Shown: one piece after another, positions 1 to 64,000 of the stretch | Numbering within the stretch: the first letter of the stretch is position 1 | How the letters are laid out: the number at the start of each line of letters is the position of its first letter | NCBI RefSeq assembly: GCF_001440415.1 | Contig: NZ_LLYA01000203.1 | Coordinates: 1 to 64,000 of the forward strand | From: Bradyrhizobium retamae | GTDB taxonomy: Bacteria; Pseudomonadota; Alphaproteobacteria; Rhizobiales; Xanthobacteraceae | Length of the DNA stretch: 64,000 bases | Direction: 5' to 3' | Notes under the pieces: generated by a model | Told to the model about the DNA's origin: nothing | Seen by the model: the letters and a program-made list of their open reading frames with translations, nothing else | Database searches by the model: none | Position numbers and translations under genes: made by a program

Positions 1-52
1 ATAGCTTGAATCACAACCAAGCCCGGATGAGAATCCTGAATCCCAACAGACC

Positions 53-394
53 CTAGAACGACGGCAGTCTCGGAATGAGCCATTTCGCGGCGAATGTCGT
101 GTAGAGGCGAATCTTAAGCGGCTCGGCTTTTCCGGTGGCCGTGATGCTGGCGGTCGCGTTGGCGATGATCCGGAAGGCCGGAGCGATCTGGCGCTGAAAT
201 TCCTCCCCCTCCGACGTGAGGCGCAGTCCGTGCTTGTCGCGCTCGAACAGCCGTACGCCGAGAAAGCTCTCGAGCGTGTTGATCTGCCGACTGATCGCCG
301 GCTGCGTAACCCGGAGCTCTGCCGCCGCGCTTGTGAAATTCAGATGCCGGGCGGCGACGTCGAAGACGTGCAGCGGGTTCAGGGGAGGCAGCAT
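53..394 (-). pseudogene. LysR-family regulator, truncated after the DNA-binding domain
   Basis: The 113-residue product is the N-terminal part of a GcvA-like LysR regulator. Residues about 5-65 form the winged helix-turn-helix (TQPAISRQINTLE, then LGVRLFERD), and residues 90-113 begin the effector domain (FAAKWLIPRLPSF). Family members are about 300 residues, and a stop follows immediately where the effector domain should continue. No frame of the remaining 52 bases continues the family sequence. It is divergent from the acyl-CoA dehydrogenase, the usual position for a LysR regulator of such genes, so it probably once controlled cluster A. An insertion or deletion junction at about position 52 is the likely cause of the truncation. 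Loss of function is inferred from length alone. Confidence 0.75.
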
Positions 395-499
395 GGACCA
401 ACCATAACATTAAGTAATAGACCTATAACCGATGTTCAGTTGCAGGTCAAAGCCCGGGTTGGGAAACAGGGCGCACATTCCAGCAGGTGCGCCAGACAG

Positions 500-1660
500 A
501 TGAATTTCGAACTGAACGAAGAGCAGCAGGCATTCGCCGACTCGGTCCGCCGTTTCGCCGAGGCCAATCTGAAGGATGGCGCTCTGGAACGTGCGCACGA
601 TCCGCAATTCCCTCGCGATGTGGCGCAGCTGCTCGGCAAGCAGGGTTTGATGGGAATCGCGTTCGACCCCGAGGACGGTGGGCAGGGTGGCACACTGTTC
701 GACAGTGTGATCGCCATCGAGCAGATCGCGTCCGTGTGTCCGCGCAGCGCGGACGTGGTGCAGGCCGGCAACTTCGGTCCGATCCGCACGTTCGTGGAAT
801 ACGCGACGCCGGAGCAAAAGGAGCGGTGGCTTCCTGATCTTCTCGCCGGCAACATCTGCATCAGCCTTGGCATGAGCGAGTCCGACGCGGGATCCGCCGT
901 CACCGAACTGAAGACCTCTGCGACCCCGGACGGCGACGACTACCTCATCAACGGCAGCAAGGTGTTCGGTACCCACAGTCCTGATGCCGCGATCTATCTC
1001 GTCTACGTGCGGTTCGGGCCCGGCGTGAACGGCATCGGCTCCGTCATCATCGAACGGGATGCGCCGGGCTTCACCATCGGCAAGCCGACGCCGTTCATGA
1101 GCGGCGAGCAGTGGAGCCAGCTCTATTTCGAGAACTGCCGCATCCCGGGGAAGAACGTGCTGCTAGGCCCGGGCGGGTTCAAGAAGCAGATCTCCGGCTT
1201 CAACGTGGAGCGCCTCGGCAATTCTTCGCGCGCCCTTGCGGTGGGCCGCTACGCCTTCAACCTTGCCCGCGAGCATGCGTTGATCCGGAAGCAGTTCGGT
1301 CGCGCGCTGTGCGAATTCCAGGGTCTGCAGTGGAAGTTCGCCGACATGACGCTGAAGCTGGAATCCGCCCAGATGCTGCTGTACCGCGCCGCCAGCGTCA
1401 CCGAAGGACTGCCGTCGCCCTATCAGACGGCGATCGCCAAGCTTGCCTGCAATCAGGCCGGTTTCGACGTCGCAAACGAGGCCGTCCAGATCATGGGCGG
1501 TCTCGGCTACAGCCAGGATTCGCTCGCCGAATACTGCATGCGCCGGACACGCGGCTGGATGATCGCCGGCGGCTCGACCGAGATCCTCAAGAACCGTATC
1601 GCGGAGGACGTGTTCGAACGTCGCTTCGACCAACGTGGACAGGCAGCACGTGCAAGCTGA
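500..1660 (+). CDS. acyl-CoA dehydrogenase family protein
   Basis: FAD-dependent alpha,beta-dehydrogenation of an acyl-CoA in the cytoplasm. The 386-residue length is normal. An N-terminal helical domain (MNFELNEEQQAFADSVRRF) is followed by the beta domain with the FAD/substrate motif SLGMSESDAGSAV (about 122-134) and the C-terminal helical bundle (IRKQFGRALCEFQGLQ; QIMGGLGYSQD). The position of the usual catalytic Glu near the C terminus is Gly (IAGGSTEI, 355-362). E237 in NVERL matches the alternative base position of isovaleryl-CoA dehydrogenase-like members. An in-frame reading opens upstream at 230, but homology begins at the ATG at 500. It is the first gene of cluster A and abuts the acyl-CoA synthetase. 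The substrate is unknown. Confidence 0.9.
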   Translation: MNFELNEEQQAFADSVRRFAEANLKDGALERAHDPQFPRDVAQLLGKQGLMGIAFDPEDGGQGGTLFDSVIAIEQIASVCPRSADVVQAGNFGPIRTFVEYATPEQKERWLPDLLAGNICISLGMSESDAGSAVTELKTSATPDGDDYLINGSKVFGTHSPDAAIYLVYVRFGPGVNGIGSVIIERDAPGFTIGKPTPFMSGEQWSQLYFENCRIPGKNVLLGPGGFKKQISGFNVERLGNSSRALAVGRYAFNLAREHALIRKQFGRALCEFQGLQWKFADMTLKLESAQMLLYRAASVTEGLPSPYQTAIAKLACNQAGFDVANEAVQIMGGLGYSQDSLAEYCMRRTRGWMIAGGSTEILKNRIAEDVFERRFDQRGQAARAS

Positions 1661-1661
1661 C

Positions 1662-3734
1662 ATGAAAAGACCGTCGCTCGGACAGGCGCTGCTCGCCCCG
1701 CGCAGCATCGCGCTCGTCGGCGCGTCCGACGACGTCTCGAAGACGTCGGCGCGTCCGCTGCGGTATCTGCGGAGCGCCGGATACGAAGGCACGATCTATC
1801 CGATCAATCCGCGTCGCGCGACGGTCCTGGGCGAACAGGCATGGCCGTCGCTGGCCGACCTGCCGTCGGCGCCGGACCACGCCTTCATCCTGACGCCCAC
1901 CGAGGGAGTGATGGAAGCCGCTTCCGAATGCGCGCGCCTCGGCGTGCCGGTGGCGACGATCCTGGCCTCTGGTTTCTCGGAAGGTGGCGAAGAGGGGCTG
2001 AGGCTGGTGGCCGAGCTGCAGAAACTCTGCGCGGAGACCGGGATGCGAATTCTCGGACCATCCAGCCTCGGCGCCATCAACCTGCGCCACAAGACCATCA
2101 TCACGGCCAACGCCGCGTTCGCCGAGCCCGACCCGCCGACCGGCGGCATCTTCGTCGCGTCGCACAGCGGAAGCCTGCTCGGAGCCCTGATCTCGCGCGG
2201 CAAGACCCGCAATGTCGGCTTCGCCGGGCTCGTCTCCGTCGGCAACGAGATCGACCTGTCTCTCGGAGAAATCTGTTCGGCGACGCTCGATGATCCCGAG
2301 ATCACGGGCTACATACTGTTCCTCGAGAGCATCCGTCATGCACGGGATCTCCGGACCTTCGCGCTCGCCGCCGCCGAACGCGGCAAACCGGTCGTCGCCT
2401 ACAAGCTCGGCCGTTCCGACGCCGCCGCCGAACTCGCGCTGTCGCACACCGGCGCCCTTGCCGGCGAAGACGATGTCGCTGCCGCCTTCCTGGCCGACTG
2501 CGGCATCGCGCGCGTGTTCAATTTCGAGACCCTCCTCGAAACCCTGCCGCTGCTGCAGCGCATGCCCGCGCGCGTAGCGGGCGCTCGCAGCAAGCGCGTT
2601 GGTGTCGTCACAACGACCGGGGGCGGGGCGGCCATGGTCGTGGACGAGCTTTCGGTGCGCGGCATCGATGTCGTGAAGCCGAGCGACGAGACGTTTGAGC
2701 GGCTCGCCGCGGCGGGCGTCAAGGCCAACCATGAACGCATCACGGACCTCACGCTGGCGGGGACGCGCTACGACATCATGAAGGCCTCGCTGGACATCAT
2801 GCTGTCCGCGCCGGAATTCGACATCGTGGTCGCGGTCATCGGCTCGTCGGCGCGTTTCAAACCCGAGCTCGCCGTGAAGCCCGCCATCGACAGCGCCGCT
2901 TCGTCTAAGCCGTTGGTGACGTTCCTGGTGCCGGACGCTCCAAGTGCGCTGGCCATGCTTACGGCCGCTGGCGTGCCGAACTTCCGGACGCCGGAATCCT
3001 GCGCCGACGCTGTCGCTGCCGCGCTGCTGCGGCGCCGGCCGGTGATCGCATCGACCACGCGGCACGATACGACTGTCGCGGCGACCCGGCAGTTGGACGA
3101 ACTCGCGGCATACGAACTTTTCGAGAAGGTGGGTGTGCCGCACGCGCCGGCTGTGGCGGTCGCGGTGGATGCGGTCACGATCACGCTGCCTTTCGCGTAT
3201 CCCGTAGCCGTCAAGCTTCTTTCCGCGGAGATCGCCCACAAGACCGAGGTCGGCGGAGTGATCCTCAACGTCCGAACCGAGGCCGAACTCAAGGCGGCGG
3301 TGACCAAGATCTCGGACAACGTGAGGTCGCATCGCCCCGACGCGCAGGTGTCGAAGGTGCTCGTACAGCCGATGACTTCGGGTCTCGGCGAGATGCTGCT
3401 GGGTTACCGCGTCGATCCGGAGGCCGGTCCGATGGTCCTGCTCGCCGCCGGCGGCATCTACACGGAGATCTACCGCGATCGCAGCATCCGGCTCGCGCCT
3501 GTCGACGTGGATGGGGCCCGGAGCATGATCTCCGAGTTGTCGATCACGAAGGTCTTCCAGGGCTTCCGGAACAAGCCTCATGGGGACCTGGAGGCGCTCG
3601 CGCATGCCATCGTCGCGATGTCGCAGCTTGCGCATGAGAGCACGGTCGTGGTGGATGCCGAGATCAATCCACTGATCATAAATCGGGTGGGCGAGGGCGT
3701 CGTCGCGGTCGACGCGCTGATCGCGATAGCCTGA
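1662..3734 (+). CDS. ADP-forming acyl-CoA synthetase (acetyl-CoA synthetase-like, fused subunits)
   Basis: Makes an acyl-CoA from an acid, ATP and CoA through a phospho-His intermediate; family knowledge, substrate not readable. The product is 690 residues. It has an N-terminal CoA-binding Rossmann domain (LLAPRSIALVGASDD), succinyl-CoA-ligase-like domains carrying the phospho-His motif SHTGALAGEDDVAAAF, and a C-terminal ATP-grasp domain (FEKVGVPHAP; AVKLLSAEIAHKTEVGGV). The ATG at 1662 is preferred; a GTG at 1635 would overlap the preceding gene by 26 nt. Its position directly behind the acyl-CoA dehydrogenase suggests it supplies the dehydrogenase's CoA thioester. Members of this architecture also act on phenylacetate-, pimelate- or feruloyl-type acids, so the exact acid is open. 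Confidence 0.88.
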   Translation: MKRPSLGQALLAPRSIALVGASDDVSKTSARPLRYLRSAGYEGTIYPINPRRATVLGEQAWPSLADLPSAPDHAFILTPTEGVMEAASECARLGVPVATILASGFSEGGEEGLRLVAELQKLCAETGMRILGPSSLGAINLRHKTIITANAAFAEPDPPTGGIFVASHSGSLLGALISRGKTRNVGFAGLVSVGNEIDLSLGEICSATLDDPEITGYILFLESIRHARDLRTFALAAAERGKPVVAYKLGRSDAAAELALSHTGALAGEDDVAAAFLADCGIARVFNFETLLETLPLLQRMPARVAGARSKRVGVVTTTGGGAAMVVDELSVRGIDVVKPSDETFERLAAAGVKANHERITDLTLAGTRYDIMKASLDIMLSAPEFDIVVAVIGSSARFKPELAVKPAIDSAASSKPLVTFLVPDAPSALAMLTAAGVPNFRTPESCADAVAAALLRRRPVIASTTRHDTTVAATRQLDELAAYELFEKVGVPHAPAVAVAVDAVTITLPFAYPVAVKLLSAEIAHKTEVGGVILNVRTEAELKAAVTKISDNVRSHRPDAQVSKVLVQPMTSGLGEMLLGYRVDPEAGPMVLLAAGGIYTEIYRDRSIRLAPVDVDGARSMISELSITKVFQGFRNKPHGDLEALAHAIVAMSQLAHESTVVVDAEINPLIINRVGEGVVAVDALIAIA

Positions 3735-3748
3735 AGGGAGAAGACGCC

Positions 3749-4111
3749 ATGATCGAAGTCCTGAAGAACAAGGTCAATGCCGACGAGACGCTAGTGAGAC
3801 GCGGTCGATGGCTGTCGACTACGTTTCTGCTGGAGGTGGGCACGACGGCCTGGCTTATCAACATCGTCGAAGGCCGGGTCGTGTCGATCGTGAAGGGACC
3901 GTTCGTCATGCCGTCCTGGACCTTCGCGCTGCGCGCTTCGGAGGACGAGTGGACGAAGTTCTGGAGTCCGCCTCGGCCGGGCTCGCACGATCTGATGGCG
4001 CTGATCAAGCGTCGCGTTCTGAAGGCCGAGGGCGACCTCCAGCCGTTCATGGCCAATCTCAGGTACTTCAAGGAAGCGCTTGTCAAGCTGCGCAAGGGAG
4101 AGGCCGCATGA
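3749..4111 (+). CDS. SCP2-like sterol-binding domain protein
   Basis: A 120-residue single-domain protein that resembles the SCP2 fold: a beta-rich N-terminal half (WLINIVEGRVVSIVKGPFV) and a C-terminal helical part with the typical ending LKAEGDLQPFMANLRYFKEAL. Such domains bind lipids or acyl-CoA in a hydrophobic tunnel and are not catalytic. A good ribosome-binding site (gggag) precedes the ATG, and the stop overlaps the start of the next gene (ATGA), so translation is probably coupled. Within cluster A it may carry or present a hydrophobic substrate or acyl-CoA. The family assignment rests on sequence pattern alone. Confidence 0.68.
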   Translation: MIEVLKNKVNADETLVRRGRWLSTTFLLEVGTTAWLINIVEGRVVSIVKGPFVMPSWTFALRASEDEWTKFWSPPRPGSHDLMALIKRRVLKAEGDLQPFMANLRYFKEALVKLRKGEAA

Positions 4112-4950
4112 GCCCCCGTTTCGAACCCACCATCGGCCGCTATCTCCACCTCGAACTGTTCGAGCGCGAGCACCGCATCTACGTCGAGGAGGCCGGTCAG
4201 GGCACGCCGTTGCTGTGCCTGCACACCGCAGGCGCCGACGGGCGGCAGTACCGCGCGCTGATGAACGACGAGCGCGTCACGTTGAAGCACCGCGTCATCG
4301 CTTTCGACATGCCCTGGCACGGCAAATCATCGCCACCGGTCGGATGGCACAACGAGGAATACCGGCTCACGTCGGCTCAGTTCACGACCATGATCCTCGA
4401 AGTCATGACCGCGCTCGAGCTCGACAAGCCGATCGTGATGGGCTGCTCGATCGGTGGCCGCATCGTCCTGCATCTTGCGCTGGAGCATCCGGAGCGCTTC
4501 CGCGCCATCATCGGCCTGCAGGCCGGCGCCCACGTCGACCCGTACTACGACCTGAACTTCCTGCACCGGCCGGACGTGCACGGCGGCGAGACTTGTGCTG
4601 CGATCGTGTCGGGCCTCGTCGGACCTGACGCATCTGACGCGCACCGTTGGGAGACGCTCTGGCACTACATGCAGGGCGGTCCCGGCGTGTTCAAGGGCGA
4701 CCTCTACTTCTACAAGGTCGACGGGGACATCCGCGCCCGGGTGGCGCAGATCGACACGTCGAAGTGCCCGCTATTCCTGTTGTCCGGCGAGTACGACTAC
4801 TCCTGCGCGCCTGAGGAGACGCTCGCCGTCGCCAACAGCGTCAAGGGCAGCCACGTCACCATCATGAAGGATCTCGGCCATTTTCCGATGAGCGAGGATC
4901 CCGACAAGTTTCTGAGCCACCTTCTTCCGGTGCTCGAGAAGATCAACTGA
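4108..4950 (+). CDS. alpha/beta hydrolase
   Basis: A 280-residue alpha/beta-hydrolase with the oxyanion region LLCLHTAGADG, a nucleophile elbow GCSIGG (Ser114), Asp230 in SGEYD and His258 in DLGHF, so the catalytic triad is complete. The family includes ring-cleavage product hydrolases, lactonases and esterases; the sequence does not say which. The reading frame is open upstream to 3808, but the ATG at 4108 overlapping the preceding stop by four bases is the sensible start. Its place in an operon with an acyl-CoA synthetase, a dehydrogenase and an uptake protein fits hydrolysis of an ester or lactone, or C-C bond cleavage, in a catabolic route. Confidence 0.88.
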   Translation: MSPRFEPTIGRYLHLELFEREHRIYVEEAGQGTPLLCLHTAGADGRQYRALMNDERVTLKHRVIAFDMPWHGKSSPPVGWHNEEYRLTSAQFTTMILEVMTALELDKPIVMGCSIGGRIVLHLALEHPERFRAIIGLQAGAHVDPYYDLNFLHRPDVHGGETCAAIVSGLVGPDASDAHRWETLWHYMQGGPGVFKGDLYFYKVDGDIRARVAQIDTSKCPLFLLSGEYDYSCAPEETLAVANSVKGSHVTIMKDLGHFPMSEDPDKFLSHLLPVLEKIN

Positions 4951-4986
4951 ACCAAACTTAACAACAAATCGAAAGGGAAAACGCGC

Positions 4987-6201
4987 ATGAAGATCAACAA
5001 GTTGCTAGTCACCGCCGCGGTGCTGTCGTTTGTGACGGCCGCTTCAGCTGAGATCTCCAACGGCACTGTCAAGATCGGCGTGCTCACGGATATGTCCGGC
5101 CCCTATGCCGACAATGTCGGTCCTGGTTCGGTTCTGGCTGCGAAGATGGCGGTCGAGGACTACGGTGGGAAGGTCGCTGGAATGCCGATCGAGGTGATCT
5201 CGGCCGACCACCAGAACAAGGCGGATATCGGCCTTGCTTTGGCGCGCAAGTGGTACGACACCGAAGGCGTCGACGCGATCACCGAAGTTGTCTCGTCGGG
5301 CGTCGCGCTGGCGGTGCAGCAGCTGTCGCGGGAAAAGGACAAGGTGCTTCTGGCAACCGGCCCCGGCACGCCCGATCTCACCGGCAAAGCCTGCTCGCCC
5401 AACGGCGTGCACTGGGCATACGACAACTACGCGCTCGCCAACGTCGCGACCGCGCCGCTTGTCCAGAAAAGTCTCAAGAGCTGGTACTTCCTGACTGCGG
5501 ATTACAGTTTCGGTTTGGCTCTGGAATCCGAGGCGGCCAAGGTCGTAATCGCCAACGGCGGGAAGGTGCTCGGCTCGTCGAAACATCCGCTGAATACGTC
5601 GGACTTCTCGTCGTTCCTTTTGCAGGCGCAGGCGTCCAAGGCCCAGGTCGTCGGCCTCGCGAATGCCGGCGCCGACATGATGACCGCCTTGAAGCAGGCC
5701 AACGAGTTCGGGCTCACCGCCGGAGGGCAAAGCATAGCCGCCTTGCTGGTGAATCTTCCGGATGTCCACGCGCTCGGCCTCGGCAGCGCCAAGGACCTGA
5801 TGTTCGCCGACAGCTTCTACTGGGACGCCAACGACAAGACCCGCGAATGGAGCAAGCGCTTCATGGCCCGTTTCAACGGCAAGGCGCCGGGCAGCCTCCA
5901 GGCTGCGGTCTACGGCGCGGTGACGCACTACCTGAAGGCCGTCGAAGCTACCAAGAGCGACGTCGGTTCGGTTGTCGTTCCGGAAATGAAGAAGCTACCG
6001 ATCAACGACTTCTACTCGGCCAACGCTTCCATCCGAGAGGACGGGCGGGTCATCCGCGACATGTACCTGCTGCAGGTCAAGCAGCCCTCGGAGTCCAAGT
6101 ATCCTTGGGACTACTACAAGATCCTTGACACCATTGCTGGTGAAAAGGCGTTTCGGCCCCTCAAGGACGGCAACTGCCCCTTCGTCAGCGCCGCCAAGTA
6201 G
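4987..6201 (+). CDS. periplasmic ABC transporter substrate-binding protein (branched-chain amino acid type)
   Basis: A 404-residue type 1 periplasmic binding protein. A Sec signal peptide (MKINKLLVTAAVLSFVTAASA) is followed by the ligand-binding fold (KIGVLTDMSGPYAD; SADHQNKADIG; YFLTADYSFG; YGAVTHYLKAVEA). Members bind branched-chain amino acids, amides or aromatic and aliphatic acids outside the inner membrane. No permease or ATPase gene is nearby, so it must use components encoded elsewhere. A strong ribosome-binding site (aaaggg) lies before the ATG, and a good intrinsic terminator follows at 6228-6255. It is closely related to the protein at 8791-10002. Its place in cluster A suggests that it imports that pathway's substrate. 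Confidence 0.92.
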   Translation: MKINKLLVTAAVLSFVTAASAEISNGTVKIGVLTDMSGPYADNVGPGSVLAAKMAVEDYGGKVAGMPIEVISADHQNKADIGLALARKWYDTEGVDAITEVVSSGVALAVQQLSREKDKVLLATGPGTPDLTGKACSPNGVHWAYDNYALANVATAPLVQKSLKSWYFLTADYSFGLALESEAAKVVIANGGKVLGSSKHPLNTSDFSSFLLQAQASKAQVVGLANAGADMMTALKQANEFGLTAGGQSIAALLVNLPDVHALGLGSAKDLMFADSFYWDANDKTREWSKRFMARFNGKAPGSLQAAVYGAVTHYLKAVEATKSDVGSVVVPEMKKLPINDFYSANASIREDGRVIRDMYLLQVKQPSESKYPWDYYKILDTIAGEKAFRPLKDGNCPFVSAAK

Positions 6202-6227
6202 GCGGCTGTTGCGGAGGCACCAACACC

Positions 6228-6255
6228 CGGGCACGGCATCGTCGTGCCCGTTTTT
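6228..6255 (+). terminator. intrinsic terminator after the binding-protein gene
   Basis: An 8-bp GC-rich perfect stem (CGGGCACG / CGTGCCCG) with a 7-nt loop is followed by five T. It lies 27 nt after the binding-protein stop and before the aldehyde dehydrogenase start, so the dehydrogenase probably depends on readthrough or its own promoter. Confidence 0.8.
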
Positions 6256-6275
6256 GCTCCCGACGGAGGACGCCT

Positions 6276-7715
6276 GTGATCGACTATCCTGCGCTCAGGC
6301 TTTTCATAGACGGTAAGTGGCGGACGGGCGAAGGCCGCGATACGCAGCCGGTCCTCAATCCGGCGACAGAAGCGGTACTCGGTGAACAGCCGCATGCCGG
6401 CGAGGCCGATCTCGACGAGGCTTTGGCGTCGTCCGCGCTTGGCTATGAGCAGTGGCGGAAGGTGCCGCCGCTCGACCGCGGCCGGGTTCTTCTGAAAGCA
6501 GCGGCGTTGATCCGGGAACGCAGCGATCATATCGCTGGACTAATCACGCTGGAGCTCGGTAAACCGATTGCCGAATCTCGCCTCGAGGTTGAGACGGCCG
6601 CCGGGATGTTCGACTGGAACGCGGAGGAGGGCCGTAGGGCCTATGGTCGCGTGATTCCTTCGCGCAATCGCTCTATCCAGCAGATTGCGGTGCGCGAGCC
6701 GCTGGGTCCGATCGCAGCGTTCGCACCCTGGAACGCTCCGGCGATCACTCCCGCCCGCAAGATTTCGAGCGCGCTGGCGGCCGGTTGCTCCGTCATCATC
6801 AAGCCTGCCGAAGAGACCCCGGCGACGGTGCTCGCCCTAGCCGAAGCTCTCGCGGATGCAGGCTTGCCAACCGGCGTGCTCAACGTCGTGTTCGGCAATC
6901 CCGCACTAGTGTCTGGTAAGCTGCTGGAATCTCCGATCACCCGCGGGTTGACTTTCACGGGCTCCACCCAAGTCGGCAAGCAACTCGGTGCGCTCGCCGT
7001 GCAGACGATGAAGAAGATGACGCTCGAACTCGGCGGACACGCGCCAGTGCTCGTGTTCGGCGATGTCGATCCGGAGGCCGCCGCTGCCTCGGCGGTGGCG
7101 GCTAAATTTCGCAATTCCGGCCAGGTCTGCACGTCGCCGACGCGTTTCTTCGTGCATGATTCGATCCACGACCGGTTCGCCGCGAAGCTCTCGGAACTCG
7201 CCGACAAGATCGTCGTCGGCGACGGTTTCGATGCGGCCGCTGAGATGGGTCCGTTGGCGCATGCGCGGCGCGTGGAATCCATAGAGCGCTTCGTCGAGGA
7301 TGCGCGGACGCGCAACATAGCGGTGTCGGCGGGCGGCGAACGGTGCGGCAACCGGGGCTTCTTCTACCGCCCGACGGTGCTGTCGAACGCCGACGACGAC
7401 TGTATGGCGTCCAACGTCGAGCCCTTCGGTCCGCTTGCGACCACCGCTCCGTTCTCGGGATTGGGCGACGCCATTAGACTCGCAAACAGGCTTCCTTTCG
7501 GTCTGGCGTCCTACGTGATGACCCATGACATGCGCAACGCTTCCGCGGTCTCCGAAGCGATCCAGAGCGGCAACGTCGTCGTCAACCATTGGCAGGCGTC
7601 ACTGCCGGAGACCCCCTTCGGCGGCTACAAGGACTCAGGGATCGGCTCCGAAGGCGGGATCGAGGGACTCCAGGAATTTCAGACCGTAAAGTACATCAGC
7701 CAGTCGGTGGCCTGA
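6276..7715 (+). CDS. NAD(P)-dependent aldehyde dehydrogenase (succinate-semialdehyde dehydrogenase-like)
   Basis: Oxidises an aldehyde to the acid. The product is 479 residues with the complete ALDH signature: Asn153 in PWNAP, the general base Glu251 in LELGGHAP, the catalytic Cys285 in NSGQVCTSP, and the cofactor motif FTGSTQVG. The start is GTG at 6276, chosen for the ggagga ribosome-binding site just upstream and for the family length. It lies behind a terminator, at the end of cluster A. It may oxidise an aldehyde produced by the alpha/beta hydrolase step, but that order is inference. Substrate specificity within the broad semialdehyde or aromatic aldehyde group cannot be read. Confidence 0.9.
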   Translation: MIDYPALRLFIDGKWRTGEGRDTQPVLNPATEAVLGEQPHAGEADLDEALASSALGYEQWRKVPPLDRGRVLLKAAALIRERSDHIAGLITLELGKPIAESRLEVETAAGMFDWNAEEGRRAYGRVIPSRNRSIQQIAVREPLGPIAAFAPWNAPAITPARKISSALAAGCSVIIKPAEETPATVLALAEALADAGLPTGVLNVVFGNPALVSGKLLESPITRGLTFTGSTQVGKQLGALAVQTMKKMTLELGGHAPVLVFGDVDPEAAAASAVAAKFRNSGQVCTSPTRFFVHDSIHDRFAAKLSELADKIVVGDGFDAAAEMGPLAHARRVESIERFVEDARTRNIAVSAGGERCGNRGFFYRPTVLSNADDDCMASNVEPFGPLATTAPFSGLGDAIRLANRLPFGLASYVMTHDMRNASAVSEAIQSGNVVVNHWQASLPETPFGGYKDSGIGSEGGIEGLQEFQTVKYISQSVA

Positions 7716-7839
7716 GTCGTGCTTGGACCTTGGCGGACGAAGGGCTTCGATTCGGCGGTCTTCCGGTGGACTGCCCCTGGCATAGGTCATGGCACTAACA
7801 CCGCTGGCAAACTCACCATCATGCCACTTCGCTCTGGAA

Positions 7840-8077
7840 ATGTCCGCTCTGAGTCACAAGCTGGCGCTCGAGGACACCGAGGACTTCATGAAGGCGCTGG
7901 TCGCCGCCAACCCCGACCGGCTGGCCTGGGGCAGCGACCGGCCGCATGTCGCTACACGCCGAAGACGCCGTTCCGAAGGAGTCCGTGCTGATGGATCTGT
8001 TCAGGCGCTGCGTGCCCGACAAGGCCGTCCGCAGGAAAATCCTGATCGACAATCCGGTCCGGCTCTACGGCTTCTGA
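7840..8077 (+). pseudogene. amidohydrolase relic (C-terminal part, frameshifted)
   Basis: One frame reads ALVAANPDRLAWGSDRPHV and then loses homology. The next frame carries on with LMDLFRRCVPDKAVRRKI and ends at NPVRLYGF. Joined, they match the C-terminal end of the intact amidohydrolase at 12554-13405 (VVWGSDWPH, then a LLHECVPDEATRRKIL-like helix ending in LYNF). One frameshift at about 7951-7955 and the absence of the N-terminal two thirds make it a dead fragment of a paralogue. Confidence 0.75.
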
Positions 8078-8098
8078 GAGCCAGAGGCCGCGAAGGAA

Positions 8099-8554
8099 TC
8101 ACGCTGGGCTCGCCACGGCGGGACTCTTGGGCCGTAGGGCCGCTGTCGAACTTGCCGTTGCGATGAGCACGTCGTTGGCGTCTCGCAGCTCGGCCTCCAG
8201 GAAGCCGATGCTACGGCCCTGTCGAACGACCTTGCCATAAGTGCGGTACAGGCCGGGATGCGCCGGAAGCAGGAATGCGACCTTGATCTCCAGGCTCGCG
8301 ACCGTAATCAGGTATTCTCCGCGCAGCAGGCTCGCGGTCGCCATCGCCGCATCGAGCCAGCCCGTGACGATTCCACCCTGCACGATGCCGCCCTTGGGAT
8401 GCCCTTCGGTGGAATGGCAATGCCGAGGCTCGGCATGCCATTCGACCACGACGCGATCGCGCGTCGGATCGTAGGCGACGGCGCCGACGCCGAGCAACTC
8501 CCACGCCGCCGGCCGTCGCGCCACGGTGTGCTTGATCAAGTCTTCGTAGGACAT
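8099..8554 (-). CDS. PaaI-type hotdog thioesterase
   Basis: A 151-residue hotdog-fold protein with the PaaI-like core: HPKGGIVQGGIVTGWLDAAM (the helix and preceding catalytic region), then ITVASLEIKVAFLLPAHPG, and a closing strand ending LIATASSTAALR. Such enzymes hydrolyse acyl- or aryl-CoA thioesters in the cytosol, often rescuing CoA from dead-end intermediates of aromatic catabolism. It is the most downstream intact gene of the minus-strand cluster B and is separated from the binding protein by a dead reductase fragment. The substrate is unknown. Confidence 0.85.
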   Translation of the reverse strand: MSYEDLIKHTVARRPAAWELLGVGAVAYDPTRDRVVVEWHAEPRHCHSTEGHPKGGIVQGGIVTGWLDAAMATASLLRGEYLITVASLEIKVAFLLPAHPGLYRTYGKVVRQGRSIGFLEAELRDANDVLIATASSTAALRPKSPAVASPA

Positions 8555-8589
8555 GTCTGGTGATGGCTCGCAATTGCTGGATGTTCACG

Positions 8590-8790
8590 AGGCGAGCCAC
8601 AGCACGCCTCGCAAACAAGCCAGTAGCCCATTTGGGGCGGGACCGCGCTGAAGTCGGATCGACGCCGAGCTTCTGTGCCGCATCCATTGCCCAGTTCGGG
8701 TTAGATGAACTCTCGGCCGACGGCGACGAGGTCTGCCTTCTTGTCCTAAAGGATCGCTTCGGCTTTGGCTCGTCCATGAGGGCCTGGAGA
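8590..8790 (-). pseudogene. old-yellow-enzyme (NADH:flavin oxidoreductase) C-terminal relic
   Basis: Read on the minus strand, three frames together restore the C-terminal end of an OYE-family reductase: AKAEAIL, stop, DKKADLVAVGREFI, stop, then NPNWAMDAAQKLGVDP in a second frame and PPQMGYWLV in a third. The intact paralogue at 10077-11249 has the equivalent QDGRADLIFLARQML ... WALHAAEHFGL ... EQYGWWL. In-frame stops and frameshifts show it is non-functional. It lies between the thioesterase and the binding protein. Confidence 0.7.
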
Positions 8791-10002
8791 TCAGGACTTC
8801 TTCATCAGTGAGCACCTGCTTTGTGCGCGAAGAATATTGGCATCTTCGGCCGGGACGGTTGCGACCACGTCATAGAAGTCCCACGGTCCCTTCGACTGCT
8901 CCACCGTCTTTGCGCGCAGTAGATAGTAATCGTGGATGTGCATGCCGTCCTCGCGAACGTAACCCCTCTCCGAGAAGAAGTCATTCACGGGCATGGAACG
9001 GAATTTCGTCAGCACGGCAGCCGTGTCGAGCGTGCCAGCAGCTTCAACGGCCTTCAAGTAGTGCATGGTTGCCGAGTACATTCCGGCCTGGACCATCGTG
9101 GGCATGCGGCCGACCTTGTCGAAGAAGCGTTTCCCGAACGCGCGCGAGCCGTCGTTCCGATTCCAGTAGAAGGCCTCCGAGGTGTACAGCCCCTGCAGGT
9201 TGGGGAGGCCCACCGACTTGGCATCCGTGATCTGGAACAGCAGGGCGGCGACTCGCATCTTGCTCTTCTGGCCGAGCAGGCCGAACTCGTGAGCTTGCAA
9301 CAGCGAGTTGGTGGTGTCACCGCCGGCATTGGCGAGAGCCAGCACGTTGGCGCTCGAGTTCTGGGCCTGCAGCAGAAACGACGAGAAATCGCTGGTGTTG
9401 AAGGGGTGCCGCACCGAGCCGGCTACCTTGCCGCCGGATTCCTTGAGCACGGCAGACGCATCGGACTCGAAGGCTTGTCCGAAGGCATAATCGGCCGTCA
9501 GGAAGTACCATTCATTGCCGCCTTGGCCCATCAGCGCCTTCGCTGTGCTGCGCGCCAGCGTGTAGGTGTTGTAGGTCCACTGGAATGTGTTGGGCGAGCA
9601 TTTCTCGTTTGTGATGGCGGATGCGCCGGCCGACGACACGATCATCACCTTGTTCTTGTCCCGGACCAGATCGGCCAAAGCCAACGCGACTGCGGAGTTT
9701 CCGATATCGAGAATGACATCCACGCCTTCCGTGTCGATCCATCGCCTCGCAATGCCAGAGGCGATATCAGTCTTGTTCTGGTGGTCGGCGAATACGAGTT
9801 CGATCGGGTGGCCCAGCAGCTTGCCGCCGAAGTCGGCGATCGCCATCTTTGCGACTTCAACGGCGGCAGGACCCGCGGCATCCGCATACTGGCCCGACTG
9901 ATCGTTGAGCACGCCGAGCTTGACCTGCTTCGACGCAGGCGCCTGCGCATGAGCCGAAGCAAGACTCAGGAAGACCATCGACGCGGCCAGCACATTTCTC
10001 AT
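8791..10002 (-). CDS. periplasmic ABC transporter substrate-binding protein (branched-chain amino acid type)
   Basis: A 403-residue type 1 periplasmic binding protein with a signal peptide (MRNVLAASMVFLSLASAHA) and the fold motifs KLGVLNDQSGQYAD, FADHQNKTDIA, YFLTADYAFGQAF and NTSDFSSFLLQAQ. It is clearly paralogous to the protein at 4987-6201 over its whole length. A ribosome-binding site (aaaggga) precedes the ATG. It is transcribed with the OYE, CoA-transferase and amidohydrolase genes of cluster B, so it probably imports that cluster's substrate. No cognate permease or ATPase lies in the window. Confidence 0.92.
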   Translation of the reverse strand: MRNVLAASMVFLSLASAHAQAPASKQVKLGVLNDQSGQYADAAGPAAVEVAKMAIADFGGKLLGHPIELVFADHQNKTDIASGIARRWIDTEGVDVILDIGNSAVALALADLVRDKNKVMIVSSAGASAITNEKCSPNTFQWTYNTYTLARSTAKALMGQGGNEWYFLTADYAFGQAFESDASAVLKESGGKVAGSVRHPFNTSDFSSFLLQAQNSSANVLALANAGGDTTNSLLQAHEFGLLGQKSKMRVAALLFQITDAKSVGLPNLQGLYTSEAFYWNRNDGSRAFGKRFFDKVGRMPTMVQAGMYSATMHYLKAVEAAGTLDTAAVLTKFRSMPVNDFFSERGYVREDGMHIHDYYLLRAKTVEQSKGPWDFYDVVATVPAEDANILRAQSRCSLMKKS

Positions 10003-10076
10003 TTTTCACTCCCTTTGGAAAATTTGATGCTTGAAGTCAGGATTGATCTTGCGACTCTATCCGAGCGGGTGAGGCT

Positions 10077-11249
10077 CTATTCGGCCGCCTCGCGGTATCG
10101 CTCCACCCCGTCCAGGCTTTCGCCATTGGCACGAAGGGCGCCGCCCCATTTGGCAAGCCACCAGCCATATTGCTCGGGCCACTTCTCGAAATTGCCGGTC
10201 AGCCCGAAATGCTCTGCGGCGTGAAGCGCCCAGAACGGATCGTAGAGCATCTGGCGCGCCAGGAAGATCAGGTCGGCGCGGCCATCCTGCAGAATCGTCT
10301 CGGCGAGGTCAGGCGTGCGGATCATGCCGACCGCGCCCGTGGCGATGCCGGCCTCGTGGCGAATCCGTTCGGCGAACGGCACCTGGTAGCCGGGGCCGCG
10401 GCCGAGATTGGCGTTGGTCGATCCGGCGCGCAGGTTGCCGCCGGTCGAACAGTCGACGAGATCGACGCCGAGTTCCTTCAATTTGCGGGAGAAGATGATG
10501 CTGTCTTCGATCTCCCATCCGCCGTCGATCCAGTCCGTGGCCGAGATGCGCACGAACAGCGGCGTGGCCGAGGGCAGCGCGGCTCTCACGGCGCGCGTCA
10601 CCTCGAGCGGAAAGCGCATCCGGCTTTCCAGGCTGCCGCCATATTCGTCGGTGCGGAAATTGGCGAGCGGCGAGAGGAAGGATTGCAACAGATAGCCGTG
10701 GGCCATGTGCAGTTCGATGACGTCGAACCCGGCCAGCACCGCGCGGCGCGCCGTCGCAACGAAGGCATCGCGCACGCCGATCAGGCCTTCCTTGCTGAGT
10801 GGAACGGGGGTCTGAAAACCGTCGGAGAACGGGACATCCGACGGGCCTGAAGGTACCCAGCTCTCTTCTCCCATTTCGATATCGCGATCCGTCAGATGGC
10901 TGTTGCCCCTGAACGCGCGCTGCTGGCTGGATTTCCTTCCCCCGTGATTGATCTGGATCGCGGCTTTGGCACCGTGCGATTTGATGACATGGACGACCTG
11001 GCGCATGCCGTCGATCTGGCCGTCTTCCCACAGGCCGGGATCGCCATTGGTAATGCGCCCCTTTCGGCTGATCGAGGTCTGCTCGACGAAGACGAGCCCA
11101 GCCCCGCCCATGGCGAACTTGCCGTAGTGGACCAGATGGAACGGCGTGACGTAGCCGTTCTCGGCCGAATACATCCCCATCGGCGAGACGACGATCCGGT
11201 TGCTGAACTCGACGCCGCGGAATGCAATGCTTTCAAACAACTTGACCAT
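10077..11249 (-). CDS. NADH:flavin oxidoreductase, old yellow enzyme family (YqjM-like)
   Basis: A 390-residue FMN-dependent ene-reductase. The TIM barrel opens with FSNRIVVSPMGMYSAENG. It has the family HGGRKS motif (AIQINHGGRKSSQ), the barrel segment DVIELHMAHGYLLQSFLSPL, and the FMN phosphate-binding C-terminal part ending EQYGWWLAKWG. These enzymes reduce activated C=C bonds of enones or enoyl-CoAs using NAD(P)H. The gaggaa ribosome-binding site supports the ATG at 11249. In cluster B it sits between the CoA-transferase and the binding protein, suggesting reduction of an unsaturated, perhaps cyclic, intermediate. Confidence 0.9.
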   Translation of the reverse strand: MVKLFESIAFRGVEFSNRIVVSPMGMYSAENGYVTPFHLVHYGKFAMGGAGLVFVEQTSISRKGRITNGDPGLWEDGQIDGMRQVVHVIKSHGAKAAIQINHGGRKSSQQRAFRGNSHLTDRDIEMGEESWVPSGPSDVPFSDGFQTPVPLSKEGLIGVRDAFVATARRAVLAGFDVIELHMAHGYLLQSFLSPLANFRTDEYGGSLESRMRFPLEVTRAVRAALPSATPLFVRISATDWIDGGWEIEDSIIFSRKLKELGVDLVDCSTGGNLRAGSTNANLGRGPGYQVPFAERIRHEAGIATGAVGMIRTPDLAETILQDGRADLIFLARQMLYDPFWALHAAEHFGLTGNFEKWPEQYGWWLAKWGGALRANGESLDGVERYREAAE

Positions 11250-11310
11250 CTTGAGCTTCCTCAGCTAGCGGACCTGAAAATTTGTGGATCGATGTTCGGC
11301 ATGGGCTTGC

Positions 11311-12537
11311 TCAGGCCTGTGCGATGGCGCCCGCGTGGCGGAGCGCATCGATCTCGCCACTGGACAGGCCGAGATATTCCGACAGCACCTCGCCATTGTG
11401 CTGTCCGAGGCGCGCGGACGGGATGTATTCCGGCACGGCCGCATCGTGCAGCAGCAGCGGACTGCGATGAACGAGAATGTCGCCATATTCCGGATGCTCG
11501 ATCTCGCGCAACATGCCCCGGGCGTGGAGATGATTGTCCTCAATCACCTCGCGCAAGTCGCGAACCGCGGCGCAGGGCACCCGGTTGGCACGGCAAAGGT
11601 CCGTGATCTCACGCCGCATCAGCTGCGACGACCACTCGGAGACGATCTGATCCGTCAGATCGATGTGCTTGATGCGGTCAAGGACCGTCCTGAAGCGTGC
11701 ATCGTCGGCCAGTTCCGGCCGGCCCATCGCGCGCGTCAATCCGGTCCAATGCGATTCGTTGACGCTGATGATGGCGACATGCCCGTCGGAGGCGGGATAG
11801 ACATTATAGGGCGCCTCCGCGAGGCCGCCGTGACGGTTGCCCGTGCGAGGGGCTGCCGCTTTTCGGTTGAAGATATCGGCCAAATTTGAGGCCATCGCAG
11901 GATAGACGGTCTCGACCATCGCGATCTCGACCAGCCGGCCGCGGCCGCTTTTCTCCCGATCGTAAAGCGCGGTGAGAATACCAGCATAGAGATGAACGCC
12001 GCTGATGAAATCGGTGATGGCCGGCCCGGCCTTGACCGGAGGACCATCGGCAAAGCCGGTCACGCTCATGATGCCCGACGCCGCCTGGACCGTCAGGTCC
12101 ATCGCCAGATTATCCCGGTCGGGGCCCGACAGGCCGTAGCCGGTGGCCGAGCCGTAGATAAGGCGCGGATTGATGGCGCTGAGCGCGGCATAGCCGACGC
12201 CCAACCGGTCGAGCACATCAGGTGCGTAGTTCTCGATCAGCACGTCGGCCTTTGCCGCGAGTTCTTTCAGGACTTTCATGCCTTCCGGCGATTTCAGGTT
12301 CAGGCTGATATTGCGCTTGTTGGCATTGAGCATTGCGAACGGGACGGCATTGCCCTTGCTGATACGGGCGCGATGCCGCACCGGTTCGCCGTTCGGCGGC
12401 TCGACCTTAATGACGGTCGCGCCGGCCTGCGCCATCAGGAAGCCGGCATAGGGTCCCTGGTACACCTGGCCGAGATCGAGAACGATGACGCCTTCAAGCG
12501 GCAGTTTCTTGTTGTTGTCCAATTTCTTGTTGTTCAA
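11311..12537 (-). CDS. CaiB/BaiF-type CoA-transferase (class III)
   Basis: A 408-residue class III CoA-transferase that moves CoA between carboxylic acids through an enzyme-bound aspartyl-CoA thioester. Visible features are the N-terminal VLDLGQVYQGPYAGFLMAQAGATVIKVEPP, the conserved NKRNISLNLKSPEG, the catalytic Asp in LAMDLTVQAASGIMSVTG, and the C-terminal GMLREIEHPEYGDI. The start is a TTG at 12537 followed by a short tandem repeat (NNKKLDNNKKLP), so the true N terminus is uncertain by a few codons. It probably activates the cluster B acid, taking CoA from a donor such as succinyl-CoA. Confidence 0.9.
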   Translation of the reverse strand: MNNKKLDNNKKLPLEGVIVLDLGQVYQGPYAGFLMAQAGATVIKVEPPNGEPVRHRARISKGNAVPFAMLNANKRNISLNLKSPEGMKVLKELAAKADVLIENYAPDVLDRLGVGYAALSAINPRLIYGSATGYGLSGPDRDNLAMDLTVQAASGIMSVTGFADGPPVKAGPAITDFISGVHLYAGILTALYDREKSGRGRLVEIAMVETVYPAMASNLADIFNRKAAAPRTGNRHGGLAEAPYNVYPASDGHVAIISVNESHWTGLTRAMGRPELADDARFRTVLDRIKHIDLTDQIVSEWSSQLMRREITDLCRANRVPCAAVRDLREVIEDNHLHARGMLREIEHPEYGDILVHRSPLLLHDAAVPEYIPSARLGQHNGEVLSEYLGLSSGEIDALRHAGAIAQA

Positions 12538-12553
12538 GGCTTACTCGGTCATG

Positions 12554-13405
12554 TCAGAAATTATAGAGCCGCGCCGGATTGGCGATCAGGATCTTGCGAC
12601 GAGTGGCCTCGTCCGGGACGCATTCGTGCAGCAAGCGAAGCAGAACTTGATGATCGGGCCTCGTCTCGGCGCTGTGGCCGACATGCGGCCAATCGCTGCC
12701 CCACACCACCTGATCAGGCGCCGCCTGAACGATGGCGCGCATGAAGGGCGCGGTGTCCGCGTAAGGACTGCCGATACGCGTGTTGCGGTCGGCCCCTGAA
12801 ATCTTGGTCCAGTAGCGGCCGGTCTTCAGCCGTTCCGTGAAAGCGCGAAAGTCGGGATGTTCGTGGCCCTTGTCGGCCATGGTCCGCGACATGTGGTCGA
12901 TGACAAAATTCAGCGGAAGCTTTTCGAGTTCGGCCGCAGCGGCCGCGAGATCCGAGCTTTCGATCCAGAGCTGGGCATGCCAACCGCGCTCCGCGATGCG
13001 CGGCGCGAGCTTGACCAGATCGTCGTAGCTGGTGCCGAGCGTCGAGACCGGCTTGCCATCCTGCCGGATCATGGTGACGCGCACCGCCTTGAAACCGGCA
13101 TCGGTGAGTTCATCGAGCCGGCGATCGGAGACGTCGGGCTTCAAGATCGCAACAGCGCGCAGCCTGTCAGGGTAGCGACGCAACGCGTCATAGGTGACGG
13201 CGTTGTCTTCTCCCGAGCCCACCGCGTGGACGATCACGCCGCGGGTGACGCCGAGCCTGTTCCAGAGCGCGAAAGCGTCCTCGATCGTGAACGGCCGCGC
13301 GGCCGTGAAGCGCCCCTCGGTTGCGGGCGGGAAGCGATCGAAGGGGCCGTAGATATGGAAATGACAATCGCAGCCACCCTCGGGCAAACGGATTTCCGAC
13401 TGCAT
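12554..13405 (-). CDS. amidohydrolase family 2 (2-pyrone-4,6-dicarboxylate lactonase-like)
   Basis: A 283-residue metal-dependent TIM-barrel hydrolase. It has the metal-binding HxH motif near the N terminus (CDCHFHIYGP), His in FVIDHMSR, and the conserved Asp in VVWGSDWPHVG near the C terminus. The closest recognisable relatives hydrolyse lactones such as 2-pyrone-4,6-dicarboxylate or decarboxylate related acids. A gggagg ribosome-binding site precedes the ATG at 13405. It is the promoter-proximal gene of cluster B, divergent from the IclR regulator. A broken paralogue lies at 7840-8077. It probably opens a lactone or cyclic intermediate, but the substrate is inferred only from family. Confidence 0.88.
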   Translation of the reverse strand: MQSEIRLPEGGCDCHFHIYGPFDRFPPATEGRFTAARPFTIEDAFALWNRLGVTRGVIVHAVGSGEDNAVTYDALRRYPDRLRAVAILKPDVSDRRLDELTDAGFKAVRVTMIRQDGKPVSTLGTSYDDLVKLAPRIAERGWHAQLWIESSDLAAAAAELEKLPLNFVIDHMSRTMADKGHEHPDFRAFTERLKTGRYWTKISGADRNTRIGSPYADTAPFMRAIVQAAPDQVVWGSDWPHVGHSAETRPDHQVLLRLLHECVPDEATRRKILIANPARLYNF

Positions 13406-13511
13406 AACGCCTCCCTGTCATCCCGTTTGTTTTCTTGAACGGCTGCTGCACGAACGCGCGACAGCCATTGAGCGAGGAGACTATGCGGGGCTTCTTTCGG
13501 AGTCTATCCTG

Positions 13512-13547
13512 TTACTTATATGTAGTTCTATTTCTATGTATGTGTAA
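13512..13547. promoter_or_regulatory. imperfect inverted repeat, possible IclR operator
   Basis: TTACttATAtgTAG at 13512-13525 and CTAtgTATgtGTAA at 13534-13547 form an imperfect inverted repeat (10 of 14 positions pair). Each arm resembles the palindrome at 13638-13653. It lies in the AT-rich space between cluster B and its divergent IclR gene, about 110 nt from the first cluster B start, where a regulator would be expected to act. Binding is inference. Confidence 0.5.
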
Positions 13548-13637
13548 AATAAGGAAAGCCTTAACGGCTATGAGTTAAATCTTGGCCAACGATGGGTTTG
13601 ACGTCGCCGAAGACACGCCTTATGGTCCAAACATCCA

Positions 13638-13653
13638 TTACACATATATGTAA
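13638..13653. promoter_or_regulatory. near-perfect palindrome at the IclR gene start, possible autoregulatory operator
   Basis: TTACACATATATGTAA is a 16-bp palindrome with 14 of 16 positions symmetric and ends at the base before the regulator's ATG. No ribosome-binding site is visible between it and the start, so a bound regulator would block transcription or translation start directly. Half-sites similar to it occur at 13512-13547. Confidence 0.55.
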
Positions 13654-14394
13654 ATGTCGTCAGAAGCGATCAAATCGGCCAGACGCATCTTCGAAGTCCT
13701 TGAGTATTTCGAGGATGTGAAACGGCCCGTTTCGCTGAAGGAGGTCGCAACGAAGTGCGACTATCCGACGTCCAGCGCCGCCGCCCTGCTGAAGAGCATG
13801 GCGATGCTGGGGTACCTGTTTTACGACAGCTACAATCGCACCTACATGCCGACGATGCGCATCGCCCAGATGGGCCGGTGGCTGGATGCCGGGCTGTTCG
13901 GCGACAGTGCCATCCTTGCGCTGGTCGACTTCGTTCACAAGGAACTGGACGAACTCGTCAACATCAGCACGCAGTCCGATTTGCACGCGCAGTACATTCA
14001 CTGCCTGCAAACCAGCAAGCGCCTGCGCTTTGAAGTAAAGCCCGGCGAAGTCCGCCCGCTGGCGATCAGCGGCATTGGCCGCACCTTGCTCAGCGGCCAT
14101 ACCGACGTCGAGATCGCCCGGCTGCTGCGCCGTATCAATGCCGTCTGCCCGCCGGAAGAACACATGGAGCTGAATGCTCTGATGAAGATCGTCAACGGCA
14201 TCCGGCGCGACGGCTATATGTTCTCAAAGCATATCGTCGTCCAGGACGCCGGCGTGATCGCCGTCCTGCTGCCCAAGCGCGATTTCGGACGCGACCTCGT
14301 GCTCGGCGTCGGCGGGCCGGTGTCTCGTCTTGAGGAACGGCAGGACGAAATCCTCGCTTGTATCCGAGAAGCTATCGCCAGATTCCTGCCGTGA
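13654..14394 (+). CDS. IclR-family transcriptional regulator
   Basis: A 246-residue regulator. Residues about 5-70 form the winged helix-turn-helix (AIKSARRIFEVLEYFEDV; VSLKEVATKCDYPTSSAAALLKSM), and the rest is the IclR effector-binding domain (VKPGEVRPLAISGIGRTLLSG; FSKHIVVQDAGVIAVLLP). IclR proteins bind small carboxylates or aromatic acids and act as repressors or activators of adjacent catabolic genes. The gene is divergent from the amidohydrolase and cluster B, with palindromic operator candidates in between. The ATG at 13654 fits family length, although no clear ribosome-binding site precedes it, and a leaderless transcript is possible. Confidence 0.9.
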   Translation: MSSEAIKSARRIFEVLEYFEDVKRPVSLKEVATKCDYPTSSAAALLKSMAMLGYLFYDSYNRTYMPTMRIAQMGRWLDAGLFGDSAILALVDFVHKELDELVNISTQSDLHAQYIHCLQTSKRLRFEVKPGEVRPLAISGIGRTLLSGHTDVEIARLLRRINAVCPPEEHMELNALMKIVNGIRRDGYMFSKHIVVQDAGVIAVLLPKRDFGRDLVLGVGGPVSRLEERQDEILACIREAIARFLP

Positions 14395-14654
14395 CCCGAC
14401 ACCTTTGATAAGAAAGAGCTGGATCCAAACCCGCAGATAAAAGCCGGTCGGCTTTATGACCGATTGCGCCGGGAGGGAAGCACCATTTGCACATCGAGTC
14501 AGGTTTGGGTCTTGGTTGTGTGCAAAACAGATGGGCCGGTCCGCGATGTGGTCGCCAATCCCTGTAGGCGGCCGATGTCTCGCGTCGGATCGTCTAATGA
14601 CCGGTTAAGGTAAGTATCGCGACGCGGTATTGCGCTTTTGGAGGGACTTTCTGG

Positions 14655-14740
14655 CCTTCAGGCTGCGCGGGTGGCTGCAATCAGGCTCGGTTTGCCGGCG
14701 ATGTTCATCACCCGTGTGAGGTTACGGGGATCGTATCATT
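14655..14740 (-). pseudogene. transposase C-terminal remnant
   Basis: Minus-strand reading gives YDPRNLTRVMNIAGKPSL, then IAATRAA and a stop. The NLTRVMNI-G-KPLIAAI type ending is characteristic of IS5/IS1182-like transposases. Nothing upstream in this frame continues the protein, so only the last 25 or so codons remain. It shows past insertion activity in this 695-bp gap (14395-15089). Confidence 0.6.
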
Positions 14741-14799
14741 CCGGTGGATCAAGCCGTCGTTGAAGTATGAACGCGCCTGATTGGCGGGAAGAACAAGGA

Positions 14800-14890
14800 T
14801 CGCCGGGACCTCGCGCTCGCCGCGACGGCGCAGGTCCATGGCCTCTACGGTGCAGTGACGCATTATCTCAAAGCAGTAGAAGTACGCTGA
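14800..14890 (+). pseudogene. periplasmic binding-protein fragment
   Basis: One plus-strand frame reads LALAATAQVHGLYGAVTHYL followed by KAVE and a stop a few codons later. YGAVTHYLKAVE is identical to a 12-residue stretch in the intact binding protein at 4987-6201. No flanking homology remains, so it is a scrap of a third paralogue. The rest of 14395-15089, outside this and the transposase tail, shows no gene I can support. Confidence 0.6.
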
Positions 14891-15089
14891 TCCAGTTGGA
14901 CGAGCTGGGCTGTGCATGTCTGCGGTCCGGGTGGTCCGTTACCTTGCGCCGCGGCAACCCGCCTGCTCGCGATCATCGTAAGAATTTCTCGCAGCACTCA
15001 CAGAAGTCGTGGCTCTATGCGGAGATCAATTACGACATATACGTTAGCGGAAATGAGCTGTTCCTGACAATGACGATGCGATTCGAAAG

Positions 15090-15875
15090 TCAGAGGAAAG
15101 CCCCGTCAATGGGCAGCGCAACGCCGGAGATGTAGCTTGCATCATCGGAAGCGAGAAACTCAATGGCTGCGGCGACCTCGTCTGCCGTGGCTGGTCGCTT
15201 GAACGGAGAAAGGCTGAGCTGTCTCTCGCGAGCCTCAGCCGACATCGCCATGAAGGCAAGATAAGCTGCCTGATTCGAATTCGGAGCGATTGTGAGCCAG
15301 GGAAGAATGGCATTGACGGTGATTCCCTCCGAACCAAGGTCTTTGGCCAGTTGTGAAGTGAAGCCAAGCACGCCGGCTTTCGCAGCTGCATAGGGCAGGC
15401 GCGCGGCAGAAGTATCTTGGGATCCCGTTCGACCTCTCGCGAGAGTGGAAGAAGTGTTGATGATGCGCCCAAATTTCTGCTCGCGCATCATCGGTACGAC
15501 GAATTTGCAGAACATAAACGTACTGCGGAGATTGGCGTTCATAACGCGATCCCAATCTTCACCCGAAAAATCCTCAACCCTGCCGCCTTTTACTCCTACC
15601 GATCCGCCGGCAATATTGGCAAGAATGTCGATTCGACCGAATTCGCCTTTCGCGCTTGAGACCGCCCCTTCAACGGCCTTGTCGTCCGTGATATCGCAAA
15701 CGAAAAAGCTCGTCCGAACCGTCTTGGAAAGTTCTTGCGCGATTGTTTGTAAGGCTTCGCCTTGCCTATCCACCAGAAGGAGGTTGACGTTCTTCGCGGC
15801 GAGACGTCGGGCACAGGCGGCGCCGATGCCGCTGGCCGATCCAGTGATCAAAGCTACACGCTGAACTGCGCTCAT
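15090..15875 (-). CDS. SDR-family oxidoreductase (FabG-like)
   Basis: A classical short-chain dehydrogenase of about 261 residues. It has the cofactor motif TGSASGIG near the N terminus, the NAG-like motif NIAGGSVG, the catalytic Ser region NTSSTLARG and the active-site YAAAK. The C-terminal end SDDASYISGVALPIDGAF is typical. It interconverts a hydroxyl and a keto group with NAD(P)(H). An in-frame ATG six codons upstream (15893) is equally possible. Base composition is somewhat lower in GC than in clusters A and B, and the gene is flanked by relics, suggesting a separate transfer event. The substrate is unknown. Confidence 0.87.
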   Translation of the reverse strand: MSAVQRVALITGSASGIGAACARRLAAKNVNLLLVDRQGEALQTIAQELSKTVRTSFFVCDITDDKAVEGAVSSAKGEFGRIDILANIAGGSVGVKGGRVEDFSGEDWDRVMNANLRSTFMFCKFVVPMMREQKFGRIINTSSTLARGRTGSQDTSAARLPYAAAKAGVLGFTSQLAKDLGSEGITVNAILPWLTIAPNSNQAAYLAFMAMSAEARERQLSLSPFKRPATADEVAAAIEFLASDDASYISGVALPIDGAFL

Positions 15876-16052
15876 GTTTCCTATCTCATACATTTGTTTT
15901 TGCCGGCCCCTAATGCACGGCCGAATTCATTGCCATCGCGGACAGATACTCGGAATGTTTGCCAGCATCGCAAATTCCTTCTGTTTAGTCCGACATGTCA
16001 TTTTGGAATAGGACACGATCAAGCTGACTAGCCTGACGACCCGTGTACCACT

Positions 16053-16603
16053 TCAACGATCGTAAGTTGAAGAACCCACTATGTAAATTTGATGGTTACA
16101 CAGCGATCCGAGAGTCGGTCCGCAAAGCGACGACACGCTGAAGGCTGCGGAGAAATATACCTGATAGCGGCCACGCTCTCGCGGCGATACCAGATCCGAC
16201 ACGGTCGACATCGCCACCGCGCGCAGACCGCCCGCGCCCAATCCCTGAACGATGCGGCAGGCGATCAGCGCCTGCATCGACATGAGATCGCGCAAAGGAT
16301 CGACCCGCTGACGTAAAGCAGGCTGAGAATCAGCAATAGCCTGCGCCGGCCAAAGAGGTCGCTGAGTCTGCCGGCAATGGGGATCGCAACGATCGAGGAG
16401 ATTAGATAGCCGCTGACGAGCCAGCTGGCCACGGACCAGTTATTGAGGTCCGCGGCGATGCTCGACAGCGAGCCAGCCAAAATGGTCTGGTCGAGGCTCG
16501 AGACGAAAACAGCGACGACGAGACCCGAGATTATCAGCCGTATCTCGCCGGGCGTGGACACCCACTTCGCATGTTCGGCGGGAATGGGCTTGGGGTTGCT
16601 CAA
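16053..16603 (-). pseudogene. MFS multidrug exporter (DHA2/EmrB-like), frameshifted and truncated
   Basis: The first frame gives an EmrB-like N terminus (LIISGLVVAVFVSSLDQTIL; WLVSGYLISSIVAIPIAGRL; SDLFGRRRLLLILSLLYVSG) and then runs out at about 16268. A second frame resumes with MQALIACRIVQGLGAGGL and SDLVSPRERGRYQVYFSAAF. Joined, they cover only the first four to five membrane segments of a transporter that normally has 14 and about 500 residues. The frameshift plus missing C-terminal part mark it as dead. Its start overlaps the stop of the SDR gene behind it by four bases, as in a former operon. Confidence 0.82.
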
Positions 16604-17358
16604 TGATAAACCGAGCCGCCGTCGGCAGAATAGGCGGAGCCGGTCGTGAACGAAGAATCAGGACCCGTGAGGAAGAGGGCGAGCTTGGCGATCTCCTCGA
16701 CGGTGCCAAAGCGCTTCATGCCCTGCCGTTCGAAATATTGCGCGGTTCTCTGCTTCCGGTCCGTCGATCCCGACAGCGTGCGCTCGACCATCGGGGTATA
16801 GATCACTCCCGGGCAAATGGAGTTCGCCCGGATATTGAGGCCGACGAGTTCTGCAGCCAGCACCTTGGTCATCATGACCAGGGCGGCCTTGGATGTGCAA
16901 TAGGCGCCAAAATTGGGCGTCTGTCTGAAGGCTGCGCCTGAGGCGATGTTGACGATCGTGCCTCGGCCGGCTTTCTTCAACTCGGCTATGACCGCCTTGC
17001 AAACGTGAAATGGTCCGTCGAGATTGATCGACATCACGTTCCGCCACTCGTCGTGGGATGTCTCCTCGAGGGATCGCCACAAACTGATCCCAGCGGCATT
17101 GACTACGCCGTCGATGCCGCCCATGGATTTCGCTGCCGAGGCGACCGCAGCTTCGACAGCCGAGGGGTCGCGGACGTCCGCTAGTACGGTCGACGACTGA
17201 CTTCCGATCTGCTGCGCGGCGCGATCGAGTCCCTCTGCAGAGCGATCGAGAAGCGCGACCTGGGCGCCCTCCACCGCAAAACTGCCCGCGATGCCAAGAC
17301 CAATACCAGACGCCCCCCCTGTGATGAGGATACGTCGCCCCGACAACAGATCAGTCAT
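16600..17358 (-). CDS. SDR-family oxidoreductase
   Basis: A 252-residue classical SDR. TGGASGIGLGIA binds the nucleotide, NAAGISLW follows, the catalytic Ser is in NIASGAAF, and the Tyr-Lys pair is in YCTSK. The C-terminal TGSAYSADGGSVYH is normal. The frame is open upstream to 17520, but homology starts with MTDLLSGRRILITGG, whose ATG overlaps the stop of an upstream remnant (ATGA). It probably formed an operon with that remnant and with the broken MFS exporter downstream. The substrate cannot be read. Confidence 0.88.
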   Translation of the reverse strand: MTDLLSGRRILITGGASGIGLGIAGSFAVEGAQVALLDRSAEGLDRAAQQIGSQSSTVLADVRDPSAVEAAVASAAKSMGGIDGVVNAAGISLWRSLEETSHDEWRNVMSINLDGPFHVCKAVIAELKKAGRGTIVNIASGAAFRQTPNFGAYCTSKAALVMMTKVLAAELVGLNIRANSICPGVIYTPMVERTLSGSTDRKQRTAQYFERQGMKRFGTVEEIAKLALFLTGPDSSFTTGSAYSADGGSVYH

Positions 17359-17510
17359 GTCGTACACTCCCGATTGCCGTCGATCATGACGCCGACCGCG
17401 ATGCCATCTGGCGATGTCTCCTGCAAATCCACAAGCGTTGTGCGCACGCCGGTCTTCGCGATGCATTTGTCGGCGGTTGAGGCCACCCCTTGGGCAGCTT
17501 CCCGTCATCG
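17355..17510 (-). pseudogene. C-terminal remnant of an unidentified gene
   Basis: A minus-strand frame reads VASTADKCIAKTGVRTTLVD then LQETSPDGIAVGVMIDGNRE and stops inside the start of the SDR gene with an ATGA overlap. The overlap implies it was the upstream cistron of the SDR operon. No N-terminal part remains upstream. I do not recognise the family. Confidence 0.4.
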
Positions 17511-17737
17511 CGTCCGCCAACGTTGCCTTTTCTTCATGAAAATTGCCTTCGCCTTATGTCGACTTCGGCGAGCGGGTTAAGTACTGCGATCATACGAGGG
17601 TTGCGACAAAGTGGCTGCTTCCAAAATGTCATGCTGTCATCGCAATTGGGAAGTTGTTCTGTTGCCCCGACAACGTCAGCTTGCTAACGCGCGACGAGGG
17701 TCTGGTCGCGGGGGGCACTGGTGACGGAGCTAGGGTC

Positions 17738-18433
17738 ATGCGACTGAAATTGCTTTTCGCGGCGCTGCTACTTTCGGCGTCCGCTGTCACGCCGGTTGCG
17801 GCGCAAGACAAGACGCTTAAGATCGTCCTGGACACCGAGCTGCAGGTGCTGGATCCGATTGCCACCACCTCCTACGTAACCAGAACATTCGCCTACATGG
17901 TATTCGACACGCTGGTGTCGATGGACAGCAAGGGCGAGTATCGTCCTCAAATGCTGGAGTCGTGGGAAGTGAGCCCCGACAAGATGTCGTACACATTCAG
18001 GCTTCGACCGGGCCTGAAGTGGCACGACGGCACGGACGTGACGGCAGAAGACTGCGTCGCATCGCTCAAGCGCTGGGGGGCCCGTGACGGGCTGGGGCGG
18101 CAGATGTTCGCTGCCACCAAGGAAATCAAGGCCGTCGATGCTTCCACCTTCACCCTGGTGCTCAGCAAGCCATTCGGATTGGTGATCGACTCTATCGGTA
18201 AGCCGAGCAGCAACGTTCCTGTCATGATGCCTGCGCGGTTGGCCGCTACCGATCCGACCAAGCCGATTCCGGAAGTGATCGGCTCCGGTCCCTTCACGTT
18301 CGATTCCAAGAGCTGGCGACCGGGCAATATCGCCGTCTTCCTCAAGTTCAAGGACTACAAGTCCCGCCCGGAGCCCTCCGACGGGCTCGCCGGCGGCAGA
18401 CTTTGCTGCCGGTCACCTCAGCCGATCGCTTGA
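17738..18433 (+). pseudogene. family 5 (oligopeptide/dipeptide type) binding protein, truncated
   Basis: The product begins with a signal peptide (MRLKLLFAALLLSASAVTPV) and then gives the start of an SBP_bac_5 domain: YMVFDTLVSMDSKGEYRPQM, LESWEVSPDKMSYTFRLRPG, LKWHDGTDVTAEDCVASLKRW and GSGPFTFDSKSWRPG. Homology stops at RPEPSDGLAGGR and the frame closes after 231 residues, whereas the family is about 500-530 residues. No permease or ATPase genes are near. It is a 5' piece, cut off just before the response regulator gene. Confidence 0.8.
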
Positions 18434-18440
18434 AGGTTCG

Positions 18441-19100
18441 GTGCCGGCATACGGGAACGACGCCGTGAAGTGCATCGTGATTGCGGATGATCATGAAGTC
18501 GTGCGTTCCGGGCTTCGCGCGATCGTTGAAGCGCGCTCCAACTGGATCGTAACCGGGGAAGCGACCAATGGCGAGCAGGCCGTCGCGTTGACCCTGGAAA
18601 CCCGGCCGGACATTGTGATTGCCGACTACTCCATGCCTATCATGAACGGATTGGAGGTGAGTCGCCGCCTCAGGGCGCTCCATCTGCGCACTGAAGTGTT
18701 GATCCTGACGATGCACGAAAGCGAGGAACTGCTGACGGAAGCCATTCTGGCGGGCGTCCGTGGCTTCCTGTTCAAGTCGGATGCCCGGAAGCATCTTATT
18801 TCTGCGATCGAAGCCTTGCTCGACGGCAGGCCCTACTTCACCAGCGTCCTGCTGGAGAAGCTGCTCCACGACTACCAGGTCAACAAGCAGAATAAATCGG
18901 ACATGCTGCTGACGTCGCGCGAGCAGAGCGTGGTTCAGTTGATTGCGGAAGGGCACACCAACAGGTCCATCAGCGCAATACTGAAGCTGAGTGTGAAGAC
19001 CGTCGAAACCCATCGTGCTTCGGCAATGCGCAAGCTCGGCATGTCGTCGACGGCCGAGTTAGTCCGCTATGCCATCCGTAAGAAATTGGTTGCGCCCTGA
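18441..19100 (+). CDS. NarL/FixJ-type response regulator (LuxR HTH)
   Basis: A 219-residue two-domain regulator. The receiver domain has acidic residues in IADDHE and the phospho-acceptor Asp62 in IADYSMP, with the conserved Lys in FLFKSD. The C-terminal LuxR helix-turn-helix is LTSREQSVVQLIAEGHTNRS through LSVKTVETHRASAMRKLG. The start is GTG at 18441 with gaagg upstream; a second GTG at 18465 is possible. No histidine kinase gene is nearby, so it is an orphan. It begins eight bases after the end of a truncated binding-protein gene, so its promoter arrangement has probably been rearranged. Confidence 0.9.
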   Translation: MPAYGNDAVKCIVIADDHEVVRSGLRAIVEARSNWIVTGEATNGEQAVALTLETRPDIVIADYSMPIMNGLEVSRRLRALHLRTEVLILTMHESEELLTEAILAGVRGFLFKSDARKHLISAIEALLDGRPYFTSVLLEKLLHDYQVNKQNKSDMLLTSREQSVVQLIAEGHTNRSISAILKLSVKTVETHRASAMRKLGMSSTAELVRYAIRKKLVAP

Positions 19101-19181
19101 GATACTCCTCAAGGATTTCCACTATCTTGATCCGGATAGACGGTGTGAAGATCCATAATCTGCTCAAGATGGAGATTTGTC

Positions 19182-20267
19182 ATGCTCTACGTCGACATTC
19201 CGACTCCCGTCGATCTGAAATCACTGATCTCCCATCGCGATGACATCTGCCTGTCGATCTATCTGCGAACCTCGCCACTGACGCAGGAGACCGCAGGAGA
19301 TCGGATCGAGCTGAAGAATCTGGCAAAGCAGGGCATCCATCAGCTCGAAGCGGCGGGCACCGACAAGCGCCGCGTTGCTGCATTGGCCGAACATCTGGAC
19401 GATCTTATCGACGATGACGAGTTCTGGCGATTCCAGGCGCGCAGCCTCGCTGTGTTAGCCACGCCCGACAACATCCGGACTTTTCGTCTACCAAACACGC
19501 TGGAGCCCGTTGTTGAGGTGTCCGATCGCTTCTTTTTGAAGCCGCTGCTGCGCGCTGTCACGTTTCCCCACACCTGTTATGTGCTGGCGCTGTCGGAAGC
19601 AGTGGTCCGCGTGATCGAGGTCCCCGCTGATTTGCCTGCGACACTTGTCAAGGTCGAGGGCATGCCGAAGCCTGCTGCCAGCGCAGTGGGCCGCTCGACC
19701 CTGAACGATCGATCACCGAGCGGTCGCATCCAAGGCGCCGAAGGCCAGAAGGTGAGGTTGCGCCAGTTCGCACGGCAGGTGGACAGTTCACTGCGCGCAC
19801 TGCTTGCCGGCATCGATATCCCGCTGGTGCTGGCCGCGCTTCAGCCTCTCGCATCGATCTATCGATCTGTGAATACCTATGCGCATCTGGCACCGATAGG
19901 GATCGACGGCAGCCCTGATGCGCTCACCGACGCTGAACTTGCGGCGCGGGCCCGCTCAGTGCTTGACGATCTTTATCGTGACGAGATCGCGGCCTTCGCC
20001 AGCCGCTTCGAGGCCCGCGAGAACCAAGGGCGCGCGACCACCGATATCGCCCAGGCGGCTCGCGCAGCCACCTATGGAGCGGTTGAAACTCTGCTGGTTG
20101 ACATTGATGAGGTCGTTCCCGGAAAGGTGTCCGAGGTAGATGGCAGCACGACGTTTGCTGACAGGCCGAGCGCGGGCAGCTATGGCGTGGTCGACGAAAT
20201 CGCGCGGCGGGTTATCCATGCAGGTGGCCGCGTTCTCGGTGTTCGCAATCGACATCCCCGGAGGTAA
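19182..20267 (+). CDS. baeRF-family protein (bacterial archaeo-eukaryotic release-factor-like)
   Basis: A 361-residue protein whose C-terminal third resembles the eRF1/Pelota domain 3 fold seen in bacterial baeRF proteins: AARAATYGAVETLLVDIDEV, then SYGVVDEIARRVIHAGGRVL and GVRNRHPRR. The middle part (FPHTCYVLALSEAVVRVIEV) fits the domain 2-like region. Family comparison predicts ribosome-associated roles such as rescue or stalling responses, but experimental knowledge is thin. A ggag ribosome-binding site precedes the ATG. It follows the orphan response regulator by 81 nt on the same strand and may be in its regulon. The exact baeRF subclass is a guess (baeRF11-like). Confidence 0.7.
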   Translation: MLYVDIPTPVDLKSLISHRDDICLSIYLRTSPLTQETAGDRIELKNLAKQGIHQLEAAGTDKRRVAALAEHLDDLIDDDEFWRFQARSLAVLATPDNIRTFRLPNTLEPVVEVSDRFFLKPLLRAVTFPHTCYVLALSEAVVRVIEVPADLPATLVKVEGMPKPAASAVGRSTLNDRSPSGRIQGAEGQKVRLRQFARQVDSSLRALLAGIDIPLVLAALQPLASIYRSVNTYAHLAPIGIDGSPDALTDAELAARARSVLDDLYRDEIAAFASRFEARENQGRATTDIAQAARAATYGAVETLLVDIDEVVPGKVSEVDGSTTFADRPSAGSYGVVDEIARRVIHAGGRVLGVRNRHPRR

Positions 20268-20660
20268 GTCACTCGCCGCTGTCTTGCGCTATCCCATATA
20301 GACCGCGTCAGTCGACGGCTCAGTAGCTCGCAAGCTTGAGCGCGCTCGAGATCTCGCCCAACATGGCCTTTTCACTATCACCTACCGCAAAGCCGCCGCC
20401 GCCGAGAAATCCACCCTCAGTCGAGGCTTCGACCGCCCTCTGGCCGATCTGACGCAGCCAATTCTCAGACGCGGCAGCGTCAGCGGGCGCTTTTGAAGAA
20501 ATTTGTCGGCCTTTTGATCTTTATCGCACCGGGCTTCTCGGCGGTCAGCGCTGCGGAGTGAGGCACCGAACGTGGCTCGGCAACGTTGATGGGGCATCGT
20601 TGGATAGCAGCGCTCAAGAGTCCGTCTCCGCGGCCGCTGGTGTTGGAACAGCGCCGCGGA
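20268..20660 (-). other. intergenic stretch with a possible gene remnant
   Basis: On the minus strand a frame reads DAAASENWLRQIGQRAVEAS then TEGGFLGGGGFAVGDSEKAM and LGEISSALKLASY, ending with a stop near 20322. A neighbouring frame upstream reads LTAEKPGAIKIKRPTNFFKS. This looks like the C-terminal end of a frameshifted protein, but I do not recognise the family. No other feature is visible here. Confidence 0.3.
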
Positions 20661-22301
20661 CTACGGCTTGGAGAGATGCCGCTTCAGCCGCGTGATCTGT
20701 TCCGGGGACCAGTCGCGAACTTCCGTCATCTCGATCCATGCGTCGATGTAGTGCGCCGGGGCGTAGACATGGCCGAAGCCGATCGGCGCGTCCGTCGCCA
20801 TGAACATGTCCAGAGCCAGTTGAAGAAGGGTTACGACCGGGTACCAGCGCAATTGCGGCGACACGTCCGGGCCGCGCGGCGCCAGCATCCAGTCCGGCTC
20901 GCGATAGAGGCTGCGATAGTCGAAAAAGGTCGCCGGGTCGCTCGCGTATTGCAGGTAAACGAACCGCATCGGCCCCCAGGTGGCACTCGGACCCGAGGCC
21001 GGGTCGGCAGCCTCTCCGTGCTGGTTCATGAACCGCACGAACGATCCGTCACGAAACCGGGGAAGCCAAGCCGGCGATCCGGGATTGCGACGGTCGGTGA
21101 GCCAGCGCCAGAGCTTGCTCGAGTAAGGCGGCCCGCTCCAGAGTGCGCCGGCGAACGGGTCGCCCATGACTTCGATCAGGTCGATCGATTGTTCGGAATT
21201 CGTGGCACCAAGACTGATCCCGTGCAGATAAAGCTTTGGCCGGCTGTCCTTGGGAAGCGTGATCCAGTATCCGTAGATCTCCTTGAAGAGGGCGCGTGCG
21301 ACATCGGCGCCATAGCCGGGCTCCACAAGCAGGTACAGCCAACTGGCGAGATAGGAATATTGCAGGGCAACGCTCGCGATGGCGCCGTCGTGCAGATATT
21401 CGACGCTGTCCATCGCAGCCGGGTCGACCCAGCCGGTGCCAGTCGGCGTCACCACGACAAGCATGGATCGCTCGAACCCGCCGACGCGCTTTAGTTCTTC
21501 CAGTGCAAGCTTGGCGCGCAGTTGCGGCGTGTCCGCCGATCGTAGTCCGACATAGACGCGAACAGGTTCGAGCGCTTCCCTACCCGAAAAGGTGCCTATG
21601 TCGTCACGGGTCGGCCCCGAGGAGATGAACTCCCGTCCCGCCCGTCCGAGTTTGTCCCAGGCGAGCAGGGAAGCCTTACTACCGGTCTTCAGAGGGTTCG
21701 TCGGCGGCTGAGTTACCGGTGCGATCAGCTTGTCGTATTCTCGGAAGGACGCGTCTGCGACACGCAGGGCGGCCCGGAAGAGAACTCCATCGATGACCAA
21801 CCAGAACAGCACCGCTGCCGCGATGACGCCGATGGCGTTGGACAGCCGCCTTGGCAGGAAGCGGTTGGCTCTTGTCGCCACGAAGCGGAGCGTCAGTCGG
21901 AACAGCCGCGCGAGCCCGATCAGGATTGCGAACACCGCCAGCGCAATGAGGCAGACCTCGACTGGATGCACCGTGTCGACCGGATCGAGTTCCATCAACT
22001 CACGGATAGAATTCTGCCATCCCGCCGCCTGCCGGAGGGAGACGACCGCAACGATCGCGCAGCCGGTCGCAGCGGCAAGTTTCGCGACGCGCAAGAAGCG
22101 GCCCTTGAGCCGCAGGAGCTCCATGTAGACCCAAAGCCAACCGCCGAACACGCCGATGCCGTATCCGGCCGCCAGAGAACATCCCGAGAGCATGCCCTGA
22201 GTCAAAAAATTCCGCGGCAACAGCGTCGGCGTCAGAGAGGCGGCAAAAAGGAGCGTTCCGAGGAGAAGGCCGCCGATAGAGAATGAATGCCATAGCCTCA
22301 T
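20661..22301 (-). CDS. alpha/beta-hydrolase family membrane protein (Abhydrolase_9 type)
   Basis: A 546-residue protein. The N-terminal 200 residues are a membrane domain with about five hydrophobic segments (GGLLLGTLLFAASLTPTLLP; GCSLAAGYGIGVFGGWLWVY; VCLIALAVFAILIGLARLF; AIGVIAAAVLFWLVIDGVLF). The rest is an alpha/beta-hydrolase domain with the likely nucleophile in LHGISLGATNS and a late segment IGFGHVYAPAHYIDAWIEMT. This pairing of domains is a defined family of uncharacterised hydrolases. A TTG at 22328 could extend it, but ATG at 22301 has a gagagg ribosome-binding site. It overlaps no neighbour, and the function is unknown. Confidence 0.85.
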   Translation of the reverse strand: MRLWHSFSIGGLLLGTLLFAASLTPTLLPRNFLTQGMLSGCSLAAGYGIGVFGGWLWVYMELLRLKGRFLRVAKLAAATGCAIVAVVSLRQAAGWQNSIRELMELDPVDTVHPVEVCLIALAVFAILIGLARLFRLTLRFVATRANRFLPRRLSNAIGVIAAAVLFWLVIDGVLFRAALRVADASFREYDKLIAPVTQPPTNPLKTGSKASLLAWDKLGRAGREFISSGPTRDDIGTFSGREALEPVRVYVGLRSADTPQLRAKLALEELKRVGGFERSMLVVVTPTGTGWVDPAAMDSVEYLHDGAIASVALQYSYLASWLYLLVEPGYGADVARALFKEIYGYWITLPKDSRPKLYLHGISLGATNSEQSIDLIEVMGDPFAGALWSGPPYSSKLWRWLTDRRNPGSPAWLPRFRDGSFVRFMNQHGEAADPASGPSATWGPMRFVYLQYASDPATFFDYRSLYREPDWMLAPRGPDVSPQLRWYPVVTLLQLALDMFMATDAPIGFGHVYAPAHYIDAWIEMTEVRDWSPEQITRLKRHLSKP

Positions 22302-22414
22302 ACGGCCGCACCTCTCAATTCCAGGCAAGTGTCAGCGTCGTCCGGCAGCTTGTTGCGAACGACCTGATGGCGCAAGCCGCGGGGACGAAGCGCACTGCAC
22401 TAGCCCAACGATCG

Positions 22415-23136
22415 GCTCCATCCAACCTTACGCTAAGATCGGCGTGCTCTACCAGAATGACGACTTCGGCAAGGATTATCTGAACGGCATCAAATCGGGG
22501 CTCGGCGACAAGGCCGCTAAAATGGTGGTCGCGGAGTTTTCCTACGAAGTGGCCGAGCCAACCGTCGATTCGCAAATCCTCAAGATCAAGGATGTTGGCG
22601 CGGACCTATTTTTTAGTGCCGCCACGCCGAAGCCTACGGCGCAAGCGATCAAGAAAATCGCTGAGGTCGGTTGGAAGCCAGTGCAGATCGTCAGTATGAA
22701 GGCTACATCGATTGGCAGTGCGATAAAGCCGGCTGGGCTCGAAGACGCTAAGGGCGTCATCAGCACCAATTACGGCAAGGAGCCCCTCGATCCGGAATGG
22801 AAAGACGATCCGGGTGTGAAGAAATACCTCGCGTTTATGGAAAAGTATTATCCGGAGGGAGACAAGTACTCGAACTTCAACACCTATGCCTACGGCGCGG
22901 CACAGCTTCTGGTTTATGTGCTGGAGCAGTGCGGCGACGACCTGACGCGCGAGAACGTCTTGAAGCAGGCGACCTCGATCAAGGATTACCAAGCTGACTT
23001 CTCGCTACCCGGGATCAAATTTAGCACCTCGCCTACAGACTATCGCCTCCGCAAGCAGTTCAGGATGATGCGGTTTAACGGCGAACGCTGGGAGATGTTC
23101 GGTCCAATCGTGGAAGATGCAGGGCCTGCGGGTTAG
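22415..23136 (+). pseudogene. branched-chain amino acid type binding protein, N-terminus missing
   Basis: From about 22415 the frame reads KIGVLYQNDDFGKDYLNGIK, then AATPKPTAQAIKKIAEVGWK, NTYAYGAAQLLVYVLEQCGD and a normal family C terminus (MMRFNGERWEMFGPIVED). The signal peptide and first lobe, about 150 residues, are absent, and no start with a ribosome-binding site precedes it. It is therefore a 5'-truncated relic, although its remaining sequence is undamaged, so the truncation may be recent. A strong terminator follows at 23158-23186. Confidence 0.82.
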
Positions 23137-23157
23137 CTGCTGAACTTTGCGGTCCAA

Positions 23158-23186
23158 TCGGCGGCCTGTGGGCCGCCGATTTTTTT
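23158..23186 (+). terminator. intrinsic terminator after the truncated binding-protein gene
   Basis: A 9-bp perfect GC-rich stem (TCGGCGGCC / GGCCGCCGA) with loop TGTG is followed by seven T. It is 21 nt after the stop of the truncated binding protein. Confidence 0.85.
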
Positions 23187-23239
23187 AGAGGCGTCTACGT
23201 CGGGATCTCCCCAAAGGTCTTGCCGACCTGCAGCACCGC

Positions 23240-23425
23240 CAAGAGCGCGAAAGCACTTATTCGCGATGAACCGACGAGTGGCCTCGACCTGAGCGCGTCG
23301 CACGAGTTCACCGTTTTTGCTACGAGCGGTGCCGCCGTGCTGATGGCGACCCACGATCTCTTTTACGCCAAGCAAGTCGCAAGTCGGATCGGCATCGTCC
23401 GTCACGGCAGGCTCGTACCTGCGCG
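23240..23425 (+). pseudogene. ABC transporter ATPase fragment
   Basis: The plus-strand frame contains the Walker B and D-loop region ALIRDEPTSGLDLSASHEF followed by the H-loop region AAVLMATHDLFYAKQVASRI and GIVRHGRLV. Walker A and the signature motif are missing, and homology stops at both ends. The pattern is closest to ATPases of ABC-2 type exporters. The following stretch, 23426-23988, holds nothing that I can support. Confidence 0.72.
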
Positions 23426-23988
23426 GCAGCGCCCGCAATACCAGTCGGCGGCCCAGGCGTTGTCGAGCCTGACGTCATACTGCCCACATTTGTGCATCAT
23501 CGAAGTGGAAGTCGCGTCGGCCGGTGCCCATTTTGCTACGGGCACAACGTGTTGCAATATTAGATTGGAGAAGTCATCTGTCGTTTACTGGTCACCACTT
23601 GGCGGACCCCGCAACGATGCTCAAATCGCTTATTACCCTTTTGGTACGACAAGGCCGCCAATTCTACGATAGCGGCGCTGCCCGATCGATCGCCGCACAA
23701 ACGGTGGTTCTCGGCAGACCATCCAGACGCCACGTCTTGAGTTGGGCTTCCCCTTCGATAGCGCTAGCGTCATAAACACTGCCTACGCTCCGTACGCGAG
23801 TGGCGAGGAAGAACGTTGAGAGCTCGACCACTTCAAACGCGGCCGGCGACATTGTCGAGATCAGGCGCGCACTCGTCGAGCTCCGCCAAAATCGATCCGC
23901 TTCCAGCACGAGATGCACAAGCGTCCTATCACACGAGCTTGTCACGGATCGAACTGGGCAACATTAAGCACGCCTAACGATAGGTGAA

Positions 23989-25359
23989 TCAGGGCCGCGC
24001 GCCTCCCTTAATCGGCATCACCTTCTTGGGATCGAGCCAGTGGTCGATCCGGTCAGCCCAATGTTGCATCAGCTTCGTGCGCGAGCCGATCAGCGCGAGC
24101 GGTCCGTGCTTCTTGTAGAGCCCTTCCACAGTAGAATTATCGAGATGCGCGAGCTGCAGCTCGACGACATCGCCATCCCATGCCTTGGCGTCCTTGATCT
24201 CTTCGTGGTGAGACAGGGTCGAGAAGGTCGTCCGGAATCCGTGGGCACAATGATCAGTCTTGGTGTCAATTCCAAGCAGCCGCAAGCGCTTGTTCAGCGT
24301 ATTGTTTGAAAGTGGAGCGTCCTTCGAGCAGGAAAACACGTGCCGGCGATGGCCAGTCAGCTTCTGAACGCTGCGCAGGATTGCGAGTGCTTGCCGTGAC
24401 AAAGGCACGACATGGTCCCAACCGGTCTTCATCTTGGCGGCTGGAGTAGTCCAGCGTTCGGCATCCCAATCGACCTCGCTCCACTCCATTTCATTGACCA
24501 TGCCGGGGCGAGGAATAGTTAGCGCATCGAAGCGCAAGGCAAGGCCAACAACGTCACCAAACCTCGCTCTCGTCCAGGGGGCACTGATGAGCTTGAAGAC
24601 GCGCGTCACGTCACGTGGTTCGGTGACGCCCGGACGCGGCGTCGAAATGTTGGCAATCATCTGCCCATTCAGGTTGCGGAAGGGATTGTAGCCATCGCCT
24701 TCGACATCGGCATAGTTGCAGATTTGCTCACCGATGCTGCGCACGCGGTCGCGCGTTTCCAGCTTTCCCTCGGCTTCGTATGAGCGCATGAAAGCGAGTA
24801 CGTCCGGACGCTTGATGTCCTGCCTGCACAGCTTGCCGAAGCGATCCTTGACATAGCCAACGCGGAGCTCAAGCACTTCGATGGTCTTGGGGTCGCGCAC
24901 CGCGACGATCCTGCCGCGTTTGACTTTCTCCACCTTCTTCTTCGCAAGCCACTCATCGGCCCATTGCTCGAAAGGCCGAGCGGCAGCCTGCCTGTGCTTG
25001 TCAAGTTGCTTCTCGGTGCTCGGGTCTTTGCCCTCCTTGAGCAAGTCCTTGGCCTTGTCGCGCTCGCGCCGGGCGTCGGCGAGCGAGAAGGTGCCGTCCT
25101 TGCCGTTGCCGTAAGGGCCGATTGAGTAGGTTTTCTGACGGCTGTGGAACCGGTAGCCCATCCGCCAGAGCTTGGAGGCAGCGTTGCCAGGCTTGTTCTT
25201 GTCCGGCGTGATGAAGAGATAGAGACCGAGGCCGGTCACGTCGGAAATCTTGGCGGGGCTCCACGTGCCATTGTCGAATTTCGGTCGGGCGGCGCGGCAG
25301 TCGACGTCGGTTCTGATCTGCTTGGGGTTGGCGCACGCGCCGTCGTTCTTGCGGGCCAT
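23989..25359 (-). CDS. tyrosine-type site-specific integrase (phage/island type, DUF4102 N-terminus)
   Basis: A 456-residue integrase. The N-terminal arm-binding domain (LGLYLFITPDKNKPGNAASK; YSIGPYGNGKDGTFSLADAR) is followed by a SAM-like core-binding domain (FEQWADEWLAKKKVEKVKRG) and a catalytic domain with the His-x-x-Arg motif HGFRTTF, a later VVELQLAHLDNSTVEGLY segment and the probable nucleophile Tyr there. Such enzymes recombine an island att site with a tRNA gene. It is encoded on the minus strand, about 210 nt from the 3' end of tRNA-Leu. The upstream in-frame extension to 25479 has no homology, and ATG at 25359 begins the family sequence. Confidence 0.9.
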   Translation of the reverse strand: MARKNDGACANPKQIRTDVDCRAARPKFDNGTWSPAKISDVTGLGLYLFITPDKNKPGNAASKLWRMGYRFHSRQKTYSIGPYGNGKDGTFSLADARRERDKAKDLLKEGKDPSTEKQLDKHRQAAARPFEQWADEWLAKKKVEKVKRGRIVAVRDPKTIEVLELRVGYVKDRFGKLCRQDIKRPDVLAFMRSYEAEGKLETRDRVRSIGEQICNYADVEGDGYNPFRNLNGQMIANISTPRPGVTEPRDVTRVFKLISAPWTRARFGDVVGLALRFDALTIPRPGMVNEMEWSEVDWDAERWTTPAAKMKTGWDHVVPLSRQALAILRSVQKLTGHRRHVFSCSKDAPLSNNTLNKRLRLLGIDTKTDHCAHGFRTTFSTLSHHEEIKDAKAWDGDVVELQLAHLDNSTVEGLYKKHGPLALIGSRTKLMQHWADRIDHWLDPKKVMPIKGGARP

Positions 25360-25569
25360 CTGCTCAATTCCTTCGTTCGGAATAGCGAAAGTCACCGTGA
25401 ACGTTTGTTCTCCCGATACCAACACGATACCAACAAATCGGACGGCTGGGATCGGATGAGAACAAACGGTGACGAACACCGATGTACGCGGAAAGGCCTA
25501 TTTTTCAAGGGTTTCCGTACAGTGCGCGAACGGTTGCGGACGCTTTAGAACGGGCTTGAACAGCCTAGT

Positions 25570-25654
25570 TGGTGCCCCTGGCCGGAATCGAACCAGCACT
25601 CCTTGCGGAACTCGATTTTGAGTCGAGCGCGTCTACCAGTTCCGCCACAGGGGC
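25570..25654 (-). tRNA. tRNA-Leu (anticodon CAA)
   Basis: Minus strand, 85 nt including a genome-encoded CCA end. The acceptor arm pairs GCCCCTG with CAGGGGC. The anticodon stem CTCGA/TCGAG holds the loop CTCAAAA, giving anticodon CAA. A variable arm of class II type and the TTCGATTC T-loop are present. The 3' end faces the integrase gene, so it is the likely attachment site of the island to the left. Confidence 0.93.
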
Positions 25655-25807
25655 CTTCGGACGCGAGGCTGGGATGCCGGTGCGGCGAAGCCGGCGGAAT
25701 ATAGCGGGCGGCGCTTCCGGGTCAACCCGCGTGGAAGTGATTGTGGGTGTCTCGACACCTGGGCGGTGGCGGGATAGGAGGCTGAAGCCTATTTTGAGCA
25801 TGGACCC

Positions 25808-26368
25808 ATGCTCCGGAGAACATCCGTGACGTCAGATGCCCTCCATTCGTCGCACGCTCGCCATCCCGCGGATCCGGTCGTCGTCGCGGCGCTGGCGATC
25901 GCGGTCGTCGCCGCGGCGACGCTGGCAGGCGCCTGGTTCTTCCAGCTCGTGCTGGATATCCGCCCCTGTCCGCTCTGCCTCGAACAGCGCTACGCTTATT
26001 ATCTGGCGGTCCCGCTCGGGCTTTTGGTTGCCTTTGCCGCCTCGCGCGGGGCGCCGCGGCCGGTAGCGCTGGCCGGGTTTGCGGTGCTGCTGCTCGCGGC
26101 GCTCGCCAATGCCTGGCTCGGTGGTTACCACGCCGGCGTCGAATGGCAATTCTGGCAGGGACCGACCGATTGCTCCGGCCCGCTGGCCGATCTCGGCAGC
26201 GCCGGCACGCTGCTGCAGCGTCTCGACACGGTGAAGGTGATCCGCTGCGACGAGGTGCAGTGGCGCTTCCTCGGGCTCTCGCTTGCCGGCTACAATGTGC
26301 TGATCTCGCTGGTGATGGCGACGATCGCCATGTTGGGCATCGTGTCGGCCAAGCGGGCAGCCGCGTAG
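25808..26368 (+). CDS. dsbB: disulfide bond formation protein B
   Basis: An inner-membrane protein of 186 residues that passes electrons from DsbA to quinone. It has four hydrophobic segments (VVVAALAIAVVAAATLAGAW; YYLAVPLGLLVAFAA; LAGFAVLLLAALANAWLGGY; VLISLVMATIAMLGIV). The first periplasmic Cys pair is in RPCPLCLEQR (C54, C57). The second loop carries Cys in PTDCSGP and IRCDEV. A GTG at 25826 could be the start instead of ATG at 25808. It is the first gene to the right of the island boundary and appears to be single. Confidence 0.88.
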   Translation: MLRRTSVTSDALHSSHARHPADPVVVAALAIAVVAAATLAGAWFFQLVLDIRPCPLCLEQRYAYYLAVPLGLLVAFAASRGAPRPVALAGFAVLLLAALANAWLGGYHAGVEWQFWQGPTDCSGPLADLGSAGTLLQRLDTVKVIRCDEVQWRFLGLSLAGYNVLISLVMATIAMLGIVSAKRAAA

Positions 26369-26369
26369 C

Positions 26370-26465
26370 GCCATAGGGTGGGCAAAGGCGCGATAGCGCC
26401 GTGCCCACCATTCCAACGTTCGGTGCAAGTGATGGTGGGCACGCTTCCGCTTTGCCCGCCTACCA
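26370..26465. repeat. palindromic repeat elements
   Basis: GGTGGGCAAAGGCGCGATAG pairs with CGCCGTGCCCACC in the first element. A second element, ATGGTGGGCACGCTTCC ... TTTGCCCGCC, is a variant of the same palindrome. They lie just after dsbB and resemble the GGTGGGCA-type intergenic repeats common in Bradyrhizobium genomes, from memory and not checked. The space 26466-26641 holds no gene I can support. Confidence 0.55.
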
Positions 26466-26641
26466 ACCGCAAGCTGATTGCCTAGCCGCAAGCGCAATCT
26501 CGATGCGCTGCTGCGACAAGGTAACGCGACGGGGCAAATCACTTCTGATTTTCAGAAATCGTGTCAAGCCCAGGAAACAAAAAGAATCAAAAACATTCCG
26601 CTTTCGTTCTCACCCAAATCAGTCGCATAACTCCGCTTGTC

Positions 26642-26923
26642 TCACGGCGGATGAGGGGCGAAGCTGCGCACCCGTTTTGGGTCGACGATCCGAACTTCGA
26701 TGCGGGCGTCACGCAGTGCCTTGGCCCAGTCCCGTTCGTAGCCGCCGGAAGCCTCCATGACTGCCTTGCCGACCTTGTGCTTGCGAAGCCAGCGGATCAG
26801 TGCGCGCTGCCCCTCCGCGGTGCTCGGGAACGTCTGCCGTTGAGACAACGAGCGAATGCACGCATCCACCTTGTCCTTGGCCACGTCAATACCGACGACA
26901 ACGACCTCATTTTGTGCCATCAT
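26642..26923 (-). pseudogene. IS110-family transposase, N-terminal fragment
   Basis: The product has 93 residues. It begins VVVVGIDVAKDKVDACIRSL with the first catalytic Asp of the DEDD domain, then has VMEASGGYERDWAKAL with the Glu, and ends at VRIVDPKRVRSFAPHPP. IS110 transposases are about 330-400 residues, and the part after RVRSFA, including the C-terminal transposase_20 domain, is gone. It cannot be an active transposase. Confidence 0.85.
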
Positions 26924-27809
26924 CCACTCCCTTCCTTGCTCGGTCCGGGCTCGCAGCCCATGCAACTGTTCGGGTTGAGGAAGACACCGGATCTGTCCCT
27001 CGCTTCCCGACAGGCTCTCAAGGCCTTGGAGCACGAACGGGCTCAGATCCAGCGACGGGCGGTTGGTCAGAACCGCCCGTTCGCACATTCTGGCAGATCT
27101 TGCGGACACAAGAGCACGAAGTAAGCCGTAAAGCCATTGCGCAGGGAAGGCCGGGATGCTCCCGCTGTACCTGTATGCTCGTGTGCGTTTTCTTTTGCGC
27201 ACTTTGCACACGAGACCGCGGGTGCGGCGCGCACCCGGTCTTCCCCGCGCCCTCTAATTTCGAGGAGCGCAAACGAAATTGCAAACCTCGGGCAGTTCAT
27301 GGCGCGAGAATGCCGCGTCATATCCATCTGTCATCGTCCGCGAATGCGGACGATCCAGCATCCAAGAGACAGCAGTGATTGCACGGAGAAGCCGCGGCGT
27401 ACTGGATCCCCGCCTTCGCGGGGGGATGACAGCCGGGAGGAGGTCGCAGTCACCGCCATCCCGAACGGCTCGCCCACCGGCCGCCCCGCAACCTCCGGGA
27501 GGGCCTGGAACCCGGCCCGTTGCCCCCGTAACCGCCCGGCCGCACTGGACTTCCGGCAGTGGAATTCTCTATTGGTAACCGAAAGTTAACCAAGCTTAGC
27601 GTCTGGTTAGGGACGGAATGACGCGCTGGCAGCCCTCGTTTTGACATGTTGGCAGGGGAAGCAATGCCCGGCTTTCGGCGGGCCCCCCATGCGACAGGAA
27701 ACAGGCTCTCGCGCTGGCGCAAATCGCCGCGCCCGACGCGCGGCTGTGAAACCGGCGGCCATTTGCTCCCGGAGGAATTAGGGACACTTGCGTTGAGAGG
27801 ATACTGCTC
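26924..27809. other. gene-free stretch with repeat-like sequence
   Basis: No supported gene. The part next to the IS110 fragment (about 26940-27320) is in memory a multicopy type of sequence in Bradyrhizobium genomes. At 27399-27433 lies a REP-like palindrome (ggatccccgccttcgcgggg). A further hairpin-rich stretch precedes the tolQ promoter region (TTAACCAAGCTTAG at 27587-27600). Confidence 0.35.
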
Positions 27810-28523
27810 ATGAATCCCGCCGACGTGGCTCCGTCAGCTCTGCCGCTCGTCTCGGCCGACGTGTCGCTGATCGCGCTATTCTGGCAGGCCCACTGGGTCG
27901 TGAAGTCGGTCATGATGGGCCTGCTCGCCTGCTCGGTCTGGGTCTGGGCGATCGCGATCGACAAGATTTTCCTCTATTCGCGCACCAAGCGCGCGATGGA
28001 CCGCTTCGAACAGGCGTTCTGGTCGGGACAATCGATCGAGGAGCTCTATCGCGCGCTTTCGGCGAAACCGACGCAATCGATGGCGGCGTGCTTCGTGGCG
28101 GCCATGCGCGAGTGGAAGCGCTCGTTCGAGAGCCAGTCGCGTTCCTTTGCCGGATTGCAGATGCGGATCGAGAAGGTGATGAACGTCTCGATCGCCCGCG
28201 AGGTCGAGCGGCTGGAGCGGCGGCTCCTGGTGTTGGCAACCGTCGGCTCCGCCGGCCCGTTCGTCGGCCTGTTCGGAACCGTCTGGGGCATCATGTCGAG
28301 CTTCCAGTCGATCGCGGCCTCGAAAAACACCTCGCTCGCGGTCGTTGCGCCCGGCATTGCGGAGGCGCTGTTTGCGACCGCTATCGGTCTTATCGCCGCC
28401 ATCCCGGCGACGATTTTCTACAATAAGTTCACGTCCGAGGTGAACCGGCAGGCGCAGCGGCTGGAGGGTTTTGCCGACGAGTTTTCAGCCATCCTGTCCC
28501 GCCAGATCGACGAACGTGCGTGA
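27810..28523 (+). CDS. tolQ: Tol-Pal system protein TolQ
   Basis: A 237-residue inner-membrane protein of the MotA/TolQ/ExbB proton-channel family. It has three membrane segments: one near residues 28-55 (VKSVMMGLLACSVWVWAIAI), and two after the cytoplasmic loop (VLATVGSAGPFVGLFGTVWG; GIAEALFATAIGLIAAIPAT) carrying the conserved family residues. With TolR it uses proton motive force to energise TolA for outer-membrane constriction during division. It is the first gene of tolQRAB, with spacing of 37 nt to tolR. Confidence 0.95.
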   Translation: MNPADVAPSALPLVSADVSLIALFWQAHWVVKSVMMGLLACSVWVWAIAIDKIFLYSRTKRAMDRFEQAFWSGQSIEELYRALSAKPTQSMAACFVAAMREWKRSFESQSRSFAGLQMRIEKVMNVSIAREVERLERRLLVLATVGSAGPFVGLFGTVWGIMSSFQSIAASKNTSLAVVAPGIAEALFATAIGLIAAIPATIFYNKFTSEVNRQAQRLEGFADEFSAILSRQIDERA

Positions 28524-28560
28524 GGGCGGCCAATGACGAGCACACCGTGAGATCAAGATC

Positions 28561-29040
28561 ATGGCGATGAACATGGCAGGTTCGGCGGGCGGCGGTGGCG
28601 GTGGACGCCGCGGCCGGCGTCGTGCCGCCGTGATGGCGGAGATCAACGTCACGCCGATGGTCGACGTGATGCTGGTGCTGCTCATCATCTTCATGGTGGC
28701 GGCACCTTTGATGACCTCGACCATCGATATCGACCTGCCCGTCGCCGGCGGCGGAAAGCAACTGCAAGCCAACGCGCCGCCGCTGACCTTGTCGGTCAAG
28801 CGCACCGGCGGGGCCTGCAATTCCAACGTCGAGCTCTATCTCGGGGATACGCTGATTCCGGCCAATGAGCTCCTGCCCAAGATCACGGCGATCAAGGAGA
28901 CCCGGTCGGAGGCCGAGAGGGTGGTATACCTGCGGGGGGACAAGGACGTCTGTTACACGGATATGATGAAATTATTGGGGTATATTCGGACGGCGGGGTT
29001 CAAAGCGAATATCGTCATCGTGCCGGAGCAGGGCTCCTGA
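28561..29040 (+). CDS. tolR: Tol-Pal system protein TolR
   Basis: A 159-residue protein with one N-terminal membrane segment (VTPMVDVMLVLLIIFMVAAP) containing the proton-binding Asp of the ExbD/TolR family in TPMVDVML. A periplasmic domain ends in MKLLGYIRTAGFKANIVIVP. A Gly-rich basic stretch precedes the membrane segment (AGSAGGGGGGRRGRRR). It works with TolQ in the inner membrane. In-frame ATG codons a few residues in could be alternative starts. Confidence 0.94.
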   Translation: MAMNMAGSAGGGGGGRRGRRRAAVMAEINVTPMVDVMLVLLIIFMVAAPLMTSTIDIDLPVAGGGKQLQANAPPLTLSVKRTGGACNSNVELYLGDTLIPANELLPKITAIKETRSEAERVVYLRGDKDVCYTDMMKLLGYIRTAGFKANIVIVPEQGS

Positions 29041-29087
29041 GCCATGCAGCGTCGCGCGGTGATTGACGGCGGAGCGGAAAAGCGCAG

Positions 29088-30020
29088 GTGAAGATCAAGG
29101 TCGACAAGACGGTGATGGCATCGGTTGCCCTGCACGTCCTCGTGCTGGGGTGGGTGATGCTGTCGTTCTCGACCAAAGCGCTCGAAATGCCCCCCGAAGA
29201 GTCGGTGGCGGTCGATGTCGTTTCGTCCGACCAGCTTGCCAAGGTGATGGCCGGCATGAAGACCGGCAAGAAGGAAAACCCGAAGCCGCTGGTCGAGAAA
29301 GTCGCCGAAGCCAAGCCGGTCGATGATGCCGTCGGCAAGATCACCGAGAAAGCGCCCGTTGTGACCGAGACCGCGGCGCCTCCGCAGCCGAAGATCGAGG
29401 AAAAGCCGGTCGAGAAGAAACCCGATCCGCCGAAGGTCGTCGAGAAGCCGAAGGAAGAGCCGAAGCAGGTCGAGCAAAAGCCCGATCCGCCGAAGGTCGA
29501 TCCAATCGGCGACACCCTCAAGAAGGAAGAGAAGAAGCCGCCGCCGAAGCCGCCGGTGCAGGCCGCCAAGCCGCCAGAGCCGCAGAAGCAGAGGATCGTG
29601 GAACGTCACTTCGACCAGAACCAGATCGCGGCCCTGCTCGACAAGCGTGATCCGTCGCGCCAGGCCACGACCGGCGACACGCTGAATTCGAACGCGGCCC
29701 TCGGCACGGCCAAGGGCGCAGCCGCGGATAATTCCGCAACCTGGGGTTCGATGTTCCAGCGGCAGGTCGAGCGATGCTGGAAGAAGCCCTATGGCGGGAT
29801 AGAATCGCAGAAGCCTGAAGTCGCGTTTGCTATCCGTCTGAAGCGCGACGGCACGCTCGAAGGCGCGCCGGTTCCGGAAGGCGTTCCGGCGACGCCGTTC
29901 CTGCGGGTCTATCAGGAGAGCGCGTTGCGCGCGATCATCGAATGCCAGCCGTACAAGCTGCCTGCGGCGTTTTATGAGGAATGGAAATATTTCGCGCCGG
30001 TGTTCAAAGAAAAAGTCTGA
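29088..30020 (+). CDS. tolA: TolA-like protein
   Basis: A 310-residue protein starting at GTG. One N-terminal membrane anchor (VMASVALHVLVLGWVMLSFS) is followed by a long Lys/Pro/Glu-rich region (residues about 60-180, repeats of PPKVVEKPKEEPKQ type) that spans the periplasm. The small C-terminal domain contains VERCWKKPYGG and ALRAIIECQPYKLP with the two conserved Cys. It links the TolQR motor to Pal and TolB. The position behind tolR and before tolB is the conserved order. Confidence 0.92.
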   Translation: MKIKVDKTVMASVALHVLVLGWVMLSFSTKALEMPPEESVAVDVVSSDQLAKVMAGMKTGKKENPKPLVEKVAEAKPVDDAVGKITEKAPVVTETAAPPQPKIEEKPVEKKPDPPKVVEKPKEEPKQVEQKPDPPKVDPIGDTLKKEEKKPPPKPPVQAAKPPEPQKQRIVERHFDQNQIAALLDKRDPSRQATTGDTLNSNAALGTAKGAAADNSATWGSMFQRQVERCWKKPYGGIESQKPEVAFAIRLKRDGTLEGAPVPEGVPATPFLRVYQESALRAIIECQPYKLPAAFYEEWKYFAPVFKEKV

Positions 30021-30065
30021 TTGCGCTCGCCCGTTGGCGATCACACATGAGCAAGTATCGAAGTG

Positions 30066-31424
30066 ATGACTGACAAAGATGGATTGCCAAAAATGCCGTT
30101 CCGCCTGAACCGCCGGCAGATCATTACCGGAATGGCTGCGCTTGGCGCGGTCGCCGGCGGTCGCAATGCCTTCGCACAGGCGCCGAAGCGGATCCCCATT
30201 CCCGAAGGTGAGTTCGTTCCGCTGCCGATCGCGATCCCGAATTTCGTGGCGGGCACGCCCGGCGATGCCGAGGTTGGCGTCGGCGTGGCGCAGGTCATCA
30301 CCAACAATCTCAAGCGCAGCGGGCTGTTCGCGCCGATCGATCAGGCTGCTCATATCGAGCGCATCACCAATATCGATACCGCGCCGCAATTCCAGAGCTG
30401 GAAGCAGATCAACGCGCAGGCGCTGGTGACGGGACGGATGACGCGGCAGGGTGACGGCCGCCTGAAAGCGGAATTCCGCCTCTGGGACGTCAACACCAAC
30501 CAGCAACTCACCGGTCAGCAATATTTCACCTCGCCGGAATACTGGCGGCGCATCGCGCACATCATCTCCGATCAGATCTATGAACGGCTGACCGGCGAGA
30601 AGGGCTATTTCGACAGCCGCGTTGTGTTCGTCGACGAGACGGGCTCGAAGGAGCGCCGCGTCAAGCGGCTGGCGCTGATGGATCAGGACGGCGCCAATGT
30701 CAGGTATTTGACGAGGGGCTCCGATCTGGTACTGACGCCGCGCTTCTCGCCGTCGACGCAAGAGATCACCTACATGGAATTCGGCCAGGGCGATCCGCGC
30801 GTCTATCTGTTCAACGTCGAGACCGGGCAGCGCGAGATCGTCGGCAACTTCCCCGGCATGTCGTTCTCACCGCGCTTCTCGCCGGACGGCCAGCGCATCA
30901 TCATGAGCCTGCAGCAGGGCGGCAACTCCAATCTGTTCGTGATGGATTTGCGCTCGAAATCGACGACGCGGCTGACCGATACGCCGGCGATCGACACCTC
31001 GCCGTCCTATTCGCCCGACGGCAGCCGGATCTGTTTCGAATCCGACCGCGGCGGCAAGCCGCAGATCTACGTGATGCCGGCCACCGGCGGTGGGGCGCAG
31101 CGCATCTCGTTCGGCGAGGGCAGCTATTCGACGCCGGTGTGGTCGCCGCGCGGCGACTATATCGCCTTCACCAAGCAGGGCGGCGGCGCCTTCGCCATCG
31201 GCATCATGAAGACCGACGGTTCGGGTGAACGAATTCTTACTTCCGGCTTCCACAACGAAGGTCCGACCTTTTCGCCGAATGGCCGGGTCGTCATGTTCTT
31301 CCGCGACCCCGGCGGCAGCGGCGGGCCGTCGCTGTACACGGTCGATATCTCCGGTCGCAACGAATTGCGCGTACCAACGCCCGGTTTCGCCTCCGATCCG
31401 GCGTGGTCTCCGCTGTTGTCGTAA
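30066..31424 (+). CDS. tolB: Tol-Pal system beta-propeller protein TolB
   Basis: A 452-residue periplasmic protein. A signal sequence with a twin-Arg-like start ([19 protein letters not shown]) is followed by the N-terminal alpha/beta domain ([18 protein letters not shown]) and a six-bladed propeller. Propeller repeats include [54 protein letters not shown] and [18 protein letters not shown]. It binds Pal and the TolA C terminus. A GTG lies one codon upstream, and an ATG at 30093 is also conceivable. Confidence 0.95.
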
Positions 31425-31605
31425 TGGAACACGGCCGCGCGGGCGGCCTATCGTTACCCGGCAAGCATTGCCTAGCCTGCTGATTTTTCAGGCAGATTCC
31501 CACAATTGTAAACGATGGCAACATCTCGGTAACGATGTTCCCTCAGAAAGACTTCATCTCCAGAGGGTAAAACTACGCATCCGACAGGACGCCAGTACAC
31601 CCCCC

Positions 31606-33936
31606 ATGCAGTTCGCAAATCAGAGCGGAGAGCCCAATCAACAAACGTCGCCGTATCTTCGAGCGGCATTGATCGATTCGCTCTTCGAAACTTCCGCTCC
31701 GATGCTGACGGGCCTCGTCTTCGGAGCCGGCGCGGCAGCCATGACCGCGCTGAAGACGGGTGAAACCCTCATCTGGGCGTGTGTCGCGCTTCTCGTCTTC
31801 GCAGGCGTCGTCCGCGCGTTCGTCCTGCAGCGCTACCACGCGCGCAAATCGACCCCGACCGTTGAGGAAGCTGCGCTGTGGAAGAGGCGCCATCAGATTG
31901 GAGCGATGATCCAGGCGGCTGCGCTCGGCATATGGTGCTCCGCCACGCTGTTGGTCAGTAACGATGCTCTGGCCCATATGATTTGCTTGTCCGTCACCAC
32001 CGGGATCCTGGCGTTAGGTGCGGGTAGGGCCTATGGACGGCAGTGGATATTCCAGTTGCAGGCCGCACTCATCTTCGGTCCAACGGTGATCGCGCTGGCG
32101 TTGCGTGGCACGCCCTATTACATGGCCATGTCAGTCGTGTGCGCCGCATTTCTCGTGGCTGTCCTGCAAATTTCGGCCAATTTGCACAGAATATTTATGC
32201 AGGCGCTTGTGGCACGCGAGCGCGAGGCGGCGCTGGCCGGTCAGTTCGATGCCGCGCTGAACAACATGCCACACGGGCTGTGCATGTTTCGCGCCGATGG
32301 CCGGCTTGCGGTGATGAATCATCGTTTCGCCGAGATCATGAACCTGTCCGACAAACTCTTGCAAGGCGGTGCCAGCGCGCACGACATCGTCTCCGCCTGC
32401 GTTGCCTCCGGCGCGATCTCGGCGGCGAGCGCCAGCCTCATTCTGCAGGAAGTCGAGGACTCCCGGGCCACTGATATCATCACGGCAGATCCGGACTTCA
32501 GCAAGAACCGGTCGCTGTCCTGGACGTTCCAGCCGATGGCCGACGGCGGCACCGTCATGCTGGTGGAGGACATCACCGAGCGCAAGGACGCGGAGGCCCG
32601 GATCAGCCATCTGGCCCGCTACGATGAACTCACCGAACTCCCCAACCGGGTCAACTTCCGCGACGAGATCGGACATCTTCTGGCAGCCCAGCAGGGCGCC
32701 GAACAGTTGTCGGCGCTGCTGTTCGTCGACCTCGACCAGTTCAAGCAGGTCAATGACACGCTCGGCCATCCCTGCGGCGACCAGTTGCTGTGCGCGGTGG
32801 CCGCTCGCCTGCGCGAGATGCTGCGGCCCGAGGATTTCGTGGCGCGCTTCGGCGGCGACGAGTTCGTGGTGTTCCAGCAGAACATCCAGTCCGCCGACGA
32901 CGCCGCCGGTCTCGCGCGGCGCATCGTCGATCGCCTGAGCGAGCGCTACAAAATCGACAACCATCTGGTCGAGATCGGCGCCAGCGTCGGCATTGCCGTG
33001 AGCTCGCGCGGCGTCAGCGCCGACACACTGCTCAAGAATGCCGACATGGCGCTCTATCGCGCCAAGGCCGACGGCCGCGGCACCTTTTGCTTCTTCCGGG
33101 AGGAGATGGCGCAAATCGTCGAGTCCCGCCGTATCCTCGAACTGGACCTGCGCAAGGCGCTGGCCAACGAGGAGTTCGAGCTGTTCTTCCAACCGCTGGT
33201 CAACCTCAAGTCGGGCCGGATATCGACCTGCGAGGCGCTGATACGTTGGAATCATCCAGTCCGCGGCACGGTGTCGCCGACAGATATCATTCCGATCGCC
33301 GAGGACATGGGCCTGATTGTCGATCTCGGCCGCTGGATTTTGCGCAAGGCCTGCATGGAATGCATGAAATGGCCCGACGCCGTCAGCGTTGCCGTCAACT
33401 TCTCGCCGCAGCAGTTCCACCAGCGCGATGTGCTCAGCGAAGTCCGCTATGCACTCGAGGTCTCCGGCCTGCCGGCGAACCGGCTCGAAATCGAGATCAC
33501 CGAATCCTCGCTGCTGCGTAACACGCAGTTGACCCACGACGTGCTGTCGCAATTGCATTCGCTCGGCGTGCGGATCTCGCTCGACGATTTCGGCACCGGC
33601 TATTCGAGCCTCAGCTATCTGCACAACTTCCCATTGCAGAAGGTGAAGATCGACCGCTCCTTCCTGGAAGGGATCGATAGCGATCGTCCGCTGACGCTGC
33701 TGCGCGGCGTGGCGCGGCTGTCAGCCGATCTTGGAATGTCGGTGGTGGTCGAGGGCATCGAGACCAACGAGCAACTCGAATTGATCAGCGCCGACGGGGC
33801 GGTAACGGAAGCGCAGGGCTATCTGTTCAGCCCGCCGGTCCCGGCCGTGCGCGTCCGGCAGTTACTCAATGCGTCGCACGGTCGCCGCATGCCTGACGAC
33901 CAGCTCATCGCTGTTTCTTCGCGATCGATCGCCTGA
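31606..33936 (+). CDS. membrane GGDEF-EAL cyclic-di-GMP turnover protein
   Basis: A 776-residue protein with about five N-terminal membrane segments (residues 25-190), a PAS-like domain (QFDAALNNMPHGLCMFRADG), then GGDEF (GGDEF at 416-420) and EAL (EAL at 543-545) domains. The RxxD product-inhibition site (RPED) lies five residues before GGDEF. The EAL domain keeps its metal and catalytic motifs (VNFSPQQF, EIEITESSLL, LDDFGTGYSS, KVKIDRSF, VVVEGIET). Both synthase and phosphodiesterase activity are therefore possible. The frame is open upstream to 31225, inside tolB, but the ATG at 31606 is the sensible start. It stands between tolB and pal. Confidence 0.92.
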   Translation: MQFANQSGEPNQQTSPYLRAALIDSLFETSAPMLTGLVFGAGAAAMTALKTGETLIWACVALLVFAGVVRAFVLQRYHARKSTPTVEEAALWKRRHQIGAMIQAAALGIWCSATLLVSNDALAHMICLSVTTGILALGAGRAYGRQWIFQLQAALIFGPTVIALALRGTPYYMAMSVVCAAFLVAVLQISANLHRIFMQALVAREREAALAGQFDAALNNMPHGLCMFRADGRLAVMNHRFAEIMNLSDKLLQGGASAHDIVSACVASGAISAASASLILQEVEDSRATDIITADPDFSKNRSLSWTFQPMADGGTVMLVEDITERKDAEARISHLARYDELTELPNRVNFRDEIGHLLAAQQGAEQLSALLFVDLDQFKQVNDTLGHPCGDQLLCAVAARLREMLRPEDFVARFGGDEFVVFQQNIQSADDAAGLARRIVDRLSERYKIDNHLVEIGASVGIAVSSRGVSADTLLKNADMALYRAKADGRGTFCFFREEMAQIVESRRILELDLRKALANEEFELFFQPLVNLKSGRISTCEALIRWNHPVRGTVSPTDIIPIAEDMGLIVDLGRWILRKACMECMKWPDAVSVAVNFSPQQFHQRDVLSEVRYALEVSGLPANRLEIEITESSLLRNTQLTHDVLSQLHSLGVRISLDDFGTGYSSLSYLHNFPLQKVKIDRSFLEGIDSDRPLTLLRGVARLSADLGMSVVVEGIETNEQLELISADGAVTEAQGYLFSPPVPAVRVRQLLNASHGRRMPDDQLIAVSSRSIA

Positions 33937-34042
33937 CTTCAGCGTAATCAGTCCCACTATGTTCGTGCTCTCGACGCGGCTACTCCGGGGTTTTTGCGGA
34001 CTGCAAGGTTAACCCTAACGTGTCTAAGCCTTTGCAATTTTG

Positions 34043-34057
34043 TTAAGGAGCCGTTAA
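34043..34057. promoter_or_regulatory. CtrA-type binding site upstream of the N-acyl synthase gene
   Basis: TTAAGGAGCCGTTAA matches the full TTAA-N7-TTAA consensus of the alphaproteobacterial cell-cycle regulator CtrA. It lies 45 nt before the ATG of the FeeM-like gene, where it could act in its promoter. Occupancy is inference from the motif only. Confidence 0.45.
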
Positions 34058-34101
34058 TCTTTCGCACTCGTTGAAGTTGTTGTGGAAGGTTAGGAGTACA
34101 G

Positions 34102-34842
34102 ATGAAGGCCGGAGCCGAACCGCGCACTTCGCTCTTTGGGCCGGAGTCAGGGTTGTCTGATCGTGTCGATTACCGGCTCATGGAAACTCCCGAGGAAAAA
34201 GATTGCATCTATTTGATGCGTTACAAAGCCTATCTGCATGGCGGAGTAACCGCGCCGTCAGAGTCTCAGCGCGTCAGCGATCGTTACGACGATGCGCCCA
34301 ACGCCTGGATTTTCGGAATCTATGTTGACGGAGAACTCTGTAGTTCTATCCGCCTCAACGTCGTGACGTCAGAATGTCGGATTTCCGGTTCGGCCGACTT
34401 GTTCGGCGATGTTCTTCACCCGCGCCTCGATCGAGGCGAAGTTTTCATCGATCCGCTTCGCTTGGCTGCGGACCCCGAAAAAGCGAGGCAATTCCCTGAT
34501 CTTCCGTATCTGACGGTGCGGCTGGCCTATCTGGCATGCGAGCATTTCAACGCCGATACCGGGCTCGCGCTCGTTCGTGCCGAGCACCAGGCGTTCTATC
34601 GCCGGGTTTTCATGTCCGAGGTCATCGCCGAACCGCGTTCGTTTCCGGGCTTTTTGCCAAAGGTGTCGTTGCTGGCATCCGATTACCGCACCGTGCGGGA
34701 AAAGGTCATGACCCGTTTCCCCATCATGCGTTCGACGTCCGTCGAGCGGCGGATGCTGTTCCAGCGCGCCGGCGAACGCCATTCCTCGCTGCGCGGAGTC
34801 GTCACATCCTTCGACCGGGCCTCGATCGTTCCGATTTCCTGA
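34102..34842 (+). CDS. FeeM-like N-acyl amino acid synthase / autoinducer-synthase-fold protein
   Basis: A 246-residue GNAT-fold protein related to N-acyl amino acid synthases (FeeM) and acyl-homoserine lactone synthases. It has the early Arg/Tyr region IYLMRYKAYLHGGVTAPSES, the strand WIFGIYVDGELCSSIRLNVV, EVFIDPLRLAADPEKARQFP, and ALVRAEHQAFYRRVFMSEVI. These enzymes join an acyl chain from acyl-ACP to an amino acid or related nucleophile, giving signal or lipid products. No LuxR receptor gene follows. A CtrA-type box lies upstream. It separates the GGDEF-EAL gene from pal. The product is unknown. Confidence 0.75.
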   Translation: MKAGAEPRTSLFGPESGLSDRVDYRLMETPEEKDCIYLMRYKAYLHGGVTAPSESQRVSDRYDDAPNAWIFGIYVDGELCSSIRLNVVTSECRISGSADLFGDVLHPRLDRGEVFIDPLRLAADPEKARQFPDLPYLTVRLAYLACEHFNADTGLALVRAEHQAFYRRVFMSEVIAEPRSFPGFLPKVSLLASDYRTVREKVMTRFPIMRSTSVERRMLFQRAGERHSSLRGVVTSFDRASIVPIS

Positions 34843-35145
34843 ACCGGCCGGACAACGACGAACCAGACCATCCGGCGCCATAGGGCTCCTATCCGAATTC
34901 CCCAACTCGTCATTCCTGGGGCCACCGTTGCCTAAACACCGCAATCCGGTGATTTCGGCCCATGCGCGCTTGCCTTCACCCTCGCGCCACATTTACAAAC
35001 CATTAACTATCGCGGTCGCTTTTCACGGTTTGTCGGCATTTGATCGGGTCTGGCAAGGTTCCATCAAGGTTGACGGAACGTTCGCTTAACCATCGACCTG
35101 TAGACCGGATAACAGTCGAAAAACGTGAGCGTTGGAGGCTCCGGA
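34843..35145. other. intergenic region before pal
   Basis: About 300 bases with no gene I can support. The last part contains TTAACC-type half sites (35005-35010, 35087-35092) and the ggagg ribosome-binding site of pal, so the pal promoter is probably here. Confidence 0.4.
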
Positions 35146-35637
35146 ATGAAATACCAGATGCGTATCCTCCAGGGATGGAAGCTGGCGGCTGTGGTCGCTG
35201 TGGCGCTGTCGATGGGCGCCTGCGCCAAGAACAACGTCGGCGCCGATGGCGCGATGGCCAGCGCGGCAAGCCCGGGTAGCCAGCAGGATTTCGTGGTTAA
35301 TGTCGGCGACCGTGTGTTCTTCGAGAGCGACCAGACCGATCTGAGCCCGCAGGCGATCGCCACGCTGGAGAAGCAGGCGCAGTGGCTGCAGACCTACAAC
35401 CGCTACTCCTTCACCATCGAAGGCCATGCCGACGAGCGCGGCACCCGCGAGTACAACATCGCGCTCGGCGCACGCCGCGCCCAATCGGTGCGCAGCTATC
35501 TCGCCTCGCGCGGCATCGATCCGAACCGCATGCGCACGATCTCCTACGGCAAGGAGCGCCCGGTGGCGGTCTGTAACGACATCTCCTGCTGGTCGCAGAA
35601 CCGCCGCGCCGTCACGGTGCTGAACGCCGGAGCTTAA
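35146..35637 (+). CDS. pal: peptidoglycan-associated lipoprotein Pal
   Basis: A 163-residue lipoprotein. The signal peptide ends at a lipobox-like LSMGAC with the lipidated Cys. The OmpA-like peptidoglycan-binding domain reads VNVGDRVFFESDQTDLSPQA, then TIEGHADERGTREYNIALGA, ARRAQSVRSYLASRGI and SYGKERPVAV. It anchors the outer membrane to peptidoglycan through meso-diaminopimelate and pairs with TolB. A GTG at 35125 would add seven residues, but ATG at 35146 has ggagg seven bases upstream. A terminator follows at once. Confidence 0.95.
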   Translation: MKYQMRILQGWKLAAVVAVALSMGACAKNNVGADGAMASAASPGSQQDFVVNVGDRVFFESDQTDLSPQAIATLEKQAQWLQTYNRYSFTIEGHADERGTREYNIALGARRAQSVRSYLASRGIDPNRMRTISYGKERPVAVCNDISCWSQNRRAVTVLNAGA

Positions 35638-35681
35638 GCCTTCGGCCTTCGCAGAATTCCTCGCAGAAATAGAAATTTCTG

Positions 35682-35714
35682 AACCGGCGCCTTTGGGCGC
35701 CGGTTTTTATTTTG
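35682..35714 (+). terminator. intrinsic terminator after pal
   Basis: A 10-bp perfect stem (AACCGGCGCC / GGCGCCGGTT) with loop TTTG is followed by TTTATTTT. It lies about 45 nt after the pal stop and runs into the end of the convergent hydrolase gene, so it may serve both strands. Confidence 0.88.
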
Positions 35715-36582
35715 GGCGGGCGATGAAGTCCCGGATCACCGCCATCGCCCGTTCAGGCGCATCCGGCACCACGGCATGGCCGCAGTTCGCAAACCGTTCG
35801 AACTGCACCAGATGGGCCGGCAGGGCGGCCGCGATATCCGCCTGGCTTTCGATCGGATGCATTGGATCGTCTTCGCCGCCCATCACAAGGGTCGGGCATT
35901 GAATGCGGTAGAGGTCGGGGAACATGTTGAAGGTGTGGCTCTCACCGCCCGGTTTTGCGGAAAAGTGCAGCCCCACCGCCGGCTTTCCGACCGTACGGCT
36001 TCCGAGATTCGGGTCGCGCGGCGTCCGCGTATAGATGGGGAAGGCGAGCTTTCGCCAAGCGTCGACCGCGGCCTGATCTCTCGGGCTGTCGACGTCCAGG
36101 AACCTGCTGCGCGCGAGCGCTCCCACTTCGAGCCCGCCGAAGCGCTCGAATAGCGCCACGCGCCGGTCAAGATAGGTGTCTCCAGCGGCTTCGGTGCTGA
36201 TTAGCACCAGCTTTGACGGGTGATCCGGATGCCGCGTGGCATAGGCCAGCGCGACCATCCCGCCGAAGGATGCGCCGAGCACGATCGGGTCGATGATGCC
36301 CAGCGCCTCGCAGAACGCGTGCACGTCATCGCCCCATTGCGCCAAGTTCCAGCGCTCGCGCGGGCCGTCCTCGCTGCGGCCGTTGCCGCGATGGTCGAGA
36401 TAGACGATCTGGGCGACATCGGCCAAGGCGGAGTAGGCAGGCTTGTAAATCGTATGGTCGAAGCCGGGGCCGCCATGAAGCAGGAGGAGCGTCGGCTTTT
36501 CCCGCATCGCCGGGCCGTCGGGGACGAATTTCGCGCCCTCGACATCGAAGAACAGCCGCACGCCGTTCACAGACACGTGCAT
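35707..36582 (-). CDS. alpha/beta hydrolase (proline iminopeptidase-like)
   Basis: A 291-residue alpha/beta-hydrolase. It has the HGGPG oxyanion motif (LLLHGGPGFDHTIY), a DHRGNGRS loop, the nucleophile elbow GASFGG and the C-terminal His in FANCGHAV. This combination is typical of prolyl iminopeptidase-like and related peptide or ester hydrolases. It is convergent to pal, inside the Tol-Pal neighbourhood, but its role there is unknown. The short gap to pal contains the shared terminator. Confidence 0.87.
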   Translation of the reverse strand: MHVSVNGVRLFFDVEGAKFVPDGPAMREKPTLLLLHGGPGFDHTIYKPAYSALADVAQIVYLDHRGNGRSEDGPRERWNLAQWGDDVHAFCEALGIIDPIVLGASFGGMVALAYATRHPDHPSKLVLISTEAAGDTYLDRRVALFERFGGLEVGALARSRFLDVDSPRDQAAVDAWRKLAFPIYTRTPRDPNLGSRTVGKPAVGLHFSAKPGGESHTFNMFPDLYRIQCPTLVMGGEDDPMHPIESQADIAAALPAHLVQFERFANCGHAVVPDAPERAMAVIRDFIARPK

Positions 36583-36763
36583 GAGCAGGCCTCCCTCGAT
36601 TTGTGAACGGTCCGCCGGACCGGGCGGCTTGTCTTGAAGCGGATACTAAACCATACCGGAATTCCACGAGGCGAATCGGAACGGCCAGTCACAATTCTGG
36701 CGTACTCCCTCTCTCAATGTGTTCTGCTTTCGTTTGACACGTGATTTTCGTCGTCAGGGCAAA

Positions 36764-37906
36764 ATGTCACTCAGATTCCTCAATGCTGCCGGCGCCGCGG
36801 CGATTGCCGTGATGCTGGCTTTGTCTGTGCAGCCCTCGGCCGCACAGATCACGTTCCCGTGGGAGCGTTCTCCGCAAGGCTCCCCGCAGGTCCAGGCGCA
36901 ATCTGACGACGCCGATCTGGAGATGCGGATCCAGCGGCTGGAAAACCAGCTCCGGCAACTGACCGGCCAGAACGAGGAACTGCAATACCGCAACCGGCAG
37001 CTCGAAGAGCGGCTGCGCCAGCTCGGCGCCGCTCCGCCGGCACCGGGCGGCCAGCCCCAGGTTGCGCAACCCAACATGGCCGCAGCGCCGCCTCCAGTTC
37101 AGCCTGGCCCGCCGCAGCAACAGGGCTATCCCCAACAAGCCTATCCGCAGCAGGGCGCTCGCCAGCCGCAGGGCTATCCGCAGGCCCAACCCGGCTATGA
37201 CCCGCAACCGCAGATCGCCTCGCCGGCGCCCATCGTGCAGGAGCCGGCCCCGGCGGTCGGCGGCCGCCGCCGCGGCGATGCGTTCGACCCCAGCCAGAAT
37301 CCCAACGCTCCCGGTGCGCCGCGTGCACTCGGCGGCGGCCAATTGCCGATCGGAAATGAAGCTTCGGTCGGCGCGCCCGGCGGACGCGGCCCCGGTGAGC
37401 CGCTCAATCTCGGCGGTCCGCGCGATCCCGGTGGCGCCTTACCGCCGCCCGCTGCAGCCGCACCGCCGCCCCGGGGCCCGGGGCCCGGCGCCAGCGCCGC
37501 GCTGACCCCGTTGCCGCCCTCGGCCACGCCGAAGGACGAGTTCGATCTCGGCATCGGCTACATGCAGCGCAAGGATTATGCGCTGGCCGAAGAAACCATG
37601 AAGAACTTTGCGCAGAAATATCCGAGCGATCCGCTGATTGGGGATGCGCAATACTGGCTCGGCGAAAGTCATTTCCAGCGCCAGCAATATCGCGACGCCG
37701 CCGAAGCGTTCCTCGGCGTGACCACCAAGTTCGACAAATCAGGCAAGGCGCCAGACGCGCTCTTGCGGCTCGGGCAGTCGCTGGCGGCGCTGAAGGAAAA
37801 GGAAGCCGCCTGCGCGGCGCTCGGCGAGGTGACGCGGAAATATCCGCGCGCATCTGCCGGCGTCAAAGCCGCCGTCGATCGTGAGCAAAAGCGGGTCAAG
37901 TGCTAA
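36764..37906 (+). CDS. cpoB: Tol-Pal associated periplasmic protein CpoB (YbgF)
   Basis: A 380-residue protein. A signal peptide (MSLRFLNAAGAAAIAVMLAL...) is followed by an N-terminal coiled coil (LEMRIQRLENQLRQLTGQNE then ELQYRNRQLEERLRQL), a long Pro/Gln/Gly-rich linker (about residues 90-265), and TPR repeats at the C-terminal end (YMQRKDYALAEETMKNFAQK; DAQYWLGESHFQRQQYRDAA; CAALGEVTRKYPRASAGVKA). It coordinates the Tol motor with cell-wall synthesis. The linker is longer than in E. coli, as is common in rhizobiales. The open frame extends upstream to a GTG at 36719, but the signal peptide begins at ATG 36764. Confidence 0.92.
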   Translation: MSLRFLNAAGAAAIAVMLALSVQPSAAQITFPWERSPQGSPQVQAQSDDADLEMRIQRLENQLRQLTGQNEELQYRNRQLEERLRQLGAAPPAPGGQPQVAQPNMAAAPPPVQPGPPQQQGYPQQAYPQQGARQPQGYPQAQPGYDPQPQIASPAPIVQEPAPAVGGRRRGDAFDPSQNPNAPGAPRALGGGQLPIGNEASVGAPGGRGPGEPLNLGGPRDPGGALPPPAAAAPPPRGPGPGASAALTPLPPSATPKDEFDLGIGYMQRKDYALAEETMKNFAQKYPSDPLIGDAQYWLGESHFQRQQYRDAAEAFLGVTTKFDKSGKAPDALLRLGQSLAALKEKEAACAALGEVTRKYPRASAGVKAAVDREQKRVKC

Positions 37907-37961
37907 CAGCGTCTCTGCTGCGGCCCCGGTGGCCAAAGCAGAGACCAGTTGCAACTTGCTG

Positions 37962-39233
37962 TTATTGTTCGGCTCGCTCGATCGCAGCCGGCATCTTCGC
38001 CACCGACATCAGCGACCGCGCCACTTGGTTGAGCAGCTGATCCGAATTTTCTTCTTCGGCGAGCGACTTGGACAACAGGGCGACGACCGCGCTGTGGCGT
38101 AATTGCTGGGCGAGATTCTTCGCTGTTGTGTAGGCGGAGATCTCGTAGTGCTCTACGCGCTGAGCGGCACCGATCAGCGCCAGATCGGCCGCGACGTTTT
38201 CCTTTTCCTCGCCCTCGGCCATGACCTCCTGACCTTCCTCGACAAGCCCCATCATCCCTTTGCAGGGTTTCGCACGGGCTGTCTTGCCGAGCAGGTCGAA
38301 GCACTCGTTGATGCGTTCAACCTGGTTCTCGGTCTCAGCGAGATGCTGCTCGAACAGCTCGCGCAATTGATCGAAGCGCGCCGCTTCGGCCATTTTCGGA
38401 AGCGCCTTGGTGAGCTGTTTCTCAGCATGCAGGATGTCTCGGAGTTCATCGATCAAGAGATCCTCGAGTCCGGCCTCATCGACCGGCGGCGAACTTTCCG
38501 TGACGATGACGGTTCCGGCGCCCGGTTCGGCCTGAATGGCCGGAGATTCCGTGAACACCCACCCGTTGCCCTCGTTCCAGGGGCCACGCGTGTCGATTTC
38601 GCCATGCTCGCCGGTGCCGGTGGAATCGTTGAAGAACTGGTCGACCAATCCCGGCGTTGGCGCAATGCGGCCGACGCTGAAGACCGGCTTGTTCATGCTT
38701 TCGAGCGCCAGGGCGAACGCTTTCATGTGGGTGATCTCGCGGGTCATCAGGAACTGCAGGGCGTCCTTCGTGCCGGCATCGTCGCAGAAATTGATTAGCC
38801 GCTCGTAGACGATCTTGGCGCGCGCCTCGGCCGCGATGTTGCTGCGCAGGTCAACATCGAGTTCGCCGGTGATCTTCAAATAATCGGCCGTCCACGGGTT
38901 ACCTTGCGAGTTGAACAGGTTGACCCCGCCACCGCCCGCAATCGCGATGAGCGGATCGGCTTCGGCGGCCTGGCGGTCGAATTTCGCCGGCTTGAGATGC
39001 ATCCGCGCCAGGGTGCCGACGACTTCGAGGTGACTCAGTTCCTCGGTGCCGATGTCCATCAGCAGGTCCTTGCGATCCGGATCCTCGCAATTGAGTCCCT
39101 GTATCGAATACTGCATTGCGGCGGCAAGTTCGCCATTGGCACCGCCGAACTGCTCGAGGAGCATGTTGCCAAAGCGTGGATCGGGTTCGTCCACCCGAAC
39201 GGTGAACATCAGTTTTTTGACGTGGTGATACAT
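37962..39233 (-). CDS. manganese catalase fused to a DUF892 ferritin-like domain
   Basis: The product has 423 residues in two parts. Residues 1-235 are a manganese catalase: ligand-type motifs are FGGANGELAAAMQYS, EELSHLEVVG, EARAKIVYERL and REITHMKAFA. Residues about 250-415 are a DUF892 (YciE/YciF) ferritin-like helical bundle: LEDLLIDELRDILHAEKQLT, LFEQHLAETENQVERINECF, KGMMGLVEEGQEVM and QRVEHYEISAYTTA. The first part should dismutate hydrogen peroxide; the second is a stress-associated diiron-type domain of unknown role. It is transcribed opposite to cpoB and tilS. No frame or start problem is visible. Confidence 0.85.
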   Translation of the reverse strand: MYHHVKKLMFTVRVDEPDPRFGNMLLEQFGGANGELAAAMQYSIQGLNCEDPDRKDLLMDIGTEELSHLEVVGTLARMHLKPAKFDRQAAEADPLIAIAGGGGVNLFNSQGNPWTADYLKITGELDVDLRSNIAAEARAKIVYERLINFCDDAGTKDALQFLMTREITHMKAFALALESMNKPVFSVGRIAPTPGLVDQFFNDSTGTGEHGEIDTRGPWNEGNGWVFTESPAIQAEPGAGTVIVTESSPPVDEAGLEDLLIDELRDILHAEKQLTKALPKMAEAARFDQLRELFEQHLAETENQVERINECFDLLGKTARAKPCKGMMGLVEEGQEVMAEGEEKENVAADLALIGAAQRVEHYEISAYTTAKNLAQQLRHSAVVALLSKSLAEEENSDQLLNQVARSLMSVAKMPAAIERAEQ

Positions 39234-39458
39234 GGAGGGCCTCGACGGTTAGGATGAAGAATCCCGAACGGCACGCTCCGCGCTTTGTTCCTAAACTAAT
39301 GCGTGTGGCCGCAGCGACGCGCCAGCTCAATCGGAACTTCACTTGGCAGCAGCTGCTTGGCACCAGTTTCCTGGCAGCAGTTTGATGCGCGTGCGAAGCG
39401 CCTTGCGGTAATCGGTAGATCGCTCCAAACATAAGGTTTTCACGGCGCCGGCAGGGCT

Positions 39459-40490
39459 ATGCCTGATTTCGACCTATCCCCCATTTCCGCGAGAGAGGCG
39501 AAACGCCTGTTCGCGCAGTGGAAGGCCGCGCCCGCGCTCGTGCTGGCGGTGTCCGGCGGACCCGATTCCCTTGCCCTCATGTGGCTTGCCGCCCGCTGGC
39601 GCCGTGCGCTCTCCCGCGGGCCGCGCCTGATCGCTGTCACCGTCGACCACGGCTTGCGGCCGGAGGCCGCGCGCGAGGCGCGCGAGGTCAAGCGTCTCGC
39701 CGGCTCGCTCGATCTGCCCCATCGCACGCTGCGCTGGACCGGGGCCAAGCCGAAAACCGGCTTGCCGGCCGCAGCGCGGGAGGCGCGCTATCGCCTGCTG
39801 GCGAAAGCTGCGCGGGCGAGCGGCGCGACGCACATCCTCACCGCGCATACCCGCGACGACCAGGCTGAGACACTGTTGATGCGGATGCTGCGCGGCAGCG
39901 GCATCGCCGGTCTCGCGGCGATGGCGCGCGAGAGCGAGCGAGAGGGCGTGTGGCTGGCGCGGCCGTTGCTGGACGTCCCGAAGTCCCGGCTCGTTGCGAC
40001 GTTGGACAAGGCAAAGATCGCTTTTGCCGACGATCCCACCAATCGCGACATGAGCTTCACACGGTCGCGGCTGCGTGCATTGATGCCGGCTTTGGCGGAG
40101 GAGGGCGGTGACAGCCGAAATCTTGCGCGGCTGGCGTCAAGGCTGGCGCGGGCGAATGCCGCGATTGAAGTGCTGGCCGACGGCGCAGAGCGCTATCTTG
40201 CGGTGAGAGATCATGATGACGCCACGCGCTTCGGGTTCGATGCCCAGGCGTTTGCCGGTCTGCCCGAGGAAATCCGGCTTCGGCTGCTAAAGCGCGCGAT
40301 TGACCGGGCCGGTCACGAAGGACCCGCGGAACTCGGCAAGGTCGAGGCGCTACTGGCAGTGCTGGACAACGCCATTGCGAACGGCCAAAAGCAATCAAGA
40401 CTGAAACAGACGCTTGCCGGGGCCGCGATCAGCCTTACCGGAGGCCGAATTTATGTCGATGCAGCGCCGCCGCGGGGTAGCCGGGCGTGA
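39459..40490 (+). CDS. tilS: tRNA(Ile)-lysidine synthase
   Basis: A 343-residue N-type ATP pyrophosphatase that adds lysine to the wobble cytidine of tRNA-Ile(CAU), preventing misreading of AUA. The PP-loop motif SGGPDS is in VLAVSGGPDSLALMWLAARW. HILTAHTRDDQAETLLMRML is the conserved second motif, and LARPLLDVPKSRL and FADDPTNRDMSFTRSRLR follow. It is short because the C-terminal domains found in E. coli are missing, as is usual in alphaproteobacteria. It precedes ftsH, a common pairing. Confidence 0.93.
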   Translation: MPDFDLSPISAREAKRLFAQWKAAPALVLAVSGGPDSLALMWLAARWRRALSRGPRLIAVTVDHGLRPEAAREAREVKRLAGSLDLPHRTLRWTGAKPKTGLPAAAREARYRLLAKAARASGATHILTAHTRDDQAETLLMRMLRGSGIAGLAAMARESEREGVWLARPLLDVPKSRLVATLDKAKIAFADDPTNRDMSFTRSRLRALMPALAEEGGDSRNLARLASRLARANAAIEVLADGAERYLAVRDHDDATRFGFDAQAFAGLPEEIRLRLLKRAIDRAGHEGPAELGKVEALLAVLDNAIANGQKQSRLKQTLAGAAISLTGGRIYVDAAPPRGSRA

Positions 40491-40756
40491 TAAGCGTTCC
40501 TATCTCCCAATATCTGCAATGTCGGGACGGAGAGCCTTAACCACCCCGGAAAGACACTGGCCTTTTGCGCCATTTTTTGACCGGGAATCGCGTTAAGATG
40601 CGTTAAATAGTCCCGTGTGGTTCCCTTGGCATTGACCCGGGCGCCACCTAGATTGGGTGCAGTGGACCGGGGATTCTCGCCTCACTACCCAAAGAATATT
40701 CTAGGGTTACTACCAAGGACATAGGGCGCGATCCGCGCGACCACGAAGGAAGATCA

Positions 40757-42679
<1,923 letters not shown>

Positions 42680-42704
42680 GCGGCGCTTAATTCTGAACGA
42701 CGAA

Positions 42705-42731
42705 AACGCGGCGGTGACGCCGCGTTTTTTT
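42705..42731 (+). terminator. intrinsic terminator after ftsH
   Basis: A 9-bp perfect stem (AACGCGGCG / CGCCGCGTT) with loop GTGA, followed by a T run, lies 25 nt after the ftsH stop. Confidence 0.88.
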
Positions 42732-42901
42732 GTGCTTGTGACCGGCCCCTTTGTCGCGAATAGACGCTGGGCCATGACAAGAGCATCCGGGACGCAGCGG
42801 CAACGCCCGCGTCCTTACACTGGTGCCTTGCCGGTTCATGCGTTTCAACGGCAAGCCTGGAAACGTTTTGGCGATTGCAGACCGGGATTGATTTCGAACC
42901 T

Positions 42902-43102
42902 TTATGGCGCCGCGGCCGGCGCCCCAAGGTGTACGGCCAGAATGTGTTCCGGCGTCTCGACCACTTCGACCTTCTGCCCATCGCCGCCGACAAAGGCGAG
43001 CACCGTGCGCTCGCCGTCGCGCCACATGCTGCCGACGAGGGCAATGTTGATGTGGGTAGATTGCCCCGTCTCAAATCGCGTGCATTCGATCCAGAAGCGC
43101 AT
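42902..43102 (-). CDS. small hypothetical protein downstream of metE
   Basis: A 66-residue protein preceded by a ggagg ribosome-binding site and ATG at 43102. It contains HINIALVGSMWRDGERTVLA and FVGGDGQKVEVVETPEHILA, giving a beta-rich pattern, and lies 44 nt behind the metE stop on the same strand, so it is probably co-transcribed with metE and the riboswitch. I do not recognise the family. The open frame extends further upstream through metE, but there it is only an antisense-independent shadow. Confidence 0.68.
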   Translation of the reverse strand: MRFWIECTRFETGQSTHINIALVGSMWRDGERTVLAFVGGDGQKVEVVETPEHILAVHLGAPAAAP

Positions 43103-43146
43103 GACGTCCTCCTTGAATTGCCTTGATGAGAGACGGGGCGGGTAGG

Positions 43147-45522
43147 TTACGCCATCGCCCGCAGTTCGCGGGCGGCGGCCACCATGTTGGCGAGCGCGGG
43201 TCGGACCTCCTCCCATTTGCGGGTCTTCAGTCCGCAATCCGGATTGATCCAGATCTGGGTGTCGGAGAGCCGCTGTCGCGCCAGCTTGAGCAGGCCGGTC
43301 ATCTCGCCGATCTCGGGGACGCGCGGCGAATGGATGTCGTAGACGCCGGGGCCGATTTCGTTCGGATAGCGGTAATCCCTGAACGCATCGAGCAGCTCCA
43401 TCTTCGAGCGCGAGGTCTCGATCGAGATCACGTCGGCGTCCATCGCGCCGATCGCGCCGATAATATCGTTGAACTCCGAGTAGCACATGTGGGTATGGAT
43501 CTGCGTTTCGTCGCGCACGCCGGACGAACAGAGGCGGAAGGCGTCGACGGCCCAGTCGAGATAGGCCTGCCATTCGGATTTGCGCAGCGGCAGGCCCTCC
43601 CGCAACGCGGCCTCGTCGATCTGGATCATGCCGGCGCCGGCCGCTTCGAGATCAGCGACCTCGTCGCGGATCGCGAGCGCGATCTGCCGGCAGGCTTCGC
43701 TGCGCGGAATGTCATCGCGGACGAATGACCAGTTCAGAATGGTGACGGGGCCGGTGAGCATCGCCTTCATCGGCTTTTTCGTCAGCGACTGGGCATATTG
43801 CCACCACTCGACCGTCATCGGCTTTGGGCGCGAGACGTCGCCGAACAGCACAGGCGGGCGAACGTAGCGCGATCCGTAGGATTGCACCCAGCCGTGCGCG
43901 GTGAAGGCAAAGCCTGCGAGCTGTTCGCCGAAATACTGCACCATGTCGTTGCGCTCGAACTCGCCATGCACGAGCACGTCGAGCCCGATATTTTCCTGCC
44001 AGCGCACGGTGCGGGCGGTCTGGTTCTGCAGATAGAGCTTATAGGCTTCGTCCGTCAGAGCGCCCCTGGCGTGCGCGGAGCGGGCGTTCCTGACGTCGGC
44101 GGTTTGTGGGAACGAGCCGATGGTGGTGGTCGGGAACGCCGGCAGGTTGAAGCGCTCGCGCTGAACGGTGGCGCGTTCAGCGAAGATGCTGGAGCGGAAG
44201 CGCATCGGTTCATTGACGCCGGCAACGCGTGCCGCGACCTTCGCATCGTGAATGCGCGGCGAGGCCTTGCGGGAGGTCGCCGCCCGGTCCGATGCCTTCA
44301 GGTTGGCTTCGACTGCTCTGCGGCCATCGGCGAGTGCCGTTCCGAGCGTGGCCAGTTCCTCGAGCTTCTGCACCGAAAACGCGAGCCAGCTCTTGATTTC
44401 GGGATCGAGCTCGGTCTCCAGCGCCAGATCGATCGGGACGTGCAGCAGCGAGCAGGAGGGGGCGATCTGCACACGATGCTTGCCGAGTTTGGCGATTGCG
44501 GGCTCGAGCCGGTCGAGAAGCCGGCTCAAATCCGCGCGCCAGATGTTACGGCCATCGATCATTCCGAGCGACAGCACGCGGTTATCAGGAACTCCGGCGA
44601 GGTCGTCGATCTGCTCCGGCGCGCGCACGAGGTCGAGATGCAGGCCGGCGACGGGCAGGGATAGCGCGGTGTCGCGGTTGGCGCCGAGACCGCCGAAATA
44701 GGTCGTCAGCATGATCTTGAGCTGCGGCACTGCGCTCGCGATCTCCGCATAGGCATAATGCAACGCCTGCTGGGCGACGATATCGAGGTCGAGCACGAGA
44801 CATGGCTCGTCGATCTGCACCCATTCCGCGCCCCGGTAGGCAAGTTCGCGCAGCACCTCGATGTAAACCGGCAGCAAGCGATCAAGCAGGGACAGCGGAT
44901 TGAAGCCGGCATCCTTGCTCTTGGCGAGTTTGAGAAACGTGACCGGCCCGACCAGCACGGGGCGGGTTTGATAGCCCAGCGCCTTGGCTTCCTCGTATTC
45001 CTCGATCGGCTTGCGTGAGGCGAGGATGAATTTCTGATCCTTCGTCAGTTCGGGCACCATGTAGTGGTAGTTGGTGTCGAACCATTTTGTCATTTCCAGC
45101 GCCGGCACGCCGTGCGCATCGTCATGCCCGTGACTGGCATGGCCGCAACTCGCCTCATGCGGCTTGCCTTGCGCGCCGCGGGCCATCGCGAAGTAAGTCG
45201 CAAGCGAGACCGGCCCGCCGTTCCAGCGATAGATTTCCGGGATTGCGCCGACCATCACGGATGTGTCGAGCACCTGGTCGTAGAACGAGAAATCGTTCGA
45301 CGGAATCACGGTGACGCCGAGCTTTTTCTGGCGCGCCCAGTTTGCGGCGCGAAGCCCGACGCCGGCTTCGATCAGCGCCTTCTCGTCGGTTGCGCCCGAC
45401 CAGAAACTCTCCAGCGCGAATTTCAACTCACGGCGCGGACCGATGCGCGGCGTGCCGAGTGAAGCAACGCGAAGTGAAGAAGTGGAGATGGTGGAAGTAG
45501 ACGTAGCTTTGGAAGAAGACAT
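43147..45522 (-). CDS. metE: cobalamin-independent methionine synthase MetE
   Basis: A 791-residue enzyme that transfers the methyl group of 5-methyltetrahydropteroyltri-glutamate to homocysteine. The N-terminal and C-terminal barrels are both present. Zinc ligand motifs are HTHMCYSEF and, near the C terminus, INPDCGLKTRKW. GPVTILNWSFVRDD and QIDEAALREGLPL are strongly conserved family segments. The ATG at 45522 is chosen, as the extension to 45564 has no homology. A cobalamin riboswitch lies upstream at 45646-45825, so it should be made when B12 is scarce, replacing B12-dependent MetH. Confidence 0.96.
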   Translation of the reverse strand: MSSSKATSTSTISTSSLRVASLGTPRIGPRRELKFALESFWSGATDEKALIEAGVGLRAANWARQKKLGVTVIPSNDFSFYDQVLDTSVMVGAIPEIYRWNGGPVSLATYFAMARGAQGKPHEASCGHASHGHDDAHGVPALEMTKWFDTNYHYMVPELTKDQKFILASRKPIEEYEEAKALGYQTRPVLVGPVTFLKLAKSKDAGFNPLSLLDRLLPVYIEVLRELAYRGAEWVQIDEPCLVLDLDIVAQQALHYAYAEIASAVPQLKIMLTTYFGGLGANRDTALSLPVAGLHLDLVRAPEQIDDLAGVPDNRVLSLGMIDGRNIWRADLSRLLDRLEPAIAKLGKHRVQIAPSCSLLHVPIDLALETELDPEIKSWLAFSVQKLEELATLGTALADGRRAVEANLKASDRAATSRKASPRIHDAKVAARVAGVNEPMRFRSSIFAERATVQRERFNLPAFPTTTIGSFPQTADVRNARSAHARGALTDEAYKLYLQNQTARTVRWQENIGLDVLVHGEFERNDMVQYFGEQLAGFAFTAHGWVQSYGSRYVRPPVLFGDVSRPKPMTVEWWQYAQSLTKKPMKAMLTGPVTILNWSFVRDDIPRSEACRQIALAIRDEVADLEAAGAGMIQIDEAALREGLPLRKSEWQAYLDWAVDAFRLCSSGVRDETQIHTHMCYSEFNDIIGAIGAMDADVISIETSRSKMELLDAFRDYRYPNEIGPGVYDIHSPRVPEIGEMTGLLKLARQRLSDTQIWINPDCGLKTRKWEEVRPALANMVAAARELRAMA

Positions 45523-45616
45523 TGGCTTAACCCCAAAAGTTGGGGGCAAAGGCCGAAGTGACACGTCTGGATTTTCGCGAACGGCAGAGCGCGCGCGGAA
45601 AATCGCAACCGCACCA

Positions 45617-45640
45617 CCGGGACACCCCGCCCGTGGACGT
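45617..45640 (-). repeat. 24-nt element shared with the nrdA leader (metE side)
   Basis: In the metE leader the minus strand carries ACGTCCACGGGCGGGGTGTC followed by CCGG, identical to 46200-46223 in the nrdA leader. It can fold as a hairpin (CCACGGG with CCCGGTGG, one bulged G). Its position just after each aptamer suggests a shared part of the expression platform. Confidence 0.7.
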
Positions 45641-45645
45641 GTATG

Positions 45646-45825
45646 TTGTCGAGGCAGGTCTCCTGGCTCGCGGGTCAGTGCTGCTGTCCGGCCTTCCCGA
45701 AACCTCGTGAGGTCTCAGTGGCTTTGTTGGACAGCGCTCGCCGCTTACAGTTGCGGGGGCAGCTCCGGCTTTGGCTTTGCGGCCGCACCGGCTTCCCTCT
45801 TAGCTTCGGAAGAACGTCTCCCGAA
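45646..45825 (-). promoter_or_regulatory. cobalamin riboswitch upstream of metE
   Basis: Minus-strand hallmarks in order are GCTAAGAGGGAAGCCGGTG, the core GCTGCCCCCGCAACTGTAAG, CACTGA, the CGGGAAGG stretch, and the B12 box GCGAGCCAGGAGACCTGCC. The aptamer ends about 125 nt before the metE start. Adenosylcobalamin or a related form should switch metE off. Confidence 0.92.
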
Positions 45826-46025
45826 GAACCACGACGGGTCCACATATCGGCAACGCGGCAGGCGCGTCAACTCGGCGACATTCACCGGCGCGTTGTCATT
45901 GTTGTTCACAGCCGCGGGGTTCCGTCGCCGAAATTCTTGCACATCGCCCGCTCCCCCATTGACAGCCGCATCCGAATAACACCAGATATAGCCGTCACGG
46001 TCCGCCATGGCCCAACACATGGTGG

Positions 46026-46190
46026 CTAAGAGGGAAGCCGGTGTATCGCGCGAAAGCCGCGAAAATCCGGCGCTGCCCCCGCAACTGTAAGCAGTGAGTT
46101 GTTTCCGAATCTTACGTCACTGATGCGGCATCGCATTGGGAAGACACGGGGATAATTGCGACCTGCGAGCCAGGAGACCTGCCGCGACAC
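46026..46190 (+). promoter_or_regulatory. cobalamin riboswitch upstream of nrdAB
   Basis: Plus-strand hallmarks are GCTAAGAGGGAAGCCGGTG, GCTGCCCCCGCAACTGTAAG, GTCACTGATGCGG, TTGGGAAGAC and the B12 box GCGAGCCAGGAGACCTGCC. The aptamer ends about 126 nt before the nrdA ATG. Two of these blocks are identical to those of the metE riboswitch. It should repress the oxygen-dependent reductase when B12 is available. Confidence 0.93.
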
Positions 46191-46199
46191 CGAAAAAAA

Positions 46200-46223
46200 A
46201 CGTCCACGGGCGGGGTGTCCCGG
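46200..46223 (+). repeat. 24-nt element shared with the metE leader (nrdA side)
   Basis: ACGTCCACGGGCGGGGTGTC then CCGG, identical to the minus-strand copy at 45617-45640. It follows an A8 run just behind the aptamer. A hairpin CCACGGG / CCCGGGGG is possible. Confidence 0.7.
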
Positions 46224-46315
46224 GGGCGCTTGCAGATTCATGCCCGCGTTTTCGCGTGGGCTAAAGCTGTAGCGTCCTCTGACATCCGGCCCCAACACCA
46301 TTACGGGGTCTTTTG

Positions 46316-49219
<2,904 letters not shown>

Positions 49220-49244
49220 GCAGCAAGAACAAAAGGAAACCACA

Positions 49245-50375
49245 ATGCTCGACTGGTCCGAACCATCCGCATCCCCGCGTCAGACGCCGCCGCCCGTCGT
49301 GGTGCAATCCGTTGCCCCGGCCGAACAAACCGGCCTCGGCATGATAGATCGTCGCGGCGGACGCGTATCTGTCGACGACAAGCGGATGATCAACTGCCGC
49401 GCCGACGTCAATCAATTGCTGCCGCTGAAGTACAAATGGGCCTGGGAGAAATATCTCGCCGGTTGCAACAATCACTGGATGCCTACCGAAGTTTCTATGC
49501 AGGCCGACATCGCGCTGTGGAAATCGCGCGATGGGCTGACGGAAGACGAGCGCCGCGCCATCAAGCGCAACCTTGGTTTCTTCGCGGCCTCCGAAAGCCT
49601 GGTCGCCAATAACATCGTGCTGGCGATCTACCGCCATCTGACCAATCCGGAGTGCCGGCAATATCTGCTGCGGCAATCGTTCGAGGAGGCGGTTCATACC
49701 CACACCTTTCAATATATCGTCGAAAGCTTAGGGTTGGACGAGGGCGAGCTGTTCAACATGTATCGCGAGGTGCCGTCGATTACCGACAAAGCAGCCTGGG
49801 CGCTGAAGCACACGCAGCATCTCGACGATCCCGATTTCAAGACCGGGACGCCGCAAGCCGACCAGGCGTTCCTGCGCGATCTCGTCGCCTTCTACGTCAT
49901 CTTCGAGGGGATGTGGTTCTACACGGGCTTCGCGCAGATCCTCTCGCTCGGCCGCCGCAACAAGATGGTCGGCATTGCCGAGCAGTACCAGTACATCCTG
50001 CGCGACGAGTCCATTCACCTGAATTTCGGCATCGATGTCATCAACCAGATCAAGATCGAAAACCCGCATCTATGGACCAAGGCGTTCCAGGACGAAGTCC
50101 GCGCCATGGTGCGCGAGGCGGCCGAGCTGGAAGCGGCCTACGGGCGAGACACCATGCCGCGCGGCTTTCTCGGGCTGAATGCGGCGCTGTGCGAGAGCTA
50201 CATGCACTTCATTGCCAACCGCCGCTGCGCGCAGCTCGGGCTGCAGCGGGTGTTCGACGAGACCGAGAATCCGTTTCCCTGGATGTCGGAAGCGATGGAC
50301 CTGAAGAAAGAGAAGAATTTCTTCGAGACGCGGGTGATCGAGTACCAGAACGGCGGTGCGCTGAGTTGGGAGTAG
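49245..50375 (+). CDS. nrdB: ribonucleoside-diphosphate reductase small subunit, class Ic-like
   Basis: A 376-residue ferritin-like radical subunit. Ligand motifs are E82 in [10 protein letters not shown]148 and H151 in EEAVHTHTF, a further Glu in FEGMWFYTG, and [10 protein letters not shown]. At the position of the radical Tyr (E. coli Tyr122, four residues after the ligand His) this protein has Phe155. Phe there, together with a Glu as first ligand, is the known signature of class Ic proteins such as the Chlamydia R2, which use Mn(IV)/Fe(III) instead of a tyrosyl radical. The ATG at 49245 is 25 nt after the nrdA stop, with aaagga before it. It forms an operon with nrdA. Confidence 0.93.
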
Positions 50376-50397
50376 GGGAAGCCATACTCTCCCAACA

Positions 50398-50432
50398 CGT
50401 CGTCCCCGCGAACGCGGGACCCAGGCCGGCCA
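50398..50432. repeat. REP-like palindrome
   Basis: GTCCCCGCGAACGCGGGACC at the end of nrdB forms a short GC-rich stem. Similar elements follow other genes in the window (52842-52881, 56116-56150). Confidence 0.5.
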
Positions 50433-50463
50433 TAGCGCGCGACAAGCGTCAGATCATCAACCG

Positions 50464-51291
50464 CTACTTGATGAATGCCGCCCAGAGAGCGGCGTTGGCA
50501 AGCGTGCCGATCTCGTTCATGTGACAAGCGTCGGAGGCGTTGCGTCCGTCATTTCCGATCGTATCGGTATCGGGCCCTTGGCGGATGTTGAGCGCGTTAT
50601 CGACAGCAGAGAGTTGACCGGCACGTACCGCAGCCGTGTTCTTCGGCTCGGCTACGCCGCATTTAGTGCTGCGTGACAGATAGAAGGGCGCATCGAACCC
50701 AGCCGCTCGAAATCGCTTTACGAGCTGATGCAACAGCGAGGCATATTGTTCTGCTGATATCGTTGACCGCGCGTCGGTTTCACCTTGCTGAAACAGAAAA
50801 TGCGTCGGCGTCAGGCCCGCCGCCTTCAACTTCGAGATGGCGTTTGTGATCCAATCCGCCCGCTCATTGTTCAGAACCGAAAGCGAGGCGCTGCCAATGG
50901 CAAGGGGTACGACGATCACGCGATCGTAGCGCCCGGCCTGGATCAGGATGTCGCCGAGCCGCGTTGCAAAGCTGCCGCCTATGCCATCGGCGCCCAGCAG
51001 GGGATCGGCGGCAGCAAAGCATTTGCCTGTGAGCGGGTCGAAATTGTCGACGGCTTCGCGCGCGGTATGTCGGGCGCTTCCCCAATTGCCCGCATTGCTC
51101 TGGCCGTGCACGACAATGATTGCCGTGTTGCCGGACGTGTGGGCGCAGGACCGTTCGACACGCGCCGGCGGCGCAACCGCAGCCGAACCGGCCTGGTGGG
51201 CACTCGACGTCAGCACCTTGCCGGCAACCGTGCCGATCAGAAGACCACCAATCAGGAACGCAACAGGGCGCAACAATGGAATGCTCTCCAA
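50464..51291 (-). CDS. SGNH-type carbohydrate esterase (sialate O-acetylesterase-like)
   Basis: A 275-residue exported or membrane-anchored esterase. The N terminus is hydrophobic (LLRPVAFLIGGLLIGTVAGK). The catalytic nucleophile motif is VVHGQSNAGNWG, HFLFQQGETDARS is the family block, and the terminal His/Asp region is ASDACHMNEIGTLA. Such enzymes remove acetyl groups from sugars or polysaccharides. It is convergent with nrdAB. The substrate is unknown. Confidence 0.85.
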   Translation of the reverse strand: MESIPLLRPVAFLIGGLLIGTVAGKVLTSSAHQAGSAAVAPPARVERSCAHTSGNTAIIVVHGQSNAGNWGSARHTAREAVDNFDPLTGKCFAAADPLLGADGIGGSFATRLGDILIQAGRYDRVIVVPLAIGSASLSVLNNERADWITNAISKLKAAGLTPTHFLFQQGETDARSTISAEQYASLLHQLVKRFRAAGFDAPFYLSRSTKCGVAEPKNTAAVRAGQLSAVDNALNIRQGPDTDTIGNDGRNASDACHMNEIGTLANAALWAAFIK

Positions 51292-51631
51292 GAGAGTTCA
51301 GCTTCATCGCGGGAGCACGCAGTACGTCCGCTCATCGCAAGATGGCGTGCATCAGACGGCGCTTACCGATCAGGGCCGAACTCGACCGATCTGAGGCTGC
51401 CCAACTCGGCGCATGCTAACCGGCTAGCGTTGAGAGCTTGTTAATGGTTCGCAAGCCCCGCCGGCAAAACCTCTCCCGATATCCGCGTTACAAAACCGTC
51501 TTGTCATCAGCCGTGAATAGTTGTTCACTTCTTCGAGCGATAGCGCTTTTTATCGCTCAAGACATTGAATGTGTGCGCGTTCTGGCAGGCTCCGCGGGGC
51601 TTAAGGGCGCGCCGGGGACGGAAAACGCGCC
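51292..51631. other. gene-free stretch before the TetR gene
   Basis: 340 bases with no gene I can support. It lies between the divergent starts of the esterase and TetR genes and should hold both promoters. Confidence 0.4.
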
Positions 51632-52306
51632 ATGGTCTATCGGCGAACCCATCAGGTCGTAAAGAGACTGGCGGCGCGGCGTAGCGCCATCCTGGCGGCG
51701 GCGCGGGATACTGCGGCCGAAGGCGGTATGGCGGCGGTGCAGATCGCCCCGGTTGCGGTCCGCGCCAATGTCGCGGCCGGCACCGTCTATCGTTACTTTC
51801 CCTCCAAGGCCGAACTGATTTCCGAACTGATCGCCGAGGTCTCGCGGGATGAGCTGGCCGCGATCCGCCGTGCGGCGGATGCGGCGCCGGGACCGTCCTC
51901 GGCGCTCGCCGCCGCCGTCACCACGGTTGCCGTGCATGTGCTGTCGCAGCGCAAGCTCGCCTGGGGCATTCTGGCCGAACCTGTCGACGTCGACGTCTCG
52001 GTGTCGCGGCTTGCCAGCCGCCGCGAAATCTCCGGCGAGATCGCTGCCAGAATTGACGCCGCGGTGCGTGCCGGCCATCTGCCGGCGCAGGATACCGCGC
52101 TCGCCGCCACCGCGCTGCTCGGTGCGCTGCATGAATCGCTGGTTGGCCCGCTGGCGCCCGAGAATCTGGATGACCCCGCGAAGCTGCGCGACGCCGTGCA
52201 AACGGTCACACTTTTGGCGCTACGCGCCGTTGGCGTGATGGATGCCCGCGCCCGCGGCCTCGTGGTGCAGGCGGTGCTGCCGGCCAAGGCGCTGGTCGGG
52301 GCCTAG
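51632..52306 (+). CDS. TetR-family transcriptional regulator
   Basis: A 224-residue regulator. The helix-turn-helix is at the N terminus (AAEGGMAAVQIAPVAVRANV; AAGTVYRYFPSKAELISELI), and the rest is a helical ligand-binding domain. It probably binds a small molecule and controls itself or an adjacent gene. OsmC follows 88 nt downstream on the same strand and is a plausible target, but this is inference. ATG at 51632 fits the family start. Confidence 0.87.
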   Translation: MVYRRTHQVVKRLAARRSAILAAARDTAAEGGMAAVQIAPVAVRANVAAGTVYRYFPSKAELISELIAEVSRDELAAIRRAADAAPGPSSALAAAVTTVAVHVLSQRKLAWGILAEPVDVDVSVSRLASRREISGEIAARIDAAVRAGHLPAQDTALAATALLGALHESLVGPLAPENLDDPAKLRDAVQTVTLLALRAVGVMDARARGLVVQAVLPAKALVGA

Positions 52307-52394
52307 AAACTTCCCCCTTTGCGACGCGCCTTTGTCGCAACTATTTGCCACGCTGCGGTTTATCGACGGTCCAACCCGCGATCAGGAGCATGCA

Positions 52395-52820
52395 ATGAGC
52401 ACGACATCAGGGTCCGCCAAATGGCAGGGCGGCATCAAGGACGGCAAGGGCGCGATCTCGACCAAAAGCGGCGCGCTGAACGATTATCCTTACGGATTTT
52501 CGAGCCGCTTCGAGGGTAAGCCTGGCTCCAATCCGGAAGAATTGATCGGTGCGGCGCACGCCGCGTGCTTCACCATGGCGCTGTCGCTGATTCTGGGTGA
52601 AGCCAAGCTCACCGCCGAGCACATGGAAACCAAGGCCGACGTGACGCTGGAAAAACAGGGCGATGGTTTTGCCATCACCTCGATTCATCTGACGCTGAAT
52701 GCGAAGATTCCGGGCGCCGACAAGGCAAAGTTCGAGGAGCTGGCTGGTAAAGCGAAGGCCGGCTGCCCGGTGTCGAAACTGCTGAATGCCAAGATCACGC
52801 TGGACGCGACGCTGCAGTAG
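52395..52820 (+). CDS. osmC: OsmC-family peroxiredoxin
   Basis: A 141-residue protein that reduces organic hydroperoxides with two Cys residues. The first is in AAHAACFTMALSLIL, and the second is in AGKAKAGCPVSKLL; both are present. YPYGFSSRFEGKPGSNPEEL is the family N-terminal region. The aggagc ribosome-binding site supports ATG at 52395; the upstream open frame to 52242 lies inside the TetR gene. A REP-like palindrome follows at 52842-52881. Confidence 0.92.
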   Translation: MSTTSGSAKWQGGIKDGKGAISTKSGALNDYPYGFSSRFEGKPGSNPEELIGAAHAACFTMALSLILGEAKLTAEHMETKADVTLEKQGDGFAITSIHLTLNAKIPGADKAKFEELAGKAKAGCPVSKLLNAKITLDATLQ

Positions 52821-52841
52821 TTTTGCTGCAGTTGCTCTTTC

Positions 52842-52881
52842 GTCATTCCGGGTTCGTCGTTTCGCGCCGCCCCGGAATGAC
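52842..52881. repeat. REP-like palindrome between osmC and pyk
   Basis: GTCATTCCGGG and CCCGGAATGAC are perfect inverted arms around an 18-nt centre. It lies between two convergent gene ends and could terminate either. Confidence 0.6.
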
Positions 52882-52890
52882 GGAGGCCGG

Positions 52891-54327
52891 TCAGTTCTCC
52901 GGCTTGCCTTCCCCACCGACAGTGGCGATGCGCACCATGTTGGTGGTGCCGGGGATGCGAAGCGGCACGCCGGCGACGATGATCACGCGCTGGCCTGCGT
53001 TGGCGAAGCCGTCACGAAACGCGATCGAGCCGGCGCGGTCGACCATGTCGTCCTGGTCGTGCGCATCTTCCGCCACCACGCAATGCACGCCCCAGACGAC
53101 CGACAATTTGCGGCCGGTCGCAAGGTTCGGCGTGATCGCCACCACCGGCAGCTTCGGCCGCTCCCGGGCCACGCGGATCGCCGTGGAGCCCGATGAGGTC
53201 CAGCAGATGATCGCGGATAATTCCAGCGTCTCGGCGATCTGCCGCGCGGCGTCCGCGATGGCGTCGCCGACCGTATTCTCCGGTTCGGCCCGCTGCGCCG
53301 ACAGTACCGAGCGATAGGTTGGATCGCGCTCCACCTCTTCGCCGATGCGATTCATGGTCGAAACCGCTTCGACCGGGAATTTGCCGGCGGCGGACTCCGC
53401 TGACAGCATGATGGCGTCGGCGCCTTCATAGACGGCGGTTGCGACGTCAGAGACTTCCGCGCGGGTCGGCACCGGCGCCTGGATCATCGATTCCAGCATC
53501 TGGGTTGCGATCACCACCGGCTTGCCGGCGCGGCGCGCCATCCGCGTCATCTGTTTCTGCAGGCTCGGCACTCGCTCCAGCGGCAGCTCGACGCCGAGGT
53601 CGCCGCGCGCCACCATCAGCGCGTCGGAAGCATCGATGATCTCGGCGAGCCGGTCGATCGCCTGCGGCTTTTCGATCTTGGCCATGACAGCGGCGCGGCC
53701 CCGGATCATCCGCTTGGCTTCATGGACGTCCTCGGCGCGCTGCACGAAGGAGAGCGCGATCCAGTCGACACCGGTCACCAGGGCTGCTTCGAGATCGGCC
53801 CGATCTTTCGGCGTCATCGCCGACACCGGCAGGTCGGTATCGGGCAGGCTGACGCCCTTGCGGTCCGACATCTTGCCGCCGATCACCACGCGCGTTACCG
53901 CGCGTTCGGAGGAGGTCTCCTCGGCGATCAGCCGCACCTTGCCGTCGTCGAGCAGCAGCGCATGGCCCGGCCGAAGGGCGGCGAGGATTTCCGGATGCGG
54001 CAACTGCACGCGGTTGTTGTCTCCCGGCGCTTTGTCGGAATCGAGTACAAAACTCTGGCCGTTCTTCAACTGGGTCGAACCTTCGGTGAACGCGCCGAGC
54101 CGCAGCTTCGGTCCCTGCAGGTCGACGAGGATACCGATCGGACGGCCGTAGCTGCTCTCGACGTTGCGGATGGTATTGACCAGCTCGCGCATCTTGTCGT
54201 GCGGCGTGTGGCTCATGTTAATGCGGAACACGTCCGCACCCGCCTCGAACAGCTTCCGGATCATCGCGCTGTCGGACGACGCCGGGCCGAGGGTTGCGAG
54301 AATCTTGATGCGACGGAGCCGTCTCAT
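52891..54327 (-). CDS. pyk: pyruvate kinase
   Basis: A 478-residue glycolytic enzyme converting phosphoenolpyruvate and ADP to pyruvate and ATP. It has the conserved start IKILATLGPASSDSAMIRKL, the RINMSH motif, the active-site Lys region MAKIEKPQAI, MVARGDLGVELPLERVPSLQ and VIATQMLESMI. The C-terminal domain is complete. ATG at 54327 is chosen because the frame upstream to 54480 overlaps the DUF1036 gene and has no homology. The start overlaps the DUF1036 stop by four bases, so the two are translationally coupled. Confidence 0.96.
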   Translation of the reverse strand: MRRLRRIKILATLGPASSDSAMIRKLFEAGADVFRINMSHTPHDKMRELVNTIRNVESSYGRPIGILVDLQGPKLRLGAFTEGSTQLKNGQSFVLDSDKAPGDNNRVQLPHPEILAALRPGHALLLDDGKVRLIAEETSSERAVTRVVIGGKMSDRKGVSLPDTDLPVSAMTPKDRADLEAALVTGVDWIALSFVQRAEDVHEAKRMIRGRAAVMAKIEKPQAIDRLAEIIDASDALMVARGDLGVELPLERVPSLQKQMTRMARRAGKPVVIATQMLESMIQAPVPTRAEVSDVATAVYEGADAIMLSAESAAGKFPVEAVSTMNRIGEEVERDPTYRSVLSAQRAEPENTVGDAIADAARQIAETLELSAIICWTSSGSTAIRVARERPKLPVVAITPNLATGRKLSVVWGVHCVVAEDAHDQDDMVDRAGSIAFRDGFANAGQRVIIVAGVPLRIPGTTNMVRIATVGGEGKPEN

Positions 54328-54902
54328 TGCTTCGGCGCCGGGGCTGGTGGCAGACCCGGTCCGCCCGGCGGATTCGACAGGCCGGGAACCCCGCCGGGCC
54401 CCCCCGGTCCCATCGTTCCTGGAATTCCCGGCACGCGCTGCGCGGGCTGCTCGTTGGCTTCTGTCAGTTGCACGGTCCACGCTCGCTGTTCGCCTGTATC
54501 GACCTCGAAGAACCCGGTGCGGTCATAGCCGCGCGCCAGGCAGTTCTCGGTGCCCTTGATGGTGAATTCCTTGTCACGCGAACACATGAAGGCCTGCCCC
54601 GACCATTCACCGCCGCGGTCATAGTCGAGCGCGTAGATGTAATAGTAGCGCGCAACAAGAGTTCCGCGCAGCAGTGTCTCGCAACTGCGTGACGACACGT
54701 TCCACCACCCTTCAGTGGTCCAGCCCTCGGCATCCTTGTAGCCCAGCGCGATGCCGACCCGGCTGGACGTGTTGTTGCAGAGCCGGAAATCGGCCGCCGC
54801 TGGACTGCTCCACAGACACGCCACCGCAAGCAGCGGCGCAAGGCCGGCGGCGGTCACGCGAGCGGGGAGGGGAAACAAGCAGCGCGAATCTTTTCCGATC
54901 AT
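54324..54902 (-). CDS. DUF1036 protein with a Gly/Pro collagen-like tail
   Basis: A 192-residue exported protein. A signal peptide (VTAAGLAPLLAVACLWSSPA) is followed by the DUF1036 core with conserved Cys and Trp: ADFRLCNNTSSRVGIALGYK, EGWWNVSSRSCETLLRG, YYYIYALDYDRGG and EWSGQAFMCSRDKEFTIKG. After residue 150 it has a GPG-rich tail ending PAPAPKQ. It lies upstream of pyk with a four-base overlap. The function of DUF1036 proteins is unknown; secretion is inferred from the signal peptide. Confidence 0.85.
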   Translation of the reverse strand: MIGKDSRCLFPLPARVTAAGLAPLLAVACLWSSPAAADFRLCNNTSSRVGIALGYKDAEGWTTEGWWNVSSRSCETLLRGTLVARYYYIYALDYDRGGEWSGQAFMCSRDKEFTIKGTENCLARGYDRTGFFEVDTGEQRAWTVQLTEANEQPAQRVPGIPGTMGPGGPGGVPGLSNPPGGPGLPPAPAPKQ

Positions 54903-55101
54903 GCAGCGAAGCTATATCAAATCATTGACGATTTCGCGTGACCCGGCAGGGCCTGTCAACGGCCGGGAACGCCTTTCCCGCGCTATGGGAAACCGGGGCT
55001 CCTTGTGAGATCGCCAATTTTGCGCGCACATATGGCAAAATCTGTGACAATTCCCACCTGATATCAATATGCTCGGCACATGTGACGCGGGATCCAAGAC
55101 C

Positions 55102-55404
55102 ATGACGATTGACGACAAAACCAGAACAGAACTGGAAGCCGCCGTTTTCCGGCGCCTGGTCGGCCACCTGCGTGCTCGCACCGACGTCCAGAATATCGAT
55201 CTGATGAATCTGGCCGGCTTCTGCCGTAACTGCCTGTCCAACTGGATGAAGGAAGAGGCCGACGCCAAAGGGGTCGCCGTCACCAAGGACGAGAGCCGCA
55301 AGGCGGTCTACGGCATGCCCTATGAGGAGTGGAAGGAAAAATATCAGGGCACCGCCACGCCCGAGCAGCTAGCCGCGGCAAAGAAGGTCCATCCCGGGCA
55401 TTGA
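55102..55404 (+). CDS. DUF1244 family protein
   Basis: A 100-residue small protein with a conserved alphaproteobacterial fold: TELEAAVFRRLVGHLRARTD, LMNLAGFCRNCLSNWMKEEA and VYGMPYEEWKEKYQGTAT. The CxxC in FCRNCL is a family feature and may bind a metal. ATG at 55102 is preferred; the frame upstream to 55069 has no homology. The biological role is not known to me. Confidence 0.87.
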   Translation: MTIDDKTRTELEAAVFRRLVGHLRARTDVQNIDLMNLAGFCRNCLSNWMKEEADAKGVAVTKDESRKAVYGMPYEEWKEKYQGTATPEQLAAAKKVHPGH

Positions 55405-55435
55405 GTCCTATCGCGCCGTTCAACTTACACTAGTG

Positions 55436-55580
55436 AGCTGGTCATTCCGGGATGGTGCGCTAGCACCAGACCTCAGATGCGCAACTGCGCATCGGGGAAT
55501 CTCGAGATTCTCAGGTGCGCAATTGCGCACCATGGTTCGATGCTTCGCATCGCCCGGGAAGGACGGCATGCCCCCTTCTC
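55436..55580. repeat. REP-like palindromic stretch
   Basis: Contains GTGCGCAATTGCGCACC-type and TGCGCAACTGCGCA short palindromes and CATTCCGGGATGGTGCGCTA. It fills most of the 320-bp gap between the DUF1244 and GapR genes. No gene is supported here. Confidence 0.5.
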
Positions 55581-55725
55581 CTGTGGGCGCGCTGTGGATG
55601 AGCGCGATGCTGCCTTGACGCGAGGCCCCCCGATCTTGAGGGTCATCTGCGCAAAAGCGCCGTGCGGTAACGCGTGCGGCGCTTGATCTTCGAGCATCAC
55701 GATCAGTTCCACTCAGGAGTACCCG

Positions 55726-55998
55726 ATGGCCACCTCCGCCGCCGCCGTCCAGGACGAGCCCGCGACTAGATTCGCCAAAGACCAGCTCAAGGCCATCATC
55801 GAGCGCATCGAGCGTCTGGAAGAAGAGAAGAAGACGATCTCCGACGACATCCGTGACGTCTATGCCGAAGCCAAGGGCAACGGCTTCGACACCAAGGCGC
55901 TGCGCACCATCGTGCGGATGCGCAAGCAGGATGCCAACGAGCGCGCCGAGCAGGAAACCATTTTGGAAACCTACATGCAGGCGCTCGGGATGCTGTGA
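55726..55998 (+). CDS. gapR: GapR family DNA-binding protein (DUF2312)
   Basis: A 90-residue, mostly helical protein: [60 protein letters not shown] and a C-terminal helix. It matches the GapR family, nucleoid proteins that bind AT-rich overtwisted DNA and are required for normal replication and division in Caulobacter. The length is normal. A REP-rich gap precedes it. Confidence 0.92.
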
Positions 55999-56115
55999 GT
56001 TTCCGCTGTCCCGGCCAAGCGAACGAAGTGAGCGCGAGCCGGGACCCCATAACCACAAATGGTAATGTTGTGCAAAGCTGGGGCCAAAGCCGGCTCTAAC
56101 GCGCACGTTCGGATT

Positions 56116-56150
56116 ATGGGTCCTCGCGTTCGCGAGGATGACGGCGAATT
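56116..56150. repeat. REP-like palindrome after the GapR gene
   Basis: TGGGTCCTCGCGTTCGCGAGGATGACGG contains an 8-bp stem (CCTCGCG / CGCGAGG). A related CCCGGCCAAGCGAACGAAG repeat lies at 56009-56050. Both are between convergent gene ends. Confidence 0.5.
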
Positions 56151-56165
56151 TTGCGGAAAGGGCGC

Positions 56166-57794
56166 CTAGCGCAGCGCGGCGGTGCGCAGCACGAACGACT
56201 GCGTCGGCAGTTGCGCGGTTGCCGATCCCGTGAAGCGATCGCAGGTCATGCCCATCATCGGATCTTCCGAGAAAGTCATGGAGACCGCGGCATGCGGCTT
56301 GACGAAGTGGGCGCGCATCTGGGTCATCTCGGTGTCGCCGAGCACGGTCGTCGACATCGCGCTGCTGGCACTCGGCGCCAGCATCACCACCCGCATCCAG
56401 ATATTGTTGCCCTGCGCGGCGGCAAGGCGGGTCGAGGTGGCGACCATGCTGTCCTGACCCTGGGCGCCTTTGGCGACAACGGTGTTGATTTCGGTCGCTG
56501 CGGCGCCGGCGTTGCGTGCCGGGCGGGCAGGGCGCGGGATAGCCGCGGAGGCGGCAACGACGTTGGCGCGATCGACCGGCGAAGAAGCGGCCGGCGCATA
56601 GGCCATTGCCTTGTTGAACGCGTCGCTGACGCTGGCGGTCGGCTGCGGATCGGTGGCGGCGGCGAGCGCCTGGCGGGCGCGGAGAGCCGCGACCTGCGCC
56701 GGGGTCGCCTGGTTCGCCGCGGTCGGTACGTCGTCCCAGAAGCCGCGGGAGTTGATGATATCGGCCGGCGTTTGCGGCCTTGGCTCGGCCTTGTCGGCGG
56801 ACGCCTGCGCAACCTGCTTTGTCTCAGGCTTGGGCTCGGCTCGAGCTTTGGGCGCCGACACGATCTGGGCGTCGGCCGAGGCGAGCTGGATCGTCGCACC
56901 GACCGGCTTTGCGCGCGGGGTCGGGACCGGTTCGGCGGATTTCACAGCAGCCACACTGGTCGGTGCGGGCTTCTCGTTCTTGACGGGGGCGCCGCCGCCC
57001 TCGTCATCCTCTTCAGTCGACTTGCCGCTCCTGAACAGCGCCGCGAACAGGTTCGGCATCTTGATGGTTGCGGCACTGTCGCCGTTGCCGCGGCGTTCGA
57101 TGTCGGCTCGGGCCAGTTCATAGCCCTTCATCGGACCGCCATTGGACGGCAGGTGCACCGTGCGTCCGTCCGGGAATACCCTGGCAAGCTGATCGTGGGT
57201 CATGCGCGGCCAGTGACGAACGCTGCCAGTATCGAGGTGGACGAAAGGCGATCCGGAGGTCGGGTAGAAGCCGACGCCGCCGCGCTGCAAGCGGAGGCCG
57301 GCGGCGCGGATCTGCTCCAGCGGCACGTCCGGAATGTAGAAGTCCATGGCGTGGCCGAGCATGTGCTGGCTGAAACGCGCCACGCCGGAGGAGCGGCGGC
57401 GGAGCATGGAGTTGGTGGCGGGGGAGCGATAGGCGGAGATGATCTGGATCGGCTTCTTGCCGTCGACGTCGCGGTAGACTTCCCAGATGATATCGAACAG
57501 GTGCCGATCCATCGTGGTGGATTCTTGGCTGCGCCAGTCGCGGAGGAGGTGATTGAGCTTCTTCAGCGCCTCTTCGTCGTAGCGCCCGTCGCGCTTGAAG
57601 GTGACGGTGAGATCTTCGCCGGAATGGGTATGGTGGAAGGAGAGGGTGCGGGTTTCGTTCAGCGCCGTCGCATCATGCACCGTGCCGGCACCGGCCAGCA
57701 GCAAAAGCGACGTCAAGCCGATCCGACATCCGGCCTTTGGCAGAGCAAGCGGATTGAATTGGCGCGCGAAACCAGCCAGCACGTATGAGCCCAC
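56166..57794 (-). CDS. DUF882 (YcbK-type, peptidase M15) periplasmic protein
   Basis: A 542-residue exported protein. Following the hydrophobic leader (IGLTSLLLLAGAGTVHDATA), the DUF882 domain has HTHSGEDLTVTFKRDGRYDE, IQIISAYRSPATNSMLRRRS, SQHMLGHAMDFYIPDVPLEQ with the zinc-type His and Asp, and FVHLDTGSVRHWPR with the last His. These features mark a D-Ala-D-Ala carboxypeptidase-like fold acting on peptidoglycan. Residues about 260-540 are a long Ala/Pro-rich low-complexity tail, unusual beside the compact E. coli YcbK. It is transcribed alone, with a long intergenic leader. Confidence 0.87.
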   Translation of the reverse strand: MGSYVLAGFARQFNPLALPKAGCRIGLTSLLLLAGAGTVHDATALNETRTLSFHHTHSGEDLTVTFKRDGRYDEEALKKLNHLLRDWRSQESTTMDRHLFDIIWEVYRDVDGKKPIQIISAYRSPATNSMLRRRSSGVARFSQHMLGHAMDFYIPDVPLEQIRAAGLRLQRGGVGFYPTSGSPFVHLDTGSVRHWPRMTHDQLARVFPDGRTVHLPSNGGPMKGYELARADIERRGNGDSAATIKMPNLFAALFRSGKSTEEDDEGGGAPVKNEKPAPTSVAAVKSAEPVPTPRAKPVGATIQLASADAQIVSAPKARAEPKPETKQVAQASADKAEPRPQTPADIINSRGFWDDVPTAANQATPAQVAALRARQALAAATDPQPTASVSDAFNKAMAYAPAASSPVDRANVVAASAAIPRPARPARNAGAAATEINTVVAKGAQGQDSMVATSTRLAAAQGNNIWMRVVMLAPSASSAMSTTVLGDTEMTQMRAHFVKPHAAVSMTFSEDPMMGMTCDRFTGSATAQLPTQSFVLRTAALR

Positions 57795-57977
57795 CCAGTC
57801 GACCAGCGTTCACGGTGTTTCTTTTGCAGACCCCCGGCAAAAGACGGTGAACGCTTTCTTAAAGCAGGAGGGTTAACCGAGGTTTACCGTCCTGCCCCCA
57901 AGCAAGCCTTAACCTAACGCGGGGACTGTGGCGAAAACGTGCCCGGTGTCGAATCCGGATGGATAGTAGTTAACGTA

Positions 57978-58006
57978 AACAATCTCTCCGGCGAGGAGAG
58001 ATTGTT
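57978..58006 (-). terminator. stem-loop after the L,D-transpeptidase gene
   Basis: A 12-bp perfect inverted repeat (AACAATCTCTCC / GGAGAGATTGTT) around GGCGA lies 44 nt beyond the transpeptidase stop. On the minus strand it is followed by only a short T run, so termination is probable but not certain. Confidence 0.65.
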
Positions 58007-58049
58007 GATCATGTTCGGAAATTCTGCCTTCGGGCGGTAGTGCTCCGGA

Positions 58050-60197
58050 TTACCGGGTGAACCGCGGTTGAGGTCGCCGGCCGATCGGTGCCGGCGGTGT
58101 CACGGTCGATGGACCGCCGAACAGGCGCTCGAAGAATGACGGGCCGGAGGAGAAAGTGTTGTCGCTGGCGAAGTTGACGCCGGCCGGCAGGCTCGAGCCG
58201 GACGGGCGCGAATAATTCGGTTGGGCATGGGAGACCATGACCTCCAGGTCCCGATTGCGGTTGTTCTTGAGCAGCGCGATCATCGTGGCGTCGCGGCCAT
58301 AGACGTCCTTGCGAAACTGCAACTTGCCGGCGTCATCCACGAATGCGGTCTGGTAGGTGATGTGTACCGGTATCGGCGTCGGGAATTTCAGGTCGATCTC
58401 GCTGCGGCCGTACATGCTGCGGATTCTTTCCGGCGTGTAGCGGTCGTTCGGCATCACGATGCCGAGCAGAGTCGCGGCGTATTGGTCCGGGTTCTGCACC
58501 CGCATGCAGCCATGGCTGAACGCACGCTCTTCCTTTGCGAACAGATGCTTGTCCGGGGTGTCGTGCTGATAGACCAGAAACTTGTTCGGGAAGTTGAAGC
58601 GGATGCGGCCGAGCGCATTGGCTTCACCGGGCGGCTGCGAAATGTGGATGCTGCCGTCGCGGCGGCGCTCGAGCCTCAGACCCATGCGATCCAGCACGGT
58701 CGGATCCTGCTGCAGGGCCGGCAGATACTCGTTGTAGATGATCGACGGCGGTACGTTCCAGGTCGGGTTGACGGTGATGAACTTCATCGTCTCCGTCAGC
58801 ATCGGCGTCGCATGTCTTCCCGGCTTTCCGGTCACCACGCGTGTGGTCCACACTGGGGCCCCGTTCTGCATCACTTTCAGCGTGAAGTCGGGCACATTGA
58901 GAATGACATAGGCATTGCCGAGCGAGGCCGCGCCGAGTTGACGCGGCAGCCAGCGCAGGCGCTCCATGTTGACGAGTACTACGTCGATCTGCCGGTCGCG
59001 CTTCGGGCTGTTGATCGCCTTCACCGTGCGGTCGTCGAGCACACCGGTCTGCTTGAGACCGACGCTCTCCTGGAATTTGCGTACGGCGGCAGCAACCTTG
59101 GCGTCGTAATGCGTGCCGTCGGGTTTTTCGGTGACACCGAGCTTGGCGCGCAGTTGCGGCACGCGCGGGTCTTCCGGCGCGACCTCACCCTGCTTCTTGG
59201 TGGCGGCCTTGTACGCCAGCGCCGGACCCTCGGCGATGTGGATCATCGGTCCGTCGCCCTGGCCGCGCAGCTCGGCGAGCTTGGCCTTAAGGTCCTTGTA
59301 AAGCTTGTGCGGCGGGTTGTAGCCGTCGAGCGCGGCGGAAGCGTCCTTGGCGGTCGAGATGTTGGCGAGCACTTCGGCCGGATCGGTCGGGTGCTCGGGA
59401 TAGAGGATGTCGCCAGCGACCTGCGACCAGTGCATCCGGCCGCTCTGGGCCTGTCGCGCATAGTCGAGCATGCTCGCGGTCAGTTTCAGTTCGGCTTCGG
59501 CGAGCTGGTCCGGCGAGGTGGCGGCGGCAAAATCCGGAACCGGATAGTCGGCCGGATTGAGGCCTTCGGCGGCGGCGTCCTTCAGGCGGGCGATCACGCC
59601 CTTGCCGCTGTCGGTCAATTTGCCGGCTTGCGTCCATTGCGGCGCATAGTCCCGCGCCGAGTAGAACTTCTCGACGGCAGCGCGCTCGTTCTTGCGGTCG
59701 AAATCGCGCAGCGATTTGGCGCCGAGCATATCGCGCAACCGGTCGGCGACCGGCTGGTCGGCCGGTGCGACGGTGCTGACCTTCACCGGCTCCTTGGCGG
59801 GTTCGGGGGCGGGCGCGGTGGCTGTCGCAGCCGGAGGCGTGGTTGTGGCGGCGTCGCTCGGCTTGGCCGCTGGCGCGGTGACGTTCTCCGTCGGCTTGAT
59901 ATCCGTCTTGGGTTCAGCTGCCTTCGGGGCCGTCCCCGATTCGGCCGGCTTCTCTGTGGCCTTGGCCGCATCGGGCACTGCGCCGGTCGAGTCCATCTTG
60001 AAATCGCCGATGGTGGGAGGCGGAACGTTGGCGGGCTCGGGACGGGGAATGGCTGCGTCGATCGCGAGTTCGGCAGCACTGGCGCGCGGCGTATCCGACG
60101 GAGCCGCCAGTGCTGAGGTCACGGATACCGTGAGGAAGGTTGCCGCGACGGCCATCAGCACGCGGTCAAATCCTGCACGATTCGAACAGTCACGCAT
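58050..60197 (-). CDS. L,D-transpeptidase (YcbB/LdtD-like)
   Basis: A 715-residue exported enzyme. A signal peptide (VLMAVAATFLTVSVTSALAA) is followed by an Ala/Pro/Thr-rich linker (about 40-155), a putative peptidoglycan-binding and scaffold region (FYSARDYAPQWTQAGKL; AVRKFQESVGLKQTGVLDDR), and a YkuD catalytic domain. The active site is HGCMRVQNPDQYA with the nucleophile Cys. It makes 3-3 peptidoglycan crosslinks in the periplasm. The open frame extends to 60248, but the signal peptide starts at 60197. It is larger than the E. coli enzyme, chiefly because of the linker. Confidence 0.92.
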   Translation of the reverse strand: MRDCSNRAGFDRVLMAVAATFLTVSVTSALAAPSDTPRASAAELAIDAAIPRPEPANVPPPTIGDFKMDSTGAVPDAAKATEKPAESGTAPKAAEPKTDIKPTENVTAPAAKPSDAATTTPPAATATAPAPEPAKEPVKVSTVAPADQPVADRLRDMLGAKSLRDFDRKNERAAVEKFYSARDYAPQWTQAGKLTDSGKGVIARLKDAAAEGLNPADYPVPDFAAATSPDQLAEAELKLTASMLDYARQAQSGRMHWSQVAGDILYPEHPTDPAEVLANISTAKDASAALDGYNPPHKLYKDLKAKLAELRGQGDGPMIHIAEGPALAYKAATKKQGEVAPEDPRVPQLRAKLGVTEKPDGTHYDAKVAAAVRKFQESVGLKQTGVLDDRTVKAINSPKRDRQIDVVLVNMERLRWLPRQLGAASLGNAYVILNVPDFTLKVMQNGAPVWTTRVVTGKPGRHATPMLTETMKFITVNPTWNVPPSIIYNEYLPALQQDPTVLDRMGLRLERRRDGSIHISQPPGEANALGRIRFNFPNKFLVYQHDTPDKHLFAKEERAFSHGCMRVQNPDQYAATLLGIVMPNDRYTPERIRSMYGRSEIDLKFPTPIPVHITYQTAFVDDAGKLQFRKDVYGRDATMIALLKNNRNRDLEVMVSHAQPNYSRPSGSSLPAGVNFASDNTFSSGPSFFERLFGGPSTVTPPAPIGRRPQPRFTR

Positions 60198-60556
60198 CGT
60201 CACACCCCCTTGGGCGAAACTGCCCCGGCATGGAACAGTCGTTGGCATTGTTCATAGCTTGCGCGGGAAAGCGCCGGCTTCGATCGGTTTTTCAGTCGTA
60301 CGCCTGCACGTCAGGATTCAAACGCAGACGATACATGTGCCCCTTTCATGCAGCCAGCGCCATGCGGGACAACTCACGACAAACTGACCTCAAACTACCC
60401 GTTTGCATTCGGGTCACGCGGTTTTGCCACGCCACCCGCCATTTGTCTGTCACCGCCAAGCCACGGTTCAAAAGCTTCCGAACGACCGATGTCCTTGGTT
60501 TGCCACGATCTTTGCCACGCGGGCGCCGTAATCGCGTAAGCGCCGTTGCTTGCGTC
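60198..60556. other. intergenic region between the transpeptidase and response regulator genes
   Basis: About 360 bases with no gene I can support. It is downstream of the minus-strand response regulator and upstream of the transpeptidase, so it should contain the transpeptidase promoter. Base composition is slightly AT-richer. Confidence 0.4.
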
Positions 60557-62056
60557 TCAACTGGCGTCCTGCGCGCCGCCTTCGGCCGGGTCGCTGGCGG
60601 CAGCTTCGTCGAGCTTACGATAGAGCGTGGAACGACCGATCTTAAGCCGACGCGCGACTTCCGACATCTGGCCGCGATAATGCGAGATCGCGAAACGGAT
60701 GATTTCGTTTTCCATGTCTTCGAGCGGCCGCACCTCGCCGGTGGCGGTCAGTATCGAAAGGCTGCCGGCAATGGCGAGCGGGGCAATTGGTATTTCGCTA
60801 CCTGACACCATGGCAGGTGCCGTCGACGGCGCGACGACCAGCGGCTCGCTGTGCGTTAGCTGGCCGTCCGGCACGACCTGGCCGAGGACTTGCGGGAAAT
60901 CAGACAGGCCGAGTTGATCGCTCTCGCTCATGACGACGGCGCGATACACCGTGTTTTCGAGTTGGCGGATGTTGCCGGGCCAATCGAGCTGCGCGAGATG
61001 GGTCACGGCCTCGCCGCTGATGCCGGTGATGGTGCGGTTCTCCTCGGCGGCAAAGCGCGCCAGGAAATGCCGCAACAGATACGGGATGTCTTCGCGCCGC
61101 ATCCGCAGTGGCGGGATGGTCAGTGGCAGCACGTGCAGCCGGTAGAACAGGTCCTCGCGGAACGCGCCGCTCTTCACGAGGTCGAGCAGCTTGCGGTTGG
61201 TGGCGGAAATGATGCGGACGTCGACCTTCACCGGCTTGCGGCCCCCAACCGCCTCGACGGTTCCTTCCTGCAGCGCGCGCAAAAGCTTTACTTGCGCTGC
61301 CAGCGGGAGCTCGCCGACCTCGTCGAGAAACAGCGTGCCGCCGGAAGCTTCGACGAACTTGCCCATGTGGCGTTCGGTGGCGCCGGTGAAGGCACCCTTC
61401 TCATGGCCGAACAGGATTGATTCCACGAGATTGTCGGGAATGGCGCCGCAATTGACCGCGACGAAGGGCTTTGCCTTGCGTTCGCCGGAACCGTGAATGG
61501 CGCGGGCGAACAATTCCTTGCCGACGCCGGATTCGCCTTCGATCAGAACAGGAATGCTGGAAGCTGCCGCCTTCTGCGCGGTGTGCAGCACGGCTGCCAT
61601 GGTTTCGCTGCGCGTGATGATGTCCGCAAAGGTCAGCCGTCCCTCGCGGCTGTGGCGGATGCGCTGCAATTCGCCCTTGAGCGCCGAGGTGTTGAGCGCG
61701 TTGCGCAGCGACACCTGCAGCCGTTCGAAGCCGACCGGCTTGACCACGAAATCCTGCGCGCCCGCGCGCATCGCCGAAACCACATTGTCGATGCCGCCAT
61801 GCGCGGTCTGCACGATGACGGGGATGCTCAGGCCTGCTTCGCGCATTTTTGCGAGCACGCCGAGCCCGTCGAGACCGGGCATTACGAGGTCGAGCACGAC
61901 CGCGTCGATCGCCTGCGCATCCGGAGCCGTCAGCAAGACCACGGCCGCATCGCCGCTATCGACGACCAGGGGCTCATAGCCGCACTTCTGCACCATGTTT
62001 TCAACCAAACGGCGCTGCACGGCGTCGTCGTCGGCAATCAAAATGGTGGCAGCCAT
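60557..62056 (-). CDS. sigma-54-dependent NtrC-family response regulator
   Basis: A 499-residue regulator. The receiver domain has DDD near the N terminus (ILIADDDAVQ), the phospho-acceptor in VVLDLVMPG and the Lys in FVVKPVG. The AAA+ domain has Walker A GESGVGKE, the sigma-54 contact motif GAFTGA, Walker B GGTLFLDEVGEL and the sensor FREDLFYRLHVLPL. The C-terminal Fis-type HTH is GQMSEVARRLKIGRSTLYRK. A linker of about 80 residues between the AAA+ and HTH domains is longer than usual. No kinase gene is adjacent, so its signal is unknown. Confidence 0.93.
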   Translation of the reverse strand: MAATILIADDDAVQRRLVENMVQKCGYEPLVVDSGDAAVVLLTAPDAQAIDAVVLDLVMPGLDGLGVLAKMREAGLSIPVIVQTAHGGIDNVVSAMRAGAQDFVVKPVGFERLQVSLRNALNTSALKGELQRIRHSREGRLTFADIITRSETMAAVLHTAQKAAASSIPVLIEGESGVGKELFARAIHGSGERKAKPFVAVNCGAIPDNLVESILFGHEKGAFTGATERHMGKFVEASGGTLFLDEVGELPLAAQVKLLRALQEGTVEAVGGRKPVKVDVRIISATNRKLLDLVKSGAFREDLFYRLHVLPLTIPPLRMRREDIPYLLRHFLARFAAEENRTITGISGEAVTHLAQLDWPGNIRQLENTVYRAVVMSESDQLGLSDFPQVLGQVVPDGQLTHSEPLVVAPSTAPAMVSGSEIPIAPLAIAGSLSILTATGEVRPLEDMENEIIRFAISHYRGQMSEVARRLKIGRSTLYRKLDEAAASDPAEGGAQDAS

Positions 62057-62158
62057 GGCTCTCCCCGCACGCTACTGAATTGTACCGAATCGGGGCAAAT
62101 TTCGCCGATGCCGATTAACGTTCTCTTAAACGTTGAAAACGGCCTTGTTGAGAAGCGG

Positions 62159-62803
62159 CTAGAGGTTGAGGTGCGGCCACACCTCGATCGCGCCGCGATA
62201 GCACATGTCGAGAGCCACATAGAGGATGATGGCGAGGCCGACATAGGCGATCCAGCGCTGCTTCTCCAGCAGGCGCGCGATGAAGTTGGCGGCAAGCCCC
62301 ATCAGCGCGATGGAGAGCGCCAAGCCGAAGATCAGAATCATCGGATGCTCGCGCGCTGCGCCCGCGACGGCGAGCACGTTGTCGAGCGACATCGACACGT
62401 CGGCGAGCGTGATCTGCCAGATCGCCTGGCCAAGCGTCTTTTGATGACCCGCTGGGGCTGATGCATCGACCGTCCCGGCAGCCGACAGATCATTCAATTT
62501 CGGCTCATGATGATGCGATGAACGCAACTCGCGCCACATCTTCCAGCAAACCCAGAGCAGGAGAATGCCGCCGGCGAGCAGCAATCCAATGATCTGCAGC
62601 AATTGGACGGTGATGGAGGCGAAGCCGATCCGCAGGCCCGTGGCGGCCAATATGCCCACCACAATCGCCTTCCTGCGCTGGGCATCGGGCAGTCCAGCGG
62701 CTGCAAGCCCGATGACGATCGCATTGTCGCCGGCGAGCACCAGATCGATCATCACGACCTGGAAAAACGCTGTCAGGGCTTCTGAGGAGATCATTTCAAA
62801 CAT
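62159..62803 (-). CDS. TerC-family integral membrane protein (YjbE type)
   Basis: A 214-residue membrane protein. It has seven or so hydrophobic segments and the paired TerC motifs DLVLAGDNAIVIG and ADVSMSLDNVLAVAG, whose Asp residues likely bind a metal. A His-rich loop (SSHHHEP) lies between the two halves. Members are linked to metal (often manganese) export or loading of exported metalloproteins. ATG at 62803 begins the family sequence; the frame upstream to 62881 has none. I looked for a yybP-ykoY manganese riboswitch upstream and could not identify one. Confidence 0.88.
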   Translation of the reverse strand: MFEMISSEALTAFFQVVMIDLVLAGDNAIVIGLAAAGLPDAQRRKAIVVGILAATGLRIGFASITVQLLQIIGLLLAGGILLLWVCWKMWRELRSSHHHEPKLNDLSAAGTVDASAPAGHQKTLGQAIWQITLADVSMSLDNVLAVAGAAREHPMILIFGLALSIALMGLAANFIARLLEKQRWIAYVGLAIILYVALDMCYRGAIEVWPHLNL

Positions 62804-63388
62804 GCGGGCCACTCCGTGAATTGGTCCAATCCGACATCGCAGTTCGCTTGAACTGCCAGAGGGGCCCGGGCTTGGACACACTAGTTAGAAAGACGCAGTC
62901 AAACTGCGAAAAAACTCATCCCGTTATTCCGGTTAGGCAAAGAGCCTGACCAACTGGTCCGGCTCTATCAGAACGCAGAACACAGCGATGAGCTGCGCTC
63001 TCTTATTCAGATCAGGTGGTTCAGTAATCATGAAACGATCAAAATATCAAGACGTTCCCGCTGAGAGCTTCAATGCAAGGCTGCGCCGGAATCCCGGCAG
63101 TACCGAAAGGCCGGAGATTGGTTCAAGGAGCGCAGGGCGGATGCCGGTCGTCGTAGGCCGATCCTGGCGCGTGGCTGGCTCTGAACTTGCGCGTTCACCT
63201 CACAGGTCGAGAAGGATTCAGTCGCATTCCGATTGACAAGCGGAACTTGGTCCAACGAACTGGGTCTTGAACCGGCGGCGTTCGCTAGGCATCTGTTAAC
63301 GTACTGCGAGCCGGAAATGCACCGGCTGCTGTTCGGAGCCGAAAGCACCGCCACGCGAATTTGATCGTCACGCAATTTGAAAGTATTC
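62804..63388. other. gene-free stretch with two divergent promoters
   Basis: 585 bases without a supported gene. It is bounded by the divergent starts of the TerC and oligopeptidase genes. A short Arg/Ser-rich open frame (MKRSKYQDVPAESFNARLRR, ending 63236) exists but has no family match or ribosome-binding site. Confidence 0.4.
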
Positions 63389-64000
63389 ATGACTGCGAAA
63401 TCTGCGACATCCCGAGCCAGCAAGACGTCCCGCAAAGCCGCAATGCGCAAGGTAGCCGCGGTCCGCAAGCCGAGCGCAGCCAAATCGAAAACCGGCAAGC
63501 TGCCGGAATGGAATCTGGCCGATCTCTATTCCGGCATCGATGCGCCCGAAGTCGCGCGCGATTTGCAGCAGATGGACGCAGACTGCGTCGCGTTTGAGGC
63601 CGACTATAAGGGCAAGCTGGCGGACGGCGTCGCCCGGGACGATGGCGGCCGCTGGCTCGCCGAAGCGGTCAGGCGCTACGAGGCGATTGACGATCTGGCC
63701 GGCCGGCTCGGCTCCTATGCTGGCCTCGTTCATGCCGGCGACAGCGTCGATCCCGTGATTTCCAAATTCTACGGCGACGTCTCCGAGCGGCTGACGGCGG
63801 CCTCGCTGCATCTGCTGTTCTTCGCGCTCGAACTCAACCGCATCGAAGACGCCGTGATCGAACGCGCGATGCAGACGCCCGAGCTCGCGCATTACCGGCC
63901 GTGGATCGAGGATCTGCGCAAGGACAAGCCGTATCAGCTCGAAGATCGCGTCGAGCAGTTGTTTCACGAAAAATCCCAGAGCGGCTATGCCGCCTGGAAT
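63389..64000 (+). CDS. pepF: M3-family oligoendopeptidase (PepF-like), N-terminal part
   Basis: An open frame runs from ATG at 63389 off the right edge (204 residues visible). A basic N-terminal stretch is followed by KLPEWNLADLYSGIDAPEVA, RWLAEAVRRYEAIDDLAGRL, GSYAGLVHAGDSVDPVISKF and LRKDKPYQLEDRVEQLFHEK, the typical N-terminal domain of the M3B oligoendopeptidase F family. The HExxH zinc site lies beyond the window. Such enzymes degrade peptides in the cytoplasm. The start could be a few codons later; no strong ribosome-binding site is visible. Confidence 0.85.
   Translation, partial: MTAKSATSRASKTSRKAAMRKVAAVRKPSAAKSKTGKLPEWNLADLYSGIDAPEVARDLQQMDADCVAFEADYKGKLADGVARDDGGRWLAEAVRRYEAIDDLAGRLGSYAGLVHAGDSVDPVISKFYGDVSERLTAASLHLLFFALELNRIEDAVIERAMQTPELAHYRPWIEDLRKDKPYQLEDRVEQLFHEKSQSGYAAWN

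Follow-up and report, generated by a model that had tools for sequence, protein, structure and literature searches.

In Bradyrhizobium retamae, two cobalamin riboswitches lie back to back between metE and nrdAB, whose products are both B12-independent isozymes. This arrangement raises the question of whether the two sets of genes answer to one switch or to two. The window analysed here is the whole stretch of 64,000 nucleotides at positions 1 to 64,000 of contig NZ_LLYA01000203.1, and an initial annotation had suggested that the pair in it makes one locus into a shared switch for B12 starvation. The reading that we hold to be very probable is that metE and nrdAB are each served by a separate class-I OFF riboswitch acting mainly on translation, and that the two would be neighbours through a B12-bypass gene cluster and not through a shared switch.

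Aptamers, genes and B12-dependent counterparts

The gene metE, coding for the B12-independent methionine synthase, occupies positions 43147-45522 of the minus strand, its start being taken as the ATG at 45522 (GTG at 45564 in the list of open reading frames). On the plus strand, nrdA, coding for class Ia ribonucleotide reductase alpha, extends from the ATG at 46316 to 49219 (TTG at 46313 in the list) and nrdB, coding for the beta protein, covers 49245-50375 with a likely ATG start (GTG at 49170 in the list). Pfam and curated families were searched, and all three products exceed the curated family cut-offs: TIGR01371 for MetE (1107.5 bits, cut-off 930), PRK07207 for NrdA (1724.3 bits, cut-off 965) and PRK07209 for NrdB (681.9 bits, cut-off 309). 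The initial annotation had named the genes as metE and nrdAB, and these gene calls are confirmed. The closest named relatives of NrdA belong to Bradyrhizobium strains.

Both strands of the window were compared with Rfam using cmscan, and each returned a match to RF00174. The nrdA aptamer lies at 45981-46200 of the plus strand (130 bits, E 2.1e-32) and the metE aptamer at 45636-45848 of the minus strand (127.8 bits, E 8.9e-32). Both cover the full model (1-189 of 189) and stand well above the gathering score of 31.5 bits. Divergent, full-length B12 aptamers on opposite strands had been recognized from the sequence alone, and they were rightly said to be close together; the distance given, about 200 bp, was too large, since the measured gap is a spacer of 132 bp (45849-45980). 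Across the whole genome, six RF00174 matches exceed the cut-off and one falls short of it. By our own arithmetic, about 3e-4 pairs would be expected by chance for two of six matches lying divergently within about 350 bp in 8.47 Mb. In the genus, 19 loci, the window counted, have a spacing of 284-309 nt from box to box, and this repetition shows that the back-to-back arrangement is not due to chance. Chance RF00174 matches are likewise ruled out by the scores and by the recurrence of the arrangement in the genus. At one further locus, L064, the box-to-box distance is 391.

The initial annotation had also supposed that B12-dependent counterparts of the two enzymes exist, and a search of the genome (8,466,225 bases in 235 contigs) found them. 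Genes for metH (1746.6 bits), nrdJ (2354.4 bits) and a methylmalonyl-type acyl-CoA mutase (911.1 bits) are present and free of internal stops, and cobN, in a single frame, scores 1064.4 bits with its neighbours. Both isozymes of each pair, MetH/MetE and NrdJ/NrdAB, are thus encoded in the same genome. Of the outcomes that the initial annotation named as refuting it, a lack of RF00174 matches and a lack of any B12-dependent isozyme are both ruled out. Since metH, nrdJ, the mutase and cobN are all there, the isozyme logic of the riboswitch pair is sound.

Regulons of cobalamin riboswitches that include isozymes of B12-dependent enzymes were reportedly described by Rodionov in 2003. B12-free isozymes under B12 riboswitches have been described (PMC3766115, PMC2211319) and, as in the window, the riboswitch there sits on the B12-free isozyme while the B12-dependent one is also encoded. 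The consulted portions of these two papers differ in that they mention neither a divergent metE/nrdAB pair nor prp genes between riboswitches. Neither the divergent riboswitch pair nor a metE-prp-nrdAB cluster was found in the open-access literature searched. The parts are therefore known, namely B12 riboswitches on B12-free isozymes, and a report of their arrangement as a pair was not found in the consulted portions of that literature.

Of the other four matches over the cut-off, three precede genes for a TonB-dependent receptor (L008, like btuB in position only), a CobW-domain protein (L010) and a CbiM-domain protein (L011), and one precedes a second, broken metE on contig C187 (L009). The last of these, a broken frame at 3083-5399 of its locus, still has a 127.6-bit riboswitch with P13. 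Contig C187 also carries BATS/radical-SAM, two aminotransferase, FixG, COX1 and P-type ATPase genes, a content that looks like that of symbiosis-linked regions. This copy resembles the metE with a cobalamin riboswitch reported, in the part of PMC7643969 consulted, from Mesorhizobium symbiosis islands, which is not a counterpart of the window locus. Second metE copies, broken or split, were found again in other genomes of the genus. Elsewhere in the window, a terC RNA (RF03067) lies at 62822-62877 of the minus strand (49.4 bits, gathering score 39.9).

Expression platforms and predicted mode of control

A common hairpin follows the 3' end of each aptamer. In the metE leader it reads CCACGGG-CGGGGUGU-CCCGGUGG, and the nrdA leader has a near match to it. 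From its place we infer that it corresponds to P13/L13, an assignment taken from descriptions of cobalamin riboswitches in PMC10653944 and PMC9600662. The putative P13/L13 hairpin spans 46204-46226 of the plus strand for nrdA, with L13 GGGG at 46212-46215, and 45614-45636 of the minus strand for metE, with L13 GGGG at 45625-45628; a role for both is suggested by PMC10653944. By sequence inspection, candidate kissing partners of L13 are the L5 CCCCC of the nrdA aptamer (46076-46080, plus strand) and that of the metE aptamer (45755-45759, minus strand). L5 CCCC and L13 GGGG occur in both leaders and are near-invariant, so covariation between them could not be counted.

Downstream of P13, both window leaders run for about 60-70 nt to a CCCC stretch, followed, a few bases ahead of the start codon, by a GGGG tract. 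A survey of leaders together with folding located the Shine-Dalgarno-like (SD) GGGG of nrdA at 46305-46308 of the plus strand and, on the minus strand, that of metE at 45531-45534 and its anti-SD CCCCC at 45542-45546. In the nrdA leader, folding assigns two roles to a switching strand, GACAUCCGGCCCC, at 46281-46293 of the plus strand: it pairs with P13/L13 in the ON model, and its GGCCCC (46288-46293) pairs with the SD tract in the OFF model. An SD-like tract and a start were callable in 110 of 112 leaders of relatives, and a C-rich complement lies upstream of the tract in most of 97 distinct leaders. P13/L13 is likewise found in most leaders. The SD hairpin beats 95% of its own shuffles in only 21 of these 97. 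When its flanks were swapped, 69 of 1000 swaps of the 3' arm reached the native total, which is weak covariation; for metE leaders alone the values (14.13 native, 14.33 swapped) go slightly in the opposite direction.

The predicted competition between L13 and the SD hairpin was examined by folding 99 distinct leaders (64 of nrdA, 35 of metE) from P13 to the start codon, the aptamer being left out. Mean openness of the SD tract was 0.171 in freely folding nrdA leaders, 0.024 with L13 barred from pairing and 0.151 with random blocks; the corresponding values for metE leaders were 0.082, 0.010 and 0.085. Blocking L13 lowered the openness by more than 0.05 in 37 of 64 nrdA leaders and 10 of 35 metE leaders, and raised it by more than 0.05 in two and none, respectively. 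The change is plain in the window's nrdA leader: in its free fold, the P13/L13 segments GGGC and GGGUGUC are paired with GACAUCC and GCCC, which precede the SD tract; with L13 blocked, GGCCCC closes on GGGGUC. In the window's metE leader the SD openness is 0.042 free, 0.013 with random blocks and 0.0005 with L13 blocked. The probability that L13 pairs downstream is 0.68 for nrdA and 0.22 for metE. As the SD tract of metE is nearly closed even when free and L13 pairing is weak, the ON state is weakly predicted there.

In direction these folds agree, clearly for nrdA and weakly for metE, with an OFF switch; the logic of L5-L13 kissing, P13 and an RBS hairpin is set out for cobalamin riboswitches in PMC10653944. 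With ligand bound, L13 of the P13 hairpin would kiss L5 in the aptamer, and a CCCC/GGGG hairpin would lock up the SD tract; in the ligand-free leader, the P13/L13 strand would instead take up the 5' arm of this hairpin, which leaves the tract free. When cobalamin is plentiful, metE and nrdAB would then be held down and MetH and NrdJ would do the work, and when B12 or cobalt is short, metE and nrdAB would be released. The exact pairing scheme is a model, which fits nrdA better than metE.

Known members of the family offer close parallels. Like class-I RF00174 riboswitches with P13/L13, the window leaders have a full aptamer, an L5 CCCC and an L13 GGGG and, like the translational members described in the consulted part of PMC10653944, a P13 and an SD hairpin. 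They differ from class I as a whole in that two copies stand back to back on divergent genes, and in that the P13/L13 sequence is common to metE and nrdA leaders in many Hyphomicrobiales loci. In Caulobacter crescentus, a metE leader with GGCGGGGTGTCC fused to mCherry gave high output without B12 and a concentration-dependent translational shut-off by B12, with a K1/2 of 0.062 nM (PMC6538847). Like the window leaders, that leader has the GGCGGGGTGTCC element and the boxes of the aptamer, and a hairpin is predicted ahead of its start. According to the consulted part of the same report, C. crescentus has B12 riboswitches on metE and btuB only, whereas in the window nrdAB has one too, adjoining metE. 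By this analogy, and with consistent folding, it is well supported that B12 would turn both window leaders off.

Control through transcription, by Rho or an intrinsic terminator and not at the SD tract, appears improbable as the main mode, though a component of this kind may contribute. It would accord with the stable hairpin that folding places between P13 and the SD tract in both window leaders, and with the broken second metE, in which a GC hairpin with a T5 behind it lies downstream of P13. A terminator scan, however, found one match against 1.1 expected, and this single match is not downstream of P13. The SD tract with its upstream complement in most leaders also argues for translation, as does the fact that the Caulobacter homologue was scored with translation reporters in the part of PMC6538847 consulted.

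The spacer and the history of the two riboswitches

Whether the two predicted translational switches form one device was judged from the spacer, from gene order in relatives and from a tree of riboswitches. The spacer was aligned in 13 compact loci, out of 29 with a measured spacing. TTGACA at 45959-45964 of the plus strand and TTGACG at 45865-45870 of the minus strand, the candidate -35 sites of nrdA and metE respectively, are identical in 13 of 13 aligned loci. They lie 88 bp apart and face outward. Their status as candidates comes from conservation, and a sigma-70 scan of the spacer found no match (0.1 expected). A conserved CACCAGATRTAG-like block at 45975-45992, at the 5' edge of the nrdA aptamer, is present in compact loci and has a similar form in loci with an island of prp genes. 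It could be a -10 region or an NrdR-type box.

A single bidirectional unit, in which the 132-bp spacer and both aptamers would make up one shared B12-starvation switch, is very improbable. The narrow range of spacing in the 19 genus loci and the conserved blocks within the spacer are what such a unit would lead one to expect. Against it, both aptamers are complete and each belongs to a separate transcript, and many relatives have the pair about 1-10 kb apart with both riboswitches retained. The order of the genes is even convergent in L085 and L195 and tandem in L107.

The tree comprised 74 riboswitches, those of 35 loci having both and four others of this genome; L049-L069, which are compact, are outside it, one genome is represented twice (as L078 and L096), and the bootstrap had yet to converge. 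Within it, a single clade (100/99, 26 rows) unites the nrdA riboswitches of the genus and its near kin and contains none of metE. The metE label requires 7 changes along the tree and the nrdA label 5, where shuffled labels require about 25. The mean identity of riboswitches from one locus is 0.679 and that of riboswitches from different loci 0.673; for metE riboswitches among themselves it is 0.767, and for nrdA riboswitches 0.735. A locus's two riboswitches have thus not evolved as one, which again speaks against a bidirectional unit.

The shared switch of the initial annotation is therefore unsupported: there are two complete aptamers with their platforms and two outward-facing -35-like sites, the nrdA riboswitches have their own clade with hardly any excess of identity within loci, and in relatives where the pair is split, convergent or tandem each gene retains its own riboswitch. 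The signal and the neighbourhood are common to metE and nrdAB, but each has a switch of its own.

That both riboswitches came from a recent inverted duplication here is likewise very improbable. In its favour are inverted repeats between the two leaders (81-100% complementary) and the clustering of both riboswitches of L191, from another genus. The repeats, however, are the conserved boxes and P13, and the nrdA clade and the near-equal identities within and across the 35 loci, in a tree that leaves out L049-L069, speak against it. For this genus, a duplication of that kind is unsupported by the tree. In L191 (G073) the metE and nrdA riboswitches are sisters (96/92), as if one had been copied from the other.

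Distribution and gene content of the proposed B12-bypass cluster

With two separate OFF riboswitches as the preferred reading, their proximity calls for another explanation. We propose that metE and nrdAB stand back to back because both are part of a cluster of B12-bypass genes, made up of metE, nrdAB and in some loci prpBCD, whose members would tend to co-occur. Class Ia NrdA of this type is found in 40 of 149 genomes of the family, and 36 of these 40 nrdA loci were examined. A riboswitch lies upstream of nrdA in 35 of the 36, in 30 by box regex and in five more by cmscan; at L182 neither method found one before nrdA. The regex missed the nrdA riboswitch in L180, L200, L201, L204, L209, L121 and L122, all of which cmscan detected. 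In 14 of the 36 family loci metE is within the examined stretch, divergent and upstream in 13 and convergent and downstream in one (L195).

Among 195 genomes of the genus, some of them incomplete assemblies, NrdA was counted in 51, MetE in 107 and PrpD in 18; the tallies were made by eye, and high-identity fragments and broken copies were scored as present. MetE is present in 45 of the 51 NrdA genomes and 62 of the 144 others (Fisher 6.5e-9), and PrpD in 14 of 51 and 4 of 144 (Fisher 2.1e-6), both tests ignoring kinship. This patchy distribution suggests in which strains methionine, DNA precursors or the use of propionate depend on B12.

Aestuariivirga (L119) and Geminicoccus (L129) have divergent pairs as well, with both RF00174 matches. 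Two metagenome-assembled genomes labelled Acidobacteriota have such pairs too, by cmscan: L121 with metE and nrdA, and L122 with nrdA on a contig that ends before any metE. The NrdA proteins of these two share 85.7% identity with one another and no more than 74% with any of eleven others compared, which argues against two separate contaminations. Three leaders examined from L121 and L122 lack the CGGGGUGU platform, and in the NrdA tree L121 groups with two family loci (91) on a long branch. Both loci may be of Acidobacteriota origin, a binning error being possible.

In 10 distinct loci, prpB, prpC and prpD lie between the two riboswitches, oriented toward metE: L078 (same genome as L096), L079, L080, L084, L088, L089, L097, L098, L099 and L192. 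A thioesterase accompanies prpBCD in nine of the 10, and a RamB-like regulator in these islands is oriented toward nrdA. Protein families were checked on L078 and L084. The 2-methylcitrate synthase (PRK12351, 686 bits, cut-off 550) and the methylisocitrate lyase (TIGR02317, 427 bits, cut-off 354) pass their cut-offs, and PrpD (NF042438, 901 bits, cut-off 950) and RamB (NF038139, 611 bits, cut-off 700) score below theirs. The 2-methylcitrate cycle is a B12-free route for propionate use, so the island loci collect B12-free counterparts of MetH, NrdJ and the mutase. The window has no prpBCD between its riboswitches, where there are 132 bp only, and a search of its genome for a PrpD ortholog gave a best match of E 1.6e-5, which is not taken as one. 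Direct control of the prp genes by a riboswitch of their own is unsupported in L096, where cmscan found the two flanking RF00174 matches and no other.

The state of the locus was mapped on an NrdA tree of 95 rows, built by a quick method with SH-aLRT only and with compact loci defined by a metE up to 1.5 kb away; 21 named loci (fragments, one duplicate genome, distant taxa) and rows of unknown state were dropped. On this tree 7 changes of the island state are required, and starred branches force 6 of these, so the island was gained and lost more than once. A possible though tentative reading is that the back-to-back pair is the compact, minimal form of a recurrent cassette made of metE, optional prpBCD with a RamB-like regulator, and nrdAB, whose repeated assembly or transfer would reflect that lineages acquire and lose independence from B12 as a package. 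Such a cassette would bring together, at one spot, B12-free replacements for as many as three B12 enzymes (MetH, methylmalonyl-CoA mutase and NrdJ), with different platform sequences in Hyphomicrobiales and in the Acidobacteriota-labelled genomes. The pair points to a concrete, testable cassette for life with or without B12, and so with or without cobalt, among the soil bacteria and plant symbionts of this genus. If the cassette is the unit of gain and loss, B12 dependence could largely be read from one locus.

Other elements were also seen between the riboswitches. At 3373-7590 of L086 (G168), a 1405-aa gene with an nSTAND1 NTPase and many WD40 repeats lies between them; as a guess, it is perhaps of a defence type that used the gap as a landing site. 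In L192, a third riboswitch (139.7 bits) lies at 6348-6551 of the minus strand, inside the G125 island between the regulator and nrdA.
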